From positions 4,233,001 to 4,297,000 of the forward strand of contig NZ_CP040396.1 in assembly GCF_005577435.1 (NCBI RefSeq): DNA of 64,000 nucleotides, written 5' to 3'. Below, in pieces: positions 1-64,000 of the stretch (within the stretch, counting starts at the first letter, position 1; every line of letters begins with the position of its first letter). Both the position numbers and the translations under genes were made by a program. The notes beneath the pieces are model-generated. The model was not told the DNA's origin and searched no databases. It worked only from the letters and a program-made list of their open reading frames with translations. Origin of the DNA: Paenibacillus algicola (lineage in GTDB: Bacteria; Bacillota; Bacilli; Paenibacillales; Paenibacillaceae).

Positions 1-1
1 G

Positions 2-676
2 GTGCCCCGCACCGACATGATCTGCCTGTATGTAGATAAGCCGCTGGCGGCAAATCTGCAGATCATCAAACGGGAGCAGTATACCCGCTTTCCTGTCGTC
101 CGCGGCGACAAGGACCAGGTCATCGGCATGGTCAATACGAAGCAGTTCTTCCTGGAGTTTGACGATAACGCCAGCGTAGATCTCTCGAAGCTGATCCACC
201 CGGCGATGACAGTATCAGAAGCAACACCGGTCAAGAAGCTGCTGAAGAAGATGCAGCAGGAAGGCACGCACATCGCCATCCTGATTGATGAGTACGGCGG
301 AACCTCCGGTATGATTACGATTGAGGACATTCTGGAGGAGATCGTCGGAGAAATTCGGGATGAATTCGATGATGATGAAGAGCTGGAGCTGGTTCAGCCG
401 GAGCCAAACCGCCTCATTGTAGACGGCAAGGTGTCCATTAACCGGATCAACGATATTTTGTTAACCGACTTGAGCACCGAAGAGCTGGATACGATCGGCG
501 GCTGGCTGTACGGGCATAACTCCGAGCTGGTCAAGGGTGACCAGTGGCAGTATAGTCACTTGACCTTCACCGTACTGGAGAAGAAGACGCACCGGTATAC
601 GAAGCTGGAGATTGTAAAGGCAGAAGAGGAAGAGACCGATCCGGAAGCAGCGGCAGCGCTGGAGGAGCAGCATTAG
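2..676 (+). CDS. CBS/CorC-domain membrane protein of the hemolysin family, C-terminal part
   Basis: The gene runs in from before the window, so only the cytoplasmic C-terminal part is visible (about 224 residues). It holds two CBS motifs (about residues 5-60 and 65-120, the second ending in the typical GGTSGMITIEDILEEIVGEI stretch) followed by a CorC_HlyC domain (about 135-215, with the conserved DTIGGWLYG). In this family (YugS/YrkA/CNNM-type) these follow an N-terminal DUF21 membrane domain and the proteins are linked to Mg2+ or other cation efflux. The tail is acidic and ends in EEQH. A terminator follows at once. Family assignment is firm; substrate is not known. Confidence 0.9.
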   Translation: MPRTDMICLYVDKPLAANLQIIKREQYTRFPVVRGDKDQVIGMVNTKQFFLEFDDNASVDLSKLIHPAMTVSEATPVKKLLKKMQQEGTHIAILIDEYGGTSGMITIEDILEEIVGEIRDEFDDDEELELVQPEPNRLIVDGKVSINRINDILLTDLSTEELDTIGGWLYGHNSELVKGDQWQYSHLTFTVLEKKTHRYTKLEIVKAEEEETDPEAAAALEEQH

Positions 677-706
677 GGCGGATGTATTATGTTTAGTAGT
701 AGAATG

Positions 707-740
707 AGCGGTATCCCGTTAGGGATACTGCTTTTTTTCT
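707..740 (+). terminator. Rho-independent terminator after the CBS/CorC gene
   Basis: The stem AGCGGTATCCC pairs with GGGATACTGCT across a 3-base loop (one G-T pair) and runs into CTTTTTTTCTT. Confidence 0.85.
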
Positions 741-821
741 TGTCTACACTTTAATGTGGTAGCTCTCTAATGTAATATAGCTAATATCAAATGGCTACTA
801 GACTAGGGGGAGCAAAGACGC

Positions 822-2411
822 ATGAGTCGACAAATTGCAATCATCGGAAGCAGCGGAGGAAATCTTTACAATCTGGGTGGTAAAGACCCTCGAAGACTGC
901 TGGGCGAAATTTTAATTCAAATGGAAAGTGCCGACTTAAGCTGTGCTGCGCTTCAATTTATTGCCGCAGAGGCGTCTATGGATCAGGCCAAGCCTGATAC
1001 CCGGGCTACTCTTTACTCTTGGAAGATGTCTCAAGACGAGCCGGTCATCGCGGCCCAAGGAACGCTGCAGGAAGTAAACGAGGCTGCCCGGCAGCTGGAT
1101 CAGGACATTGCAGAGCAGATTAGTTTGGGTGAAATTGACGGCATCATCGTCATGAGCGCCGACCCGGAGGGAACCAACCGCCTGGTGTTTGAAGCCGCGG
1201 CCCGTCATAAGATCCCGGTGACCGGGACGGGTGGCACCTCCATGGCTGGCATTCAATCCCGAGGCGTTCATGTCATCGCTGCATCCGGCACGACCGGCAC
1301 GACGAACCGGACACGCGCCGTCACCTTCGTAACCTCACTGTGCAAGCATTGGCGGATGCCGTACCGTCCTGTCATTGGCAGCTCGGCTGGAGCCGGGACA
1401 GGAAATGATGCGCTGTCTTCTCCGTGGAAGCGAATCAATCTGCGCGGGATTATGATGGCCTCATTGCCCGGTTTTATCGCGATGGCTCTGATCCTGGCCG
1501 CGAGTAAGGTTCCCGGGCTGTCGTCACTGTCCACCGTGTTCGAGCTCATGATCAAGGCGCTGCCGGTCATCTTGGCTGTTATTGCGGCCAAGCAGGTGTC
1601 TGAGCTGGATGAAGTGTCGATTGTAGCCGGTATTGTGGCAGGTGTGCTGTCTACAGAAGGCGGCATTATCGGCGGAATTATCGGCGGGATCGGGGCCGGA
1701 CTGCTGGTGCACTATATTTTTCGTAAATGTGTGGAATGGCGCTTTCCCGCAACGACAGTGAACATTGCCGCTGGAGGCTTGGCAGGCCTGATCTCAGGTT
1801 TAGCTGTATACTTCCTGATCGCTCCAATCGCGCTGGCCGCCGGAGAAGGCATTCGCGGCCTGATTGAAATGCTCGTTTCCTTCAGCCCGGCCATCGCTGG
1901 ATTGATCGCCGGCCTGCTCATCTGGCCAGCCATTATTGGCGGAGTATACCACGCCGCCATTCTGCCGATCGTGCTGCTGGAGATGGAACGCACCGGCAAC
2001 AGCTTCCTCGGCGCTGTAGACATGGTCGGTCTCGTGATGGTCTCGGCCGGCATTACGCTCGCCAACATCGTAGCCCCAAGAGATAAAGGGGAAGCGGCCG
2101 TCGCCGCACCCGGCTTTGCCATGAATATGGGCTTTGGTACCTTTGTCGAAGCTGCGTATCCCTTTATGTTCTCGAACAAGCTGGTGTTCGGCGGAGCTAT
2201 CATGTCAGCCGGCCTGGGCGGACTGCTGGTGGGTCTGTTCGAAGTCCGCGGAACCGCTTATGTTCCGTCCTTCTTCGCACCGACCTTGTCCAACAATGCG
2301 TTTGGCTTTACGATCTCCATGCTGGCGAGCCTGCTGTGCTCGTTCCTCATTACGGTGATACTCAACAAGCTTTCGCTGGGACGCCGTCCCAAGGCTGATG
2401 TGAGTATGTAG
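822..2411 (+). CDS. PTS EIIC-like multi-membrane protein with a soluble N-terminal domain
   Basis: 529 residues, ATG behind AGGGGGAG. The C-terminal part (about 205-520) has roughly nine hydrophobic segments rich in Gly/Ala and resembles the PTS_EIIC_2 group of permease-like proteins. The N-terminal part (about 1-195) is soluble, opens with a glycine-rich IAIIGSSGGNLYNLGGKD stretch and carries a second Gly/Thr-rich run (GTGGTSMAGIQ, ASGTTGTTNRT), which suggests a nucleotide- or phosphate-binding fold. No IIA, IIB or HPr-like partner gene lies nearby, and no EIIB cysteine or EIIA histidine motif is evident. It stands alone between two terminators. Whether it is a true phosphotransferase permease is doubtful; substrate unknown. 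Confidence 0.6.
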   Translation: MSRQIAIIGSSGGNLYNLGGKDPRRLLGEILIQMESADLSCAALQFIAAEASMDQAKPDTRATLYSWKMSQDEPVIAAQGTLQEVNEAARQLDQDIAEQISLGEIDGIIVMSADPEGTNRLVFEAAARHKIPVTGTGGTSMAGIQSRGVHVIAASGTTGTTNRTRAVTFVTSLCKHWRMPYRPVIGSSAGAGTGNDALSSPWKRINLRGIMMASLPGFIAMALILAASKVPGLSSLSTVFELMIKALPVILAVIAAKQVSELDEVSIVAGIVAGVLSTEGGIIGGIIGGIGAGLLVHYIFRKCVEWRFPATTVNIAAGGLAGLISGLAVYFLIAPIALAAGEGIRGLIEMLVSFSPAIAGLIAGLLIWPAIIGGVYHAAILPIVLLEMERTGNSFLGAVDMVGLVMVSAGITLANIVAPRDKGEAAVAAPGFAMNMGFGTFVEAAYPFMFSNKLVFGGAIMSAGLGGLLVGLFEVRGTAYVPSFFAPTLSNNAFGFTISMLASLLCSFLITVILNKLSLGRRPKADVSM

Positions 2412-2450
2412 ACTTAGGCGGCGCAAGCCGATGTCACTGGCGCGCATAGG

Positions 2451-2491
2451 AAAGGGGCTTCTTCATCTTTCGATGAGGAAGCCCCTTTTTT
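2451..2491 (+). terminator. Strong terminator between convergent genes
   Basis: AAAGGGGCTTC and its complement GAAGCCCCTTTTTT form a long stem, extended by TCATC/GATGA around a TTTC loop, with T6 on the + side. The mirrored A/T pattern may also serve the convergent minus-strand gene. Confidence 0.9.
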
Positions 2492-2515
2492 AGAGTTATG
2501 GCGCACTGTCGCGAT

Positions 2516-3148
2516 TCAAGGCTTTACCAGTTCATAATAATCCCGAAACTCCAGCGGTTCCCGATCCTTCGCACTCACACTGAAGTAAAGCTCGGGGCGC
2601 CCGGCCGGATGCGCCTTCATTGTATAGTAGCCGGTGGACCAGCTGTATTCTACCTCGGTGACCTCAAAGGTCTCCTGGTATTTATCCTGCAAATATTGCT
2701 CTGCTGCACTGCTTGCTGCAGCCTGCTCCCGCTCTGTTTTGGTAAAAGGCATCATTCCGACGGTATAACCTCCATACAGACTGCCCGCAAAAAGAGCTAC
2801 ACCGAGCAATCCGCGCAGCAGGAGACCTGGTGCAGCCAGGCGCCGCTCTTTGTTCAGCTGCTCTTGCCCATCCTTCGGTCTCCTGAAATACATCGCGGCG
2901 ACCCCCACACCGATCAGATGAATCAACAGCATCGCCGGAGCAATCAGCAAGCCCATAAAACCGAGGGTGAAGAAGAACAGCACTACCGCCAAACCTTGAA
3001 AGACGATGAACAGAAGGGCCCAGAATATCATCCAGCCCGTACCGATGTACATCATCCCTGCTCCCGTAGCGATCAGTGACAGCACGACAGCCGTCCAGCG
3101 ATGCTTATTCCAGTTGTTCCAGTTCACCGCATCCTCCTGCTTTTTCAC
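2516..3148 (-). CDS. Small membrane protein of unknown function
   Basis: I place the start at a GTG (MKKQEDAVNWNNWNKHRW...) because GGGGGAG sits 5-6 bases before it; a longer reading to 3190 lacks a ribosome site. The 210-residue product has about three to four membrane segments in its first 125 residues (a hydrophobic hairpin, then a segment after RRPKDGQEQLNKERR) and a C-terminal soluble part (about 135-210) with a compact acidic/aromatic domain ending in FRDYYELVKP. The arrangement, membrane part plus outward soluble part, suggests a surface-exposed tail. It lies 56 bp downstream of fumC and may be co-transcribed with it. I do not recognise the family. Confidence 0.7.
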   Translation of the reverse strand: MKKQEDAVNWNNWNKHRWTAVVLSLIATGAGMMYIGTGWMIFWALLFIVFQGLAVVLFFFTLGFMGLLIAPAMLLIHLIGVGVAAMYFRRPKDGQEQLNKERRLAAPGLLLRGLLGVALFAGSLYGGYTVGMMPFTKTEREQAAASSAAEQYLQDKYQETFEVTEVEYSWSTGYYTMKAHPAGRPELYFSVSAKDREPLEFRDYYELVKP

Positions 3149-3203
3149 CGTTCTCCCCCTGCCCTTCATGCACCTTGTATTAGGACACATTCCCTTTAGC
3201 CTG

Positions 3204-4592
3204 TTAAGCTTTCGGGTGAATCATCTCCTCCGGACGAACATATTGATCAAACTCCTCCTCCGTCAGCAGCCCGCTGGCGAGCGCGGCTTCTTTGAGCGTC
3301 GTTCCTTGCTGATGTGCCTGCTTCGCGATGGCTGCCGCATTCTCGTACCCGATATGCGGGTTAAGCGCGGTAACCAGCATCAGCGAGCGCTCCATATTAG
3401 AGCGCAGCACCTCCAGATTCGCTTCAATACCGACCGCACAGTTCTCATTGAAGGAATTCATGCCATCAGCCAGCAGCCGTGCAGATTGCAGGAAGTTATA
3501 AATAATGACCGGCTTGAACACGTTCAGCTCAAAATTCCCCTGGCTCGCGGCAAAACCAATCGCGGCATCATTGCCCATCACCTGACACACGATCATGGTC
3601 AGCGCCTCGCTCTGTGTCGGGTTGACCTTGCCTGGCATAATAGAGCTGCCCGGCTCATTCGCGGGGATCGTTAACTCGCCAATGCCGGAGCGCGGGCCGC
3701 TTGATAGCCAGCGGACATCATTCGCGATTTTCATCAGATCAGACGCCAGCGCCTTCATCGCCCCGTGCGCAAATACCAGCTCATCGTGGCTGGTCAGGGC
3801 GTGGAACTTGTTCTCCGCGCTGGAGAAGCTCTTACCCATGGCCGAGCTGATTTCTGCCGCTGTTTTGGCGCCGAATTCCGGGTGTGCATTGATGCCGGTT
3901 CCGACCGCCGTGCCCCCGATGGCCAGCTCCCGCATCGGCTCTGCAGCGGAAGCGATCATGAGCTCGCACTTCTCCAGCATGCGGTGCCAGCCGCTGATCT
4001 CCTGGCCTAGCGTAAGCGGCGTGGCGTCCTGCAGGTGGGTGCGTCCGATTTTGATAAGATCCATATATTCGTCACTCTTGACCTTAAACGTATGCTTGAG
4101 CTTCTGCAGCGCTGGCAGGACATGATCCTCGACCGCTGCAAGCGCCGCCATATGCATCGCCGTCGGAAACGTATCGTTCGAGCTCTGCGACTTGTTCACA
4201 TCATCATTAGGGTGAATGGTGCTGGCACTGCCCCGCTCCTTCAGCAGCTGATTGCCTCGGGCCGCGAGCACCTCGTTCATATTCATGTTGGATTGCGTGC
4301 CGCTGCCCGTCTGCCACACCACCAGCGGAAAATGGCTGTCCCATTTGCCAGCCAGCACCTCATCTGCCGCGTCGGCAATAGCCTGGGCCTTATCCTCATC
4401 CAGCTTGCCCAGCTGGCGGTTCGCCAGCGCTGCGCTTTTCTTCAGGACGGCAAAAGCATGGACGATCTCCATCGGCATGATTTCCGTTCCGATCTTGAAA
4501 TTCTCCAGGCTGCGCTGCGTCTGGGCCGCCCACAGCTTGTCAGCCGGCACCTTCATCTCACCCAGGGTATCCTTTTCTATACGATAGTCCAT
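3204..4592 (-). CDS. fumC: Fumarate hydratase, class II
   Basis: 462 residues, the normal length for class II fumarase, which interconverts fumarate and malate in the TCA cycle without an iron-sulfur cluster. The family signature [15 protein letters not shown] is intact, as are the substrate-binding [12 protein letters not shown] and [14 protein letters not shown] segments. ATG start with AAAGGAGGAAT 4-5 bases upstream. The upstream side is occupied by the 51-bp repeat array, with only about 90 bp of ordinary sequence before a minus-strand terminator, so its promoter must lie in 4593-4683 or transcription must pass that terminator. Confidence 0.97.
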
Positions 4593-4683
4593 CTAAATTC
4601 CTCCTTTAGTGTGCGCTCGGGCCAAGGCCGTGACAACGCTTCAACCATGTATTTACCCTATTATTGCATATTTCCCTGCTCAA

Positions 4684-4713
4684 ATAAAAAAAGAGCCCGC
4701 AAGGGCGCAGGCT
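4684..4713 (-). terminator. Minus-strand terminator between the repeat array and fumC
   Basis: Read on the minus strand, AGCCTGC pairs with GCGGGCT (one T-G pair) around a six-base loop and is followed by CTTTTTTTATTT. It would stop any minus-strand transcript coming out of the repeat array before it reaches fumC. Confidence 0.7.
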
Positions 4714-4760
4714 GCGTTGGGCGCAAGACCGCGGACCGGGTGGCGGGCGACGGGCGCAGC

Positions 4761-5526
4761 GAGTTCGGTTTTTCGCGTTCGTTTGCTCCAGAACCGGCAC
4801 AGCGACGCATCGAGGTCGGTTTTTCGCATTCGTTTGCTCCAGAACCGCCGCAGCGACGCATTGAGTTCGGTTTTTCACGTTCGTTTGCTTCACAACCGCC
4901 ACAGCGTCGCATTGAGTTCGGTTTTTCGCGTTCGTTTGCTCCAGAACCGCCACAGCGACGCATCGAGGTCGGTTTTTCGCATTCGTTTGCTCCACAACCG
5001 CCGCAGCGTCGCATCGAGGTCGGTTTTTCGCGTTCGTTTGGCGCGGGGGCGGGCGACGGCAGCATCGAGTTCGGTTTTTCGCATTCGTTTGGCGCAGGGA
5101 CGGACGGCGGCGGCATCAAGTTCGGTTTTTCGCATTCGTTTGCTCCAGAACCACCGCAGCGTCGCATTGAGTTCGGTTTTTCGCGTTCGTTTGCTTCACA
5201 ACCGCTACAGCGACGCATCGAGTTCGGTTTTTCGCGTTCGTTTGCTCCAGAACCGCCACAGCGCCGCATTGAGTTCGGTTTTTCGCATTCATTTGGCGCG
5301 GGGACGGACGGCGGTCGCATCGAGTTCGGTTTTTCGCATTCGTTTGGCGCGGGGACGGGCGGCGGCCGCATCGAGTTCGGTTTTTCGCATTCGTTTGGCG
5401 CGGGGGGCGGGCGGCGGCGGCATTGAGTTCGGTTTTTCGCGTTCGTTTGGCGCGGGGGCGGACGGCGGCGGCATTGAGTTCGGTTTTTCGCATTCGTTTG
5501 GCGCGGGGGCGGACGGCGGCGGCTTG
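4761..5526. repeat. Array of fifteen 51-bp tandem repeats in two classes
   Basis: Units start at 4761, 4812, 4863, 4914, 4965, 5016, 5067, 5118, 5169, 5220, 5271, 5322, 5373, 5425 and 5476. All are 51 bp except unit 13 (52 bp, one extra G). Every unit opens with a nearly constant 24-25 bases (GAGTTCGGTTTTTCGC then R-TTCGTTTG). The remaining 26-27 bases fall into class A (units 1-5 and 8-10; CTCCAGAACCGCCACAGCG type) or GC-rich class B (units 6-7 and 11-15; GCGCGGGGGCGGACGGCGG type). A degenerate half-unit precedes unit 1 (about 4718-4760). Because 51 is divisible by 3, several frames on both strands stay open, so open frames here are not evidence of coding. Confidence 0.95.
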
Positions 5527-5567
5527 CTGCTAACCCTCCCCGGATGAAATGAGCTCAAGATTTGCAG

Positions 5568-5573
5568 TATAAT
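5568..5573 (+). promoter_or_regulatory. Probable -10 box of the heme monooxygenase gene
   Basis: TATAAT lies 41 bases after the last repeat unit and about 60 bases before the start codon. The -35 position (TGAAAT, 17-bp spacing) is weak. The array therefore abuts the promoter. Confidence 0.45.
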
Positions 5574-5636
5574 AAATGTGGACCAGGATTTTAGGCGAAA
5601 TAGGCTGTAATAAGCATAAACCGAGGAGGAATGCAC

Positions 5637-5948
5637 ATGCTAGTGGTTACGAACACGATCAAGGTTACGCCGGGCTACGGCAAGGAGCTGTCGCAGCGGT
5701 TTGCCCAGAACAAGGGCGTTCAGGATATGCCGGGATTTATCCGTCTCGAGGTATGGCATGAGGCGAAGGAAGGCCAGGATTATGAAGAGCTGAAGGTGTG
5801 CACGGTCTGGGAGAACGAGGACGCCTTTAAAGGCTGGACCTCCAGCGAGTCCTTCCGACAGGCGCATCGTGGCGGGGGCAGCGAGCATATGCTGGGCGCG
5901 TCCTTGAATAAATACGAGCTGCTGGTCAGCCATCCTCCGGTTCAATAA
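5637..5948 (+). CDS. IsdG/HmoA-like heme-degrading monooxygenase (ABM domain)
   Basis: 103 residues. The upstream ATG at 5631 touches the AGGAGGA ribosome site, so I start at the next ATG (MLVVTNTIKV), 6 bases after it. The protein is one antibiotic-biosynthesis-monooxygenase (ABM) ferredoxin-like domain. It keeps the three residues needed for heme cleavage in IsdG-type enzymes: Asn6, Trp67 (in KGWTSSESF) and His77 (in RQAHRG). The expected role is cytoplasmic heme breakdown for iron release. No heme transporter is next to it. Other ABM proteins do other oxidations, but the triad makes heme the best guess. Confidence 0.8.
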   Translation: MLVVTNTIKVTPGYGKELSQRFAQNKGVQDMPGFIRLEVWHEAKEGQDYEELKVCTVWENEDAFKGWTSSESFRQAHRGGGSEHMLGASLNKYELLVSHPPVQ

Positions 5949-5995
5949 CGAAGGGCATTACCGAACCTGATATGTCAGAGATTGTGCATAAAAAT

Positions 5996-6027
5996 CCTGC
6001 CTGGCTCATACCATGGCGGGCTTTTTT
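5996..6027 (+). terminator. Terminator after the heme monooxygenase gene
   Basis: CCTGCCTGG pairs with CCATGGCGGG (one bulged T) around CTCATA and is followed by CTTTTTTG. Confidence 0.85.
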
Positions 6028-6319
6028 GCGTGATTAAACAGGGTTTTTTATATTTTGCAGCAATTCATCAGGGATTCATCCGAACAGACATGATTTCAGC
6101 TCAAAAAGCGCATAGGATCAAGGATTTCTCGGATTTCAGAGTGTCCCCATCAGACTTTTTTGGGAATTCGATAGGAAACTTTTATGAGCTGTGTAAACTT
6201 CATGTTAAGTATAAACAATGTATCCATCTGCCTATACATTATCCCTCACCTGGACATGCTATGTCAGAAGGATGCCCCTCCTTGCGGCAATTCTCCTTCA
6301 GAAGGAGCGTGAGACTTCC
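6028..6319. other. Intergenic stretch without a recognised gene
   Basis: AT-richer than its neighbours. I see no convincing ORF with a ribosome site and no hairpin with a T-tract. It presumably carries the promoter of the small gene at 6320. Confidence 0.4.
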
Positions 6320-6451
6320 ATGGAAAGCACCCGTCAGTTCGTCAACAAGATGAATGAAAATGCTGAGAAAGCCCGTCATAACAAGGAAAACAATGGCAAG
6401 CGCACTCCTTCCGCCAAGCTCCCGACCAAGCAGCATGGCAACAATCCTTAA
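6320..6451 (+). CDS. Small basic protein, DUF4023-like
   Basis: 43 residues beginning MESTRQFVNKMNENAEKA and ending KLPTKQHGNNP. It is hydrophilic, rich in Asn, Lys and Arg, has no membrane segment, and looks mostly unfolded or helical. From memory it resembles the roughly 40-residue DUF4023 family of Bacilli, whose function is unknown; small spore proteins have similar composition and are the main alternative. GAAGGAG lies 12 bases before the ATG, rather far; longer frames upstream have no better site. A perfect hairpin follows. Confidence 0.6.
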   Translation: MESTRQFVNKMNENAEKARHNKENNGKRTPSAKLPTKQHGNNP

Positions 6452-6470
6452 AGCATTTCGCGAACATGAA

Positions 6471-6493
6471 GACGGCTCGTTCAACGAGCCGTC
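6471..6493 (+). terminator. Perfect hairpin after the small gene
   Basis: GACGGCTCGTT and AACGAGCCGTC form an 11-bp perfect stem with a one-base loop centre, followed by TTGCTTGCATT, a weak T-tract. Confidence 0.6.
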
Positions 6494-6520
6494 TTGCTTG
6501 CATTATATGACATACAGTTT

Positions 6521-6617
6521 GTATTTTACGCCATATGTATATATGTATTTTAGTGCAAACAATAATCTAAAATATATAAATTACAGCTTGCATCAGACCC
6601 TTATTTTCGTAAAATAC
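6521..6617. promoter_or_regulatory. Repeated GTATTTTA boxes before gdhA
   Basis: GTATTTTACG (6521-6530) recurs in inverted form as CGTAAAATAC (6608-6617), a perfect 10-base inverted pair 77 bases apart, and GTATTTTA occurs a third time at 6545-6552. They sit in an AT-rich stretch directly before the gdhA ribosome site. They look like binding sites for a regulator, possibly with looping; no known consensus is claimed. Confidence 0.4.
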
Positions 6618-6624
6618 AACGTAA

Positions 6625-8025
<1,401 letters not shown>

Positions 8026-8093
8026 TTCCATTCCATATCTCTACATTATCCTTCATTCATGCCGGAGTGCTGCACGCACTCCCATGACCATAT

Positions 8094-8140
8094 AGAGGCC
8101 CCGGAAAGATCCAGCGATCTTCCTGGGGCCTCTTCTTGTT
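8094..8140 (+). terminator. Terminator between gdhA and cysK
   Basis: AGAGGCCCC with inner GAAAGATC pairs with GATCTTCC and GGGGCCTCT; TTCTTGTT follows. The mirrored sequence could also serve the convergent cysK. Confidence 0.85.
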
Positions 8141-8189
8141 ATAGCTGTACAAGAAAGGAATCCTGCAGCCTGCCTCGCTGCGTCTCTTC

Positions 8190-9104
8190 CTAAAAAATAT
8201 CCATGCTCAAATACCGTTCACCGGTATCCGGCGCAATGCAGACGACTCTTTTCCCCGGACCAAGCTTACGGGCTACACGCAAGGCCGCAAACACGGAGGC
8301 ACCTGAAGAGGGTCCGACCAGGATGCCTTCCTTACGGGCCAGATCTCTGACCGTCTGCAGCGCATCCTCGTCGGCAATCTGAATAATTTCATCATATACA
8401 TGGGTATTCAATATGGCCGGCACGAATCCCGGGCTCGTTCCCACCAGCTTGTGCGGCCCTGGCTCTCCGCCCGACAGCACGGGCGAGCCCTGCGGCTCCA
8501 CGACCGCAATATGCAGATCCGGCAGATGCCGGCGCAGCTCCTCTCCTGTGCCCGTGACCGTACCGCCTGTACCCGCTGTGGCGACAAAGGCGTCCAGCCG
8601 CCCTTCCATCTGCTGCAGGATCTCCGGTGCTGTCGTGACGCGGTGTACATCCGGATTGGCGCGGTTCTCGAACTGCTGGGGAATGAAGGACCCCGGAATC
8701 TGTTCCTTTAGCTCCTGGGCCTTTGCAATGGCACCCGGCATCCGCTGGCTGCTCGGGGTCAGCACGACCTCCGCTCCGTAAGCCTTCAAAATGTTAATCC
8801 GCTCTTTGGACATATTATCAGGCATGATCAGAATCGCCCGATAGCCTTTGGCTGCAGCAATCATTGCCAGGCCGATCCCTGTATTGCCGCTGGTCGGCTC
8901 GATAATAGTGCCGCCCGGCGTGAGCCAGCCCTGCTCCTCTGCTGTCCGAATGAGGTTGGACGCCGCTCTGTCCTTGACACTTCCTGACGGATTGAACATC
9001 TCCAGCTTCACATATACCTCGGCGCTATCTTCAGGCAGCATGCGTCCGAGGCGTACCATGGGCGTGCCGCCGATCATTTCGGCTACGTTATTATATACCT
9101 TCAC
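8190..9104 (-). CDS. cysK: Cysteine synthase (O-acetylserine sulfhydrylase)
   Basis: 304 residues from a GTG (MKVYNNVAEMIGGTPMVRL) 8-9 bases after AAGGAG; a longer reading to 9161 adds a non-family leader. A PLP-dependent enzyme that makes cysteine from O-acetylserine and sulfide. The PLP lysine lies in NPSGSVKDRA, the substrate loop is TSGNTG, and the phosphate loop is GTGGTVTG. GPSSGA near the C-terminus is also typical. It sits 102 bp downstream of a sulfonate-type ABC importer on the same strand, so imported sulfur and cysteine synthesis are likely linked. CysM-like or cystathionine beta-synthase-like use cannot be excluded. Confidence 0.92.
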   Translation of the reverse strand: MKVYNNVAEMIGGTPMVRLGRMLPEDSAEVYVKLEMFNPSGSVKDRAASNLIRTAEEQGWLTPGGTIIEPTSGNTGIGLAMIAAAKGYRAILIMPDNMSKERINILKAYGAEVVLTPSSQRMPGAIAKAQELKEQIPGSFIPQQFENRANPDVHRVTTAPEILQQMEGRLDAFVATAGTGGTVTGTGEELRRHLPDLHIAVVEPQGSPVLSGGEPGPHKLVGTSPGFVPAILNTHVYDEIIQIADEDALQTVRDLARKEGILVGPSSGASVFAALRVARKLGPGKRVVCIAPDTGERYLSMDIF

Positions 9105-9206
9105 AGCCTTCAGCTCCTTATCATTGATGATCATGAACAAAAAGAAGGACGGACGCTTCATCAGCTCCGCCTCTCTATCATATCATTCTTATCGGATCAG
9201 TCCACA

Positions 9207-9974
9207 TTAATGATGGGCCAGATCCAGATGCTTCATGACGCGCTCCCGTACCGCAACAAAGTCTGCACCGTTCCGGTTACGCGGGCGGGGCATCGACAGC
9301 TTGATCTGCTCTACAATCCGGCCGGGACGCGGGCTCATCACATAGACCGTGTCCGCCAGGTAGATCGCCTCGTCGATATCGTGGGTGATAAGCAGCACCG
9401 TTTTGCCGGTGCCTTCCCAGAGGGTGAGCAGTTCATTTTGCATGGAAATTTTCGTAATGGCATCCAGCGCTCCGAACGGCTCGTCCAGCAGCAGCACCTC
9501 CGGGTCCGTAACCAGTGCCCGGGCGATGGCCGCCCGCTGCCGCATGCCGCCGGATAGCTGATGAGGATAATACTTCTGGAAGCCGGTCAATCCGACCTTG
9601 GCAAGCACCTCATCCACGCGCTGGCTGCGCTCCTTCTTCCGCATTCCTGCAAGCTCCAGGCCAAAGGCCACGTTGTCCGCAACCGTCCGCCACGGATATA
9701 AGGCATGCTCCTGAAAAATAAGCATTCGGCTGGGATCCGGCTTCTCAATGTCTGCCCCGTTCGCCGTAACGGCTCCGCTGCCCGGAGACTCCAGCCCGGC
9801 AATCATCCGCAGCACCGTGCTCTTTCCGCATCCGGAGGGTCCGACAATGGCTGCGAACTCCCCTTTTGCGATGCTAAAGTCCACCTGCTCCAGCACACGG
9901 AGTGAGCCAAAGGATTTGGATACATTCTTAATATCTATATTCTGCAGCTTAATCCTCTCCTCCCGGTTTGACAT
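9207..9974 (-). CDS. ABC transporter ATPase of the nitrate/sulfonate/taurine type
   Basis: 255 residues with Walker A GPSGCGKST, signature LSGGMRQR, Walker B VLLLDEPFGALD and the switch His (LLITHDIDEA). It groups by motif with SsuB/TauB-type ATPases. The frame overlaps the permease gene by 26 bp. The ATG at 9974 has no clear ribosome site, whereas GGAGGAGAGG lies inside the frame about 15 codons later with only CTG/ATT codons in range, so the true start is uncertain or translation is coupled to the permease. Substrate by context: an organosulfur compound. Confidence 0.88.
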   Translation of the reverse strand: MSNREERIKLQNIDIKNVSKSFGSLRVLEQVDFSIAKGEFAAIVGPSGCGKSTVLRMIAGLESPGSGAVTANGADIEKPDPSRMLIFQEHALYPWRTVADNVAFGLELAGMRKKERSQRVDEVLAKVGLTGFQKYYPHQLSGGMRQRAAIARALVTDPEVLLLDEPFGALDAITKISMQNELLTLWEGTGKTVLLITHDIDEAIYLADTVYVMSPRPGRIVEQIKLSMPRPRNRNGADFVAVRERVMKHLDLAHH

Positions 9975-10767
9975 AACGGTAACGAAGCAGCCGCTTCTTG
10001 AGGCCCTCCAGCAGTACGAGATCCAGCACCGCTGCGATGGAGCCGATAATAATGATGCTCATCAGTACACCTTCCATGTCCGCCACCTCACCGCGCCACT
10101 TGGAGTAGAAGCCGAGGCCCGCCATGGCGCCTCCCACCATCTCTGCCGCGATCAGCGAGCGCCAAGCGTTGCCGAAGGCTACCTGAGCGCCGGTTACGAA
10201 TGCCGGAAGCGATTCCGGCGCAAACACCTTGGATAGCAGCTGGCCCCGGCTCGCGCCCATGACCCGCGCCAGCTCCAGATGCGTCCGGTTGACCCCCTCT
10301 GTCGCGTTCAGTACGGACAAAGCCATGGGGAAGAAGCTCGCAATAATAATAACGGTAATAATCGTCTTGCTGCCGAAGCCGAGCAGGATGACGAAGAACG
10401 GCACCCAGGTGATCGGCGGAATCGCCTGTAAAATGGAAATCAGGCTGCGGAGATATACAGCAAAGCCCCGGGACACCCCGCCGATCAAGCCCAGCAGCGC
10501 TCCGAACAGACAGGCCAGCGGATACCCCCATAGTAAGCGGAACAGGCTGTCTCCAATATGACCCATAAATTCCGGGTCTTGAATACTGTCAAATAAACGG
10601 ACAAAGACATCCGGCACATCCGGCAGCAGAAACGACGGCAGGAATAGGGCCGTAATCTGCCAAATCGCCAAAAGGCTTCCGACTGCAAGCAGATACGGAA
10701 GCACTTTACGCCAGAAGGAGCCGGATGCAGTACGGCTGCGAGTTGTTTTACGCGGGGCAGGTATCAT
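9949..10767 (-). CDS. ABC transporter permease of the nitrate/sulfonate/taurine type
   Basis: 272 residues, ATG about 9 bases after AAAGGAG. Six or so membrane segments, with the EAA-type cytoplasmic loop MGASRGQLLSKVFAPESLPAF that docks to the ATPase. It resembles SsuC/TauC. It lies between the ATPase gene (overlap) and the binding-protein gene (46-bp gap). The first 20 residues are basic and cytoplasmic. Confidence 0.9.
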   Translation of the reverse strand: MIPAPRKTTRSRTASGSFWRKVLPYLLAVGSLLAIWQITALFLPSFLLPDVPDVFVRLFDSIQDPEFMGHIGDSLFRLLWGYPLACLFGALLGLIGGVSRGFAVYLRSLISILQAIPPITWVPFFVILLGFGSKTIITVIIIASFFPMALSVLNATEGVNRTHLELARVMGASRGQLLSKVFAPESLPAFVTGAQVAFGNAWRSLIAAEMVGGAMAGLGFYSKWRGEVADMEGVLMSIIIIGSIAAVLDLVLLEGLKKRLLRYRYVKPGGED

Positions 10768-10813
10768 CCGAAGCTCTCCTTTTTCATTATGATCATATCA
10801 CTGCTGTTACTGC

Positions 10814-11857
10814 TTACTGCTTCTGCTGCTCATTCTGCCAGCTTAGATCAATCAATTCTTCCACATTGACATCTGTTTCCAGCACGCCTTGCTCTTTCAT
10901 CATATCGGAAATTTCCTGCATACGTGTAATCTGGTCCGGGGTAATATCCCAGTTGAACACCTGCGTCTCGATCGCCTGCTTGATTACGTCCACGGATTCT
11001 ACTGTTCCGCCGTGATGGGAATCCATCGTGTCGCCTTCCACAAAATGCTTCATAATAAGGCCTGCGGATTTCACCGGCTCCTCCTGCAGCATTTCGATCG
11101 CTTCCTTCTGGGCATCCAGCAGCTTGTTTACAGCGTCACGGTTGTTGTCCAGGTTCTCGTCGGTCGTGATGACGACCATGCAAGGAAACGGCCACACTTT
11201 GCCGATCTCATAAATTTGCTTCGCGCCCATCGTATGGGAGGCGATGCTGTCGTAAGGCTCAAACACAAACGCCGCATCCACAGCACCCGAGGACAGAGAC
11301 TGGATCGCCTGTGCAGGATCTACGTAAACCATTTGCAAATCCTGGCTCGTCAGGCCCGCTTCCTTCAGCACCACACCGTTCAGTACAATATCAGCCGTGC
11401 TGCCCTGACCCTGGGAGGCCAGCTTCTTGCCCTTCAGGTCCTCAATCTTGGCAATGCTGCTGTCTTCCTTCACCAATACGCTGTGAAAGCCCAGCTGAGC
11501 TCCGCCTACAACCTTTACGCCGGCTCCCTTCGACGCCCAGGAAACCGCGTTCGTAAAGCCCAGCACGCCGGCATCCACCTGCTTGCCTACCATTGCCTTG
11601 ATTAAATCGGTTCCGCTCTTAAACTTCTGCATCTTGACATTCAGCCCGTGCTTCTCGTACAGCTTCGCTTCATAAGCGAGCATGGCCTGCGCATCATCCA
11701 TAACGTTTAAATATCCGACGACAAAATCAGTCTTTCCCTCGCCTGCACCGCTGGCTTCATCACTCTTGCTTTCATTCCCGCAGGCAGTCATTGCCATTAG
11801 TGCCACTAGCAGCAGACCTATGGTCAGCCCTTTTAATCTCCGGGCATGGGTTCTCAT
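10814..11857 (-). CDS. Sulfonate-type ABC binding lipoprotein (SsuA/NMT1 family)
   Basis: 347 residues, ATG 9 bases after GAGGAGG. A lipoprotein signal peptide ends in the lipobox MTAC (Cys at about residue 26). The mature part is a two-lobe NMT1/SsuA-type fold (VVGYLNVMDDAQAMLAYEAKL...; GAGVKVVGGAQLGFHSVLV...). Its operon with permease, ATPase and cysK points to uptake of an organosulfur compound. No monooxygenase of the SsuD/TauD type is present, so the ligand might instead be a thiol or sulfur amino acid derivative. Confidence 0.87.
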   Translation of the reverse strand: MRTHARRLKGLTIGLLLVALMAMTACGNESKSDEASGAGEGKTDFVVGYLNVMDDAQAMLAYEAKLYEKHGLNVKMQKFKSGTDLIKAMVGKQVDAGVLGFTNAVSWASKGAGVKVVGGAQLGFHSVLVKEDSSIAKIEDLKGKKLASQGQGSTADIVLNGVVLKEAGLTSQDLQMVYVDPAQAIQSLSSGAVDAAFVFEPYDSIASHTMGAKQIYEIGKVWPFPCMVVITTDENLDNNRDAVNKLLDAQKEAIEMLQEEPVKSAGLIMKHFVEGDTMDSHHGGTVESVDVIKQAIETQVFNWDITPDQITRMQEISDMMKEQGVLETDVNVEELIDLSWQNEQQKQ

Positions 11858-11883
11858 GATAACTTCCTCCTCTAAATATAATC

Positions 11884-11900
11884 CCTAGAAACACACTAGG
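11884..11900. promoter_or_regulatory. Operator-like inverted repeat at the importer transcription start
   Basis: CCTAG-N7-CTAGG, extendable by AT on each side with one bulge, begins right after the -10 box. A repressor bound here would block the perfect promoter. It does not match a consensus I know. Confidence 0.45.
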
Positions 11901-11930
11901 ATTATAAGGATTTTACTCACTTCTTGTCAA
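11901..11930 (-). promoter_or_regulatory. Consensus sigma-A promoter of the importer-cysK operon
   Basis: TTGACA (11925-11930) and TATAAT (11901-11906) are both perfect, with an 18-bp spacer, about 45 bp before the binding-protein start codon. Confidence 0.85.
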
Positions 11931-12098
11931 TCCTCTATTTTTATCTGCCCGTGCAGAGCATTCATCGCCGTTACAAGAATTTATGTAGAAAAGACCATAT
12001 CACCGCGCAATGGCTCTATGCTATGCTGAACCTATATAGCCGGCGCTGCAAGCCTGGCCGCAGCATCCGGTGCCATTCCAGAAGAAGGAGGCTGTACC

Positions 12099-12953
12099 AT
12101 GTCGGATTTGAATGTTTTGCAGGAGGAGGCGGGTCCGATTCTGCTCCTGGATCGAAGCGGTGACCTGCAGCGAAGAGATGTCCTGAACGCCTTTGCGCTG
12201 GATGAGCTGCTGTGCAGACAGACGGGGGCCGGAGGGCCGGCCATCTGCCATATCTGGAGGCATCCCGGCGCTCTCGTCATGGGCGTTCGCGACAGCCGGC
12301 TTCCCGGCGCCGCGGCTGCATCCCGAAGCATCCGGAAGCTCGGCTATGACGTTGCTGTCCGGCACTCCGGCGGTGCAGCCGTACCGCTGGATCCCGGCGT
12401 TGTCAATGTATCACTGATCGTTCCTTTGAGCAGCGGCCCGGGGCAGGGCGACTTCCAGCCGGCCTTCCACCGGATGGCCGGGCTCATCGAGCAGGCACTC
12501 CGCGGAACCGGCCGCCAGGTAAGGGCAGGCGAAATTGCCGGCGCCTTCTGCCCCGGCGCTTTTGACCTCAGCATCTCCGGGCAGAAGTTCTGCGGCATCG
12601 CCCAGCGCCGCCAGAGCAAAGCGCTGATCGTGCAGGCGTTCATTATTGCGGAAGGGTCGGGAGGAAATCGGGCCGACCTTGTGCGCGCCTTCTATGAGGA
12701 AGCCGCCGGCGACACGCCGCCAGAGCTTTATCCCAAGGTCACGAGAGAATCCACGGCCAGCCTGCAGGAGCTCACCTCACTTGGTGCCCTGGCGGTGCCT
12801 GAGCTAATCCGGCTCCTGAAGGAGACGGTGCGTATGCAGCAGCAGTCCTTCAGCCCCGAGGCCATGGACGCCGCAGCAGCCGCCCTGCGCCTGCCGCGGG
12901 AGGAAGAGGTCGCGGCCATGACCCAGACGCTGCGGCAGCGGTATACCTCTTAA
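12099..12953 (+). CDS. lipL: LipL: octanoyl-[GcvH]:protein N-octanoyltransferase
   Basis: 284 residues, ATG 9 bases after AAGGAGG. A lipoate-ligase-fold protein without ATP use. In Bacilli, LipL moves octanoyl from GcvH to the E2 subunits of 2-oxoacid dehydrogenases during lipoate assembly. The acyl-carrying Cys151 in GAFCPGAFDLS, the preceding RHSGGAAVPLDPG and the following SGQKFCGIAQRR are the LipL hallmarks; LipM has a different cysteine context. Length equals the usual LipL. The C-terminal third is less conserved and Ala/Glu-rich. Confidence 0.88.
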   Translation: MSDLNVLQEEAGPILLLDRSGDLQRRDVLNAFALDELLCRQTGAGGPAICHIWRHPGALVMGVRDSRLPGAAAASRSIRKLGYDVAVRHSGGAAVPLDPGVVNVSLIVPLSSGPGQGDFQPAFHRMAGLIEQALRGTGRQVRAGEIAGAFCPGAFDLSISGQKFCGIAQRRQSKALIVQAFIIAEGSGGNRADLVRAFYEEAAGDTPPELYPKVTRESTASLQELTSLGALAVPELIRLLKETVRMQQQSFSPEAMDAAAAALRLPREEEVAAMTQTLRQRYTS

Positions 12954-12973
12954 TACCGAACCAAGACACGCTT

Positions 12974-13017
12974 CAAAAACCCTGCAAGGCGCATAGGCAC
13001 GCCCTGCAGGGTTTTTG
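12974..13017. terminator. Bidirectional terminator between lipL and the ThuA-like gene
   Basis: CAAAAACCCTGCA and TGCAGGGTTTTTG are perfect complements 18 bases apart, giving a T-tract on either strand. Confidence 0.9.
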
Positions 13018-13033
13018 AGGTAACCGCTTGTTT

Positions 13034-13771
13034 TTAGAGACTGGCCTGATGCTCCCGGTCACGCTCCACCCGGCCATACGTGACCTCAGCGCCTTCTGTC
13101 GGGGCCGCCCAATGTACGGCGTTCTGGATCACCTGCATCACTTCCGGCTGATGATAGGTCGGAAAGGTTTCGTGTCCGGGACGGAAATAGAAGATTTTGC
13201 CCGTGCCTCTCCGGTAGCAGCAGCCGCTGCGAAACACCTCGCCGCCCTCAAACCAGGAGATGAACACCAGCTCATCCGGTGCCGGAATTTCAAATCGCTC
13301 GCCGTACATCTCTTCCTTCTCAATCTCGATGAAATCACTCAAGCCGTTCGCGATGGGATGACCCGGCTCTACCACCCAGAGCTTCTCCCGCTCACCGTCA
13401 TCCCGCCACTTCAGAGACGGGGTATTCGTCCCCAGCAGCTCCGTGAAGATCTTCGCGCCGTGGCCAGAGTGAAGCACGATCAGCCCCATTCCGTCCAGTA
13501 CGCGCTGCTGTACTTTTTCAACGATATCATCCTGTACCTCGTCATGCGCCTTATGGCCCCACCAGACCAGTACATCCGTGTTGTCCAGCACCTCCTCGCT
13601 CAGACCATGCTGCGGCTCATCCAGCACCGCGGTCCGTACCTTCAGTCTGCTGTCCTTGCGAAGATAGCCGGCAATGGCTTCATGAAGCCCATTCGGATAA
13701 ATGCTGTGTACCTGCGGATTCTGCTTCTCATGCCGATATTCATTCCATACTGTCACCTGAATGTCATTCAT
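13034..13771 (-). CDS. ThuA-like (trehalose utilisation) family protein
   Basis: 245 residues from ATG ([16 protein letters not shown]) 9 bases after GGGAG; upstream codons in the frame lack a ribosome site. It has the ThuA glutamine-amidotransferase-like fold: [29 protein letters not shown], and the C-terminal [17 protein letters not shown]. ThuA proteins are linked to trehalose and related disaccharide metabolism, with ill-defined chemistry. No sugar genes adjoin it here, so the role is open. Confidence 0.85.
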
Positions 13772-14031
13772 GCTTGAGCTCTCCCTTCCGTTGCATCCAA
13801 AGCTACCTATTATAAATAAAGCTCCCGCCCTAGAACCAATGCTTCCCTCGTGCTCCAAAACCTGATGTTACCCATTACCCCAATCCCCGCTCCAAGACGC
13901 TGCAATCCCGAGACGTTGTGACCTGTATGCTGTATGTTAGCTCAGTTAAAAGCGTTCCCTTTATGTAATCTAACACATTATAGAAAAGCTGATCGGATCC
14001 TATGATTGCATCTTTCTTTCTATAAAAACAT

Positions 14032-14070
14032 CAAAAAACAAGCCGTCCCGGCTTTCACCGTTACGGCTTG
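14032..14070 (-). terminator. Terminator after the DUF378 gene
   Basis: On the minus strand CAAGCCGT pairs with ACGGCTTG around a 16-base loop and runs into TTTTTTGATG. Confidence 0.8.
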
Positions 14071-14102
14071 CTCCTGTGCATATTCTGCAGCTATATTACA
14101 GC

Positions 14103-14321
14103 CTAGCGCGCATCTGCACGGCGGTCGTCAGCTACATCTCCAAAAAATTTAATGGAGTACAGCGCACACAGGCCGACAATAGTATAGATGACGCGGGCAC
14201 CGGCGGACTCCTGGCCTCCGAAGATTGAAGCGACCAGATCATACTGGAACAGACCGACAAGCAGCCAGTTAATCCCGCCGATAATGAGCAGAAGCAGCGC
14301 AATAGTGTTCATGGTTTTCAC
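14103..14321 (-). CDS. DUF378 small membrane protein
   Basis: 72 residues from GTG (MKTMNTIALLLLIIGG), 8 bases after GAGGAGG; longer readings add a non-family leader. Two membrane helices (about 4-24 and 40-60) flank a short loop with the family motif GGINWLLVGLFQYDLVASIF. The end is charged (DVADDRRADAR). DUF378 proteins are widespread in Bacilli and their function is not known. Single-gene unit. Confidence 0.85.
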   Translation of the reverse strand: MKTMNTIALLLLIIGGINWLLVGLFQYDLVASIFGGQESAGARVIYTIVGLCALYSIKFFGDVADDRRADAR

Positions 14322-14424
14322 GTTGGTTTCCTCCTCGTCTGGAGTTTGATGGATGCGTAATTCATAGCAAGCTGACCACGATGAGCATGCTAACAACAAT
14401 TTTCCCTATTCTCTTCGCTTTTAG

Positions 14425-15165
14425 TCACATGCCGTGAAATTGACTGCCTGAAGGCTTCTCCCCATCCTCCAGCGGCTTGCTTCTGATGAAATCCTCCAGA
14501 TGCTGATCTGCCTTGGATTGATTGCAATCCATACAAGCGCAGACACAATTCACCGGTGTCGTATGCCCGCCCTTTGCCCGGGGCAGGAGGTGATCAATCG
14601 TGTTTCCATAGTTTCCGCAAAAATAACACTGGTATGCATCGCGCTCCAAAATATATTTGCGAAAGCCCTTGTTCGTATATAAGCGGCGGATGGTATTCCG
14701 GTTGACGACGACCGCTGCGCTTTCATTCACCAGGATTTCCGCGAGCTGCGGATCAATATCCTGCTGCCAGCGGCGGTTCTTGTCGGTGCGGCCCCGCATC
14801 CGTATAAAGCCGGCCCGGGTCGGCACCAGGCGCGCAGCATCATACGGGTCCGGCTGCCCCGGCACCCGGGGAGGCCTCGGCGGTGCAGCCGGACGCCCCT
14901 TCGCCGAGGTCTTTGCGGCGGGAGGCACATTCAAGGCGGTGTCCCGGCGGGCGGCTGATTGGCGGCGCCTTTTCACTTGATTGCCGCCAGATCCTCCACT
15001 GTGCCCGCCCTTGCTGCTGGATTCCGCTGCTGACTGTACAGCGGCATCGCTGGCCAGCAGCACCTGCTCCGCAGCTTTAGCCCGTGCTTTGGCCCGCTTG
15101 CGGGCGGCTCTTCGTTTTTGCGTCCGTGTCAGCTTGTTTCCTGGCATATGGATATTATTCATCAT
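14425..15165 (-). CDS. HNH endonuclease-domain protein with a basic, low-complexity N-terminus
   Basis: About 246 residues. The C-terminal HNH domain (about 160-230) has a zinc-knuckle CYFCGNYGNTIDHLLPRAKG, then CVCACMDCNQSKAD, so both Cys pairs and the catalytic His are present. The first 130 residues are Lys/Arg/Ala/Pro-rich and probably disordered, a likely nucleic-acid-binding tail. No start has a good ribosome site; candidates are ATG at 15165 and 15147. Related stand-alone HNH proteins are common in Bacilli genomes. A role in DNA repair, defence or mobility cannot be told from the context. Confidence 0.75.
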   Translation of the reverse strand: MMNNIHMPGNKLTRTQKRRAARKRAKARAKAAEQVLLASDAAVQSAAESSSKGGHSGGSGGNQVKRRRQSAARRDTALNVPPAAKTSAKGRPAAPPRPPRVPGQPDPYDAARLVPTRAGFIRMRGRTDKNRRWQQDIDPQLAEILVNESAAVVVNRNTIRRLYTNKGFRKYILERDAYQCYFCGNYGNTIDHLLPRAKGGHTTPVNCVCACMDCNQSKADQHLEDFIRSKPLEDGEKPSGSQFHGM

Positions 15166-15271
15166 GAAGCCGGACAAAAGGCCGGCAGAATTCACCCCAA
15201 ACTTGTTATGGTGACAAGTATTACCCAAATCCATCCTTTTCACAAACGTCAATCCGCCGGCCAGCGAACTT

Positions 15272-16156
15272 CTATCCCTGAAGAGGGGATTTCAGCATAT
15301 CGAGAAATACATCAACGGCTTTGGTGCGGTAAGGTGTATGGTGCAGAATCCAGGAAAAAGGCCTGACCACCGCTTCTCCACGCAGCGGCACCAGCAGCAG
15401 CGAGCCCAGCTGCAGCTCCTTCTGCACTGCCCAGCGGGAGAGCAGTGAAATGCCAAGGCCCGCCTCGACGGACTCCTTGATTAGCTGCGTGCTCCCAAAC
15501 TCCAGCGTGTACGGCGGTCGCTGACCGCGCGCCTCAAACATCCGCTCGGCCGCGCGCCGGGTGCCCGAGCCGCTCTCCCGCAAAATCCAGGTCTCCTGCA
15601 GCAGCTCTTGCAGCTCAAGCTCTCGTCTTCCCTGAAACCTCGGTTCATTGGGAACGACAAGCTGCAGCTCATCCTGGGCAAAGGGACTCACCAGCAGCTT
15701 GGCATGCTCGTACTCGCCCTCGACAATGCCGATATCAATCTCATAGTTAAGAACCATCTCGCCAATGACATCGGTATTGCCAATATGAATGCTGGGACGG
15801 ACGAGCGGATATTGCTGCTTCAGCCGGGCCAGCAGGCGCGGCAGGACATATTCGCCAAACGTATAGCTGGCACCGATTGCCAGCTCGCCCCCGGCCCGGT
15901 TCATAACGTCATCCACCAGGGACTGCATGGCCGTATAGGTGCCGAGAATGGATTTGGCGTGATGGTAGACAATATCTCCTGCATGAGTAGGCCGGACATA
16001 TTTATTACTTCGCTCCAGCAGCTTGGCTCCCAGCGACTGCTCCAGGGAGCGGATATACTGGCTGACCGCAGGCTGCGTCATGCTGAGCTCCTCTGCGGCA
16101 CGGGTAAAATTCTTCTTCTCAATGACGGCAACCAATACCTCCAGCGCTTGATCCAT
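15272..16156 (-). CDS. LysR-family regulator divergent from yeiH
   Basis: 294 residues. N-terminal winged helix-turn-helix (residues 1-60, FTRAAEELSMTQPAVSQYIRSLEQSLGAKLLERS) and a C-terminal effector domain (about 88-290). It resembles CysL/YeiE-type LysR regulators. The divergent neighbour is a YeiH-family membrane protein, the same pairing as yeiE-yeiH in enterobacteria, so it likely controls that gene from the 149-bp shared spacer. Effector unknown; a sulfur compound is a guess from the family. Confidence 0.88.
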   Translation of the reverse strand: MDQALEVLVAVIEKKNFTRAAEELSMTQPAVSQYIRSLEQSLGAKLLERSNKYVRPTHAGDIVYHHAKSILGTYTAMQSLVDDVMNRAGGELAIGASYTFGEYVLPRLLARLKQQYPLVRPSIHIGNTDVIGEMVLNYEIDIGIVEGEYEHAKLLVSPFAQDELQLVVPNEPRFQGRRELELQELLQETWILRESGSGTRRAAERMFEARGQRPPYTLEFGSTQLIKESVEAGLGISLLSRWAVQKELQLGSLLLVPLRGEAVVRPFSWILHHTPYRTKAVDVFLDMLKSPLQG

Positions 16157-16305
16157 CCCGGGCCAGCCCCTTTACATCATTCTGCAATTCTTACTATAAG
16201 AGTTTACTTATCGTGATGATCATAACAATTTATTTTTCTTATCTCAAGTCAGGGGCTACCATGGAGCTACGGCATCATTTTTTACTAACTGGAGGCTTAT
16301 TGCTT

Positions 16306-17367
16306 ATGATTCCTGAGATCTCTTCCTCTTCTCGCCCAAAATCAAAGATCCACCGTTTAATGAGGCTCTCTCGCCTGCCTGCCCGCAGGCAGATGTTATT
16401 CATCGGTGCCGGTGTCCTGTTCACAGCCGCACTGGCCCTATGCGGTCAGCTGCTGTCATGGATTCCGGCGCTCCAGCTGCTGGGACCTCTAACCTGGGGA
16501 ATCCTGCTTGCCGCCCTGTACCGGCAGCTGCTGGGGTATCCGGAAAGCCTGCGGCCCGGCATTCAGTTTACTTCCAAGAATCTTCTCCGGCTTGCCATTA
16601 TGCTCTGCGGGCTGAAGCTGGACATGGGAACACTGTTCAGCGAGGGGCCCGGGATGCTGCTCCGGGGCGCTGCCGTCGTCCTCCTGGGCATTACATTAAC
16701 CTGGTATGCGGCCAAATGGCTGAAGGCAGAGAGCTCCCTGTCTCTTCTGCTAGGCATCGGCACCGGTGTCTGCGGTGCTGCGGCCATTGCGGCAGCCGCA
16801 CCAATCCTGAATGCCAAGGAGGAGGACACCGCTCTGGGAGCAGGCATGATCGCATTCGTTGGCACGCTGTTTGCTGTCGTATACACACTTGCACAGCCCT
16901 TGCTGCCGCTGGATAGCCTGGAATACGGCATCTGGGCCGGGCTCAGCCTGCATGAGCTGGCTCAGGTCGCCTTGGCGTCAGCACCGGCAGGGGAGGAGGC
17001 CTTGACGGCCGGCCTGATGGCCAAGCTGGGCCGGGTGTTTCTGCTGCTGCCGCTGTGCTTTGTACTCCTCGCCTGGATGCGGAGAGAAGGCGGGAATGAA
17101 ACCGCGAAGCGGCCGGCCTTCCCCTGGTTTCTGCTGGGGTTCGCCGCCTTCAGCCTGGCTGGAAGCCTGGCCCCTTCAGGCCAGCCGCTCATCCCGGAGG
17201 CTGTGAAGGATTTCGCGGGGGCTGCGGCCTCCTTCCTGCTCGCGATGGCCATGGCAGGCTTCGGCCTGCAGATCCATCTGCGCAGTCTGACCCGGGCCTG
17301 GCGCCCGCTGGCTGCCATGCTGCTCTCCTCTGTGCTGCTCTCGATCATCACCTTCTGGATGGTCTGA
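16306..17367 (+). CDS. YeiH/UPF0324-family membrane protein
   Basis: 353 residues from ATG (MIPEISSSSRPKSK) 10 bases after GGAGG; upstream ATGs in frame lack a site. About ten membrane helices with the family motifs LLRLAIMLCGLKLDMG and GIGTGVCGAAAIAAAAPIL. Members are putative exporters; sulfate export has been suggested for some. The divergent LysR regulator is the likely controller. Substrate not proven. Confidence 0.85.
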   Translation: MIPEISSSSRPKSKIHRLMRLSRLPARRQMLFIGAGVLFTAALALCGQLLSWIPALQLLGPLTWGILLAALYRQLLGYPESLRPGIQFTSKNLLRLAIMLCGLKLDMGTLFSEGPGMLLRGAAVVLLGITLTWYAAKWLKAESSLSLLLGIGTGVCGAAAIAAAAPILNAKEEDTALGAGMIAFVGTLFAVVYTLAQPLLPLDSLEYGIWAGLSLHELAQVALASAPAGEEALTAGLMAKLGRVFLLLPLCFVLLAWMRREGGNETAKRPAFPWFLLGFAAFSLAGSLAPSGQPLIPEAVKDFAGAAASFLLAMAMAGFGLQIHLRSLTRAWRPLAAMLLSSVLLSIITFWMV

Positions 17368-17392
17368 GCCCCTGCCATCTGCTCTTGACATC

Positions 17393-17425
17393 AAAAGCCC
17401 TGCCGGCACACGCCGCCGGCAGGGC
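17393..17425 (-). terminator. Terminator between yeiH and the convergent GGDEF-EAL gene
   Basis: GCCCTGCCGGC and GCCGGCAGGGC form an 11-bp perfect stem; TTTTG follows on the minus strand. It may also slow + strand transcripts. Confidence 0.75.
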
Positions 17426-17436
17426 ATAATCTGCTC

Positions 17437-19506
17437 TTAAGCCTGACGCATGGCAGCCGCCGCTTCGAGGCCTGCGGCCGCCACTCCGGCAGCCGCGAGG
17501 CGTCCTGCCGCGCCCCCTCCATGCAGCCACTCATCCATGGAATCTGCGGCCATAGGGACACCAAAATAAAATCCCTGCATCTGATAACAGCCTGTGGTCA
17601 TAAGAAACTCGGCCTGTTCCTTCGTCTCTACGCCCTCGGCGATAATGCCCAGATTCAGGTTGCCCGCGATCGCCACCATGTTGCGGATGATGGCCTGCTT
17701 AAAGAACAGGCTGCTCTGCTGAATAAAGGAACGGTCGATCTTCAAGGTGTGGAACGGAATGTCCCCGATCCGGCCCAGCGAGGAATATCCCGTGCCGAAA
17801 TCGTCCATGGAGATGCGGACCCCGCGGCTCTGCAGCCGTCCAAGCTGCTCGATGCTCTGCTCCAGATTGCTCATCGCAACCGACTCCTTAATCTCCAGCT
17901 CCAGGGCGGAGGCCGGCAGTCCGGAGTCCTGCAGCGCCCGGTCAATCATGCTGACCATCAGGAAGCTGTCCAGCACATGGCTCGAAATGTTCACGGAGAC
18001 AGGAACTGCGGCGAGGCCGGCCTTCTGCCAGGCGGCATTCTGCAGGCATACCTCGTTCAGCATCCAGGCCGTAATGGTCAGGATGACACCGTTCTCTTCG
18101 GCAATCGGGATGAATTCGCCAGGTGAAATCGAACCCAGCTCCGGGTGCTCCCAGCGCAGGAGCGCTTCCATGCCGGCTAACCGGTCATAGCGTGCATCCC
18201 ATTTCGGCTGATATACAATCCTCAGCTCCGAGCGGTGCAGCGCCAGCTGTAAATCCCGTTCCAGCCTCAGCCGGCGCGCCTGCTCCTGTGCCATCTGATC
18301 GTCGAAGAAGCTGTACCGGTCCTTGCCGGTCTTCTTGACGTGATACATGGCGGTATCTGCCGCACGCAGCAGAACATTGCGTTCCTGGCCATGCTCGGGA
18401 GCCATACTGATGCCAATGCTGCCGGACACCATCAGCTTGTAGCCCTCCACCAGCACCGGTTTATGTATTGTAGAGATGAAACGATCCGCCAGCTGGCCCG
18501 CCCGCTCTCGGTTCGCCTGTGGCACCAGTGCCACAAATTCATCGCCGCCCAGGCGGTAGACCAGAGCCTGCTGTCCCGCTGCTTCCCGGAAACGGTCTGC
18601 AATGACCTGCAGCAGCATATCGCCGATGTCATGGCCGTACAGGTCATTGACCGACTTGAAGCGGTCAAGGTCGATGAACAGCACCGCTCCTCTCCAGTGC
18701 CTGTCGAGGCTGCTGTCTGTATAGCGCATCATGCCATTGCGGTTCGGCAAGGCAGTCAGTGAATCGTGATACGCCATTTTCTCCAGCAGATGACGTTCAT
18801 AGAACAGCGCCCCCATCGTGACCATAAGAATAACGGTAGCTGCTGCCGAGATCAGAATAAGCAAAAAGGTAATATAGCCGGAATCTGTCAGGTCAGCCGG
18901 GCCCTGATGAGGCGTGAACTGCGCTGCAGCCATCCCCGTATAATGCATTCCGGATACTCCGGCCCCCATAAGCAGGGCGCTGTTCACCTTCCAGTAGCTG
19001 AAGCGGATGGAGTAGCGGAATTTGCGGAACAGCATCAGCGCAGTAAAGGATGCAGCGAAAGCGATCAGGACCGAAATTCCCGTAAGCAGGGGATCAAAGG
19101 TCATCTGGGCATCCATTCTCATGGCAGCCATGCCGATAAAATGCATCATCAGTACAGCCAGTGCCATGCTGACGCCTCCAATCCACATGCCCGGCATCCC
19201 TGTTCGGCTATGTGTAGCCAAATAAAAGGCTACGAAGGCGCCGATACAGCTGATCACGGCAGACAACAGGGTCAGGGCCGGATCATAGGCCAGCGCCTGA
19301 GCGGAATGGAAAGCGAGCATTCCGATAAAATGCATCGACCAGATGCCCAGCCCCATAATCGTGGAGCCGCCGAACAGCCATAACAGCTTTTGAAGCCCGC
19401 TCGCCCGGTATACCCTGCTGGCAATATTCAAGCCCAGAAAAGAAGCCCCGACTGAAATCAGAACCGATAAGAGGACAATCCATCCATCGTAATGTTCATG
19501 CATCAT
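17437..19506 (-). CDS. MHYT-GGDEF-EAL membrane c-di-GMP enzyme
   Basis: 689 residues from ATG (MMHEHYDGWIVLL) 6 bases after GGAG. Seven-helix MHYT sensor (about 1-235) with three motif copies (MHFIGM, MHFIGM, MHYTGM) thought to bind a metal or small gas/oxygen ligand. Then GGDEF (about 240-410, intact RLGGDEF) and EAL (about 425-670, intact EALLRW, DDFGTGYSS, and KIDRSFI). Both active sites look complete, so it could make or break c-di-GMP. The Ala/Gly-rich tail after 670 is low complexity. Single gene. Confidence 0.92.
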   Translation of the reverse strand: MMHEHYDGWIVLLSVLISVGASFLGLNIASRVYRASGLQKLLWLFGGSTIMGLGIWSMHFIGMLAFHSAQALAYDPALTLLSAVISCIGAFVAFYLATHSRTGMPGMWIGGVSMALAVLMMHFIGMAAMRMDAQMTFDPLLTGISVLIAFAASFTALMLFRKFRYSIRFSYWKVNSALLMGAGVSGMHYTGMAAAQFTPHQGPADLTDSGYITFLLILISAAATVILMVTMGALFYERHLLEKMAYHDSLTALPNRNGMMRYTDSSLDRHWRGAVLFIDLDRFKSVNDLYGHDIGDMLLQVIADRFREAAGQQALVYRLGGDEFVALVPQANRERAGQLADRFISTIHKPVLVEGYKLMVSGSIGISMAPEHGQERNVLLRAADTAMYHVKKTGKDRYSFFDDQMAQEQARRLRLERDLQLALHRSELRIVYQPKWDARYDRLAGMEALLRWEHPELGSISPGEFIPIAEENGVILTITAWMLNEVCLQNAAWQKAGLAAVPVSVNISSHVLDSFLMVSMIDRALQDSGLPASALELEIKESVAMSNLEQSIEQLGRLQSRGVRISMDDFGTGYSSLGRIGDIPFHTLKIDRSFIQQSSLFFKQAIIRNMVAIAGNLNLGIIAEGVETKEQAEFLMTTGCYQMQGFYFGVPMAADSMDEWLHGGGAAGRLAAAGVAAAGLEAAAAMRQA

Positions 19507-19609
19507 ATTTAGCTCCATCGGCATGTGATTCACTTTACATATTCAGACATGCCTTCTTCTTTTATACTTCTTGTGACCTAGTATAATAGAACCACACCGG
19601 AAAGAAAAG

Positions 19610-19663
19610 TAAGAAAGCCGCCCGACCTGCAAGGGGCGTATACCCGAGAGCAGGCTGGCGGCT
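19610..19663 (-). terminator. Terminator after the MpsC-like gene
   Basis: On the minus strand AGCCGCC pairs with GGCGGCT, with an inner CCTGC/GCAGG, followed by TTCTTACTTTTC. Confidence 0.65.
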
Positions 19664-19683
19664 GGCAATGCAACCTAACGACA

Positions 19684-20412
19684 TTATAAACTGCGCGGAG
19701 AAGTGACCATCACAATGATGCTTTTGTTGAAATCATAATCCCAATCGACGAAAATATCCAGGATTCGGCGATTCAGGATCGGCTCAAACAGACCCTGCTG
19801 ATACAAATACTGCTTCTCCATATTCCGCTTTACACTCTTTAGCAGCTCCCCGTGCCCCAAACGGATGAACTCCTTCTCAATCGGCACCAAAATGCCCTCA
19901 CGAATAAATAAGAGCGTGCGATTATTCATTTCAAAAGATTGGAGCTGCTCCGGATTCCGCCGGGACTGACCGCTGATCAGAATAATTTCCTGCTCCAGCT
20001 CGGCTTTTTTGTCAAACTGCTCGTTGAGGTCCACCTCTTCAGTGAAGGTCTCCAGGCAAATGGCGGTGATCATGCCGGAATGATGATGCAGAGCCCAGTC
20101 GTAATACATTTCCTCAGGCTGGCTCCCGGTCACCTGCGCAATATAGGCACTGACCTCCGGAAGCACCAGCTCCATCAGTCTTTCTCTCGTCTGATAGACG
20201 ATGTGTGTATGGTCCTGCTGCAGCAGCACTCGTTCGGATGGCGTCAAAAAGTTTCGAAGATAAATAGTAATATACTGCCCGCCCATGGATACAATGACGG
20301 ATTCCGGTCCTTTTCCAAAGCGTTCTCTCAGGACCTTTCCCGTATAGCTAGCAATAAGCTGCTGTAATTGATGTATAGACTGATTCATGAATGACGACTC
20401 GCTCCATAGCAC
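19684..20412 (-). CDS. Tandem DUF2294 (MpsC-like) protein
   Basis: 242 residues made of two related halves (about 9-120 and 125-235). Each has the DUF2294 pattern: an amphipathic start, then GPESVIVSMGGQYITIYLRNFLTP-like strands, and a closing D(W)xxD-type stretch. The family is now named after MpsC, part of a staphylococcal sodium-translocating membrane-potential system; no MpsAB partner is seen here. GTG at 20412 follows GGGAGAGG; the alternative ATG at 20388 (MNQSIHQLQQ) has a more distant GGAG. Function in this organism is not known. Confidence 0.75.
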   Translation of the reverse strand: MLWSESSFMNQSIHQLQQLIASYTGKVLRERFGKGPESVIVSMGGQYITIYLRNFLTPSERVLLQQDHTHIVYQTRERLMELVLPEVSAYIAQVTGSQPEEMYYDWALHHHSGMITAICLETFTEEVDLNEQFDKKAELEQEIILISGQSRRNPEQLQSFEMNNRTLLFIREGILVPIEKEFIRLGHGELLKSVKRNMEKQYLYQQGLFEPILNRRILDIFVDWDYDFNKSIIVMVTSPRSL

Positions 20413-20548
20413 CGGCCCTCTCCCAATAAGACAGGCACCATTCTTGAACGAATGCTCAGACCCCTCCTGACGTATAGCTAAATTTAAGCGGCAGACTCAG
20501 GTTATTTGGCTGCATGGCGCAGAGAATATTTTAGAATATATTGGAAAT

Positions 20549-20761
20549 AAAAAATGACCTAACTCTCCCGATCGAAAGTTAGGCCATGAAAGTGACTTTT
20601 ACCCCATGAGGGATAGATTCACCCATTTACCTGGATATATATTCACTCATTCTCATTCATTCTGGAAGTCATAGCCTTACACAATGAAATGAGAGCTGCC
20701 TGCTGCAAGATCGCTGCGATATGGAATCAGCCTTGTTGACCATATCCTTCACACTTAAGCT
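20549..20761 (-). ncRNA. Candidate small RNA on the minus strand
   Basis: An extended -10 promoter (TGC-TATAAT, 20768-20776) is followed about 210 bases later by an 11-bp terminator (ATGGCCTAACT pairing with AGTTAGGTCAT, one G-T pair, then T6 at 20549-20554). Between them there is no ORF with a usable ribosome site; the best is a 24-codon frame whose AAGGA is one base from the ATG. A local hairpin GATATGG/CCATATC lies near the 5' end. Promoter plus terminator with no gene suggests a structured RNA, which I cannot assign to a family. Confidence 0.45.
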
Positions 20762-20999
20762 GAACCCATTATAGCATACACTATCAGTGGAAAAAAGAGT
20801 CTATTGTCTGATGCCGCCTTTGGGTGAAAAGGACTTGCGAGCGGCTTTTATACGGGTAAAAAGGGCATGTTAAAACCATCAGCCGAAGATGATGCAGCAC
20901 GGCCGTTTGGACTCCTCACGTCCATGGGTAATTGGAATTGGACCCAGGCAGGCATGCGGGGTGCCTACATAATGAAGGATCATTCCAGGGGAGATGAAG
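20762..20999. other. Spacer before the amylase gene
   Basis: No ORF or strong hairpin seen. It must hold the amylase promoter; no clear TTGACA/TATAAT pair and no convincing cre site was found. Confidence 0.4.
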
Positions 21000-22475
21000 A
21001 TGGTGCAAAGAAATCATACGATTATGCAGTTTTTTGAGTGGCATGTTGCCGCGGATGGATCTCACTGGAAACGGCTGCAGGAGGCTGCTGCCGAGCTAAA
21101 GGAGGCGGGCATCGACACGGTCTGGGTACCACCCGTAACGAAAGCCCAGTCTCCGGAGGACAATGGCTACGGCGTATATGATCTGTACGACCTCGGCGAA
21201 TTTGACCAAAAGGGCGGGGTCGCTACCAAATACGGCACGAAGGACGAGCTGATCTCGGCCATCGATGCTTGCCGGGAGCAGGGGATCAACGTCTATGTCG
21301 ATCTGGTCATGAACCATAAGGCTGGGGCTGATGAGAAGGAGCGCTTTCAGGTCGTCCAGGTGGACGAGCAGGACCGCAACAAGGAAATCTCCAAGCCTTT
21401 CGAAATCGAGGGCTGGACAAAGTTCACCTTCCCGGGGCGCGGTGACACGTATTCCTCCTTCAAGTGGGACTATACCCATTTTAACGGAACCGATTATGAC
21501 GAGGCGGGCAAGAAGACCGGGATCTTCCGGATTGTCGGCGACCACAAAACGTGGAGCGATCAGGTAGATCATGAATTCGGCAATTACGACTATCTCATGT
21601 TCGCCAATATTGACTACAATCACCCGGACGTTCAGAAAGAGATGCTTGCCTGGGGCAAGTGGCTTGCAGAAACGCTGCGCTGCGGAGGCTTCCGCCTGGA
21701 TGCGATCAAGCATATTAACCATAACTTCATTAAGGAATTTGCATCTGTGATGAAAAAAGAGTTCGGCGAGGACTTCTACATCGTCGGCGAATTCTGGAAT
21801 CCGGAGCTGGAGGTATGCCGCAATTTCCTGGACACCGTGGATTATAATATCGACCTGTTTGACGTCTCACTTCATTACAAGCTGCAGGCCGCATCAGAGG
21901 CAGGAGCGGATTTTGATCTGCGAACTATTTTTGATGATACGCTCGTGCAGTCCCACCCGCTGCATGCCGTAACCTTTGTAGACAATCATGACTCCCAGCC
22001 GCAGGAATCGCTGCAGTCCTGGGTCCAGGACTGGTTCAAGCAGAGCGCCTACGCCCTCATCCTGCTGCGCCAGGATGGATACCCGGTCGTCTTCTACGGC
22101 GATTATTACGGTATTGGCGGCGAACAGCCGATTCCGGGCAAGAAGGAAGCGATTGATCCGCTGCTGTATGCACGGCAGCACAAGGCATACGGCCAGCAGG
22201 ATGATTATTTCGACCAGCCCGGGCTGATCGGCTGGGTGCGCCGCGGCGTGGAGGAACTTCCGCGCTCTGGCTGCGCTGTCGTCATTTCCAATCACGAGGA
22301 AGGCAGCAAGGTGATGCAGGTGGGCGCGCATCGGGCGGGAGAGGTCTGGCTCGATCTGACGAACACCCGCCAGGAGCGTATCACAATTGGAGAGGACGGC
22401 AACGCGGAATTCCCGGTGAACGGGGGCAGTGTGTCCGTCTGGGCCCTTCCAGAGCAGGACGTAAAGGCGGAATAG
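21000..22475 (+). CDS. amyS: Cytoplasmic alpha-amylase, GH13 family
   Basis: 491 residues from the ATG (MVQRNHTIMQFFEWH) six bases after GGGGAG; the ATG at 20994 touches the site. It cleaves internal alpha-1,4 bonds of starch or glycogen-type glucans. The four GH13 regions are present: DLVMNHK, GFRLDAIKHI (nucleophile Asp), GEFWNPE (acid/base Glu) and FVDNHD. Layout and length match the liquefying GH13_5 type, but there is no signal peptide, so it should act inside the cell on imported or stored oligosaccharides. Stands alone; no transporter adjoins it. Confidence 0.92.
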   Translation: MVQRNHTIMQFFEWHVAADGSHWKRLQEAAAELKEAGIDTVWVPPVTKAQSPEDNGYGVYDLYDLGEFDQKGGVATKYGTKDELISAIDACREQGINVYVDLVMNHKAGADEKERFQVVQVDEQDRNKEISKPFEIEGWTKFTFPGRGDTYSSFKWDYTHFNGTDYDEAGKKTGIFRIVGDHKTWSDQVDHEFGNYDYLMFANIDYNHPDVQKEMLAWGKWLAETLRCGGFRLDAIKHINHNFIKEFASVMKKEFGEDFYIVGEFWNPELEVCRNFLDTVDYNIDLFDVSLHYKLQAASEAGADFDLRTIFDDTLVQSHPLHAVTFVDNHDSQPQESLQSWVQDWFKQSAYALILLRQDGYPVVFYGDYYGIGGEQPIPGKKEAIDPLLYARQHKAYGQQDDYFDQPGLIGWVRRGVEELPRSGCAVVISNHEEGSKVMQVGAHRAGEVWLDLTNTRQERITIGEDGNAEFPVNGGSVSVWALPEQDVKAE

Positions 22476-22536
22476 GCCCCCTTGCAAGCCTGCGGCCGCC
22501 GGAAGAGCGGTCGTGACTTCGCCTAGCCGTCGTGAA

Positions 22537-22562
22537 GTTTAGAACCCTCCGCTCCCGGGTAA
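22537..22562 (+). promoter_or_regulatory. Sigma-B/sigma-F-like promoter of csbD
   Basis: GTTTAG-N14-GGGTAA matches the sigma-B pattern (GTTTAA-N12-15-GGGTAT) with two mismatches. The same bases also fit a sigma-F-type reading (GTTTA-N16-GGTAATACT). It lies 37 bases before the csbD start. Confidence 0.5.
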
Positions 22563-22599
22563 TACTCTGGTATCCTACTTCGTAAAGGAGCTGTTACAC

Positions 22600-22779
22600 A
22601 TGAGTGATCATAACGGAATGAGCGATAAGGTCAAGAGTGGTGTAAATAAAGCTAAAGGCGAAATCAAGGATCAGATCGGCAATGCGACCGACGACCACTC
22701 TCTGCAGGCCGAAGGCAAGAAGGATAAAGCCAAGGGCGAAGCCCAGGAAAAGGTCGGCGAGTTCAAAGACAGACACTAA
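22600..22779 (+). CDS. CsbD-family stress protein
   Basis: 59 residues, ATG 9 bases after AAAGGAG, so short that automatic calls often miss it. It starts MSDHNGMSDKVKSGVNKAKG and has the CsbD repeat of Lys-Ala-Lys-Gly segments, all hydrophilic, no membrane segment. CsbD of B. subtilis is part of the general stress regulon; the biochemical role is unknown. A stress-type promoter stands before it and a strong terminator after it. Confidence 0.88.
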   Translation: MSDHNGMSDKVKSGVNKAKGEIKDQIGNATDDHSLQAEGKKDKAKGEAQEKVGEFKDRH

Positions 22780-22812
22780 GCTTCATTTAACAGAATCCGG
22801 CCGGATCATACC

Positions 22813-22868
22813 AAAGACACCTTCAACTCCTGCGGGCAGCATGCCCTAAGGGTTGAAGGTGTCTTTTT
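22813..22868 (+). terminator. Terminator after csbD
   Basis: AAAGACACCTTCAAC pairs with GTTGAAGGTGTCTTT, followed by TT; a GC-rich loop separates the arms. Confidence 0.9.
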
Positions 22869-23019
22869 GGTGTAAGCTTGGCACCGTGTTTTCTCTATAG
22901 ATGAACCTGCCCATCTTGAGCGTAAAGCCGGGGATTTCTCATGGCGCTGTTCCGCGTGATATGATAGAAATGAACGCAAGCGCTGCACTCATTTACATTC
23001 ATTGAAGGAGGATATATGC

Positions 23020-23496
23020 ATGTCCATTTATCAATATGAGGTTAAATCCATTACAGGGGAAACCCAGGCTCTGGAGGCCTACAAGGGAAAAGTGCTGCTC
23101 ATCGTCAACACGGCGACCAAATGCGGCTTCGCTCCACAGTTTGACGGACTGGAGCAGTTACATCAGAACTACAAGGATCAGGGGCTTGCGGTGCTGGGCT
23201 TTCCAAGCAGCCAGTTTATGAATCAGGAACTGGAGAAGGACGCTGACATTGCTGAGGCGTGCCGGATTAATCATGGCGTGACCTTCCCGCTCTTCTCGAA
23301 GATTGATGTGAACGGGGACAGCGCCCATCCCCTGTATAAATACCTGGCAGGAGAAGCTCCCGGCGCCTTGGGCACCAAGGCGATCAAATGGAACTTCACC
23401 AAGTTTCTGGTGGACCGCAATGGCAAGGTCGTCAGCCGCTTTGCCCCTACGGATACGCCGGAGAAGATCAAGAGCCACATCGAGAAGCTGCTCTAG
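23020..23496 (+). CDS. Glutathione-peroxidase-family thiol peroxidase
   Basis: 158 residues from ATG (MSIYQYEVKSITGE) behind GAAGGAGG. Cytoplasmic peroxidase of the GPx fold that probably uses thioredoxin or bacillithiol-linked thiols. Peroxidatic Cys in NTATKCGFAPQF, the FPSSQFMNQE segment and the KWNFTKFLVDRNG block are present. It is of the Bacilli BsaA/GpxA type. Stand-alone gene facing the convergent HAD gene. Confidence 0.92.
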   Translation: MSIYQYEVKSITGETQALEAYKGKVLLIVNTATKCGFAPQFDGLEQLHQNYKDQGLAVLGFPSSQFMNQELEKDADIAEACRINHGVTFPLFSKIDVNGDSAHPLYKYLAGEAPGALGTKAIKWNFTKFLVDRNGKVVSRFAPTDTPEKIKSHIEKLL

Positions 23497-23549
23497 TTCC
23501 AGCTTCAGCTTCTAGAATGCCAGGGCCCTGACAGGAGTGAGCCGGACCT

Positions 23550-24278
23550 TCAGGGAAGCAGCCGGCTCAGAATCCGCTCCACCTCTTTAAAGCTGGATGC
23601 GGTGTAGTGCGGGAGATGCTGGGATTCCGGCTTGGCGTTCCGGTGATTGAACCAGATCGTCTGCCAGCCGGCTTCCAGGGCACCGACCACATCGTTGCGC
23701 CAGGAGTCGCCGACAAAGAGGCTGCTTCCTGGCAGCGTCCCGGTGACCTCATTCACATGCTGAAAGATGCGCGGGTCCGGCTTGTCCCAGCCTACGCCGC
23801 CGGAGACGAAGATGGATTCTGGAGGCAGTACCTCGGCCAGCCGCATCGCGGCGACCTTGTTCATCTGGTGCTGCAGCGGCCCGTTCGTGATGACGCCGAC
23901 CGTATAGCCGGCGTTGACCAGCTGCCGCAGGAGCTCCCTGGCCCCGGCAAACATTTCTATATGATATTGCCGGGCCAGGTAAGCGGCCTGCAGCTCTTCT
24001 GCATCGCGCTTTCCGACCGGGATTCCAAAGTGCTCCAGCGTCTTCTGAAAGCGCTCTGTTCGGAGCCGCTTCAGTCCACGGCTGTAATCGGCGGAGCCAG
24101 CACCCCCGAGCTCTACAGACAGCTTGTCGCTATAGTAGCGCAGCAAATGATATGCCTCTTCATACGGGAATCCGGCTTCTGGCCGGACAACCTCCCGCAC
24201 AGCCTCCTTAAAGGGCGTCAAATGGTCATAGAGCGTATCATCTACGTCAAAAAATACAGCTTGGACTGCTTCTGTCAT
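23550..24278 (-). CDS. HAD-superfamily hydrolase (YjjG-like)
   Basis: 242 residues, ATG behind AGGAGG. HAD core motifs: FFDVDDTLYD (nucleophile Asp, acid/base Asp), VITNGPLQHQ, a lysine in GWDKPDP, and FVGDSWRNDV. The helical cap (about 20-100) and motif spacing fit the YjjG/pyrimidine-nucleotidase group of small phosphatases. Substrate not determinable; these often remove phosphate from damaged nucleotides or sugar phosphates. Confidence 0.87.
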   Translation of the reverse strand: MTEAVQAVFFDVDDTLYDHLTPFKEAVREVVRPEAGFPYEEAYHLLRYYSDKLSVELGGAGSADYSRGLKRLRTERFQKTLEHFGIPVGKRDAEELQAAYLARQYHIEMFAGARELLRQLVNAGYTVGVITNGPLQHQMNKVAAMRLAEVLPPESIFVSGGVGWDKPDPRIFQHVNEVTGTLPGSSLFVGDSWRNDVVGALEAGWQTIWFNHRNAKPESQHLPHYTASSFKEVERILSRLLP

Positions 24279-24421
24279 GTTTTCCTCCTAATTGTTATGT
24301 GCACTTGTACATAGAAATATGAAACTTTTGTTGGCTCAAGCTCAACGGCATTTAAAGCAGTATATGACGGGAGCGTTCCTCTTCTCGCTTTTTCCGTTTT
24401 CTTGAGAGCAGTGATTTTAAA

Positions 24422-24583
24422 CTATCCTTTCTTTTTAAAAAATAGAAAGTAACTTGTTACAATAACCAAGATTCCTAAAGCTGAATAAATGAGTTTAAAT
24501 CTATCATTCTCAAGTTGAGTCACAAAAAAACCACCCATTGCCATAGCTAGAATCAATAAACCAAATGGCACTCTACGTTTCAA
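24422..24583 (-). CDS. 53-residue two-helix membrane peptide in an AT-rich patch
   Basis: TTG start 7 bases after AAAAGGAGG. Sequence starts MKRRVPFGLLILAMAMGG and ends YFLFFKKKG. It has two hydrophobic helices (about 7-22 and 33-50) separated by TQLENDRFK, with basic ends. The DNA is clearly AT-richer than flanking genes and its codon use differs, hinting at transfer. I do not recognise a family. The ribosome site and frame make it likely real. Confidence 0.6.
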   Translation of the reverse strand: MKRRVPFGLLILAMAMGGFFVTQLENDRFKLIYSALGILVIVTSYFLFFKKKG

Positions 24584-24606
24584 TTTAAAACCTCCTTTTG
24601 GATTTA

Positions 24607-24750
24607 TTAGGTTGAAGTTGCTTGAGCACCTTTTTTAATTACTTCATCAGAGCAGTCTCGGGCAAAGCATAGGTGTCTGAAGGTTCCGTCAAGAAACGCG
24701 GTCCTATACCCATCACTAACTTTCAGCGTAGTTTCTTCGGCGCAATGTAC
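24607..24750 (-). pseudogene. Gene remnant without a start codon
   Basis: A 47-codon open frame bounded by TAG at 24751 and TAA at 24607, with no ATG, GTG or TTG. It reads VHCAEETTLKVSDGYRTAF... and ends KKGAQATST. It looks like the tail of a larger protein. It lies 24 bp upstream of the AT-rich membrane-peptide gene on the same strand. Origin unknown. Confidence 0.3.
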
Positions 24751-24829
24751 CTATTTGATCAAATGGGACAGTAAACGGGGGAATATTGGGCTTTCGATAT
24801 TACCATTTATTAAGGGGGATGATGATATT

Positions 24830-25720
24830 ATGACCGACCCTAATCAAGGTCCCAGCGGCGCAGGCTGCACTGGACCGGGCACTACAGGGGACTCCCCTTC
24901 TCTTGTTCCTGAAGGCAATGTGATCAGCAACATTGAGCGCTTCTCCGGCTTTCAGAGCCTGTATGACCGACACCGGCCCGAAGCCCCGCCCCTGGTCATC
25001 CATCTCCTGACCCGCGATCTGGGCCATGCCCCGCGGCTCGTTGTCGATCTTGGCTGTGGGACCGGACTGTCCACCTTCGCCTGGAAGGAGGCTGCACAGC
25101 AAGTCATTGGCATTGAGCCAAGCCGAGACATGCGCAGTATTGCCGAGCAGAAGCTGGAGCAGTCCGGCGCCAGTCACCTCTCGTTCCGGCCGGGATATTC
25201 CAATCAGACCGGCCTGCCGGCAAGCTCGGCAGACATCGTGACCTGCTCCCAATCCTTTCATTGGATGGACCCCGGCAGCACCCTGGAGGAAGCCGCCCGC
25301 ATCCTGACAGAGGGCGGCCTCTTCGCTGCCTATGACTGTGACTGGCCGCCACTGCTGCATTGGGAGGTGGAGCAGGCTTATGTACAGCTCATCAGGAAAG
25401 CCGATCAGCTGCTGGACCGTCATGTGGAGAAAGAGGCCCAGGCCCACAAGTGGAGCAAGGAGGGGCATCTGCAGCAGATCCAGGCAAGCGGCCGCTTCCG
25501 CTTCGCAAAGGAAGTCGTATTTCACCACCAGGAGCCCTGCACCGCAGAGCGCTACCTCGGCCTTGCCTTGAGTCAGGGCGGCGTACAGGCGGTGCTGCGC
25601 CTCGGCTTAACCGACCTGGACGGTGATATTGCCGCGTTCCAGGAGCTGATCCAGCGCCATTTTGCCGATAGGGAAGAAAGCGTCCTGCTTAGCTACCGGA
25701 TGCGGATCGGCGTGAAATAG
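24830..25720 (+). CDS. Class I SAM-dependent methyltransferase
   Basis: 296 residues from ATG (MTDPNQGPSGAGCTG), 11 bases after AAGGGGG. The first 40 residues are Gly/Pro/Ser-rich and probably disordered. Then comes the Rossmann core: VVDLGCGTGLSTF (motif I), GIEPS (motif II), and ADIVTCSQSFHWMDP (motif IV). It belongs with the Methyltransf_11-type small-molecule enzymes; the C-terminal part is helical. Substrate is unknown. Confidence 0.85.
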   Translation: MTDPNQGPSGAGCTGPGTTGDSPSLVPEGNVISNIERFSGFQSLYDRHRPEAPPLVIHLLTRDLGHAPRLVVDLGCGTGLSTFAWKEAAQQVIGIEPSRDMRSIAEQKLEQSGASHLSFRPGYSNQTGLPASSADIVTCSQSFHWMDPGSTLEEAARILTEGGLFAAYDCDWPPLLHWEVEQAYVQLIRKADQLLDRHVEKEAQAHKWSKEGHLQQIQASGRFRFAKEVVFHHQEPCTAERYLGLALSQGGVQAVLRLGLTDLDGDIAAFQELIQRHFADREESVLLSYRMRIGVK

Positions 25721-25743
25721 CTCCAATGAATGGCTGTCCTCCC

Positions 25744-26202
25744 TTACCTCCCCAGGTAACGGGTCGGCAGCCATTTGCGGATCAGCTGGTTCGTAACCTC
25801 GGCCAGCACCAGCCCCAGACCGATCGCGCCGGAGATCATGAACGCCTGAGCGCCCAGGGACACCGCCTGGTCATATTGATTCATGGCGACATGCCGGAGC
25901 GCATCATACGCGAGCCCTCCAGGCACCAGCGGAATGATCCCGGATACACTGAAGACGATAATCGGCGTCCGGTACACCTTGGCGAAATAGTGACTGATGA
26001 TCGTCACCCAAAAGGCTGCCACGACCGTAGCCGTGACCGGCAGCACCTCCAGCTCTTGCAGCCAGATGTACAGCATCCACCCGGCCGCCCCGGCCGCCCC
26101 GCATTGCAGCAGGGCCCTGCGGGGAGCGTTAAACAAAATGCCGAAGCCGGCGGAGGCGATAAAGCTCGCCAGTACATGCTGCAGTGCGTGATGAATCTCC
26201 AC
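25744..26202 (-). CDS. ThrE-type threonine/serine exporter, small subunit (YjjB/DUF3815-like)
   Basis: 152 residues, GTG 7 bases after AGGAGG. Four to five helices with the motif GIIPLVPGGLAYDALRH. It is the partner half of the protein encoded 62 bp upstream; in actinobacterial ThrE both halves are one chain. Together they are expected to export threonine, serine or related small acids. Expressed from the same minus-strand unit. Confidence 0.85.
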   Translation of the reverse strand: MEIHHALQHVLASFIASAGFGILFNAPRRALLQCGAAGAAGWMLYIWLQELEVLPVTATVVAAFWVTIISHYFAKVYRTPIIVFSVSGIIPLVPGGLAYDALRHVAMNQYDQAVSLGAQAFMISGAIGLGLVLAEVTNQLIRKWLPTRYLGR

Positions 26203-26264
26203 GGCGGTCCCTCCTGTAATTGGAAACAGGCGCGACTGTTCCCATCGATATGGTGCTCATTCCT

Positions 26265-27023
26265 TCATAAAAAAGTAAGCATAAACGCTATCCCCGCCCC
26301 GATCGCGAAGGAGGTGATAAATGCCTCCGCGCCTTTGGACAAGCCGGAGATCAGATGGCCTGCCATCAAATCCCGAATGGCGTTCGTAATCATTAGCCCC
26401 GGTACGAGAGGCATGACGGAGCTGATCATAATCAGGTCCAGATGCCGGCCCAGACCGGCCCGCACGAGCCAGACCGAGGTCATGCCAATGATCAGGGCCC
26501 CCGAGAACTCGGCAAAGAAGCGGACCGGCACCACTTTTTCCATAGATACCGCTGTGATGTAGCCCAGGCCGCCAGCCAGTACTGCGGGGAGCACATCCTC
26601 CCAGGTGCCGTTGAACATGAGCAGAAAGCATCCGCTGACCACCGCAGCCATCAGGATCATGAGCCAGGACGGATAATTGGGCTTCTCCCGTTCCGTTTCC
26701 TGAAGGGCCCGAAACGCCTCGGTCACGGTCAGCTCACCTAGATGAATGCTCCGGGAGATGGAATTTACACGATCGATGCGGTACAGATTCGTCGTACGGC
26801 TCGCGATCCGGATCAGCCGGGTCATATGGCTTGGCTCTTCAATTGAAAAAATAATGCCTGTCGGCGTCATATAGCTATGGCTGTTATCCAAGCCAAAGGC
26901 TGCTGCAATGCGAACCATCGTATCCTCCACGCGGTAGGTTTCGGCACCGCTTTCCAGCATGATTTTTCCGGCCAGCAGGCATACCTTCATCACCTCATGC
27001 TCCCGCCTTAACAGCTCCTCCAC
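26265..27023 (-). CDS. ThrE-type threonine/serine exporter, large subunit (YjjP/DUF1212-like)
   Basis: 252 residues, GTG 6 bases after GGAGG. The soluble N-terminal half (about 1-115) has the family block AGKIMLESGAETYRVEDTM and SHSYMTPTGIIFSI; five helices follow, with VMPLVPGLMITNAIRD matching the PLVPG motif of the small subunit. Substrate specificity is by family only. Confidence 0.87.
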   Translation of the reverse strand: MEELLRREHEVMKVCLLAGKIMLESGAETYRVEDTMVRIAAAFGLDNSHSYMTPTGIIFSIEEPSHMTRLIRIASRTTNLYRIDRVNSISRSIHLGELTVTEAFRALQETEREKPNYPSWLMILMAAVVSGCFLLMFNGTWEDVLPAVLAGGLGYITAVSMEKVVPVRFFAEFSGALIIGMTSVWLVRAGLGRHLDLIMISSVMPLVPGLMITNAIRDLMAGHLISGLSKGAEAFITSFAIGAGIAFMLTFL

Positions 27024-27258
27024 ACCCGTGTCCTCCGTTTCCTGATGCTCTTCCCGGCCGCCGGGGGTGTCTTCCCCTGCGGCCTTGGCTTCTTGAATGT
27101 AACAGCCGCAGATGCCGCCTCATGTTTCATTCTTTAAGATGAGTATAACCTAATTGAGACCTCGCTTTCATGCCGCAGATTTGGGTTTCCTGCATAACAG
27201 GAGGTATAATGGTTTATGGCATACCCATACACCCTATGTTAGACAAGGAGGAATTTCT

Positions 27259-28305
27259 ATGAAGAAACAAGCTCAGCCATCATCTCATTCCCTTCAACAT
27301 ATACCGCTCTCGATTCTGGATCTGTCCATGATTACAGAGGGCAGCACAGCCGCCGTTTCGCTGCGCAACTCGCTCGATCTGGCACAGCACGCCGAGCAGT
27401 GGGGCTACCACCGCTTTTGGCTGGCGGAGCACCATAATATGACGGGTGTCGCCAGCTCGGCGACCTCTGTCGTGATCGGCCATATTGCAGCAGGCACGAG
27501 CCAGATCCGGGTCGGCTCTGGCGGCATTATGCTGCCGAACCACTCGCCGCTCGTCATTGCAGAGCAGTTCGGCACGCTGGAGTCGCTGTTTCCGGGCCGG
27601 ATTGATCTGGGCCTCGGCCGGGCGCCCGGCTCGGATCAGCTGACCTCCCGGGCGCTGCGCCGCGGATCCGGCAGTGATGGACAGGATTTCCCGGACCGCC
27701 TTGGGGAGCTGAGAACGTACTTCAAGCCCACCTCCGGGTCGTCCATGCGGGTTCGGGCAGTTCCGGGCGAAGGCCTGGACGTACCGATCTGGCTGCTGGG
27801 CTCCAGCGGCTTCAGCGCTCAGCTGTCTGCACAGCTGGGGCTGCCGTTTGCGTTTGCGAGCCATTTTGCACCGGACTATTTGCTGCCCGCCCTGGATCTG
27901 TACCGCAGTCAATTCCGGCCCTCCGAGGAGCTGGAGAAGCCTTACGCCATGATCGGCGTGAATGTCATCTGCGCGGATACCGACGAGGAGGCCCAGTATT
28001 TGTCCACCTCCGGCCAGCAGCAGTTCCTGAACATTATCCGCGGCAAAACCGGTCAGCTGAAGCCTCCGGTCAGCAGCATGGAGGATCAGTGGTCGCTGCA
28101 GGAGCGGGCGATTGTGAGCCGGACGCTGACCTACTCCGCAATTGGCAGCCCGGCTACCGTCCGCGAAAAGCTGGAGCAGTTCCTGGAGCAGACGCAAGCC
28201 GATGAAATCATCGTCGCCTCGGCGATTTATGATCATCAGGCGCGCCTGCGCTCCTATGAGCTGCTGTCCGAGATGGGCTTTGCCAGCTCCCGGACCGCTT
28301 CCTAA
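27259..28305 (+). CDS. LLM-class flavin-dependent oxidoreductase
   Basis: 348 residues from ATG ([18 protein letters not shown]), 8 bases after AAGGAGG; the longer upstream frame has no site. A luciferase-like TIM-barrel with the family blocks [29 protein letters not shown] and [14 protein letters not shown]. Such MsnO8-type enzymes use FMNH2 to oxidise varied substrates. No flavin reductase is adjacent. Substrate unknown. Confidence 0.88.
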
Positions 28306-28320
28306 ACATCTTCAACATGA

Positions 28321-28366
28321 CAAGCCCCCCTTGAGCCCGCGCTGCGGGACAAGGGGGGCTTGCTTG
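28321..28366 (+). terminator. Terminator after the LLM oxidoreductase
   Basis: CAAGCCCCCCTT and AAGGGGGGCTTG form a 12-bp perfect stem with a GC-rich inner hairpin (GCCCGC/GCGGG), then CTTGGTTT. Confidence 0.8.
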
Positions 28367-28427
28367 GTTTATGGGCTGAGTCAGGCTCAGACTGGCAGGA
28401 GTGCTCCTTGCACTTCCCGCCGTCGCT

Positions 28428-30887
28428 TTAGTTACTCTTCATGCGCTGCAGCCGCAGCGCGTTCAGCACGACCGAAACCGAGCTCAGCGCCATCGCCGCA
28501 CCCGCGACCCAGGGTGCCAGCAGCCCCGCTGCGGCAATGGGGATGCCCAGCGTATTGTATCCCAGCGCCCAGAACAGATTCTGCCGGATGTTGCGCATCG
28601 TTCGGCGGCTCATGGCCATAGCGTCCGGGATGCTGTTGAGATCGCCCTTCATCAGCGTAATATCTGCGGCCTCCATCGCTACATCCGTCCCGGTCCCCAT
28701 CGCCATGCCGATATCCGCTACGGCCAAAGCCGGTGCATCGTTGATGCCGTCACCGACCATCGCTACCCTGCGGCCCTGCCGCTGCAGCTTCTGCACCTCC
28801 TCGGCCTTGCCCTCCGGCAGCACCTCGGCCAGCACGATATCAATGCCGGCTTGCTTCGCAATCGCTCTCGCCGTCCGCTCATTATCCCCGGTCATCAGAA
28901 TAACCTCAATGCCCATTCTCTTGAGCCGCTCGACCGCCGCTTGCGATGTATCCTTGATTGTATCCGCAGCGGCAATGAGCCCGGCCAGCCGCCCGTCTAC
29001 GGCTGCCAGCATCGCGGTCTTGCCCTCGCTCTCCAGCTGCACCATGCGCTCCAGCACATCGTTGAAATCTACATCATGACGGCTCATCAGCTTACGGGTG
29101 CCGACCAGAACGCGGCGGCCCTCCACGAGCGCGGAGATGCCGTAGCCCGGGACCGCTTCTACCGATTCGGCAGCCTTGAATACCGCTCCGCGCGCCGACA
29201 GCCCGGCGGACACGGCCTCCGCCAGCGGATGCTCCGACCCGCGCTCTGCGGCACCTACCAGGCGGTGGAACTCCGCCTCGCTGAGCCAATTCTGCACCTC
29301 CACATCTGTCAGCTCCGGTGTACCGTTCGTCACGGTGCCTGTTTTGTCCAGCATGACCGTATCCACCTTATGAGCCGACTCCAGATGCTCTCCGCCCTTG
29401 AACAGAATCCCGAGCTCCGCTGCCCGGCCCGAGCCGGCCATAATGGAGGTCGGTGTGGCAAGGCCCAGTGCACATGGACAGGCAATGACGAGCACGGCAA
29501 TGGCAATCTCCAGGCTCGCTGCCACATCACCCGGCGCTATGACCAGCAGCCAGATCAGGAAGGACAGCACCGCAATGCCGACCACAATCGGGACGAACAC
29601 GCCCGAGATGACATCGGCGATCCGCTGAATGGGCGCTTTGGAGCCCTGTGCCTCCTCCACCACACGGATAATACGCGACAGCGCCGTATCGCGGCCAATC
29701 CGGGACGCCTTCATGATCAGGCGCCCGTTCTTATTGACCGTCGCACCAATCAGAGGATCACCGGCCTGCTTATCCACGGGAACGCTTTCTCCGGTAAGCA
29801 TCGATTCATCGACCGATGAGACCCCTTCAAGCACTTCCCCGTCTACGGGAATAATCTCTCCCGGCTTTACGATAACCTGATCTCCCACCTGCACCTGCTC
29901 CGCCGGAATGGAGATCTCCTCTCCGCCGCGAAGGACCCTTGCCATTTTGGCCTGCAGGCTCATCAGGCTCTGAATCGCTTTTGACGTCCGCCCCTTCGCC
30001 AGTGCCTCAAACAGCTTGCCGAGCAGCACCAGCGTAATCAGAATCGCACTCGTCTCATAGTACATGTCCGGACCGTGATGGCCCGGTGCACCGGCGAACG
30101 CCCATTGCAGCGTCAAGTACAGGCTATAGAAATAGGCCGCCGACGTGCCCAGCGCCACCAGCACATCCATATTGGCACTCTTGCTGCGCAGCGCCTTATA
30201 AGCCCCAACATAAAACGGCCCCCCGATATAAAACTGCACCGGCGTAGCCAGCAGCAGCTGAAACCACGGATTCATGAACAGATCCGGCATCCAGATCCAG
30301 GACGTCAGCGAGAAATGGCTCACCATGGCCCACAGCAGGGGCAAAGACAGCAGGCCAGAGAGAAGCAGCCGTTGCTTCTGCCGCTGGATGACATCCTGAC
30401 GGTGGCGAGAGGCCTCTTCCGCGGCCGCCTTGGGCTCCGCTCCATAGCCGAGCTTCTGCACCCGGGCCTGAATATCCGGAATGCTTACCTCCGCCGGGTT
30501 GTATTCCACATGCAGAGACTCCAGCGCGAAATTCACCGTCGCCCGGTCTACCCCTGGCAGGCGGCCTACCCCCTTCTCAATGCGGGCGGCGCACGCTGCA
30601 CAGGTCATTCCGGTCAGCGACAGATCTCCCGATTCCTTCAGCGTGCCGTAGCCCAGCTTTTCGATATTTTGAACCATGTCCTTCGGGGTTACGGCCTCGG
30701 GGTCATATTGTACGGACGCGCGCTCCAGCGCAAAGTTCACACTGGCCTCCTGCACGCCCTTCATCCGCCCCAGGCCTTTTTCGATTCGGCTGGCGCAAGC
30801 GGCACAGGTCATTCCGGTCAGCTGGAGTGTTGCCTTCTTCAGTCCCGGGCGGTCTCCCTGACTCTGTCCTGTTGTTGGTTCCATCAT
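28428..30887 (-). CDS. copA: Copper-translocating P1B-type ATPase
   Basis: 819 residues from ATG behind GGAAGAGG. Two N-terminal heavy-metal domains, each with MTCAACA(S/A)RIEKG (about 28-40 and 96-108). Eight helices, the ion site CPC in [13 protein letters not shown], phosphorylation DKTGTVT, the GSEHPLAEA loop and the [11 protein letters not shown] hinge. It pumps Cu+ out of the cell. It lies downstream of csoR on the same strand, and the copper operator motif occurs before both genes. No copZ chaperone gene is present between them. Confidence 0.96.
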
Positions 30888-30968
30888 GTACACCTCTTCC
30901 GTGCGTATTGGTTCTTCTTGCGCATACTGTTACAGCAAGCACAATGTACAAAATATCCCTCTATCTAG

Positions 30969-30986
30969 CATACCCACCTACCCTAT
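30969..30986. promoter_or_regulatory. CsoR-type operator before copA
   Basis: CATACCCACCTACCCTAT; minus-strand reading ATAGGGTAGGTGGGTATG. It differs at only three of 18 positions from the sequence before csoR and has the G-tract pattern typical of CsoR sites. Confidence 0.6.
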
Positions 30987-31076
30987 AAAAAGGAAGACGA
31001 GTCATCCCGCTTGACTGCGGGCCAGCGGAGCTGCGCAGCTTGCAGAGCAAAGCGCAGCAGGCCCCGGACGATCGCG

Positions 31077-31400
31077 TTATTTCATCAGCTTGTTAATCGT
31101 CACCAGCAGCTCAGGGATGACCTCTTCGTCTCCCTCCTGGATGCGCTCCATAACACAGCTCTTCATATGATGCTCCAGCAGCAGCTTTCCCACACCGTTC
31201 AGCGCGGATTGGACCGAAGCGATCTGGTTCAGCACATCATCACAGTACGTATCCCTTTCAATCAGGCCCTTCACACCGCGAATCTGGCCTTCAATCCGGT
31301 TCAAGCGGCTGATGAGATTGCTTTTGATTTTATCGGAATGATGGCTCTTCCGTTCCCCGTCTACGACGCACTCCTCATGAAGATGATTCTCTGCAGACAT
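31077..31400 (-). CDS. csoR: Copper-sensing repressor, CsoR family
   Basis: 107 residues from ATG (MSAENHLHEE) 8 bases after GGGGGA. All-helical DUF156 fold with RLNRIEGQIRGVKGLIERDTYC, then HHMKSC: the Cys-His-Cys copper site is present. It represses copper-export genes until Cu(I) binds. The N-terminus has extra His/Cys residues (NHLHEECVVDG), which are not part of the usual core. It is followed by copA after 189 bp. Confidence 0.92.
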   Translation of the reverse strand: MSAENHLHEECVVDGERKSHHSDKIKSNLISRLNRIEGQIRGVKGLIERDTYCDDVLNQIASVQSALNGVGKLLLEHHMKSCVMERIQEGDEEVIPELLVTINKLMK

Positions 31401-31497
31401 ATCTCTTGTCCCCCGTTCTTCGCAAGCTTGCTTTCTAAGCTCCAGCAAGGTCCCTGCCCTGAGGCAAGGCCCATCTGATCATACAGCTATTGTAACA

Positions 31498-31515
31498 CAT
31501 AGCCCCCCACCCTAT
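31498..31515. promoter_or_regulatory. CsoR-type operator before csoR
   Basis: CATAGCCCCCCACCCTAT, sitting just upstream of the minus-strand -10 box TACAAT (31489-31494), in the promoter spacer. Near-copy of the site before copA, so csoR is probably self-repressed. Confidence 0.6.
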
Positions 31516-31551
31516 CCATGCTAAAAAATTGTTTTCCGCTTTATTTCCCCC

Positions 31552-31603
31552 TTGCAAGCGGATACAGAGTATAATATGATACTGCCATACTTGTATGGTA
31601 GTA
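31552..31603 (+). promoter_or_regulatory. Promoter and palindromic operator of the uxu operon
   Basis: TTGCAA (31552-31557), 17 bp, TATGAT (31575-31580). At the start point lies TACTGCCATAC-TT-GTATGGTAGTA (31580-31603), an 11-bp inverted repeat with one mismatch. This is the size and position expected for self-control by the GntR protein that follows. Confidence 0.65.
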
Positions 31604-31633
31604 TGGCAGAACCTCAGGAGGTGAATGTACATT

Positions 31634-32350
31634 ATGGTATCCATACCGCCGTCACAGTCTTTTCAAACGATGCTATCGGCCGAGAATTCCTCAGCCGGCA
31701 GTGTGGTCTACACCTCGCTGAAGGGGCAGATTCTGAGCCTGGAGCTGCCGCCAGGCACCCTGCTGTCCGAGAAGGAGATGTCTACGGCATATCAGGTCAG
31801 CCGCACCCCGGTGCGGGAAAGCTTTGTCCGTCTGGCTCAGGAAGGACTGCTGGTCGTCCTGCCCCAGCGCGGTACCCGCGTCTCCCTGATCGATCCGGAG
31901 CTGGTGGAAGAAGCCCGTTTCATGCGCGAGCAGCTGGAGCGCGCTGTGATCGCCCTTGCCTGCGAGAGCTTCCCGGAGGAGCTGCTGGCCGAGCTGGAGT
32001 TTAATCTGGCGCAGCAGAAGCACAGCGTCTTCCAGCAGGACGGCACAATGATGTTCCAGCTCGATGAGGAATTTCACCGCATCCTGTTTGCCGGCTGCAG
32101 GAAGCTCGGCACGTGGAACGTCATTCAGCAGATGAATGTCCATCTCAACCGGAGCCGCATGCTGTGGCTGTCCGAGGATCCGGACTGGGCTTCCTTGTAT
32201 GAACAGCACCGGGAGATGGTACAAGCCATCCGGCAGCAGGACGTCAAGAGGGCCGATGCGCTGATGAAGCAGCACTTGAGCCTGATCATCTCCAACCTGT
32301 CCGTGCTGCAGCAAAGGCATCCGGATTATTTCAAGCCCCCCGGGATCTGA
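31634..32350 (+). CDS. GntR/FadR-family regulator of the mannonate operon
   Basis: 238 residues (three more if ATG 31625 is used; AGGAGG is 12 or 3 bases away). N-terminal winged helix (about 25-90, with GTLLSEKEMSTAYQVSRTPVRESF) and FCD effector domain (about 95-225, with FRL-type metal-binding acidic and His residues: DEEFHRIL, HREMVQAI). Together with uxuA and the SDR it forms a hexuronate unit, so an aldonate or uronate intermediate is the likely inducer. Confidence 0.87.
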   Translation: MVSIPPSQSFQTMLSAENSSAGSVVYTSLKGQILSLELPPGTLLSEKEMSTAYQVSRTPVRESFVRLAQEGLLVVLPQRGTRVSLIDPELVEEARFMREQLERAVIALACESFPEELLAELEFNLAQQKHSVFQQDGTMMFQLDEEFHRILFAGCRKLGTWNVIQQMNVHLNRSRMLWLSEDPDWASLYEQHREMVQAIRQQDVKRADALMKQHLSLIISNLSVLQQRHPDYFKPPGI

Positions 32351-32416
32351 ACGAGAGCGGCTGCAAGCTCAATTCGTTAGGCCCTACATTCATTGACTAG
32401 AAAGGCGGTATGCAAG

Positions 32417-33499
32417 ATGCGTATGGTATTTCGCTGGTTTGGCGAAGGAAATGACACGGTTACGCTGGAGCAGATCCGGCAAATTCCGGGCGTGGAAGGA
32501 ATCGTCTGGGCGCTGCACGATATTCCGGCCGGTGAAGCATGGCCGATGGAGCGGATCATCGAGGTTCGGGATCAGGCGCTCCGCTATGGGCTGCATGTGG
32601 AGGTGGTGGAGAGCGTCAACGTGCATGAGGACATTAAGCTGGGCCTTCCATCCCGTGACCTCTACATCCAGAACTACATAGACAATATCAAGAAGCTGGC
32701 GACCGTTGGCGTAAAGGTCATCTGCTACAACTTTATGCCGATATTCGACTGGGCACGGACCGATCTGCATAAGGAAACGGAGGACGGCTCGAACGCTCTC
32801 TTTTTCGAAAAAGACAAGATTCACGGCATCGATCCGCTGGAGCTTGTGAGCAGCATTACCCGCAATAGTGCCCTGACGATGCCGGGCTGGGAGCCGGAGC
32901 GGCTCTCGCAGCTGACTCAGCTGTTTCAGGCGTACCGCGAGGTTACCGCAGAGGATCTGTGGGATCACCTGGCGTACTTCCTGGAGGCGGTGATTCCGGT
33001 CGCTGAGGAGCACGGCATCCGGATGGCCATACATCCCGATGATCCGCCCTGGTCCATCTTCGGCCTGCCACGCATTATGACAGGAGCAGACAGCGTCCGC
33101 CGGCTGCTGAGTCTGGTGGACAGCCCTTCCAACAGTGTCACGATGTGCAGCGGCTCCTTCGGGGCGAACCCGGCTAATGATATCGTGAGCATGATCGGAG
33201 AGTTTCATGAGCAGATTCCGTTTGCGCACATCCGAAATGTGAAGGTGTTTGACAACGGCGATTTCATCGAGACGTCTCACCGCACGCAGGACGGCACGGT
33301 AGACATCGCCGGCGTCGTGAAGGCTTACCACGAGCACGGCTTTACCGGCTACTGCCGCCCCGATCACGGACGGCATATCTGGGGCGAGCAGTGCAGGCCA
33401 GGCTACGGCCTGTATGACCGGGCCCTTGGCATTATGTATTTATGGGGCGTCTGGGATGCACTGGAGCAGGCCCGTGCCGGAAAGGAGGTCTCCTCATGA
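32417..33499 (+). CDS. uxuA: Mannonate dehydratase
   Basis: 360 residues, ATG 8 bases after AAAGGCGG. Converts D-mannonate to 2-keto-3-deoxygluconate in glucuronate breakdown. Metal- and substrate-site blocks are present: [33 protein letters not shown], and the C-terminal [13 protein letters not shown]. Length equals Bacillus UxuA. It is translationally coupled to the next gene by an ATGA overlap. Confidence 0.94.
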
Positions 33500-34368
33500 T
33501 GGAGCCTGAAGTATACACACCGCTGCCGAAGCATGACGCTCTAAAGGGCAAGGTCGCGGCGATCACGGGCGGCTCCGGGGTGCTCTGCCGCGCTATGGCG
33601 CTGGAGCTGGGCCGTCAAGGCGTCAAGGTCGCCGTGCTCAACCGCACCTTGAGCAAGGGCCAGGCCGTCGCGGACGAGATTGTGGCCGCAGGCGGCATCG
33701 CCATCGCCGCCGCCTGCGATGTCACCGACCCGGGCAGCGTAATCCAGGCCGAGCAGGAGGTCCGCAGCCGCCTTGGAGCCTGCGATATTCTGATTAACGG
33801 CGCGGGCGGCAATCATAAGGATGCCAATACGACGAATGAGCGGTTCCGGATGGAGGATCTGGATCAGGAGGGCGTAGCGACCTTCTTTGATCTTTCCGTG
33901 TCCGGCTTCCGGGACGTGTTCGATCTGAACATGCAGGGGACGCTCATTCCGACGCAAATCTTTGCAAGGCACATGCTGGGACGTTCCGATGCGGTCATCC
34001 TGAACGTCTCCTCCATGAGTGCGCCCTCTCCCTTGACCAAGGTGCCGGCCTACAGCGCGGCGAAGGCGGCCATCAACAATTTTACACAGTGGCTTGCTGT
34101 GCATCTGGCGGAATCCGGCATTCGGGTCAATGCGATAGCCCCCGGCTTCTTCCTGACCGAGCAGAATCGCCGGCTGCTGACCAATGAAGACGGCTCGCTG
34201 ACCGATCGCTCCCGCAAGATCCTCGATCACACTCCGATGCGCCGCTTCGGAGTACCCCAGGATCTGCTGGGCACGGTGCTGTGGCTGCTGGATGCGCAGA
34301 CCTCCGGGTTCGTCACGGGCACGGTCATTCCGGTAGACGGCGGGTTTATGGCCTACTCCGGGGTCTAG
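33496..34368 (+). CDS. uxuB: SDR-type fructuronate reductase / D-mannonate oxidoreductase
   Basis: 290 residues, ATG overlapping the uxuA stop, AGGAGG 7 bases before. Short-chain dehydrogenase with [12 protein letters not shown] (cofactor loop), NGAGG, the catalytic Ser (NVSSMSA) and YSAAK. It matches the Bacillus YjmF type, not the unrelated enterobacterial UxuB fold, and interconverts fructuronate and mannonate. The isomerase UxaC and permease of the pathway are not in the window. Confidence 0.88.
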
Positions 34369-34516
34369 CCGATCCCCCAGGCAGGGCGGGTCCCCCAGAA
34401 TCCACGGATCCTTGAGGAGGCACGGACCGGGTGAATGTCGCACCTTGACTTTAAGGCCGCGGTTATGGCATCTTAGAATCAGCTTTGAAGAACTTGAGTG
34501 TCCCATATCACACAGC

Positions 34517-34821
34517 GATGAAGGGAAAGAGTATTCTGCAGACGTCATTGTCCAAGCGAGCCGGCGGCTGGTGCAAGGTCCGGCACAATGCGGCAGATGA
34601 ATGGGTCCCTTCGCTTCAAACCGAACGCCTGCATGATTTCATGCGTGCCAGTAGGCTTTGACGGCTCTCCCCCGTTATCCCGGGAGTGGTGGAAGCAAGC
34701 CGCAGCCTTTACAGACTGCGAGGCAGCTGTCCACGTGAAGCGCGGCTGCTCGCAGCCGAACGGTGGTGGTACCGCGGAGTCATGCACTTCGTCCCTGAGA
34801 CTCGGGGCGGAGTGCTTTTTT
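34517..34821 (+). ncRNA. T-box leader (tryptophan) of trpS
   Basis: A T-box riboswitch that reads uncharged tRNA. Stem I begins with GATGAAGGGAAAGAGTA (34517-34533), its distal part has GCCGGCGGCTGGTGCAAGG, and the specifier loop contains GAATGGG with specifier TGG (34602-34604), the Trp codon. The T-box AACGGTGGTGGTACCGCGG is at 34759-34777. The terminator GCACTTCGTCCC...GGGGCGGAGTGC followed by T6 ends at 34821. All parts are in order before trpS. Confidence 0.92.
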
Positions 34822-34850
34822 GTTGTTCTAATTTAGAGGAGGTCTTTATG

Positions 34851-35837
34851 ATGAGCAAAATTATGCTGTCCGGCATCAAGCCCAGCGGTGATCTGAACAT
34901 TGGCGGCTACAGCGGGGCATTGAGCCAGTTTGTAGCGCTGCAGCACGACTATGATTGTTATTTTTTCATTCCTGATCTGCATGCCATTACGGTGTACCAG
35001 GACCCCAAAGAGCTGCATCAGCGCTCCCGGGACGTTGCAGCCCTGTATGTCGCGGCTGGCGTAGACCCGAACAAAGCGGTTATTTTCCTTCAATCCCAGG
35101 TTCGGCAGCATGCCGAGCTGAGCTGGCTGCTGGAAACGCAGGCCCACTTCGGGGAGCTGAGCCGGATGACCCAGTTCAAGGACAAATCCGGCGGCAAGGA
35201 CACGGTCAGCTCCGGCCTGTTCACCTACCCGGTGCTGATGGCAGCAGATATTTTGCTCTATCAGGCGACACATGTGCCGGTCGGGGATGATCAGAAGCAG
35301 CATCTGGAGCTGACGCGGGATCTGGCTGCGCGCTTCAATCATAAGTATGCGCCGACGTTCACACTGCCGGAGCCGGTCATTCAGGAGAGCGGAGCGCGTA
35401 TTATGGGCCTCGACGACCCTTCCAACAAGATGAGCAAGAGCAATCCGAACCAGGGCAGCTACGTATCCCTGCTTGACGAGCCGTCCGTCATCCGGAAGAA
35501 ATTCTCCCGTGCGGTTACCGATTCCGATATGAGCGTGCGCTATGACTGGGAGGCGAAGCCGGCGGTCAGCAACCTGATCGAGATCTACTCCGTCTTCTCC
35601 GGCGACTCCATCGACGCCATCGAGAAGCGCTATGAAGGTCAGGGCTACGGTACCTTTAAGAAGGAGCTGGCCGAGGCCGTCGTCAGCAAGCTGGAGCCGA
35701 TCCAGAAGACGTATCATGAGATCGTCCATTCCGAAGAGCTCGACCGCATCTTGAAAAATGGTGCCGAGCGCGCCGCCGAAAAAGCGGAGCAGACCCTGCT
35801 CGCCGCGAAGCGCGCCATGGGCTTCGTAACGTTCTAA
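34851..35837 (+). CDS. trpS: Tryptophanyl-tRNA synthetase
   Basis: 328 residues; ATG 8 bases after GAGGAGG (ATG 34848 is equally possible at 5 bases). Class I synthetase: HIGH-like PSGDLNIGGYSGAL and KMSKS in NKMSKSNPN, plus VGDDQKQHLELTRD. It charges tRNA-Trp and is controlled by the T-box in front. Normal length. Second TrpRS copies occur in some Bacilli; I cannot tell if this is the only one. Confidence 0.96.
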   Translation: MSKIMLSGIKPSGDLNIGGYSGALSQFVALQHDYDCYFFIPDLHAITVYQDPKELHQRSRDVAALYVAAGVDPNKAVIFLQSQVRQHAELSWLLETQAHFGELSRMTQFKDKSGGKDTVSSGLFTYPVLMAADILLYQATHVPVGDDQKQHLELTRDLAARFNHKYAPTFTLPEPVIQESGARIMGLDDPSNKMSKSNPNQGSYVSLLDEPSVIRKKFSRAVTDSDMSVRYDWEAKPAVSNLIEIYSVFSGDSIDAIEKRYEGQGYGTFKKELAEAVVSKLEPIQKTYHEIVHSEELDRILKNGAERAAEKAEQTLLAAKRAMGFVTF

Positions 35838-35858
35838 AGCCTATAGCGGCGCTTTCAC

Positions 35859-35929
35859 AGCCCCCCTCATTATGAATCTGCCACCCTCTTTACAAGAGGG
35901 GCTGGCAGACGTGGTGAGGGGGGCTTTTT
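35859..35929 (+). terminator. Large two-stem terminator after trpS
   Basis: AGCCCCCCTCA pairs with TGAGGGGGGCT, enclosing a second hairpin (CTGCCA...TGGCAG with CCTCT/AGAGG), then TTTT. Confidence 0.85.
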
Positions 35930-36047
35930 GGAATGGAGAGGATAACGTGTATAATGAAGAGCACCAAAAAATGCAGGTTGCGCTCTCTCAAACAGGTTAC
36001 TATAATAGTGGTAACTTAAATTTTGAACATTAGAAGGACGTGTTTCA

Positions 36048-37232
36048 TTGAATTTTCGTGTATATATGCTTGCTATTGCGGCCTTTGTGGTAGGGATGGT
36101 GGAGCTGATCGTCGGCGGCATCCTGAATCTGATCGCAGAGGATCTGAACATTTCGGTCAGCTCGGCAGGCCAGTTCATTACCATCTTCTCGGTCACCTTT
36201 GCCATCAGCGGTCCCATTCTCGTCAACCTGACGGCGAAGCTGGAGCGGAAGAAGCTGTATTTGTACATGCTGGCCGTCTTTCTCATCAGCAACGTCATGG
36301 TCGCCCTGACCTCAAGCTACGCCGCCATCGTAGCCGCCCGGGCTCTGGCCGCCATGAGCGGCTCGGTCATCGTCGTGCTCTCGGTATCTATGGCCGCTGC
36401 CATGGTGCCGGAATCGCATAAAGGGCGCGCGATCGGAATCATCTACATGGGGATCAGCGGCTCGCTGGTGCTCGGCGTGCCCGTAGGGATGATGATCGGC
36501 AATGCCTTCGGCTGGCGCGCGCCGTTCATCGTCATTGCGGTGCTGACCCTGCTCTCGATGGGGGGCGTAGCGCTGTTTACTAAGCGTACCGCGCCGAGTC
36601 CCGTGGTTCCGCTAAGGCGGCAGCTCGCCTCGCTGAAGGACAGCAAGATCATTAGCGCGCAGCTGATCGGGCTGCTGCTGCTGACAGGGCATCTGACGCT
36701 ATACGGCTATTTGCAGCCGTTCGTCGACGCCACCTTTCAGATCAGCCCTCAGATGATGAGCGCCGTGTACTTCCTGTTCGGCATCGCCGCCGTGCTCGGC
36801 GGCGGCGCGGGCGGATGGATATCCGACCGGCTTGGCACCAAGCGGGCCATTCTGGGCATTACAGCCAGCTTCTCGGTTTCCATGTTTCTGGTGCTTGTAA
36901 CGTCCCAGACCGCCTTCTGGCTGTTCCTGCCGTTCATGATGCTGTGGAGCGGGCTCAGCTGGTCCATCGCCCCGGCGATGCAGACCTACCTGCTCCAGCT
37001 GGCTCCGGATCATGCCGAGACCCAGTTCAGCTTGAACTCGTCAATGACTCATCTTGGCATTGCCGCCGGCTCCATCATCGGCGGTGCAGTCATGGACCAC
37101 GGCTCCGTCTCCGATAATCCGTGGGTTGGCGGCCTGATTGCGTCGCTAGCCTTCGGCATGGCGCTGTTCTCGTTCAGCCGCCGCACCAAGCCTGCCGCAG
37201 AGCGGGAGATGGCGGCTGCGGCTGCCAAGTAA
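36048..37232 (+). CDS. MFS transporter, DHA1-type
   Basis: 394 residues from TTG, 9 bases after AAGGA. Twelve helices, with the loop motif RALAAMSGSVIVVLS and GWISDRLGTKRAI between halves, as in the AraJ/YdhP-type drug or sugar efflux group. It begins with a membrane segment at once (MNFRVYMLAIAAFVVGMVEL). No regulator is adjacent except the convergent TrmB-type gene. Substrate unknown. Confidence 0.87.
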   Translation: MNFRVYMLAIAAFVVGMVELIVGGILNLIAEDLNISVSSAGQFITIFSVTFAISGPILVNLTAKLERKKLYLYMLAVFLISNVMVALTSSYAAIVAARALAAMSGSVIVVLSVSMAAAMVPESHKGRAIGIIYMGISGSLVLGVPVGMMIGNAFGWRAPFIVIAVLTLLSMGGVALFTKRTAPSPVVPLRRQLASLKDSKIISAQLIGLLLLTGHLTLYGYLQPFVDATFQISPQMMSAVYFLFGIAAVLGGGAGGWISDRLGTKRAILGITASFSVSMFLVLVTSQTAFWLFLPFMMLWSGLSWSIAPAMQTYLLQLAPDHAETQFSLNSSMTHLGIAAGSIIGGAVMDHGSVSDNPWVGGLIASLAFGMALFSFSRRTKPAAEREMAAAAAK

Positions 37233-37262
37233 GGATCAGCTGCTGATGGTTGTCCAATAACT

Positions 37263-37319
37263 CACAAAGGGGCGGTTCCTCAAGATCTTGTTCAAGATCC
37301 TGGGAACCGCCCCTTTGTG
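37263..37319. terminator. Bidirectional terminator between MFS and TrmB-type genes
   Basis: CACAAAGGGGCGGTTCC and GGAACCGCCCCTTTGTG are 17-base perfect complements, with an inner AAGATCTTG-type stem. Confidence 0.85.
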
Positions 37320-37338
37320 CCGGAAGCCGCCCTTTAGC

Positions 37339-38103
37339 TTAATATCGCAGCCGCAGCAGCAGGGATTGAAGCTCCTCATCCTGCAGCATTTCCTCCGGGT
37401 ACTTGCGGCTGAAGGCCGTCAAGGCCATATCATGATAGAAGAACTCCGCAAATACCTTGACGAACGGCTGCCCCTGCGTCTCAATCGCCTGCCAGCTTCC
37501 GTTCTCCACACCGGCAAACAGCAGCTGCCGGGTATCCGTGACGAGCAGCATAAAGCGCTCCAGCTTGTCATGTCCCGCTGACGGCTTCAGCACATACAGC
37601 TTGGACAGCGCAGCGCCGGGCGGGTCATCGCCCGTGACGAGAGCCTCCACCCGAACGCCCTCCTGCTCCTTGCGGTTCAGCAGCTCCGTGAATGCAGCGA
37701 ACTCCTCACTCCACATGGACACCAGCACCGATTCCCGGGCTTCCTGGATCATTTGCCGGCAAAACGCCTGGATCGAGCTGTACGACTTCAAGCTCCATAC
37801 CTGGCCGTTGGCAGCGCTCTTGGACACGCTGGCCTCCCGCAGCTGCCGGATATCCTCCTCAAACTCCCGCGTAAGCTTGTCGATAACCGCTTCCAGAGGA
37901 AGCGAGGCATACGTTCTTTTTTTGCCTGATATGGTATCCATCACGACGCCTTTATCCACCAGCCGGTCCAGCACCTCGTACACCTTGGCCTTGGGCACTC
38001 CCGACAGCTTAACAATGCCGGAGGCATCCATGGCCTCCCCTTGCGTCACCAGCGTTTCATATACCTTGCTCTCATACTGCGAGTATCCAAATTGTAATAG
38101 CAT
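37339..38103 (-). CDS. TrmB-family transcriptional regulator
   Basis: 254 residues, ATG 6 bases after AAGGAGG. N-terminal winged helix (about 1-75, GYSQYESKVYETLVTQGEAMDASGI) followed by a short coiled linker (about 75-100) and a C-terminal ligand domain with the PLD-like HKD-less TrmB fold (SIQAFCRQMIQEARESVLVSMWSEEF). TrmB proteins sense sugars in archaea; bacterial members are mostly uncharacterised. The convergent MFS gene is a possible target but the geometry does not show it. Confidence 0.8.
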   Translation of the reverse strand: MLLQFGYSQYESKVYETLVTQGEAMDASGIVKLSGVPKAKVYEVLDRLVDKGVVMDTISGKKRTYASLPLEAVIDKLTREFEEDIRQLREASVSKSAANGQVWSLKSYSSIQAFCRQMIQEARESVLVSMWSEEFAAFTELLNRKEQEGVRVEALVTGDDPPGAALSKLYVLKPSAGHDKLERFMLLVTDTRQLLFAGVENGSWQAIETQGQPFVKVFAEFFYHDMALTAFSRKYPEEMLQDEELQSLLLRLRY

Positions 38104-38195
38104 GGCCCCTCCTTGACTGTTCCTTGTTGCTACCTATGTTACCGAAGCCGTCGACACTTGACCAGCTTTTGTACAGAAGAAAAGGTGATCTACCG

Positions 38196-38294
38196 GTGCA
38201 GACGGTTGAACATGAAACAGAAATTTATGAAACACTGCAGCATTCTGATTCCGCGTGGTCGCTGGCCTTAGTCACACATCATTCACTAAGTTAA
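38196..38294 (+). pseudogene. Truncated N-terminus, possibly XdhC-like
   Basis: GTG start 5 bases after AAAGGTGAT gives 32 residues, MQTVEHETEIYETLQHSDSA..., ending LALVTHHSLS. The pattern 'helix, then A-L-A-x-V' is like the first 35 residues of XdhC/CoxI-type proteins, which run on for 250 or more. It stops just where the acquired-looking importer cluster begins, so it may be the stub of a gene cut by that event. Family is a weak guess. Confidence 0.35.
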
Positions 38295-38367
38295 AGAAGG
38301 TAGCTCTTATTAGTCATTTCTTCCATTCGATATTATCTATATTATGAAATCACAGAAGGAGAGTGTG

Positions 38368-38448
38368 ATGCTAATGAAAATAGGGTTTAGTCCGTTGTCT
38401 AAAATTTTCTGTGTAGAGGATAACAGCGTATTGGGAGGATTATTCTAA
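38368..38448 (+). CDS. 26-residue leader ORF overlapping the binding-protein start
   Basis: ATG six bases after AAGGAG. Starts MLMKIGFSPLSKIFCVEDNS. Its stop TAA shares an A with the ATG of the next gene (TAATG), and the ribosome site of that gene (GGGAGG) lies inside this ORF, so the two are translationally coupled. It has one Cys and no signal peptide. It may be a regulatory leader or a vestigial gene end. Confidence 0.5.
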   Translation: MLMKIGFSPLSKIFCVEDNSVLGGLF

Positions 38449-39497
38449 TGATCAAATCCAAGTTCAATTTGCCTATTATTGCATTCATTGCTGTCGTCGT
38501 TTTATCCGGATGCGCCTCCACGGGGGACCCCGTGCCAAAGACAAGCGCTCCTGCAAGCAGTACTTCAAATCCCGCAGGAACCTCCAGTACTGCATTACCT
38601 TCTTCGGCGTACCCTGTATCCATTGAGAACTGTGGACGTACACTGACGTTCGATGCGGCTCCAGAGCGGGTAGTAAGCCTGTGGCAGGCGCCCACCGAGA
38701 TGATGCTCGCCCTTGGTCTGGAAGACCGCATCACTGCTGTAGCCGGCAACTATGCCGCCTACCCCGACAGCATCGCCAAAACCGCCGCGGCACTCCCCTT
38801 GATCGGCAATTCCATGAGCTGGCCCTCAAAAGAGGTTCTACTCAGTCAAGCCCCCGATCTCGTAGTCGGCCAGTCTCTGGAGGGCTTCGCCTTTGATACC
38901 TCGCAGGGCTATGCTTCGGTGGAACAGATTGAAGAGGGCGGCTCCCAGGTCTACGGGTCCAACTTATGTAGCTCATCAGATGCTCTCAATATGACGCTTG
39001 AGACACCGTACCGCACCCTGCGGGATTTCGGAATCGTATTCGGGGTTTCGGACCGGGCGGAAGACTTCATCACCCAAATGGAAGAAAAGAAGCAGAAGGT
39101 CATCAGCGCTGTGAAGGGCTTGCCCACACAGCGAGTAGCGTTTTATAACGGGGGCGATGGACCGCTGATCGTGCTCGCTGGCGGGATATACGACGACGCA
39201 ATCGCAACAGCTGGCGGAGAGAACGTGTTCCCAGCGGACTCCGTCTATGTCAGTAAAGAGGAATTTGCAGCGTCCAATGCTGACGTAATTCTTGTCGGCA
39301 CCTTTGAGGGTCAGGATTTCGCGACCCTCAGCAATTACCTCATAACTCATTTTCCCGACCTGCCTGCTGTGAAGAATGGCAAACTTGTGGAGATTCACGT
39401 CGCTGACACTGACGCATCCATCTCAGTGATGAGAGGGCTTACTGAGATCGCAAATGGCATCCATTCCGACTTGAATCTCGAGGTACCTGCGTCGTGA
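38448..39497 (+). CDS. Iron/siderophore-type ABC binding lipoprotein
   Basis: 349 residues, ATG 9-10 bases after GGGAGG. Lipoprotein signal peptide with LSGC, then a Thr/Ser/Pro/Ala-rich linker of about 35 residues. FepB/BtuF fold: IENCGRTLTFDAAPERVVSL..., two lobes with the paired cysteines ENCG and SNLCS. The ENCGR start of the mature domain is typical of actinobacterial members; I infer transfer. Ligand probably a ferric siderophore, or cobalamin/heme. First of four genes overlapping by 4 bp. Confidence 0.85.
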   Translation: MIKSKFNLPIIAFIAVVVLSGCASTGDPVPKTSAPASSTSNPAGTSSTALPSSAYPVSIENCGRTLTFDAAPERVVSLWQAPTEMMLALGLEDRITAVAGNYAAYPDSIAKTAAALPLIGNSMSWPSKEVLLSQAPDLVVGQSLEGFAFDTSQGYASVEQIEEGGSQVYGSNLCSSSDALNMTLETPYRTLRDFGIVFGVSDRAEDFITQMEEKKQKVISAVKGLPTQRVAFYNGGDGPLIVLAGGIYDDAIATAGGENVFPADSVYVSKEEFAASNADVILVGTFEGQDFATLSNYLITHFPDLPAVKNGKLVEIHVADTDASISVMRGLTEIANGIHSDLNLEVPAS

Positions 39498-40561
39498 CCC
39501 TCATGTCAATCTTAGCCCAGCCCACGAACGGTACTGTTCGACGGCGGAACTCCATCGTTGTCTTGATCATTGCATGCGCCATCGCTGTGATTATCTCTGT
39601 ATCCACGGGATCAGTCCCGATCGCACCCAACCGGGTATTGTCGGTGATTGCTGAGCGTATCCTGCCTTGGAGCATCTCCACTACCGCAACGGATGTAGAG
39701 ACACGAATCATTTGGGAGTTCCGGCTACCGCGTGCTCTGCTTGGGTTCATCGTCGGAGCCTCTCTCGCCGTTGCCGGTGCGGTACTTCAGTCATTGGTAC
39801 GCAATCCGCTCGCCGATCCTTTTGTGTTCGGAATTTCCTCCGGCGCGTCCGTCACAGCGGTTGCGACGCTCACACTAGGTATCGGGGTTATGTCCACTGT
39901 CACCGTCCCCATCGCGGCCTTTGGTGGCGCTCTTGCTGCCACCTTGACCGTATTCTTGCTCGCGCAAAGAAGAGGTCGTGTCACGCCGGGACGATTGATA
40001 TTGGCAGGCGTGGCAATGTCATACCTGCTCAGCTCCGTCACCAGCTACCTCGTCCTGCGTGCAAGCGCACCCGGCCAAGGCGTGAGCCAGGTGCTCTCCT
40101 GGCTCTCCGGAAGCCTAGCGGCCGCGGACTGGGGCGACCTGGGTATCCCTGCTCTAGTTCTCGGTGTCGCTACCTTGGTTCTCGTGCTGCTGTCCAGGAT
40201 ACTCAATGCCCTCCTCATTGGCGATGAGACCGCTGCGAGTCTCGGCGTCGATGTCGGGCATTTCCGGCTGGTGATGTTTGTTATCACCTCGCTTCTCGTC
40301 GGCGTCGTCGTTGCGGTAAGTGGCGCAATTGGTTTCGTCGGTCTCGTGGTTCCGCATGCCGTCCGGATGTTCGTGGGCTCAGACCACAGGTGGGTCTTGC
40401 CTATATCTGCTCTAGCCGGCGGGCTGCTGCTCGTCGTGGTCGATATCGCAGCACGACTGATCATTGCCCCATCTGAACTGCCAGTCGGGCTGCTCACCGC
40501 CGCCATCGGTGCACCGTTCTTTCTTTGGATGCTGAAGCGATCCAGCAGAGGAGAAGCATGA
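39494..40561 (+). CDS. FecCD-family ABC permease
   Basis: 355 residues, GTG overlapping the previous stop (GTGA). About nine to ten helices, with FRLPRALLGFIVGASLAVAG, NPLADPFVFGISSGAS and GAIGFVGLVVPHAVRMFVG, all family hallmarks. It is a single permease, so it presumably forms a homodimer (BtuC-like). Arg/Thr/Val-rich composition differs from the native membrane genes nearby. Confidence 0.9.
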   Translation: MTLMSILAQPTNGTVRRRNSIVVLIIACAIAVIISVSTGSVPIAPNRVLSVIAERILPWSISTTATDVETRIIWEFRLPRALLGFIVGASLAVAGAVLQSLVRNPLADPFVFGISSGASVTAVATLTLGIGVMSTVTVPIAAFGGALAATLTVFLLAQRRGRVTPGRLILAGVAMSYLLSSVTSYLVLRASAPGQGVSQVLSWLSGSLAAADWGDLGIPALVLGVATLVLVLLSRILNALLIGDETAASLGVDVGHFRLVMFVITSLLVGVVVAVSGAIGFVGLVVPHAVRMFVGSDHRWVLPISALAGGLLLVVVDIAARLIIAPSELPVGLLTAAIGAPFFLWMLKRSSRGEA

Positions 40562-41364
40562 GCACTCAAGGCGGTATGAAAGCCGCTGCACTCTACGTCG
40601 ACAAGATCACGGTCGAAATCGCGGGACGCACGATCGTCGAAGACATCTCTTTATCCGCCGAAAGAAACGTCGTCGGACTCATCGGTCCTAATGGCAGCGG
40701 AAAATCGACGGTATTGCGTGCCATTTACCGCATGCTTCGTCCTGCCTCCGGACGGGTGATGGCAGCAGATCGTGACGTCTGGGAGTTACGTCCGCGAGAG
40801 GCGGCCCGCGTGACAGCAGCCGTCGTGCAGGACGGACCTAGCGATCTCGAACTCACAGTAGCGGAGTGTGTCGCAACAGGACGCATTGCCCACGGCCCCC
40901 TCTTCGGGACTTCCAACAAGCCGGATGACATGCTCGCGATTGAAAGAGCGATGAGGCGGGCCGGTGTCAACGATCTGGCAAGTCGAGACATGAGTTCGCT
41001 GTCCGGTGGAGAGCGACAGAGAGTTCAGCTGGCTCGTGCCCTCGCACAAGAGCCGCGCATTCTCGTGCTCGATGAGCCGACCAACCACCTGGACATTCGT
41101 CACCAGCTCGAACTGATGACACTTGTTCGAACACTGGGGGTGACGACGCTGGTGACCCTTCACGATCTCAATCTGGCCGCAGCATACTGCGACCGCCTCG
41201 TCATCCTTTCCAAAGGTCAGGTGGTCGCCTCAGGAACGCCTAGCGAAACCTTGACACCGGATTTGCTACATAAGGTCTTTGGGATCCGGGCTCAAAGCTT
41301 CACCAATCCACTTACCGGACGCATGCAGCTGGCCTACGGTCACGAAACGGAGCGGAAATCATGA
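40558..41364 (+). CDS. FecE-type ABC ATPase
   Basis: 268 residues, ATG overlapping the permease stop, GGAG 4 bases before. Walker A GPNGSGKST, signature LSGGERQRV, Walker B ILVLDEPTNHLD, switch His (TLHDLNLAA). Standard FecE/FepC/BtuD partner of the preceding two genes. Confidence 0.92.
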   Translation: MSTQGGMKAAALYVDKITVEIAGRTIVEDISLSAERNVVGLIGPNGSGKSTVLRAIYRMLRPASGRVMAADRDVWELRPREAARVTAAVVQDGPSDLELTVAECVATGRIAHGPLFGTSNKPDDMLAIERAMRRAGVNDLASRDMSSLSGGERQRVQLARALAQEPRILVLDEPTNHLDIRHQLELMTLVRTLGVTTLVTLHDLNLAAAYCDRLVILSKGQVVASGTPSETLTPDLLHKVFGIRAQSFTNPLTGRMQLAYGHETERKS

Positions 41365-41578
41365 CAGCAACAGAAAACACCGAACCAGCCCAGGAACCCA
41401 CGGTCAATCTGCAGGCCATTCTGATCATCCGGCGGACCAAGCTGCAGGACCGCTCATCGGACGGCGCGCGACCACTCATTGGTCGATGCATCATCTGCTA
41501 GCAGAATATACCCCGCAACCACCGCTGGAGCTGGGACTGCAGACCAAGCCGGACTGGAATCCTCTCGACCCCATATGA
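41361..41578 (+). pseudogene. Broken fourth gene of the importer operon
   Basis: ATGA overlap with the ATPase gene gives a 46-codon frame (MTATENTEPAQEPTVNLQ...), ending at TAG 41499. A second frame carries on with ...HWSMHHLLAEYTPQPPLELG and ends at 41578. The two together look like the start and end of one larger gene joined by a deletion and frameshift. Product unrecognised; in related operons this slot can hold a siderophore-utilisation enzyme, which is only a guess. Confidence 0.5.
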
Positions 41579-41814
41579 ACTAATACTCCACTCAAATACA
41601 TCAATAGAATGGATAAGTGGACAGAGTGGCATCATATTTTGGACCTAACTGCCCTTAAGCCTCTTTATTGTCTGTATCGCAGATAAATATTACCAGCGTT
41701 AGAAGCAGATAAGTGATCACGAGGTGAGCAGATTTTCACAATACAAACAAAGCCTTCATCATGACCAAAACAAGAGGGAAGCGTCAATGATTTACATGGA
41801 GGGTGGGCTCCATA
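41579..41814. other. Gene-free stretch after the importer remnant
   Basis: AT-rich, no ORF with a ribosome site longer than about 40 codons and no hairpin with T-tract. It may hold the far junction of the acquired segment, but no direct or inverted repeat was spotted. Confidence 0.4.
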
Positions 41815-41843
41815 AAAACAAAAAAGACACCGTAGCGGTGTCT
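41815..41843 (-). terminator. Terminator after the DUF6509-like gene
   Basis: Minus-strand AAGACACCG and CGGTGTCTT around CTA, followed by TTTTTGTTTTT. Confidence 0.85.
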
Positions 41844-41873
41844 TCTCAGTGTAGTGTGCGCCTGCTTGAACCC

Positions 41874-42155
41874 TTAAGCCGGCAAATGCTCCCGGCAGAA
41901 GCGCGTCAGCTCTTCTTCCTCCTCCGGCTCCATATCGAAATCTAGATACTGATCACTGACCCGCTCATAAAAATCATACTTTACAATCCGGTTCTCATCC
42001 TCCAGATAAATGGCGCGCAGGTATACCCCTTGCTCCCGGTACAGCTCGTCATCCTCCGGAACGTTCAGATCCAGCACAAATTCATAGCGCTTCCCGCTCA
42101 AAATTCCGAATGGATCTTTAATGTATTCCGCTGTGTATTCAATAATTTCCAGCAT
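41874..42155 (-). CDS. Small acidic protein, DUF6509-like
   Basis: 93 residues from ATG (MLEIIEYTAEYIKDPFGIL) 7 bases after AAGGA. Mixed alpha/beta, acidic, no membrane segment. Blocks ILSGKRYEFVLDLNVPEDDELY and LRAIYLEDENRIVKYDFYER recur, from memory, in the DUF6509 group of Bacilli proteins of about 95 residues with unknown function. Ends EEEEELTRFCREHLPA. Single gene. Confidence 0.65.
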   Translation of the reverse strand: MLEIIEYTAEYIKDPFGILSGKRYEFVLDLNVPEDDELYREQGVYLRAIYLEDENRIVKYDFYERVSDQYLDFDMEPEEEEELTRFCREHLPA

Positions 42156-42247
42156 GCTCTCATCCTTCCCTCTCGTCAACGTCCGTTATGCTTCATTATA
42201 CACGTTTTGGCGCTGCCCCAGCCATGTCTGCAGCAACGCACCGCACA

Positions 42248-42278
42248 AACAGGCCCCCCGCTTCCCGGGAGGCCTGTT
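42248..42278 (-). terminator. Terminator after greA
   Basis: On the minus strand AACAGGCCTCCCG pairs with CGGGGGGCCTGTT (one mismatch), then TGTG. Confidence 0.75.
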
Positions 42279-42303
42279 CAATCGCTGACTCAGCACAGCC
42301 GCT

Positions 42304-42786
42304 TTAGTTCATCTTGATGTCCAGCAGCTCGTATTTAATAATGCCCACCGGAGCCGTAACGTGAACGATGCTTCCGACTTCCTTGCCCATCAGCTCTTTG
42401 CCGAGCGGGCTTTCATAGGAAATCTTGTTGTTCACTACGTCCGCCTCCGCCGGTCCAACGATCTGGTACTCTACCTTCTCGTTGAACTCCAGATCGTTCA
42501 GGACGGCGATCGCCCCGACGCTGACCCGGTTCAAATCCATTTTGCCGGCATCCACCACACGCGCTTTGCGGAGCATTTTCTCCAGCACAAGAATCCGGGT
42601 TTCCATAAAGGCCTGGTCATCCTTCGCGGAATGATACTCGCTGTTCTCCTTCAAATCGCCATAGCTGATAGCAACCTTCAGGCGCTCGGCCAGCTCCTTG
42701 CGCTTGACCTCCTTCAAATATTGAAGCTCCTCTTCCAGCTTCGCAAATCCTTCGGCGGTCACAATAACTTCTTCCTCATTGGCCAT
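42304..42786 (-). CDS. greA: Transcription elongation factor GreA
   Basis: 160 residues. N-terminal coiled-coil (about 5-80) with the tip acidic pair in GDLKENSEYHSAKDDQ, then the FKBP-like domain (about 85-158). It rescues backtracked RNA polymerase by stimulating transcript cleavage. GAGGGAAG-type ribosome site a few bases before ATG. It lies 53 bp downstream of the rlmN-family gene. Confidence 0.96.
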   Translation of the reverse strand: MANEEEVIVTAEGFAKLEEELQYLKEVKRKELAERLKVAISYGDLKENSEYHSAKDDQAFMETRILVLEKMLRKARVVDAGKMDLNRVSVGAIAVLNDLEFNEKVEYQIVGPAEADVVNNKISYESPLGKELMGKEVGSIVHVTAPVGIIKYELLDIKMN

Positions 42787-42839
42787 ATCGCTTCAGCTCC
42801 CTTGCCTCTATAAATTCATACGCAGCGTATTGCCGCGCC

Positions 42840-43898
42840 TTACTGTGCCTTGATCTGCTTGCTGCGCAGCTGGCCGCAGGCGGCATCAATATCGGTGCCA
42901 TGCTCCAGACGTACACTGACACTAATGCCCTGCTTCTTCAGCGTGTCATAGAATCCCGTAATATCGTCCGGAGTGCTTCGCTGATACTGACTGTGCTCAT
43001 CCACCGGATTGTATGGAATGAGGTTGACGTTCGCCGTATGGCGGCGGGGTCCCACCAGCTCAGCCAGCTCCAGGGCATGCTCCTTCTGATCATTGACACC
43101 TTTAAGGAGAATATACTCCAGGGTAATGCGGCGGTTGCTCTTCTCCAGGTAGTAATCCACGGCCGGCATCAGCTCTTCCAGCGGATAGGCGCGGTTAATC
43201 TTCATAATTCGGGTACGAAGCTCATTGTTCGGCGCATGCAGCGAAAGCGCAAGGTTCACGTGCAGGTCGCTGTCGGCAAACTCCCTGATTTTAGGAGCCA
43301 GTCCGCTGGTCGATACCGTAATATGGCGCGGGCCGATTGCGAGCCCCTTGTGATCCTTGATGACCTTAATAAAATTCGACATATGCTGAAAGTTGTCAAA
43401 CGGCTCTCCAATGCCCATCACGACAATATGGCTGACCCGCTCCTCCCGTCCCGCTGCATCCAGGTACAGCTGCACCTTCATCACCTGCTCAACAATTTCG
43501 CCGCTTGTCAAATCCCGGCTCTTCTTGAGCAGTCCACTGGCACAAAAGCTGCAGCCGATATTGCAGCCCACCTGGGTTGTCACACAGACCGATAATCCGA
43601 ATTTATGGCGCATGAGCACCGTTTCAATCAGATTGCCGTCTGTCAGCTTCAGCAGAAATTTCACGGTTCCGTCAACCGATTCCTGCTTCGTATGCTCGGC
43701 CAGCGTCAAAATAGAAAAGCTCTCCCGCAGCAGCGCTGCCGTCTCCGGGTGTACGTCCGCCATGTGATCAAAGGAGGTCACGCGCTCCCGGTACAGCGCA
43801 TGCCAGACGGCCGCCGCGCGCGACGGCTTCTGTCCGTGAGCCTCCAGCCAGCTCTTCAGGTGCTCTAAGGTTAATCCATAAATGGATGGTGTATTCAT
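42840..43898 (-). CDS. Radical-SAM rRNA/tRNA methyltransferase, RlmN family
   Basis: 352 residues from ATG ([17 protein letters not shown]) 7 bases after AAAGGA; the longer frame has no site. Radical-SAM CxxxCxxC in [22 protein letters not shown], the SLHAPNNE region and the C-terminal [10 protein letters not shown] that carries the methyl-transferring Cys. RlmN makes 2-methyladenosine at A2503 of 23S rRNA and A37 of some tRNAs. It lies next to greA rather than in the stp-prkC cluster common in Bacilli and so may be a second copy. Cfr-type is unlikely from the motif context. Confidence 0.88.
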
Positions 43899-44053
43899 TT
43901 CTGTTTCCTTTCTATGACATCCGTTGTCCAGATTCCTCTCCCATTGTCCCAAAATTCCATCTATAACACAAGGGGAGTTACAGGAAAGAAGCCTGTAGGC
44001 AAGCCTAAGGGACACTTTTCTTAACAGAAACCCTCCGCTCTTCCCACTCCTTC

Positions 44054-47000
44054 TCAGCCCCTATGCTTCGGCACTTCAAAAGAAACCGTTGTGCCCTGCC
44101 CTTCCGCACTTTCAAGCTTAAGGCCGCTCCCGAACATGGACAGCAGGCGGGAGTGAATATTTCGCAGCCCGATTCCTTGGCTTCCTCCATCCCGAAGCAG
44201 AGAGCTAAGCCGGCTCTGCGGCATCCCGGTTCCGTTATCGCTCACTGTAATCTGCACCGCTTCCTTGCTCTCTGTGATCTCCAGCACCAGCGTTCCGCCG
44301 CCCTCCTTGCGCATCAGACCGTGCCGGACCGCATTCTCGACGATGGGCTGGATGCTCAGCGGCGGCACCAGAAGCTGGCTGCCGGCAGTCAGGCGGTACT
44401 CCACATGAAGCCGTTCCTCAAAGCGGGCTTTCTCCAGATTGAGATAAGAGGTGACCAGCTCCAGCTCATGACCCAGCGTGGTCAGCTGATCCCGGCCCTC
44501 AAGATCGAAGCTGCGCCGGAGATAACGAGCGAGCTCCAGCAGCAGCTGGTTCGCCAGCGACGGGTGATCCGGCAAATGAGACATGATCGTATTCAGCGCA
44601 TTAAAGAGAAAGTGCGGCTTGATCTGTGCCTGTAAAAAAGCCAGCTCCGACGCAATCGCCTGCCGCACGGTTTTCCTGAGCTCCAGCAGAGTCCGTACGC
44701 GGGATTTCAGCTCGTCGGCATCCACCGGCTTTCTGAGAAAATCATTCGCCCCCGCCTGCAGCCCCACCTTGACGTCCTCCGGAAGGCTGCGGGCCGTCAG
44801 GATCAGCACGGGCAGCTGAAACAGCGTGAACCGCTCCCGAATTCGGGAACACAGCGCAGGGCCGGACATGCCCGGCATCATCCAGTCTGTAATCACAAGA
44901 TCGACGGCTTCTCCGGTGCTCAGCATACGCCAGGCCTCCTCTCCGCTTGATGCAGTAAGGATGCGGATTCCCCCTCCTCCCAGCAGATTGTGAATGACCT
45001 TCAGATTGACGGGATCATCGTCCACGACCAGAATCCGGGCAGCCGCTGTCCCGGCCTGTTCACGGTCCGGCTCGGTCTCCAGCATTTCCTGTCCGGGATA
45101 CTCCCGCACCGGTTCCGGCACGGGCAGACTCTCCTCCCGGGACGATCGCACCGTGAAGGAGAAGGTGGAGCCTTCCCCCGGCTTTGAGCGGACCCAGAGC
45201 CTGCCCCCGCCAAGCTCCACCAGCTTCTTCGTGATGCTCAGGCCCAGCCCTGTGCCCTGATGATCTCCGCGGCCTTCCTGCTCCAGCTGCTCATAGGACT
45301 GAAAAATCAACGCCAGCCGCTGCTCCTCTATCCCGATTCCGGTATCGCGGACCGAGACCGTGATCCAGTCCTCCTCGTCCTGCTGCGCCGTGACGATAAT
45401 CTGTCCTTGATCACTAAATTTGACCGCATTGCCGACCAGATTGTACAGCACCTGCCGCAGCCGCTCCTCATCGGCATAGAGCAGAGGCAGCCGCTCTGGC
45501 AGCTCCTGCCGCAGCACGAGCTGCTTGTTCCCTGACACATGCGCCATGACCTCCAGCACCGAGGTCGTTACTGCAGATAAATCCACCCGCTTTGGCTGCA
45601 GGGTGATCTGATTGTTCCTCAGCTTGTTAAAATCGAGGATATCATTAATGAGGGAAGACAGTCTTTTCCCCGTGGATACGATCAAGCGCAGATCCGCCGT
45701 CTGCTTGGGGGTCAGCGGTCCTGCAGCACCATCGACAAGCGATTGGCTGATGTTCACCATGCCGTGAAGCGGGGTCCTTAGCTCATGCGACGTATTCGCC
45801 AGAAACTCATCCTTCAGCCCATCCAGTGTAAGCAGCCGGCGGGACAAATGCTGCACCTCTTCAAAGGATTCCGAGAAGCGCCGGGCCAGCAAAATAGCCT
45901 GGGTCAGCACGAACAGCACCAGCTCCAGGGAGCCAAAGGTTTGAAAATGCTGGCTGCCCAGCAGACTGGCAATATTCATGACAATTAGCATCAGAATGCT
46001 GATCACTCCAATAACCTGCAGCCCGAATTCCTCACTCCGGCCCTTGATGCTGACAATCATACGGCAGAACATGTACAGGACGCTCACCAGGGAGGTCATA
46101 AAGATGATAGACTCCAGCTGCGAGAAGACACGCACTGGCGTGAGCCATGCCGTCAGCAGGCTGGCCGCGGTCAGCATTTGTATGGCCCGCAGAGCATACC
46201 GATGAATGATGCCCGGCAGGGAGACGGCCACATAATAGATCAGAAAGTAATAGAGCAGCGCCGAGGACATCATCTGAATCTTGGTAAACCATTCGTAGCC
46301 AAGCCCCGGAAAAAGGGCGGCCAGCAGCTTCTCCCCGTGGGTGGCTGTGTAGATCAGCATCGCGGTGCAGGCCAGGCCCAGGTACAAGAGCGCACGTTCC
46401 TTCCGCAGCCGGTACAGCATCAGCGCATAAGCGCCCGGGAGCAGAAAGCCTGCGAGCGTCATTATGTCCAGAAACAGAGACAATTCCCGGGCCTGCAGAA
46501 TCGACTCAACATCCCCGAACCAGATCGACGTAAAGATGCCCCCGGAGCTGTAGGCATAATTGGATACCTGAACGACAAGCTCAATCTGTCCCGCCTGCTG
46601 CGGTCCGAAGGACAGGTACGGAATGTTGGAGGCCGTCTCCTGCTCACGGCTTGCCGCGGGCTCTCCGCTGCTTCCGATCTGATGCCCGTTCAGAAATATC
46701 CGGTTCGCGGTGCGGATGTTGCCGGTCTTGATACCGTAGAGGGCGTTCTCCTCCCCATCAGGAACCTGAATGATCAGGCGATAGGTTCCGTAGCCCCAGG
46801 CGGATTCCGCCTCCCCTTCTTGAGATATATAGGAATTCCATGCTCCCGGCAGCTTCACGATCGCGGAAGGCTCAAGGGAACCCTGCCCGCCGTGCTCCAC
46901 CCCCGATCCCGGGTTCTCAAAATCCGGCGGATTCAGCAGACGCCCGCGATAAAACTCCCATTCCCCTTTCAGAGGCACTGCACCGTCCTCCGCAAAATCC

Positions 47001-47140
47001 CATTCCTGCAAGTTCAGCATTCCCTCCATCGCAGAGGGCGTCATGCCGGCTTTCAGATCGAAGCGGATGCCGGAGTACAGCGGAATTACAACGACAAGAG
47101 TCAAGCCAATCATCAGCGTCAGCCATTTACGTGGTATCAT
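44054..47140 (-). CDS. Hybrid histidine kinase with 7TM sensor, receiver and a second LytS-type kinase module
   Basis: 1028 residues, ATG 7 bases after AAAGAGG. Order: signal/anchor helix (1-25), 7TMR-DISM extracellular domain (about 60-210), seven helices (about 215-425), HisKA (H in [11 protein letters not shown], about 452), HATPase (about 555-660, [12 protein letters not shown]), receiver (about 695-815, phospho-Asp in [10 protein letters not shown]), then a His_kinase/LytS phosphoacceptor ([14 protein letters not shown], about 840) and a second HATPase (about 920-1025, [15 protein letters not shown]). Two catalytic systems of different families in one chain is odd. No response regulator gene adjoins it. 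The input is probably a small molecule or carbohydrate. Confidence 0.92.
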
Positions 47141-47264
47141 CCCAGGTCCTCTTTCCCGCCGGCAGCCGGTGCCGGTCAGCAGTATGCTTCACGTTACGTA
47201 GATCTTTATTAAACCCCACCTGTCCTGAAATTTCCATACCTTTTAACACGCAAGATTCCATAAC

Positions 47265-47299
47265 AAAAAGACAGTGCACCGCTTAGCGGCGCACTGTCT
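47265..47299 (-). terminator. Terminator after the YcgT-like gene
   Basis: Minus-strand AGACAGTGCGCCGC pairs with GCGGTGCACTGTCT and runs into TTTTGTT. Confidence 0.9.
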
Positions 47300-47313
47300 G
47301 AACTTTATCCTTT

Positions 47314-48369
47314 CTAGGTGGACATCATCTGCTTGACCAGCTCGCGGTTCCGTTCCTTAAACTGCTCATTGTGCGAGGATACCATGGCGATCTTGGACGC
47401 ATCCGGCTGGATGTACAGCTTCGCCTGATTGACTGCGTTCGCAGCGTCCTGAAAAGCACCGGCAATCAGATTCAGCTTGCCCTCATGCTTCAGCACGTCA
47501 CCGGCAGCGAACAGCCCCGGCACGGAGGAGGCTCCCAGCACGGAGCCTTCAATGTAACCGTCCTCTGCCACCCTGATGTCCAGACGGCTGTTCTGGATCA
47601 GCTCCTTGTCCCAGTCGTAGCCGTGATTGATCACTACCTCATCAACTGCGATCTCGGATACCTCCCCGGTCTTCAGGCAGGTCAGCTGAACCCGCTCAAT
47701 CCGCTCATGGTTATCCGAGGCAATCAGCTTGCTGATGCTCTGCTGCAGCATACAGCTGGAATTATCGCAGTTCATCAGCTGGTTCACCTGTGCTTCATGG
47801 CCGGTCATGGTGTCCTTCCGGCATACGACATACACCTGTTTCGCGACCGGACACAACTCATTGGCCCAGTCTACTGCAGAATGGCCGCCGCCCGAGACGA
47901 GCACGGTCTTATCCTTGAACTGCTTCAGTGATTTGACGGTGTAATTGAGATTGGACACCTCGAACCGTTCGGCCCCTTCAATCTGCAGCTTCTGCGGCGT
48001 CAGAATGCCCCGGCCGGAAGCCGCAATGACGGTTCGGGAGTAATGCTTCGTCCCGGAGGTCGTATCGAGGACGAAAATCCCGTCGCTATTTTTGACAATG
48101 GAGGTCACCTTCTCGTTCAGGACAACCTCCGGGGAGAAGGTTAAGCCCTGCTGAACAAGCTGCTCAATCAGCTTGGCACCGGGAAGAGGGGCGAGCCCGC
48201 CGACATCCCAGATCATTTTCTCCGGATATACATGAATTTTGCCGCCCAGCTGTGGCTGAAACTCAATAATCTTCGTCTTCATTTCCCGCAGACCGCTGTA
48301 AAAGGCAGAATACAACCCTGCCGGACCGGCACCAATAATCGTCACATCAAACACATTTGCTTGCTCCAC
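47314..48369 (-). CDS. Ferredoxin/flavodoxin-NADP reductase-like oxidoreductase (YcgT/YumC group)
   Basis: 351 residues. FAD-binding GAGPAGLYSAFYSG, NADP-binding SGGGHSAVDWAN, and C-terminal FAAGDVLKHEGKLNLIAGAFQDAANAVNQA. These thioredoxin-reductase-like proteins without the redox CxxC reduce ferredoxin or flavodoxin; YcgT-like members are iron-regulated and may reduce ferric siderophores. The extra Cys-rich NQLMNCDNSSCML is unusual. A Fur-like box lies 36 bp upstream and an iron-importer ATPase is divergent. Confidence 0.85.
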   Translation of the reverse strand: MEQANVFDVTIIGAGPAGLYSAFYSGLREMKTKIIEFQPQLGGKIHVYPEKMIWDVGGLAPLPGAKLIEQLVQQGLTFSPEVVLNEKVTSIVKNSDGIFVLDTTSGTKHYSRTVIAASGRGILTPQKLQIEGAERFEVSNLNYTVKSLKQFKDKTVLVSGGGHSAVDWANELCPVAKQVYVVCRKDTMTGHEAQVNQLMNCDNSSCMLQQSISKLIASDNHERIERVQLTCLKTGEVSEIAVDEVVINHGYDWDKELIQNSRLDIRVAEDGYIEGSVLGASSVPGLFAAGDVLKHEGKLNLIAGAFQDAANAVNQAKLYIQPDASKIAMVSSHNEQFKERNRELVKQMMST

Positions 48370-48404
48370 GAATATTCATCTCCCTGATCAGGACATTGGT
48401 TCAC

Positions 48405-48419
48405 TGATTATCATTCTCA
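48405..48419. promoter_or_regulatory. Fur box next to the YcgT-like gene
   Basis: TGATTATCATTCTCA matches the 7-1-7 Fur consensus TGATAATNATTATCA with two mismatches. Confidence 0.65.
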
Positions 48420-48464
48420 TTGTAATATACGATGAATTTGTGCTCATTACAACCTAAATTATAG

Positions 48465-48494
48465 TTGACAACAGGATGAAACAGCCTTTAAAGT
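48465..48494 (+). promoter_or_regulatory. Probable promoter of the YusV-like gene
   Basis: TTGACA followed after 17-18 bp by TTAAAG/TAAAGT. A Fur box begins 17 bases downstream of it, over the start region. Confidence 0.5.
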
Positions 48495-48510
48495 AAGGTT
48501 AGCAGATATT

Positions 48511-48525
48511 TGAGAATGATTATCA
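48511..48525. promoter_or_regulatory. Fur box next to the YusV-like gene
   Basis: TGAGAATGATTATCA differs from the 7-1-7 Fur consensus at one position. Confidence 0.75.
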
Positions 48526-48573
48526 CTAAGTAAGCAAGCAATCTATTATCAATTCATTTATTGGAGGGTACCC

Positions 48574-49419
48574 ATGTCTCGCCTATATACGGAAAACCTG
48601 AGCGTCGGCTACGGTGAACGTCTGATTGTTAAACAGCTGAGTGCCGAGATCCCTGACAAGAAGATCACGACCATTATTGGTGCGAACGGCTGCGGCAAGT
48701 CCACGCTGCTGAAAGCGATGACCCGCATCATTTCCCACCAGGACGGCACGATCCTGCTTGACGGCAAGCAAATCGTCAAAGAGGATACGAAGGCTCTTGC
48801 GCGCAAGATGGCGATTTTGCCGCAGTCACCGGAGAGCGCAAGCGGGTTGACGGTCGGCGAGCTGGTATCCTATGGACGGTTCCCGTACCAGAAGGGCTTC
48901 GGCCGCCTGACTGCCCGGGATCACGAGGTGATCGACTGGGCCATGGAGGTGACCGGCACGCTGGAATTTAAACAGCGCTCCGTGGATGCCCTGTCCGGCG
49001 GACAGCGCCAGCGTGTGTGGATCGCCATGGCTCTCGCTCAGGAAACCGAAATTATATTCCTGGATGAGCCAACAACATATCTTGATCTTGCCCATCAGCT
49101 GGAAGTGCTGGAGTTGCTGCAGAAGCTGAATCGTGAACAGGAGCGTACCATTGTGATGGTGCTCCACGATTTGAACCAGGCAGCCCGCTTCGCCGATCAC
49201 ATCATTGCCATGAAGGACGGCCAGATTGTTCAATCCGGCTCCTGTGAAGAGGTTATTCATGCCGACGTGCTGCGTGAGGTATTTCACATCGACGCGGCGA
49301 TCGGACGGGATCCCCGCACCGGCAAGCCGATGTGCCTGACGTATAATTTACTGAAGGAAGAGCCGGTGCATGCTGCAGCGATCGCTGAGGAACGCATTGC
49401 CGTCGGAGTTGGCGCTTAA
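48574..49419 (+). CDS. Iron-siderophore ABC ATPase, YusV/FecE-like
   Basis: 281 residues, ATG behind GGAGGG. Walker A GANGCGKST, signature LSGGQRQRV, Walker B IIFLDEPTTYLD, switch His (VLHDLNQAA). No permease or binding protein is adjacent; B. subtilis YusV is likewise a stand-alone ATPase shared by several siderophore importers, which fits. Fur box and promoter lie just upstream. The tail after residue 255 (EEPVHAAAIAEERIAVGVGA) is unusual. Confidence 0.88.
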   Translation: MSRLYTENLSVGYGERLIVKQLSAEIPDKKITTIIGANGCGKSTLLKAMTRIISHQDGTILLDGKQIVKEDTKALARKMAILPQSPESASGLTVGELVSYGRFPYQKGFGRLTARDHEVIDWAMEVTGTLEFKQRSVDALSGGQRQRVWIAMALAQETEIIFLDEPTTYLDLAHQLEVLELLQKLNREQERTIVMVLHDLNQAARFADHIIAMKDGQIVQSGSCEEVIHADVLREVFHIDAAIGRDPRTGKPMCLTYNLLKEEPVHAAAIAEERIAVGVGA

Positions 49420-49441
49420 GCAGTTCTTCTATAATAAATAG

Positions 49442-49486
49442 AAAGTCCCTTCAGAGGCTGCGGCTGCAGTCTCTGAAGGGACTTTT
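49442..49486 (+). terminator. Terminator after the YusV-like gene
   Basis: AAAGTCCCTTCAGAG pairs with CTCTGAAGGGACTTT; followed by TATTTGTTTTTTT. Confidence 0.92.
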
Positions 49487-49496
49487 ATTTGTTTTT

Positions 49497-50336
49497 TTAT
49501 GGATCCGGCAAAGTAAAGGTATCTCCGCCCTGAAGCGTTCCACGCTCAAAGCCTTTATAGAACCAGCTCTTCCGCTGCTCCGAGGTGCCGTGGGTAAAGC
49601 TCTCCGGTACTGCATAGCCGCGGGCCTTCTTCTGAATTGTATCGTCCCCAACCGCACTGGCAGCAGCCAGCGCCTCCTCCAGATCGCCCTCCTCCAGCAG
49701 ATTCTCACCCTGCACATGATGCGCCCAGACTCCGGCTAAATAATCAGCCTGCAGCTCGAAGCGTACCTGATACTTCCGATATTCCTCTTCACTCAGCTGC
49801 TGCCGGTATTGATTAAGCTGCGCGGAGGTGCCCAGCAGTGTCTGCACATGATGCCCCACCTCGTGGGCAACCACATAGGCCATGGCGAAGTCACCCGGCG
49901 CATTGAACTCGCGGCGAAGCTCGTCATAGAAGCTCAGGTCAATGTACAGCTTGCGGTCTCCCGGGCAATAGAATGGGCCCACCGACGCGCCGGCGGTGCC
50001 GCAGGCAGACTGTACGCTGCCGGTGTACAGCACCAGCGTCGGCTCTTCATACTCCATACCTTCCTTGCGGAACACCTCCTGCCATACCTCCTCGGTATCC
50101 GCCAGCACCACCGACACGAACTGGGCCAGCTCCTGCTCCTCAGCCGTTTCCGTGTAAGCTCCACTCGGTTCGGAAGCTCCGCCCAGGCTGCCCAGCAGCT
50201 CTCCCGGATTTCCGCCCAGCAAGGTGATGACCAGCACGATGATAATGCCTCCAATGCCGCCGCCAATCAGGCCGGGCCCTTTGCGACCCCTTCGATCCTC
50301 TACATTTGAGGATGCTCTTCTCCCTTTCCACTGCAT
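49497..50336 (-). CDS. Membrane-anchored neutral zinc metallopeptidase, YpfJ family
   Basis: 279 residues. Basic cytoplasmic tail, one helix at about 22-42 (LIGGGIGGIIIVLVITLLGG), then an extracellular peptidase with zinc motif HEVGHH and a downstream ELQADYLAGVWAHH carrying further zinc ligands. A conserved CGTAGASVGPFYCPGD pair of cysteines could form a disulfide. The family is common in bacteria; substrates are unknown. Convergent to the YusV-like gene and divergent from the sulfatase. Confidence 0.87.
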   Translation of the reverse strand: MQWKGRRASSNVEDRRGRKGPGLIGGGIGGIIIVLVITLLGGNPGELLGSLGGASEPSGAYTETAEEQELAQFVSVVLADTEEVWQEVFRKEGMEYEEPTLVLYTGSVQSACGTAGASVGPFYCPGDRKLYIDLSFYDELRREFNAPGDFAMAYVVAHEVGHHVQTLLGTSAQLNQYRQQLSEEEYRKYQVRFELQADYLAGVWAHHVQGENLLEEGDLEEALAAASAVGDDTIQKKARGYAVPESFTHGTSEQRKSWFYKGFERGTLQGGDTFTLPDP

Positions 50337-50498
50337 ATTCTGCTTCCTCCTTCTGCTTGCCCCCTATTAAGGCACTGGGTTCGCTTCTTCTCATCCTTTA
50401 AGCATTTATACCCCCAAATGCGCCCTTAGAGAAACGAAATGAAGGCTTGCGGCCAATCTTTTCTACTAACCTGCCGTAATATACGTTAAAATAGATAG

Positions 50499-50512
50499 AG
50501 ATAACGTTTACA
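50499..50512. promoter_or_regulatory. cre-like (CcpA) site before the sulfatase gene
   Basis: AGATAACGTTTACA; its complement TGTAAACGTTATCT fits the cre pattern TGNAANCGNWNNCA with one mismatch. It lies just after a TAAAAT -10-like box (50487-50492), where bound CcpA would block transcription. Confidence 0.5.
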
Positions 50513-50604
50513 ATGAAGGAATGATGATGTACAGCTTGAGAGAAGCAAATCACCCTGATCTTCGATGACTTCGAGGAAATACTTGAAAACGGAAGGTGTC
50601 AACC

Positions 50605-52074
50605 ATGTCAGCAACGTCCAGCAAACCGAACATTCTGATCTTTATGACCGATCAGCAGCAAGCCCAGGTCACGATGCAGGATCATCCCTGCCGTACGCCT
50701 CATCTTGATGAAATCGCCGGTCAAGGCGTGCGCTTTACGTACACGTACCCGCCGATGGCCCACTGCTGTCCGGCCCGAGCCTCTTTTATGACCGGCCTAT
50801 ACCCGTCCCAGCACGGCGTTTACAATAACGTCCGCAATGACCAGGCCATCAACTCCACCGTCAACCCCGGAGTGGAAATGTTCTCCGAGAAGCTGAAGGA
50901 TGCCGGCTATGAGATGTATTACAGCGGGAAATGGCATGTATCGGCTGAGGAGAATCCGAGTGACCGCGGCTGGACGGAGCTGTACATGAAGGAGCAGGGC
51001 TTCGACCGCGGCTCGCGCCGGGACCATTATGCCCAGCTTCAGAGCGAGCATGGCACGCGCGAACGGGCCCGGGGAGAGATCCTTCGTCCGGGATGGTCCA
51101 AATTTCAATTGTACGGCACGTCCAAGGTGGAATATCATGACCACCCGGATTACCACTGTGTAAACGCCGGCATTCAGCAGCTGAATGCGATGAAGGATCA
51201 GGAGGATCCTTGGTGTATGTATCTTGGCGTACTGGGACCGCATGATCCGTTCATCGTTCCGGAGAAATACGCTACGATGTACGACCCGAACGACATTGAG
51301 CTTCCTCCCAACTACCGGGATGACATGACCGATAAGCCGGGCATCTACAGACGCATGAAGAAGGTATTCAGCCAGCTGACCGAGCAGGAGGTCAAGGAAT
51401 CCCTTGCCCACTACTGGGGCTACTGCACGATGATGGACGATCTGTTTGGCGAGGTGCTGGACGCGCTGGATCGAAACGGCCAGCGGGACAACACGCTCAT
51501 CGTATTCGTCTCCGACCATGGAGAGCTGGGTGCAGCCCACGGCTTGTACTGCAAGGGCATCAGCACCTTTGACGAAGGCTACCGGGTTCCGCTCATTATC
51601 AGCCATCCGAAGCTGATTCAGGAGCCGGGCAGAAGCGTGGACGATTTCGTGATGCTGATGGATATTGCGCCGACACTGATTGAGCTGGCAGGCGCAGAGC
51701 CGCTCTCCAAGTGCAGCGGACAGAGCCTCGTGCCTTTCCTGCAGAATGAGCAGCCCACGGAGTGGCGGGAATCCATCTACACCCAGTGCTACGGCACTGA
51801 GCTCTACTATACAAACCGTATGGTGCGAACCAAAGATTATAAATTTGTGTACAACCCGACGGACATCGACGAGCTGTACGATCTGAACCAGGACCCTCAC
51901 GAAATGGTCAACATTGCAGAGCAGCCGGAGATGAGCGGAGTGCTGAAGGAGATGTACCGGCTGATGTGGGAGAACGGATACCGGTATGAAGATAATCATT
52001 TTGTCTCCTATATCCCGGTAACGACCGGCGAATATGGCCCGGCCATCGTAAATGAGCCCAAGGGAGGCGCTTAG
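50605..52074 (+). CDS. Sulfatase (formylglycine-type)
   Basis: 489 residues from ATG (MSATSSKPNILIFMTDQQQ) 8 bases after GGAAGG. Alkaline-phosphatase-fold sulfatase: metal-binding MTDQQQ, the C-X-P-X-R motif as CCPAR in AHCCPARASFMTG whose first Cys would become formylglycine, GKWH, and FVSDHGELGAAHG. No signal peptide, so it acts inside the cell, probably on an imported sulfate ester. The maturase is not nearby. It opens a unit with the SGNH esterase and the ABC importer downstream. Confidence 0.9.
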   Translation: MSATSSKPNILIFMTDQQQAQVTMQDHPCRTPHLDEIAGQGVRFTYTYPPMAHCCPARASFMTGLYPSQHGVYNNVRNDQAINSTVNPGVEMFSEKLKDAGYEMYYSGKWHVSAEENPSDRGWTELYMKEQGFDRGSRRDHYAQLQSEHGTRERARGEILRPGWSKFQLYGTSKVEYHDHPDYHCVNAGIQQLNAMKDQEDPWCMYLGVLGPHDPFIVPEKYATMYDPNDIELPPNYRDDMTDKPGIYRRMKKVFSQLTEQEVKESLAHYWGYCTMMDDLFGEVLDALDRNGQRDNTLIVFVSDHGELGAAHGLYCKGISTFDEGYRVPLIISHPKLIQEPGRSVDDFVMLMDIAPTLIELAGAEPLSKCSGQSLVPFLQNEQPTEWRESIYTQCYGTELYYTNRMVRTKDYKFVYNPTDIDELYDLNQDPHEMVNIAEQPEMSGVLKEMYRLMWENGYRYEDNHFVSYIPVTTGEYGPAIVNEPKGGA

Positions 52075-52075
52075 G

Positions 52076-52708
52076 TTGAGACATCTGTTCATTGTGGGAG
52101 ACAGCATCTCTATCCAGTACGGTCCTTTTTTGAAGCCGCTGGTGGAATCGTACTTTCATTATGACCGCAAGCGCGGAGAGAAGCAGGCACTGGCCGATCT
52201 CGACCAGCCCGTAGGCGCCAACGGAGGCGACAGCAGCCGGGTGCTGGACTATCTAACCCAGGAACAGCACCAGGGCGTGTCCTATGATCTGCTGCTGCTT
52301 AACTGTGGACTGCATGATATCAAGACCGATCCGCTCACCGGCGAGAGACAAATATCTCCTGCCCGTTACCGGGATAACCTGGAGCGGATTATCCAAACAG
52401 CGCGCAGCATGGCCAAGGCCCTGATCTGGGTGAGCACCACTGACATTATTGATGATATTCATAATTCGCAGAGCACCTCCTTTCACCGCTTTCACCGGGA
52501 TGTGCTGGAATATAACGAGATTGCATCGCAGGTCATGGAGCAGCATGAGGTGCCGATCATTGATTTGTACACGTTTACGCTGCAATTCGGAGCTGACGCT
52601 TATCGGGACCATGCTCATTTCACCGAGGAGGTCCAGCGCCGCCAAGCTGAATTTATCGCGGATTATCTGATGGGCTCAGGCCTTCACGCCTCTTCATCGG
52701 CAGAGTAG
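52076..52708 (+). CDS. SGNH/GDSL-type esterase
   Basis: 210 residues from TTG (MRHLFIVGDSISIQYG), 8 bases after AGGGAGG; the frame almost touches the sulfatase stop. SGNH blocks: GDSIS (nucleophile Ser), GGDSSRVLDYL, NCGLHD in place of GxND, and the catalytic pair in DHAHFT. Cytoplasmic, no signal peptide. Such enzymes often remove acetyl groups from sugars. Its coupling to the sulfatase suggests both strip substituents from one substrate. Confidence 0.85.
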   Translation: MRHLFIVGDSISIQYGPFLKPLVESYFHYDRKRGEKQALADLDQPVGANGGDSSRVLDYLTQEQHQGVSYDLLLLNCGLHDIKTDPLTGERQISPARYRDNLERIIQTARSMAKALIWVSTTDIIDDIHNSQSTSFHRFHRDVLEYNEIASQVMEQHEVPIIDLYTFTLQFGADAYRDHAHFTEEVQRRQAEFIADYLMGSGLHASSSAE

Positions 52709-52797
52709 CTTCTTGCTGCAGCACCCTGCCATGACGAGGTAAGGGGAACCCGGCCGTTTGTATACCACGACAATTTATCCACGGGGAGACACAAAAT

Positions 52798-55044
52798 GTG
52801 ATGAAATACAGCTACTTGAAAAAATTGTTTATGTACAGTTTATTCTTGGGTGCCCTGCCTGTCATCGTCATGGGTGTATTCTCGTATGACCGGACCTCAA
52901 CCGTGGTTGAGCAAAAGGTCAATGAGGCCAACCGGCAGATTTTGAGCTCGGCCATGAATAGCATTGATCATAAACTGGAAACCGCATATGTTATGGCAAC
53001 ACAGTTCACCAATTCTACCCAGGCCGTTTCCGCCCTGAATATGGACCTTGACCGGTCCCAATTTGAAACCGTCTCCGAGCTGATCAAGACGATTCAGGGA
53101 TTTCAAGTGTTTGATTATGTGGCGAGTGTCCATTTTGTGAATCTGGAGAAGCGTTGGGTTATTACCAATAAAGGACTGGAGCGCCTGGACGAAGAGGAAG
53201 AGCTGGCCGAATGGACGGCGCTGCTGTCAGAGCCCCGAAATACACAATGGGTGACCAGCGCCAGCGGCGGCATCAGCCTGATCAAGCCGCTGCCTTTTCT
53301 GACCACGAAGTCACCTCCCCAAGGGGCCTTTGTCATGCGGTTCTCCCCGCGGCTGTTTAACTCGCTCGTCCGCAGTGAAAGCTACGGGGATACCGTCATT
53401 TATAACGAGAATATGGAGCTAATATTCCGGAATTCAGAAACGCTGAGCTCTCCGGAGCAGCAGGATCAGCTGGAGCTGAAGCTAAGCGCAGAGTCCGGAG
53501 AAACCTCGCAGCAGGAGAACGTTCGGTTCGAGCTGGCCGGTGCTCCTGCTCTGGCTATGGTGGAGGACTCTGTCTTTAACGGCTGGAAATATGTATCCCT
53601 CGTACACTTGTCCGATATTACCGAGGAATCGAAGGCCATTGGCTGGGTCACTCTGCTGATGTGCCTGGTCATTCTGAGCATTACGCTGGGGCTTGCCTGG
53701 CAGGGCTCGAAGATGTTCTACTCTCCCATTCGCGTGCTTCGGGATCTCGTGGCGGATTCGGACGATGCTCATCCGCAGGCCTCCGATGAGCTGCAATATA
53801 TCCGCACCGGGATTCAGGGGCTGCTCGGGAACAAGCTGGAGCTGCAAAAGCAGCTGCAGAAGCAGTTTCCTTATCTGCATGAGCTGTTTGTAATGAAGCT
53901 GTTTCTCGGTCAATGGAGCAACAAGGAGATTCAGGAGCATATTGAACGATACAATATTGATTCGGATTGGGAGCAATTCAGTGTATTTACCCTCAAGATT
54001 TATTCTTTGGAGCATTCCCGCTTCGACGAAGAGGATTCAAGCCTGATTCTTTACGCCATTCTAAACATGATGGAGGAAATTCTCACGCCGTCACAGCCTT
54101 TTAAGCCGGTCATTATGAATGAAAGCTGTGCCGCAGTGTTCGTCAGTCCTCGCAGCGCAGAGGGCCCGGCACCGGAGGAGCTTCTGATGCAGACCTGCAA
54201 GGAGATTGAGGACAAAATCCAAGCCTTCCTGGGACTGGACATCCAGCTTGGAGTCAGTCGGCCGCACACCCAGCTGGAGCAGGTGTCTATGGCGTTCGCC
54301 GAATCCACCGCTGCGCTGCGCTTCTGTCAGCGGACTGGTTACCGCGGTGTGATGAAGTCTGAGGACGTGGATCCTGGCAGACTTCCGCAAATGACTTATC
54401 CGGCCCACTGGGAGCAGGAGCTGCTGGAGGCGCTGCAAAGTGAAGACCGCGAGGCTGCAAAAGAGCTGGTGGACCGCATTTTGACAGAGGTCGAGACCCG
54501 GCAGTACACCTTGATGGAAGCCCAGGTGCTGTTCTACCAGCTGCTGGTCAAGATGATGAGCCTGCTGCAATGGGATGAGCAGTCGCTGAAGAAAATGCTG
54601 CTGGATGTGGAGTACGTTCAGGCGATGTTCCGTACCACTACGTTCGAGGAGCTGGGTCAGTGGTTTACCTCCGTCGGCATGGAGCAGCTATTCCAGCTGC
54701 TCTCCACCCGGGAAGAATCGCATCAAGGCCAGATTGCCCAGCAGATCAAGCAGCTGGTACAAAGCCGCTTTGAAGAGAATTTAACGCTGGAAGCCATTGC
54801 CGATCTGATGAACTTCAATGCCAATTATCTAAGCCGCGTCTTCAAGAAGGAAGTAGGCATGAGCTTCAGCGAATATATGGCGATCACCAAGCTGGAGATG
54901 GCCAAGCATTTGCTGACGACCAGTGATCTGAAGGTGCAGGAGGTTGCCGAGAAGCTTCACTATCAGAGCACCACTGCCTTCATCCGGTACTTCCGAAAAA
55001 TGGAAGGCATGACCCCTTCCAGTTACCGGAAAATGAACGAATAG
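52798..55044 (+). CDS. Membrane AraC-type regulator, YesS-like
   Basis: 748 residues; GTG 9 bases after GGGGAG. Helix 1 (about 8-28), extracellular sensor (about 30-280), helix 2 (about 285-305), a linker, then a cytoplasmic part ending in an AraC DNA-binding domain (about 645-745: LTLEAIADLMNFNANYLSRVFKKEVGMSFSEYM ... VQEVAEKLHYQSTTAFIRYFRKMEGMTPSSYRK). This layout is common next to LplABC-type sugar importers in Paenibacillus, which it likely controls through the repeated upstream blocks described here. Confidence 0.9.
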   Translation: MMKYSYLKKLFMYSLFLGALPVIVMGVFSYDRTSTVVEQKVNEANRQILSSAMNSIDHKLETAYVMATQFTNSTQAVSALNMDLDRSQFETVSELIKTIQGFQVFDYVASVHFVNLEKRWVITNKGLERLDEEEELAEWTALLSEPRNTQWVTSASGGISLIKPLPFLTTKSPPQGAFVMRFSPRLFNSLVRSESYGDTVIYNENMELIFRNSETLSSPEQQDQLELKLSAESGETSQQENVRFELAGAPALAMVEDSVFNGWKYVSLVHLSDITEESKAIGWVTLLMCLVILSITLGLAWQGSKMFYSPIRVLRDLVADSDDAHPQASDELQYIRTGIQGLLGNKLELQKQLQKQFPYLHELFVMKLFLGQWSNKEIQEHIERYNIDSDWEQFSVFTLKIYSLEHSRFDEEDSSLILYAILNMMEEILTPSQPFKPVIMNESCAAVFVSPRSAEGPAPEELLMQTCKEIEDKIQAFLGLDIQLGVSRPHTQLEQVSMAFAESTAALRFCQRTGYRGVMKSEDVDPGRLPQMTYPAHWEQELLEALQSEDREAAKELVDRILTEVETRQYTLMEAQVLFYQLLVKMMSLLQWDEQSLKKMLLDVEYVQAMFRTTTFEELGQWFTSVGMEQLFQLLSTREESHQGQIAQQIKQLVQSRFEENLTLEAIADLMNFNANYLSRVFKKEVGMSFSEYMAITKLEMAKHLLTTSDLKVQEVAEKLHYQSTTAFIRYFRKMEGMTPSSYRKMNE

Positions 55045-55051
55045 CATCTGA

Positions 55052-55087
55052 AAGCGCATCCTCTTCCACTCAGGGGATGCGCTTTTG
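55052..55087 (+). terminator. Terminator after the AraC-type gene
   Basis: AAGCGCATCC pairs with GGATGCGCTT and runs into TTGTGT. Confidence 0.8.
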
Positions 55088-55091
55088 TGTC

Positions 55092-55230
55092 TATAATCAT
55101 TATCTCGACATGTGCAGCAGATGACCTTCACACCGGGCTTTTCGGCACTTTTTTGGCCATTCCAGGGATTATTATGCCTATTTCATATGCACCAGACGAC
55201 CCCCGAGATGTGATGAAGGTGCATATAGAC
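55092..55230 (+). promoter_or_regulatory. Conserved upstream region A (before the permease operon)
   Basis: Contains TATAATCATTATCTCGACA (55092-55110) and, about 100 bases on, CATATGCACCAG...GATGTGATGAAGGTGCATATAGAC (55194-55230). Both blocks recur before binding proteins 2 and 3 at similar spacing. Probable regulator site plus promoter. Confidence 0.6.
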
Positions 55231-55285
55231 TATTGATCCGGATGGGGTTAAGGTTGGTGTACAAAAGCAAAGAGGAGGAAGCCAC

Positions 55286-56212
55286 ATGCAGCGCATTCAA
55301 AACAATCAACGAAGCTGGCGGCGTGATTTGCTGAGAGACCGTTGGTTATATGTAATGCTGTTACCCGGCATTATTTATTTTCTAGTCTATAAGTACTTAC
55401 CCATGTGGGGCGTGATCATTGCCTTTCAAAACTATTCCCCTGCACTGGGCATTCTGGACAGCGCCTGGGTCGGACTGAAGCACTTCAATCGATTGTTCTC
55501 CGAGCCTACCTTCTGGCAGCTGTTCCGCAACACCTTATTATTGTCGCTGTACCAGATCGTCTTCTTCTTCCCGATTCCGATCATTCTCGCTCTCATGCTG
55601 AATGAGCTGAAGAATCAGGTGTTCAAGCGGTTCGTACAGACGATCATCTACATTCCGCACTTTGTATCCTGGGTCGTTATCGTCGGTATCAGTTATTTGT
55701 TCCTCACACCTGAAGGCGGTTTCATCAATGAAGCCATCGCAGCAACGGGGAATGACAAGGTCAACTTCCTGATGAGTGAAGACTGGTTCAGAACGCTTCA
55801 AATCGGCCAGGTCATCTGGAAAGAAGCTGGATGGGGTACAATCATCTTCCTGGCAGCCTTGGCCGGTGTCGATCCTCAGCTGTATGAAGCAGCCCGGATG
55901 GACGGTGCAAACCGCTGGAGACAGCTGTGGCACATTACACTGCCTGCGCTGAAGAGCACCATCATTATCCTGTTTATCCTGAGACTTGGCGATATTCTGG
56001 AGCAGGGCGCCGAGCATATCTTGCTCTTGCTCAACGCGCTTAACCGTCAAGTTGGTGAAGTTTTTGACACATATGTCTACACGGTGGGCTTGCTGCAAGG
56101 TAACTTCAGTTACAGCGCCGCGGTCGGACTATTCAAATCACTCGTCGGCCTGATCCTCGTACTTGTTGCGAATTATACAGCCAAGAAGGCAGGCGAAGAG
56201 GGGGTGTTTTAG
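55286..56212 (+). CDS. Sugar ABC permease, LplB-like
   Basis: 308 residues, ATG 7-8 bases after GAGGAGG. Six helices with the EAA loop YEAARMDGANRWRQLWHITLPAL. Start LLPGIIYFLVYKYLPMWGVIIAFQNY is typical of the LplB/YtcP-type importers for oligosaccharides. No ATPase gene is in the operon; such importers use a shared MsmX-type ATPase. Stop is 3 bp before the next gene. Confidence 0.92.
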   Translation: MQRIQNNQRSWRRDLLRDRWLYVMLLPGIIYFLVYKYLPMWGVIIAFQNYSPALGILDSAWVGLKHFNRLFSEPTFWQLFRNTLLLSLYQIVFFFPIPIILALMLNELKNQVFKRFVQTIIYIPHFVSWVVIVGISYLFLTPEGGFINEAIAATGNDKVNFLMSEDWFRTLQIGQVIWKEAGWGTIIFLAALAGVDPQLYEAARMDGANRWRQLWHITLPALKSTIIILFILRLGDILEQGAEHILLLLNALNRQVGEVFDTYVYTVGLLQGNFSYSAAVGLFKSLVGLILVLVANYTAKKAGEEGVF

Positions 56213-56215
56213 ATC

Positions 56216-57100
56216 ATGTCTAACAGTGCAATGAAAGAAACTGCAGGTGAAAAGGCGTTTGACTGGGTCAATATGTTTCTATTGCTCGTCATTTCACTAG
56301 TCATGCTGTTCCCGTTCGTTTACATTACGGCCCTGTCCTTCTCCGATGAGAAGAGCATTGCCGAGGGTGGATTGATCCTGTTTCCCAAGGGCTTCTCTCT
56401 AGCCGCCTATAAATACATTTTCTCGACAGACACTTTGATGCAGGGTCTCTATAACTCGATTCTGATCACCGTCGGCGGAACCATCGTCAACCTGGTCATG
56501 ACGAGCCTGATGGCTTACCCGCTTTCGAAGGTACATCTGAGAGGACGTAAACTGATCCTGATGTTCGTAGTATTCACCATCCTGTTCAGCGGTGGCTTGA
56601 TCCCGACGTTCCTCGTGGTAAAATGGACCGGACTGCTTGACAGCCTATGGTCGGTTATCATCCCGACCTCGATCAGTGCCTTCTATCTGATCATTCTCAA
56701 GAACTTTTTCCAGCAAATTCCGGATGGACTTGAAGAATCCGCCAAGATTGACGGCGCCAACGACCTGGTCGTGCTCGTTCGTATCGTCCTGCCGTTGTCT
56801 TTGCCCGCTATGGCTACCTTCGCGCTGTTCTATGCGGTCAGTCACTGGAACATGTACTTCCAGGCAATCCTGTACATTAGCGATAACACCAAGTGGCCGA
56901 TTCAGGTGCTCCTGAGACAGATTGTTATCCTGTCCCAAAGCTCCGTAGGCTCAAGCTCATCCCTGGATGAAACGGTGCTTCCACCACAGTCCATCAAAAT
57001 GGCCGTAATCGTGTTTGCAACGATTCCAATCATGCTCGTGTATCCGTTTTTACAGAAGCATTTTGCCAAAGGCGTCATGCTTGGCTCTGTGAAGGGCTAA
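56216..57100 (+). CDS. Sugar ABC permease, LplC-like
   Basis: 294 residues. Six helices with EAA loop LEESAKIDGANDLVVLVRIVLPLS. It forms the second half of the heterodimeric importer. ATG follows GAAGAGGGGG that lies at the end of the permease-1 gene. The C-terminal YPFLQKHFAKGVMLGSVKG is the usual family end. Confidence 0.92.
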   Translation: MSNSAMKETAGEKAFDWVNMFLLLVISLVMLFPFVYITALSFSDEKSIAEGGLILFPKGFSLAAYKYIFSTDTLMQGLYNSILITVGGTIVNLVMTSLMAYPLSKVHLRGRKLILMFVVFTILFSGGLIPTFLVVKWTGLLDSLWSVIIPTSISAFYLIILKNFFQQIPDGLEESAKIDGANDLVVLVRIVLPLSLPAMATFALFYAVSHWNMYFQAILYISDNTKWPIQVLLRQIVILSQSSVGSSSSLDETVLPPQSIKMAVIVFATIPIMLVYPFLQKHFAKGVMLGSVKG

Positions 57101-57122
57101 ATAGATAAGGGAGGTTATGTTC

Positions 57123-58619
57123 ATGAAAAAGAAAGGTAAAGTTTTCAGCTTATTGTCCACTGCGTTACTTGTTGGCGTTGTAGGCTGCAGTAATGGAGGC
57201 TCCACAGCCAACGAGGGTAACGGCACGAATGCCGATTCTGACAAGCCATTTGAAATGAGCTTACTGTTCCACTATGAGACGGAGCCGCCAAAGAATGACT
57301 CCGACATTATGAAGATGATCGAAGAGTACACCAATACCAATATCGACGTTCAATCGGTTCCATCTTCAACCAGCGCAGAGAAGTTCAACGTTACTGTCGC
57401 TTCCGGCAACTTCCCGACTGCGATCAAAACGTTCTACGAAGTACCGGTTGTCAATGCGATCAAAACCGGCGTGTTCTGGGAAATCGGCCCTTACCTGAAA
57501 GACTACCCGAACCTGTCTGCGATCAACCCGCAGGTGTATGACAACATGAAGGTCCAAGGTAAAATTTATGGCGTTCCATCCGTTCGTGACTTGGCGCGGA
57601 ACACCATGACGTACCGTAAAGACTGGCTGGAAAAGCTCGGTCTGCCGGAGCCAACAACCGTGGATGAATTCTACAACATGCTTAAAGCGTTCACTACTCA
57701 GGATCCGGACGGTAACGGGAAAGACGATACCTACGGCCTGATCGAAAATAACGCACTGTTCAACATGGATATGATCACCGCTTACTTCGGTGCACCGAAC
57801 CAGTGGGGCGTGGAAGATGGCAAGCTGATTCCATCCTTCCAAACCGAAGCTTATCTGGAGGCGCTGCAATTCTACCGCAAGCTGTTTGACGAGAAGATTA
57901 TTAACCAGGACTTCCCGATTACATCCCGTGATAACTGGTTCAAGCTGTGGGATTCCGGTAAAGCCGGCACCATGCGCCAGGTAACCAGCACAGCAGTAGC
58001 CCGCGAACGCGGCGCACAGAAGGTAGATCCGAATGCGAAGGTCGACATGGTTTCCTTGCTTGAAGGACCACGCGGCACTGCAATCTACTCCGAAGCAGGA
58101 AACAACGGCTTCTTCCTGATCTCCAAGTCTGCGGTGAAAACCGAAGAAGAGCTGAAGAAAGTGCTGGAATTCTTCGACAAGCTGATGGATGAAGAAATGT
58201 CCAACCTCTTCTACTGGGGTCTGGAAGGTCAAACCTACACCGTTACGGATGGTAAAGCTCAGCATACCGACAAAGAAGCTTTTGACAGAATGCTCTCCCC
58301 TTACACCCAGCTGGCTGTAGGCAAGCTGATCGACAACGCGACACCAGGCGTGCTGCAGCCACTGGAGCAGCAAGCACTGGATATGAACAAAGAGAACGAA
58401 GCGGTCGCTCTGGCGAACCCGGCCCTGACTCTGGATTCCGAAACGAATACCGAGAAAGGTGCTCAGCTGATGAAGATTATCGAGGATGCCCGCATCAAGT
58501 TTATCCTGGGTGAAATCGACGAAGCCGGCTGGCAGGCTGCTGTAGATCAATGGAAGAAAGACGGCGGTCAGCAAATCATGGATGAATTCACTGCCGCTTA
58601 CAATGAAGTGAACAAGTAA
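57123..58619 (+). CDS. Sugar-binding lipoprotein 1 (LplA-like)
   Basis: 498 residues from ATG (MKKKGKVFSLLSTALLVG), 8 bases after GGGAGG; ATG 57117 is too close. Lipobox VVGC at about 22, then a short Gly/Asn/Thr-rich linker, and a large two-lobe family-1-type domain with a calcium-loop-like DPDGNGKDDTYG near residue 195. First of three paralogs; nearly identical to protein 2 after the linker. Own terminator follows. Confidence 0.92.
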   Translation: MKKKGKVFSLLSTALLVGVVGCSNGGSTANEGNGTNADSDKPFEMSLLFHYETEPPKNDSDIMKMIEEYTNTNIDVQSVPSSTSAEKFNVTVASGNFPTAIKTFYEVPVVNAIKTGVFWEIGPYLKDYPNLSAINPQVYDNMKVQGKIYGVPSVRDLARNTMTYRKDWLEKLGLPEPTTVDEFYNMLKAFTTQDPDGNGKDDTYGLIENNALFNMDMITAYFGAPNQWGVEDGKLIPSFQTEAYLEALQFYRKLFDEKIINQDFPITSRDNWFKLWDSGKAGTMRQVTSTAVARERGAQKVDPNAKVDMVSLLEGPRGTAIYSEAGNNGFFLISKSAVKTEEELKKVLEFFDKLMDEEMSNLFYWGLEGQTYTVTDGKAQHTDKEAFDRMLSPYTQLAVGKLIDNATPGVLQPLEQQALDMNKENEAVALANPALTLDSETNTEKGAQLMKIIEDARIKFILGEIDEAGWQAAVDQWKKDGGQQIMDEFTAAYNEVNK

Positions 58620-58640
58620 GCTTCCTTCTAGATTAACGAA

Positions 58641-58674
58641 AAACCGGTCCCGCTTTGGCGGGGCCGGTTTTTTG
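58641..58674 (+). terminator. Terminator after binding protein 1
   Basis: AACCGGTCCCGC and GCGGGGCCGGTT around TTTG, then TTTTG. Confidence 0.92.
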
Positions 58675-58759
58675 TGTTTGAGCTCCACAGACCTCAATAA
58701 TCATAAGCTTGTAGTCATGTAAGCGCAATCAATTTGTCAAGAGGAAGCGTTATCATTTA

Positions 58760-58901
58760 TATAATCATTATCTGTACAGATCCATGTAAACCCTTTCATA
58801 TTAAGGTTTTTCACCGCTCCATTTCCCAGCTTTATCATGATATGTCTCTTTTCCAATATGCATTATAACACTTGCAAGGTGTGCGGAAGATGTACATAGA
58901 C
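58760..58901 (+). promoter_or_regulatory. Conserved upstream region B (before binding protein 2)
   Basis: Contains TATAATCATTATCTGTACA (58760-58778) and AATATGCA...GATGTACATAGAC (58855-58901), the same two blocks as regions A and C. A 160-base untranslated stretch then leads to the gene. Confidence 0.6.
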
Positions 58902-59061
58902 TATGGAGCTAACTGCGTTTAACGTGATATACAACAGGAAACAGCAGGCGGTCCTAAGCGGCACATCCGGTACCATCGGATGAAGCGGCCGACACCACCT
59001 CAGACTTATCTTCAATGCTGTGACCTGATCTGCTTACCAATAGAATAGGGAGGTCATGTTC

Positions 59062-60588
59062 ATGAAAAAGAAAGGTAAAGTGTTCAGTTTGTTATCCACG
59101 GCTATGCTTGTTGGCGTTGTAGGCTGCAGCGACGGTGGCTCCACCGCCACCCCGTCCAACAACACCACCCCGGATCCCGGTTCCGGCACTGAGAAAACGG
59201 CGGAGCCTGAGAAGCCATTTGAAATGAGCCTGCTGTTCCACTATGAGACGGAGCCGCCAAAGAATGACTCCGAAATCATGAAGATCATCGAAGAGTACAC
59301 CAACACCAATATTGACGTTCAATCAGTTCCATCCTCGACCGGCGCAGAGAAGTTCAATGTTACTGTCGCTTCCGGCAACTTCCCGACTGCGATCAAAACG
59401 TTCTATGATGTACCGGTTGTCAATGCGATCAAAACCGGCGTCTTCTGGGAAATCGGCCCTTACCTGAAAGACTACCCGAACCTGTCTGCCATCAACTCGC
59501 AGGTGTATGACAACATGAAGGTTCAAGGTAAAATTTATGGCGTTCCATCCGTTCGTGACTTGGCGCGGAACACCATGACGTACCGTAAAGACTGGCTGGA
59601 AAAGCTCGGTCTGCCAGAGCCAACAACAGTAGATGAATTTTACAACATGCTGAAAGCGTTCACAACCCAGGATCCGGACGGTAACGGGAAAGACGATACC
59701 TACGGCCTGATCGAAAATAATGCACTGTTCAACATGGATCTGATCACCGCTTACTTCGGTGCACCGAACCAGTGGGGCGTGGAAGATGGCAAGCTGATTC
59801 CATCCTTCCAAACCGAAGCTTATCTGGAGGCGCTGCAATTCTACCGCAAGCTGTTTGACGAGAAGATCATTAACCAGGACTTCCCGATTACATCCCGTGA
59901 TAACTGGTTCAAGCTGTGGGATTCCGGTAAAGCCGGCACCATGCGCCAGGTAACCAGCACAGCTTTAGCTCGCGAACGCGGTGCACAGAAGGTAGATCCG
60001 AATGCAAAGGTCGATATGGTTTCCTTGCTTGAAGGACCACGCGGCACTGCAATCTACTCCGAAGCAGGGAACAACGGCTTCTTCCTGATCTCCAAGTCTG
60101 CGGTGAAAACCGAAGAAGAGCTGAAGAAAGTACTGGAATTCTTCGACAAGCTGATGGATGAAGAAATGTCCAACCTCTTCTACTGGGGTCTGGAAGGTGA
60201 AACCTACACCGTTACGGATGGTAAAGCTCAGCATACCGACAAAGAAGCTTTTGACAGAATGCTCTCCCCTTACACCCAGCTGGCTGTAGGCAAGCTGATC
60301 GACAACGCGACACCAGGCGTGCTGCAGCCACTGGAGCAGCAAGCACTGGATATGAACAAAGAGAACGAAGCGGTCGCTCTGGCGAACCCGGCCCTGACTC
60401 TGGATTCCGAAACGAATACCGAGAAAGGTGCTCAGCTGATGAAGATTATCGAGGATGCCCGCATCAAGTTTATCCTGGGTGAAATCGACGAAGCCGGCTG
60501 GCAGGCTGCTGTAGACCAATGGAAGAAAGACGGCGGTCAGCAAATCATGGATGAATTCACTGCCGCTTACAGTGAAGTGAACAAGTAA
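59062..60588 (+). CDS. Sugar-binding lipoprotein 2 (LplA-like)
   Basis: 508 residues, ATG 8 bases after GGGAGG. Same build as protein 1 with a longer Pro/Thr-rich linker after the lipobox Cys (ATPSNNTTPDPGSGTEKTAE). From the linker on, it differs from protein 1 by about a dozen residues, and even the terminator and the bases after the stop codon agree. A recent duplication or gene conversion. Confidence 0.92.
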   Translation: MKKKGKVFSLLSTAMLVGVVGCSDGGSTATPSNNTTPDPGSGTEKTAEPEKPFEMSLLFHYETEPPKNDSEIMKIIEEYTNTNIDVQSVPSSTGAEKFNVTVASGNFPTAIKTFYDVPVVNAIKTGVFWEIGPYLKDYPNLSAINSQVYDNMKVQGKIYGVPSVRDLARNTMTYRKDWLEKLGLPEPTTVDEFYNMLKAFTTQDPDGNGKDDTYGLIENNALFNMDLITAYFGAPNQWGVEDGKLIPSFQTEAYLEALQFYRKLFDEKIINQDFPITSRDNWFKLWDSGKAGTMRQVTSTALARERGAQKVDPNAKVDMVSLLEGPRGTAIYSEAGNNGFFLISKSAVKTEEELKKVLEFFDKLMDEEMSNLFYWGLEGETYTVTDGKAQHTDKEAFDRMLSPYTQLAVGKLIDNATPGVLQPLEQQALDMNKENEAVALANPALTLDSETNTEKGAQLMKIIEDARIKFILGEIDEAGWQAAVDQWKKDGGQQIMDEFTAAYSEVNK

Positions 60589-60611
60589 GCTTCCTTCTAG
60601 ATTGCACGAAA

Positions 60612-60644
60612 TACCGGTCCCGCTTTGGCGGGGCCGGTTTTTTG
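60612..60644 (+). terminator. Terminator after binding protein 2
   Basis: ACCGGTCCCGC and GCGGGGCCGGT around TTTG, then TTTTTG; near copy of the one after protein 1. Confidence 0.92.
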
Positions 60645-60676
60645 TCGTTCAGGGATGCTCTGCATGCTGATCTGTC

Positions 60677-60817
60677 TATAATCATCATCTCGACAAGTGA
60701 CGCAGAGCGCGCAGCCACAGGCTTTCCAACGCTTTTTCACCCAAGGAAGGGATTATTGTATGTAATTTCTAATATGCACCAGAATACCCTCTAGATGTGA
60801 TAAAGGTGTACATAGAC
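60677..60817 (+). promoter_or_regulatory. Conserved upstream region C (before binding protein 3)
   Basis: Contains TATAATCATCATCTCGACA (60677-60695) and AATATGCACCAG...GATGTGATAAAGGTGTACATAGAC (60771-60817). It is closer to region A than to B. Confidence 0.6.
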
Positions 60818-60872
60818 GTCCGTACGAGATGCATTTAAAGTAAATGTACCTACAGGAAAAAGGAGGGAATCT

Positions 60873-60905
60873 ATGCACCTGAAGTTCTCGCGGCGCAGCT
60901 GCTGA
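60873..60905 (+). CDS. 10-residue leader ORF before binding protein 3
   Basis: ATG 6 bases after AAAAAGGAGG encodes MHLKFSRRSC. The ribosome site is perfect, but the peptide is tiny. The distance from region C to this ATG (55 bases) equals that from region A to the permease ATG (55-56 bases), so it may be the stub of a lost permease copy rather than a functional leader. Confidence 0.4.
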   Translation: MHLKFSRRSC

Positions 60906-60971
60906 TCTGATCTCTTAGGGTCTCTTCTGCGATGCCCCTTTGCTCATTCACTATTATAGGGAGGTTATTTT

Positions 60972-62468
60972 ATGAAAAAGAAAACGAAAGCATTCACTTT
61001 GTTATCTACCGCCGTCCTGGTTGGTGTTGTCGGCTGCAGCAATGGCGGCTCTTCAGCCACACCAGCCAAGACCCCCGATTCCAGTTCATCCGAGCCCTTT
61101 GAGTTGAGCCTCCAGTTTCACCACGAGTCCCAAGTGCCGGAGAACGATTCCAGAATTCTGAAAATGATCGAAGAATACACCAACACGAACATTAACGTCA
61201 TCGGCGTCCCTTCTTCAAGTAACACCGAGAAGTTTAGCGTTACCGTGGCCTCGGGCAACTTCCCTTCCGCGATCAAAGCTTTTTATGAAGTCCCGGTGGT
61301 TAATGCGATCAAGAGCGGCGTATTCTGGGAGATCGGGCCCTATCTGAAGGATTACCCGAACCTGTCTGCGATCAAGCCGCAGGTCTATGACAACCTGAAG
61401 GTTCAAGGCAAAATTTACGGGATTCCGTCGGTCCGCGATTTAGCCCGAAACACCATCACTTACCGGAAAGACTGGCTGGAAAAGCTCGGACTGCCAGAGC
61501 CAGCCACCGTCGATGAGTTTTACAATATGCTGAAGGCGTTTACAACGCAGGATCCGGACGGCAACGGCAAGGATGACACCTATGGCCTGATCGAGAGCAA
61601 CTCTCTGGCCAACTTTGATATGATTGCCGGTTTCTTTGGCGCCCCGAATCAATGGGGCGTAGAGGACGGCAAGCTGATCCCATCCTTCCAGACCGAAGCC
61701 TATTTAGAAGCGCTGCAATTCTACCGGAAGCTCTTTGACGAGAAAATTATTAATCAGGATTTCCCGATTACGTCCTACGAGAACTGGTTCAAACTGTGGG
61801 ATACCGCGAAAGCCGGCGCCATGAAGCAGGTAACCACGGTAGCGCTCCATCGTGAGCGTGGTGCACAGAAGATCGATCCGGACGCGAAGGTCGGCATGGT
61901 TTCTTTGATTGAGGGACCGCGTGGCACTCAGATCTTTTCCGAGAGCGGCAGCAACGGCTTCTTCCTGATCTCCAAGTCTGCCGTCAAGACAGAAGAAGAG
62001 CTGAAGAAAGTGCTGGACTTCTTCGACAAGCTGATGGACGAAGAGATGTCTAACATTTTCACCTGGGGTATTGAAGGCGAAACCTATGCCATCAAGGACG
62101 GAAAGGCAGAGCACACGGATAAAGAGGGCTTCTCCAGATTGATGTCTCCATACACGCAGCTTTCCGTAGGTATGCTTACTGAAAACGCTACCCCTGGTGT
62201 GCTGCATCCCCTGGAGCAATTAGCTTTGGATATGAATAAGGAAAATGAAGCGGTGGCTGTAGCCAATCCCGCCCTGACCCTGGATTCCGAGACGAATACC
62301 GAGAAGGGTGCGCAGCTGAAGAAAATCATTGAGGATGCCCGCGTCCGATTCATACTGGGTGAGATTGATGAAGCCGCCTGGCAGGCTGCTATTGATCAGT
62401 GGAAAAAAGACGGCGGTCAGCAAATTATGGACGAATTCACCGCGGCGTATAACGCAAGTAATAAATAA
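60972..62468 (+). CDS. Sugar-binding lipoprotein 3 (LplA-like)
   Basis: 498 residues, ATG 7 bases after GGGAGG. Lipobox VVGC, linker SSATPAKTPDSSSSEP. Overall clearly homologous to proteins 1 and 2 but more diverged, notably in likely ligand-contact stretches (LQFHHESQVPEND in place of LLFHYETEPPKND; NSLANFDMIAGFF in place of NALFNMD-ITAYF). It may bind a different but related sugar. Confidence 0.92.
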   Translation: MKKKTKAFTLLSTAVLVGVVGCSNGGSSATPAKTPDSSSSEPFELSLQFHHESQVPENDSRILKMIEEYTNTNINVIGVPSSSNTEKFSVTVASGNFPSAIKAFYEVPVVNAIKSGVFWEIGPYLKDYPNLSAIKPQVYDNLKVQGKIYGIPSVRDLARNTITYRKDWLEKLGLPEPATVDEFYNMLKAFTTQDPDGNGKDDTYGLIESNSLANFDMIAGFFGAPNQWGVEDGKLIPSFQTEAYLEALQFYRKLFDEKIINQDFPITSYENWFKLWDTAKAGAMKQVTTVALHRERGAQKIDPDAKVGMVSLIEGPRGTQIFSESGSNGFFLISKSAVKTEEELKKVLDFFDKLMDEEMSNIFTWGIEGETYAIKDGKAEHTDKEGFSRLMSPYTQLSVGMLTENATPGVLHPLEQLALDMNKENEAVAVANPALTLDSETNTEKGAQLKKIIEDARVRFILGEIDEAAWQAAIDQWKKDGGQQIMDEFTAAYNASNK

Positions 62469-62485
62469 GCTTTGTGATCTCAAAT

Positions 62486-62516
62486 GCCGGCCCCGCTTTG
62501 ACGGGGCTGGTTTTTT
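62486..62516 (+). terminator. Terminator after binding protein 3
   Basis: GCCGGCCCCG and CGGGGCTGGT (G-T pairs) around CTTTGA, then TTTTTG. Confidence 0.88.
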
Positions 62517-62719
62517 GGCGTGCAGGGATGCTCTCTGCAGGCTGCTGCAGCCCAAGCATGTGCGGGGCCCATAAACGGCAGCATATTTTTCCTCATCGGG
62601 CTGTATAATGATATGATAAGGTACTGTTTCATGAAGAATACGTAACAAGTGCGAAAATTGTCGAGACAAAAGCGAGCTTTTTCGTTATCATGAAAACATG
62701 ATCATGACATCTAGGCAGC

Positions 62720-62733
62720 ATGATTTAAATCAT
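62720..62733. promoter_or_regulatory. Perfect 14-bp palindrome before the NSS transporter gene
   Basis: ATGATTTAAATCAT is fully symmetric. It lies 110 bases before the start codon in an otherwise gene-free 375-bp stretch that also has a TATAAT at about 62604. The binding protein is unknown; the TGAT-N4-ATCA core resembles FNR/CRP-type half-sites. Confidence 0.4.
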
Positions 62734-62843
62734 AAGCATTTTTTGCTTCGTGGCTGTTTCACTGACCTCTGTGGTGACTAATAGTATTTATCTAGAAAGA
62801 AGAGAAATGAAGAGCATGATTTCATGCCTGACAGGAGGCCTTT

Positions 62844-64000
62844 ATGAAGCAGCAACAACCTCAGCATTCCCTGGCCTCGGACAAGACCGAGCGCTTTTCG
62901 TCCCGAGGCTTTATCCTGGCTGCCATCGGCAGCTCAGTCGGCCTCGGCAACATGTGGAAGTTTCCATATATTACGGGAGAGAACGGCGGGGCAGCATTCT
63001 TCCTGCTGTTTATTCTCTGTCTCGTGCTGGTCGGTCTGCCTGTGCTGGTCGCAGAGCTTTCCATCGGCCGTACCGGACGCGGCAGCGCCGCCTCCTCGTA
63101 TAGTAAGGCCGGTGGGCCCAAGGCATTCCGTTTCTTCGGACTGCTGCAGGTGCTGGCACCCTTTCTGATCCTGTCCTTTTATTTCATCATCGCCGGCTGG
63201 ACGGTGCACTACGCTGTGCTCTCCTTTAGCGGCGAGCTGTTCCAAAGTACGGACTTTGATGGACAATTTGGCGGCTTCGTCAGCGGCTATATGCCATTGG
63301 TGTGGCACGTCGTTGTCATGGCGTTAACCGCGCTGATCGTCATTAAAGGCATTGCCGGCGGCATTGAAAAATTCAATAAGGTGCTGATTCCCGCCCTTAT
63401 CGTGCTGCTCATCATCCTGATGATCCGGGCATTGACCTTGCCGGGCGCTGCAGAAGGCGTCTCCTTCTTCCTGAAGCCCGACTTCTCGCGGCTCTCTGCC
63501 GAGGCTGCGCTCGTAGCGCTGGGGCATGCCTTCTTCTCCCTCTCTCTCGGGATGGGAATTATGCTGACCTTCGGCGCGTATATGGATAAGCGCCAATCTA
63601 TGGGCTCGGCCAGTGCAGCCATTGGCGCCGGGGATCTCATCTATGCTTTTATTGCCGGCCTGATCGTATTTCCGACGATCGCTTCCTTCGGCATTGCGCC
63701 GGACAGCGGACCGTCTCTGGTATTTAAGGCTCTTCCGGCTGCGTTCTCCGCAATGCCGCTGGGTTCCTTCTTCGGAGGCTTGTTCTTCATTCTGCTCGCC
63801 TTTGCAGCACTAACCTCGACGGTATCACTGCTGGAGGTACCGGTTTCGTATACCATGGAGCGTCTGCGGATGAAAAGAACGCCCGCCGTGCTGCTGGTCT
63901 CGGCGCTTGTTCTGCTGGTGAGCCTGCCGTCACTGCTCTCCTTCGGACTGTCGGAGCTGTTTACGAATCCGGGCGGCAAATCATTTTTTGACTGGCTCGA
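62844..64000 (+). CDS. Sodium-dependent transporter, NSS/SNF family, 5' part
   Basis: At least 385 residues; the gene runs off the window end. ATG 5 bases after AGGAGG, MKQQQPQHSLASDKTERF. Neurotransmitter:sodium symporter fold of the LeuT/YocR type: helix 1 GSSVGLGNMWKFPYITGENGG with the unwound sodium/substrate site, then RTGRGSAASSY, and HAFFSLSLGMGIMLTFGAY (helix 6 region). Imports an amino acid or amine with Na+. Substrate not determinable. Confidence 0.93.
   Translation, partial: MKQQQPQHSLASDKTERFSSRGFILAAIGSSVGLGNMWKFPYITGENGGAAFFLLFILCLVLVGLPVLVAELSIGRTGRGSAASSYSKAGGPKAFRFFGLLQVLAPFLILSFYFIIAGWTVHYAVLSFSGELFQSTDFDGQFGGFVSGYMPLVWHVVVMALTALIVIKGIAGGIEKFNKVLIPALIVLLIILMIRALTLPGAAEGVSFFLKPDFSRLSAEAALVALGHAFFSLSLGMGIMLTFGAYMDKRQSMGSASAAIGAGDLIYAFIAGLIVFPTIASFGIAPDSGPSLVFKALPAAFSAMPLGSFFGGLFFILLAFAALTSTVSLLEVPVSYTMERLRMKRTPAVLLVSALVLLVSLPSLLSFGLSELFTNPGGKSFFDWL

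Follow-up and report, generated by a model that had tools for sequence, protein, structure and literature searches.

A palindrome-cored 51-bp tandem array beside fumC in Paenibacillus algicola belongs to a dispersed repeat family with a possible link to IS91-like elements

The window analyzed in this study is a stretch of 64,000 nucleotides from the genome of Paenibacillus algicola, which is assembled as a single contig of 4,475,055 bases (4.48 Mb; NZ_CP040396.1). In the window, fumC (positions 3204 to 4592, minus strand), recognized as an open reading frame with the Pfam domains Lyase_1 and FumaraseC_C, lies to the left of a tandem repeat array with its 5' end facing the array, and a gene for an ABM-domain protein (PF03992; 5640 to 5948, plus strand, with an open reading frame beginning at 5631 or 5640), labeled a putative heme monooxygenase gene in the initial annotation, lies to the right, such that the two genes are divergent and the array is between them. 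When the window was searched with TRF, one array was detected (4755 to 5500; period 51, 14.6 copies, score 732). This array contains 15 cores, with starts from 4764 to 5479, and the spacing between them is 51 bp with a single exception of 52 bp, which bears out the fifteen head-to-tail 51-bp units described in the initial annotation.

To assign units to classes, 24 variable bases of each unit were scored against two unit types, and the resulting order, AAAAABBAAABBBBB, was in exact agreement with the A5-B2-A3-B5 blocks proposed earlier. On the plus strand, the blocks comprise five class A units (4764 to 5018), two class B units (5019 to 5120), three class A units (5121 to 5273), and five class B units, one of them 52 bp long (5274 to 5529). 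A start at 4718, as first annotated, is acceptable because a degenerate, class B-like partial unit (about 4718 to 4763, plus strand, recognized by eye) forms the array edge ahead of the first core. The proposal that the blocks arose by segmental duplication was supported by another array, L096 (L and G numbers designate loci and genomes), in which a nine-unit block of 459 bp is repeated. The claim that the array touches the promoters of both neighboring genes did not hold for the right neighbor, as the right end, at about 5529, stops approximately 40 bp short of a TATAAT sequence at 5568 to 5573 (located by eye); on the left, 171 bp separate the first core from the start of fumC. Between the array and fumC there is a terminator-like hairpin (4694 to 4713), followed, when the minus strand is read, by a T-run (4686 to 4692), and in the sense orientation the two together (4686 to 4713) flank the array on its 3' side. 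This hairpin may belong to the element, as its 3' hairpin, or may be a terminator that predates it, and T-rich stretches or hairpins are also found upstream of fumC in several relatives.

The constant half of the repeat is an imperfect palindrome with a GTTTTT center, recurring every 51 to 52 bp, and is present in every one of the 15 units in the window. In the first core (4758 to 4784, assigned to neither strand), a left arm, CG, the GTTTTT center, CG, and a right arm follow one another. In many relatives, the repeat has the sequence AATGTATGCG-AAAAAC-CGAATACATT on the sense strand of the gene adjoining the core end of the array, and the variant TGTAATCG-AAAAAC-CGATTACA is a perfect dyad; in P. 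algicola, the dyad is less pronounced, its arms are different (TGA or CGA), and CG borders the same center. The spacing is strict in all of the sets examined, amounting to 51 bp for 296 of 304 intervals in P. algicola, 52 bp for 97 of 112 in the relative G007, and 51 or 52 bp for 226 of 235 at other loci, in counts that exclude gaps greater than 60 bp and include repeat fetches of one locus. Five turns of DNA correspond to about 52 bp.

Core identity was 0.89 within arrays and 0.836 between arrays. The variable halves were less alike, with an identity of 0.746 within arrays and 0.495 between them; a CRISPR array was rejected as a candidate, since variable halves that are related within an array are unlike non-repetitive spacers. 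Three orthologous site pairs kept 26 of 27 core bases, compared to 65, 67, and 73 of 90 flanking bases; of the 16 non-self orthologous pairs (three self-pairs were dropped), 11 had higher similarity in the core than in the flanks and 5 had lower. Because both members of each pair were found by their core, this comparison is biased, and since its outcome is also mixed, it falls short of proof that the core is conserved at orthologous sites. Mutual-information analysis of covariation in the P. algicola units gave no clear stem, and the top-scoring pairs mostly separated class A from class B. Upkeep of the palindrome may be due to transposition, to a host protein, or to homogenization.

The array in the window is one of many. 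A core pattern with up to three mismatches matched the P. algicola genome 277 times (202 and 75 times on the two strands) and its backward-read control did not match at all, which excludes a chance origin, and a pair of joined units, used as a DNA query, had at least 165 matches. From the loci read, this genome carries at least 19 arrays, with 5 to 37 cores each and 325 cores in total. Class A and class B units occurred together in 7 of the 19 arrays, and thus the unit types are common to different loci. When the 250-bp flanks of the P. algicola arrays were compared, nothing common to them was found except for one 31-bp match of degenerate units. In G007, many arrays are contained within longer elements that have conserved flanks or end modules; the P. 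algicola arrays are without end modules.

Among relatives, a strict form of the core matched 4 of 60 genomes and a looser form matched 28 of 100 genomes of the same genus, P. algicola being counted in both cases and a few of the 28 having just one or two matches. This search with the constant half supports the earlier idea that the array represents a repeat family found in these bacteria. In named genomes, 43 core-bearing stretches were recovered from 12 organisms, which were Paenibacillus phytohabitans, P. timonensis, P. piscarius, P. silagei, P. rubinfantis, P. contaminans, P. tengchongensis, P. tritici, P. daejeonensis, two further Paenibacillus strains, and one Cohnella. The distribution is patchy, because the three nearest relatives by fumC (G078, G097, and G010) had no match to the looser core pattern. 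Single cores made up 26 of the 64 loci of relatives, and at one apparently orthologous locus the number of units was 11, 9, and 16.

The arrays have a preferred placement relative to genes. Using gene calls from a purpose-written, simple codon-score caller rather than annotation, the gene at the core end was found to read towards the array for 15 of 19 arrays in P. algicola, 15 of 16 in G007 (a seventeenth was without a gene call), 2 of 3 in G028, and 49 of the 54 remaining loci that had a gene call (10 of 64 had none), the last set including several copies per genome or locus and probable orthologues that are not independent. Overall, 81 of 92 arrays and solo copies with a called gene, not all of them independent, had this orientation, and the arrays therefore sit 3' of genes; the gene on the other side was of mixed orientation. 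A replichore strand bias was strong in G062 (19 of 19 among the matches listed) and G007 (20 of 22), and was weak in P. algicola (13 of 19, p 0.084), G092 (5 of 6), and G093 (6 of 7); we read this bias as a probable by-product of gene orientation. At the loci read, arrays were often positioned directly behind an intrinsic terminator. With a strict terminator finder, terminators were detected on the 5' side of 26 of 96 arrays in the sense orientation and 8 of 96 in the antisense, and on the 3' side of 19 of 96 and 5 of 96, respectively. The array in the window, with its divergent neighbors, does not follow this placement; the strict finder detected no terminator on its 5' side, and a hairpin is present on the 3' side only.

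In relatives, several array elements could be connected to a family of transposons. Searching with the 5' end of the array element at L219 identified three near-identical 1.6-kb transposons in G028, which define both ends of the element, the 5' end being as in the L219 array element and the 3' end having a hairpin and then a T-rich tail. The transposase at L272 matched the Pfam families Y2_Tnp (2.9e-34) and Zn_Tnp_IS91 (1.4e-22). Six array elements (L105, L106, L219, L237, L238, and L264) had matches that lie inside the first 178 bp of this transposon from G028, with E values from 5e-15 to 4e-43; five of these matches begin at transposon position 1 and that of L105 begins at position 38, and some include the start of the transposase gene. 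As judged by these alignments, the six array elements have a terminus in common with an autonomous IS91-family element. In three further cases in G028 (L257, L268, and L270), the 5' motif was seen behind terminators, and the 620 bases after it showed neither a transposase nor palindromes; other non-autonomous elements may thus share this 5' end.

Six further IS91-family copies (L292 to L297) were found in G069. A hairpin, a T-run, and the sequence NTTG immediately precede 9 of the 10 IS91-family copies whose start was read (L292 to L297 of G069, and L272 to L274 and L298 of G028; three stretches of G016 were left out). The tenth, L298, is missing its very 5' end and is preceded by the end of a group II intron and not by a terminator. 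The same hairpin, T-run, and NTTG are directly before all six of the array elements, which had been chosen for the clearest 5' end, and among nine further motif-bearing arrays outside the G007 type, six had a T-run of at least 5 within the preceding 30 bases and three had exactly NTTG. At L258 (G094) and L265 (G062), the post-terminator TTTAGGAAATTAT motif is likewise present, and the tandem repeats after it are of a different sequence (GAGGGGCAAAAGTGC...). Two array elements and one IS91 copy have the 3' end of a group II intron (Rfam RF00029; L161:4381-4455, L170:46-120, and L298:376-450) immediately before them, which suggests that group II introns share landing sites with array and IS91 elements. 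Searches of the open-access literature by title and abstract returned no report of a target preference for a terminator followed by NTTG, of IS91 elements targeting terminators, or of these Paenibacillus repeats, and this fits the statement in the initial annotation that the array resembles no named element.

Insertion is also indicated by a comparison of sister genomes. G092 has an element of roughly 600 bp at L219 (about 1996 to 2590), directly behind a terminator, and the site is empty in the sisters G109 and G093. Sister genomes also differ at L224, L225/L232, and L237, and because the junctions there are not clean, L219 alone serves as proof of insertion. At L237 (about 2021 to 3518, G093), the segment inserted relative to G092 contains an array and a long open frame that, by eye, resembles a fragment of an ABC-transporter binding protein; this may reflect either sequence capture or ordinary recombination.

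The connection to IS91 applies to part of the family. Y2_Tnp matches were found in 11 of 100 genomes, with no co-occurrence of the transposase and arrays (4 of 28 array-positive genomes compared to 7 of 72 array-negative genomes), and the Y2_Tnp search of the P. algicola genome gave no match. An IS91-like 5' motif, matching at 12 or more of 14 positions, accompanied none of the 19 P. algicola arrays and 15 of 90 others (6 of 28 of the G007 type and 9 of the remaining 62), compared to 2 for the G007 type and 0 for the others in shuffled flanks. The window array itself has no IS91-like 5' end behind a terminator, and cores were absent from the autonomous IS91 copies and from the DNA fetched around them. 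Because P. algicola carries neither a Y2_Tnp match nor the 5' motif, the case for a mobile origin of the window array is drawn from its membership in the family and from the family's dispersal.

Our preferred explanation, which we hold to be somewhat more probable than its alternatives combined, is that the window array arose by tandem expansion of a dispersed repeat of Paenibacillus and its kin, non-coding and built around a palindrome, which was spread by IS91-like non-autonomous elements. An IS91-type transposase, whose own element ends in a hairpin and a T-rich tail, would take the hairpin and T-run of a terminator for its own 3' end, with the consequence that non-autonomous minisatellite elements would pile up behind terminators. 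After insertion, recombination would change the length of arrays in either direction and swap A units for B units and the reverse, and the bare arrays of P. algicola would be old descendants whose recognizable ends were lost or never existed. A more tentative version, which we regard as possible but short of an even chance, is that IS91 elements use terminators, as mimics of their 3' ends, for landing pads, and that their non-autonomous offspring carry palindromic minisatellites in which dimeric sites, spaced at five helical turns, are bound by a transposase or by a host protein.

Mobility alone does not explain one observation, the 51-52 bp spacing of a second palindrome family. Upstream of the same fumC gene in G078, the closest relative, there are four copies of TTTGTACGA....TCGTACAAA spaced 52, 52, and 51 bp apart, and the spacers between them are visibly unlike. 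Arrays of this palindrome in G078 (L190/L240 and L249), G021 (L239 and L242), and G104 (L241, L244, and L250) showed 39 of 40 spacings of 51 or 52 bp, with one of 50. That unlike palindromes keep a common spacing is suggestive of a protein lattice, and is the strongest point in favor of a model in which a putative host protein binds the palindromes cooperatively and acts as a roadblock behind terminators or in chromosome organization. Dimeric sites five helical turns apart would be on one face of the helix, leaving the spacers free to drift, consistent with the strict spacing in P. algicola, G007, and other loci, with a core that varies less than the variable half both within and between arrays, and with the three orthologous pairs that retained 26 of 27 core bases and fewer flanking bases. 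However, homogenization of tandem units would likewise keep spacing and core alike, two of the G104 arrays (L244 and L250) have related spacers, the evidence from orthologous pairs is biased and divided (11 for and 5 against among 16), and the fixed orientation is already accounted for by an insertion mechanism. We consider the lattice model the most probable of the alternatives, though well short of an even chance.

Less probable still is that the arrays are plain intergenic minisatellites, produced by chance tandem duplication of a seed sequence that is harmless 3' of genes, with no mobile element involved. The P. algicola arrays, with no common 250-bp flanks bar the one 31-bp match, would fit such an origin, and the blocks and the nine-unit duplication are as expected from unequal exchange, but the presence of one core and two common unit classes at 19 or more loci needs a means of dispersal, and the orientation rule and the empty site in relatives argue for insertion.

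The initial annotation had also raised the possibilities of a protein-encoding, a regulatory, or a structural repeat. Stops were present in four of the six frames of the window array (counts of 2, 0, 4 and 1, 5, 0) and in 81 of 108 frames of 18 P. algicola array regions, with all six frames interrupted in 6 of the 18 and no forward frame open in more than 8. Among 17 arrays, variation did not follow a three-base phase (permutation p 0.64), and the 52-bp period in G007, together with these stops, speaks against the coding reading. Because some arrays keep long open frames (in L092, the plus-strand array is interrupted in a single frame), the frame data are evidence against coding, short of proof. 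Pfam searches gave nothing for the minus-strand frame of the window array and, for the plus-strand frame, a match to UBA_BIRC2-3 below the curated cut-off (19.9 compared to 27.2 bits). An Rfam search of the window array returned nothing at E values up to 1, and the energies of six folds, from both strands, were no better than those of shuffled sequences (z 0.27 to 2.02); these results give no support to a structural role as RNA, and a regulatory or structural role of the DNA itself may apply. It is thus highly improbable that the arrays encode a repeat protein or a structured RNA, since a unit length divisible by three in P. algicola, long frames crossing the window array, and a few arrays with several open frames are outweighed by the frequent stops, the phase-free variation, the 52-bp period elsewhere, and the Pfam, Rfam, and folding results. 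Annotators should be cautious, as the long open frames in several arrays are probably spurious.

If the preferred explanation is correct, these arrays would show a source of satellite-like DNA in bacteria and how it spreads, would be a bacterial parallel to Helitron/HINE, and would connect a long-known transposon family with the harmless insertion site behind terminators described for group IIC introns; the many natural copies would allow one to ask what holds the palindrome and its five-turn spacing constant. Under the more tentative version, Paenibacillus would hold a counterpart of the Helitron/HINE satellites in which more than one palindrome family follows one 51-52 bp rule.

Several known systems resemble the arrays in part. 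In the Neisseria NIME (dRS3) and the enterobacterial REP/BIME repeats, small palindromes alternate with other repeats in intergenic arrays, whereas the units described here have a strict 51-52 bp head-to-tail period and a fixed orientation to the gene. Group IIC introns such as B.h.I1 insert just 3' of intrinsic terminators (Robart et al., 2007, as cited in PMC3240598), and are alike in this post-terminator site; they are ribozyme retroelements, and the window array has no Rfam match. The BOX elements of Streptococcus are compared here by architecture and not by sequence. In the pneumococcal BOX, the number of boxB units varies between boxA and boxC ends, making it likewise a modular intergenic repeat with a variable tandem center, and BOX is over-represented between convergent genes (PMC3049150). 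The same source ties BOX to ISSpn2 by terminal inverted repeats and predicts that it folds as RNA, whereas the link here is to IS91 by a common 5' end and the present units are not predicted to fold (PMC3049150).

Closer to the proposed mechanism, IS91 and ISCR elements differ at their two ends, named oriIS and terIS, and probably transpose by a rolling-circle process (PMC13393415). The related autonomous element found here is similar in having a Y2 HUH transposase, an IS91 zinc domain, and a hairpin near its 3' end; the array elements differ from IS91/ISCR in being without a transposase and in having a terminator plus NTTG as target. For a reconstructed Helitron, PMC4778049 describes a 3' hairpin that is the transposition terminator. 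Cg_HINE of the oyster, a non-autonomous element, carries satellite-like central tandem repeats borne on a Helentron (PMC7492417). The Paenibacillus arrays are unlike HINE in being bacterial, in having a palindromic 51-52 bp unit, in being located behind intrinsic terminators, and in being linked to a transposon for part of the copies only, and they are like it in combining a dispersed element, a central short tandem array, and a connection to a rolling-circle transposon (PMC7492417).
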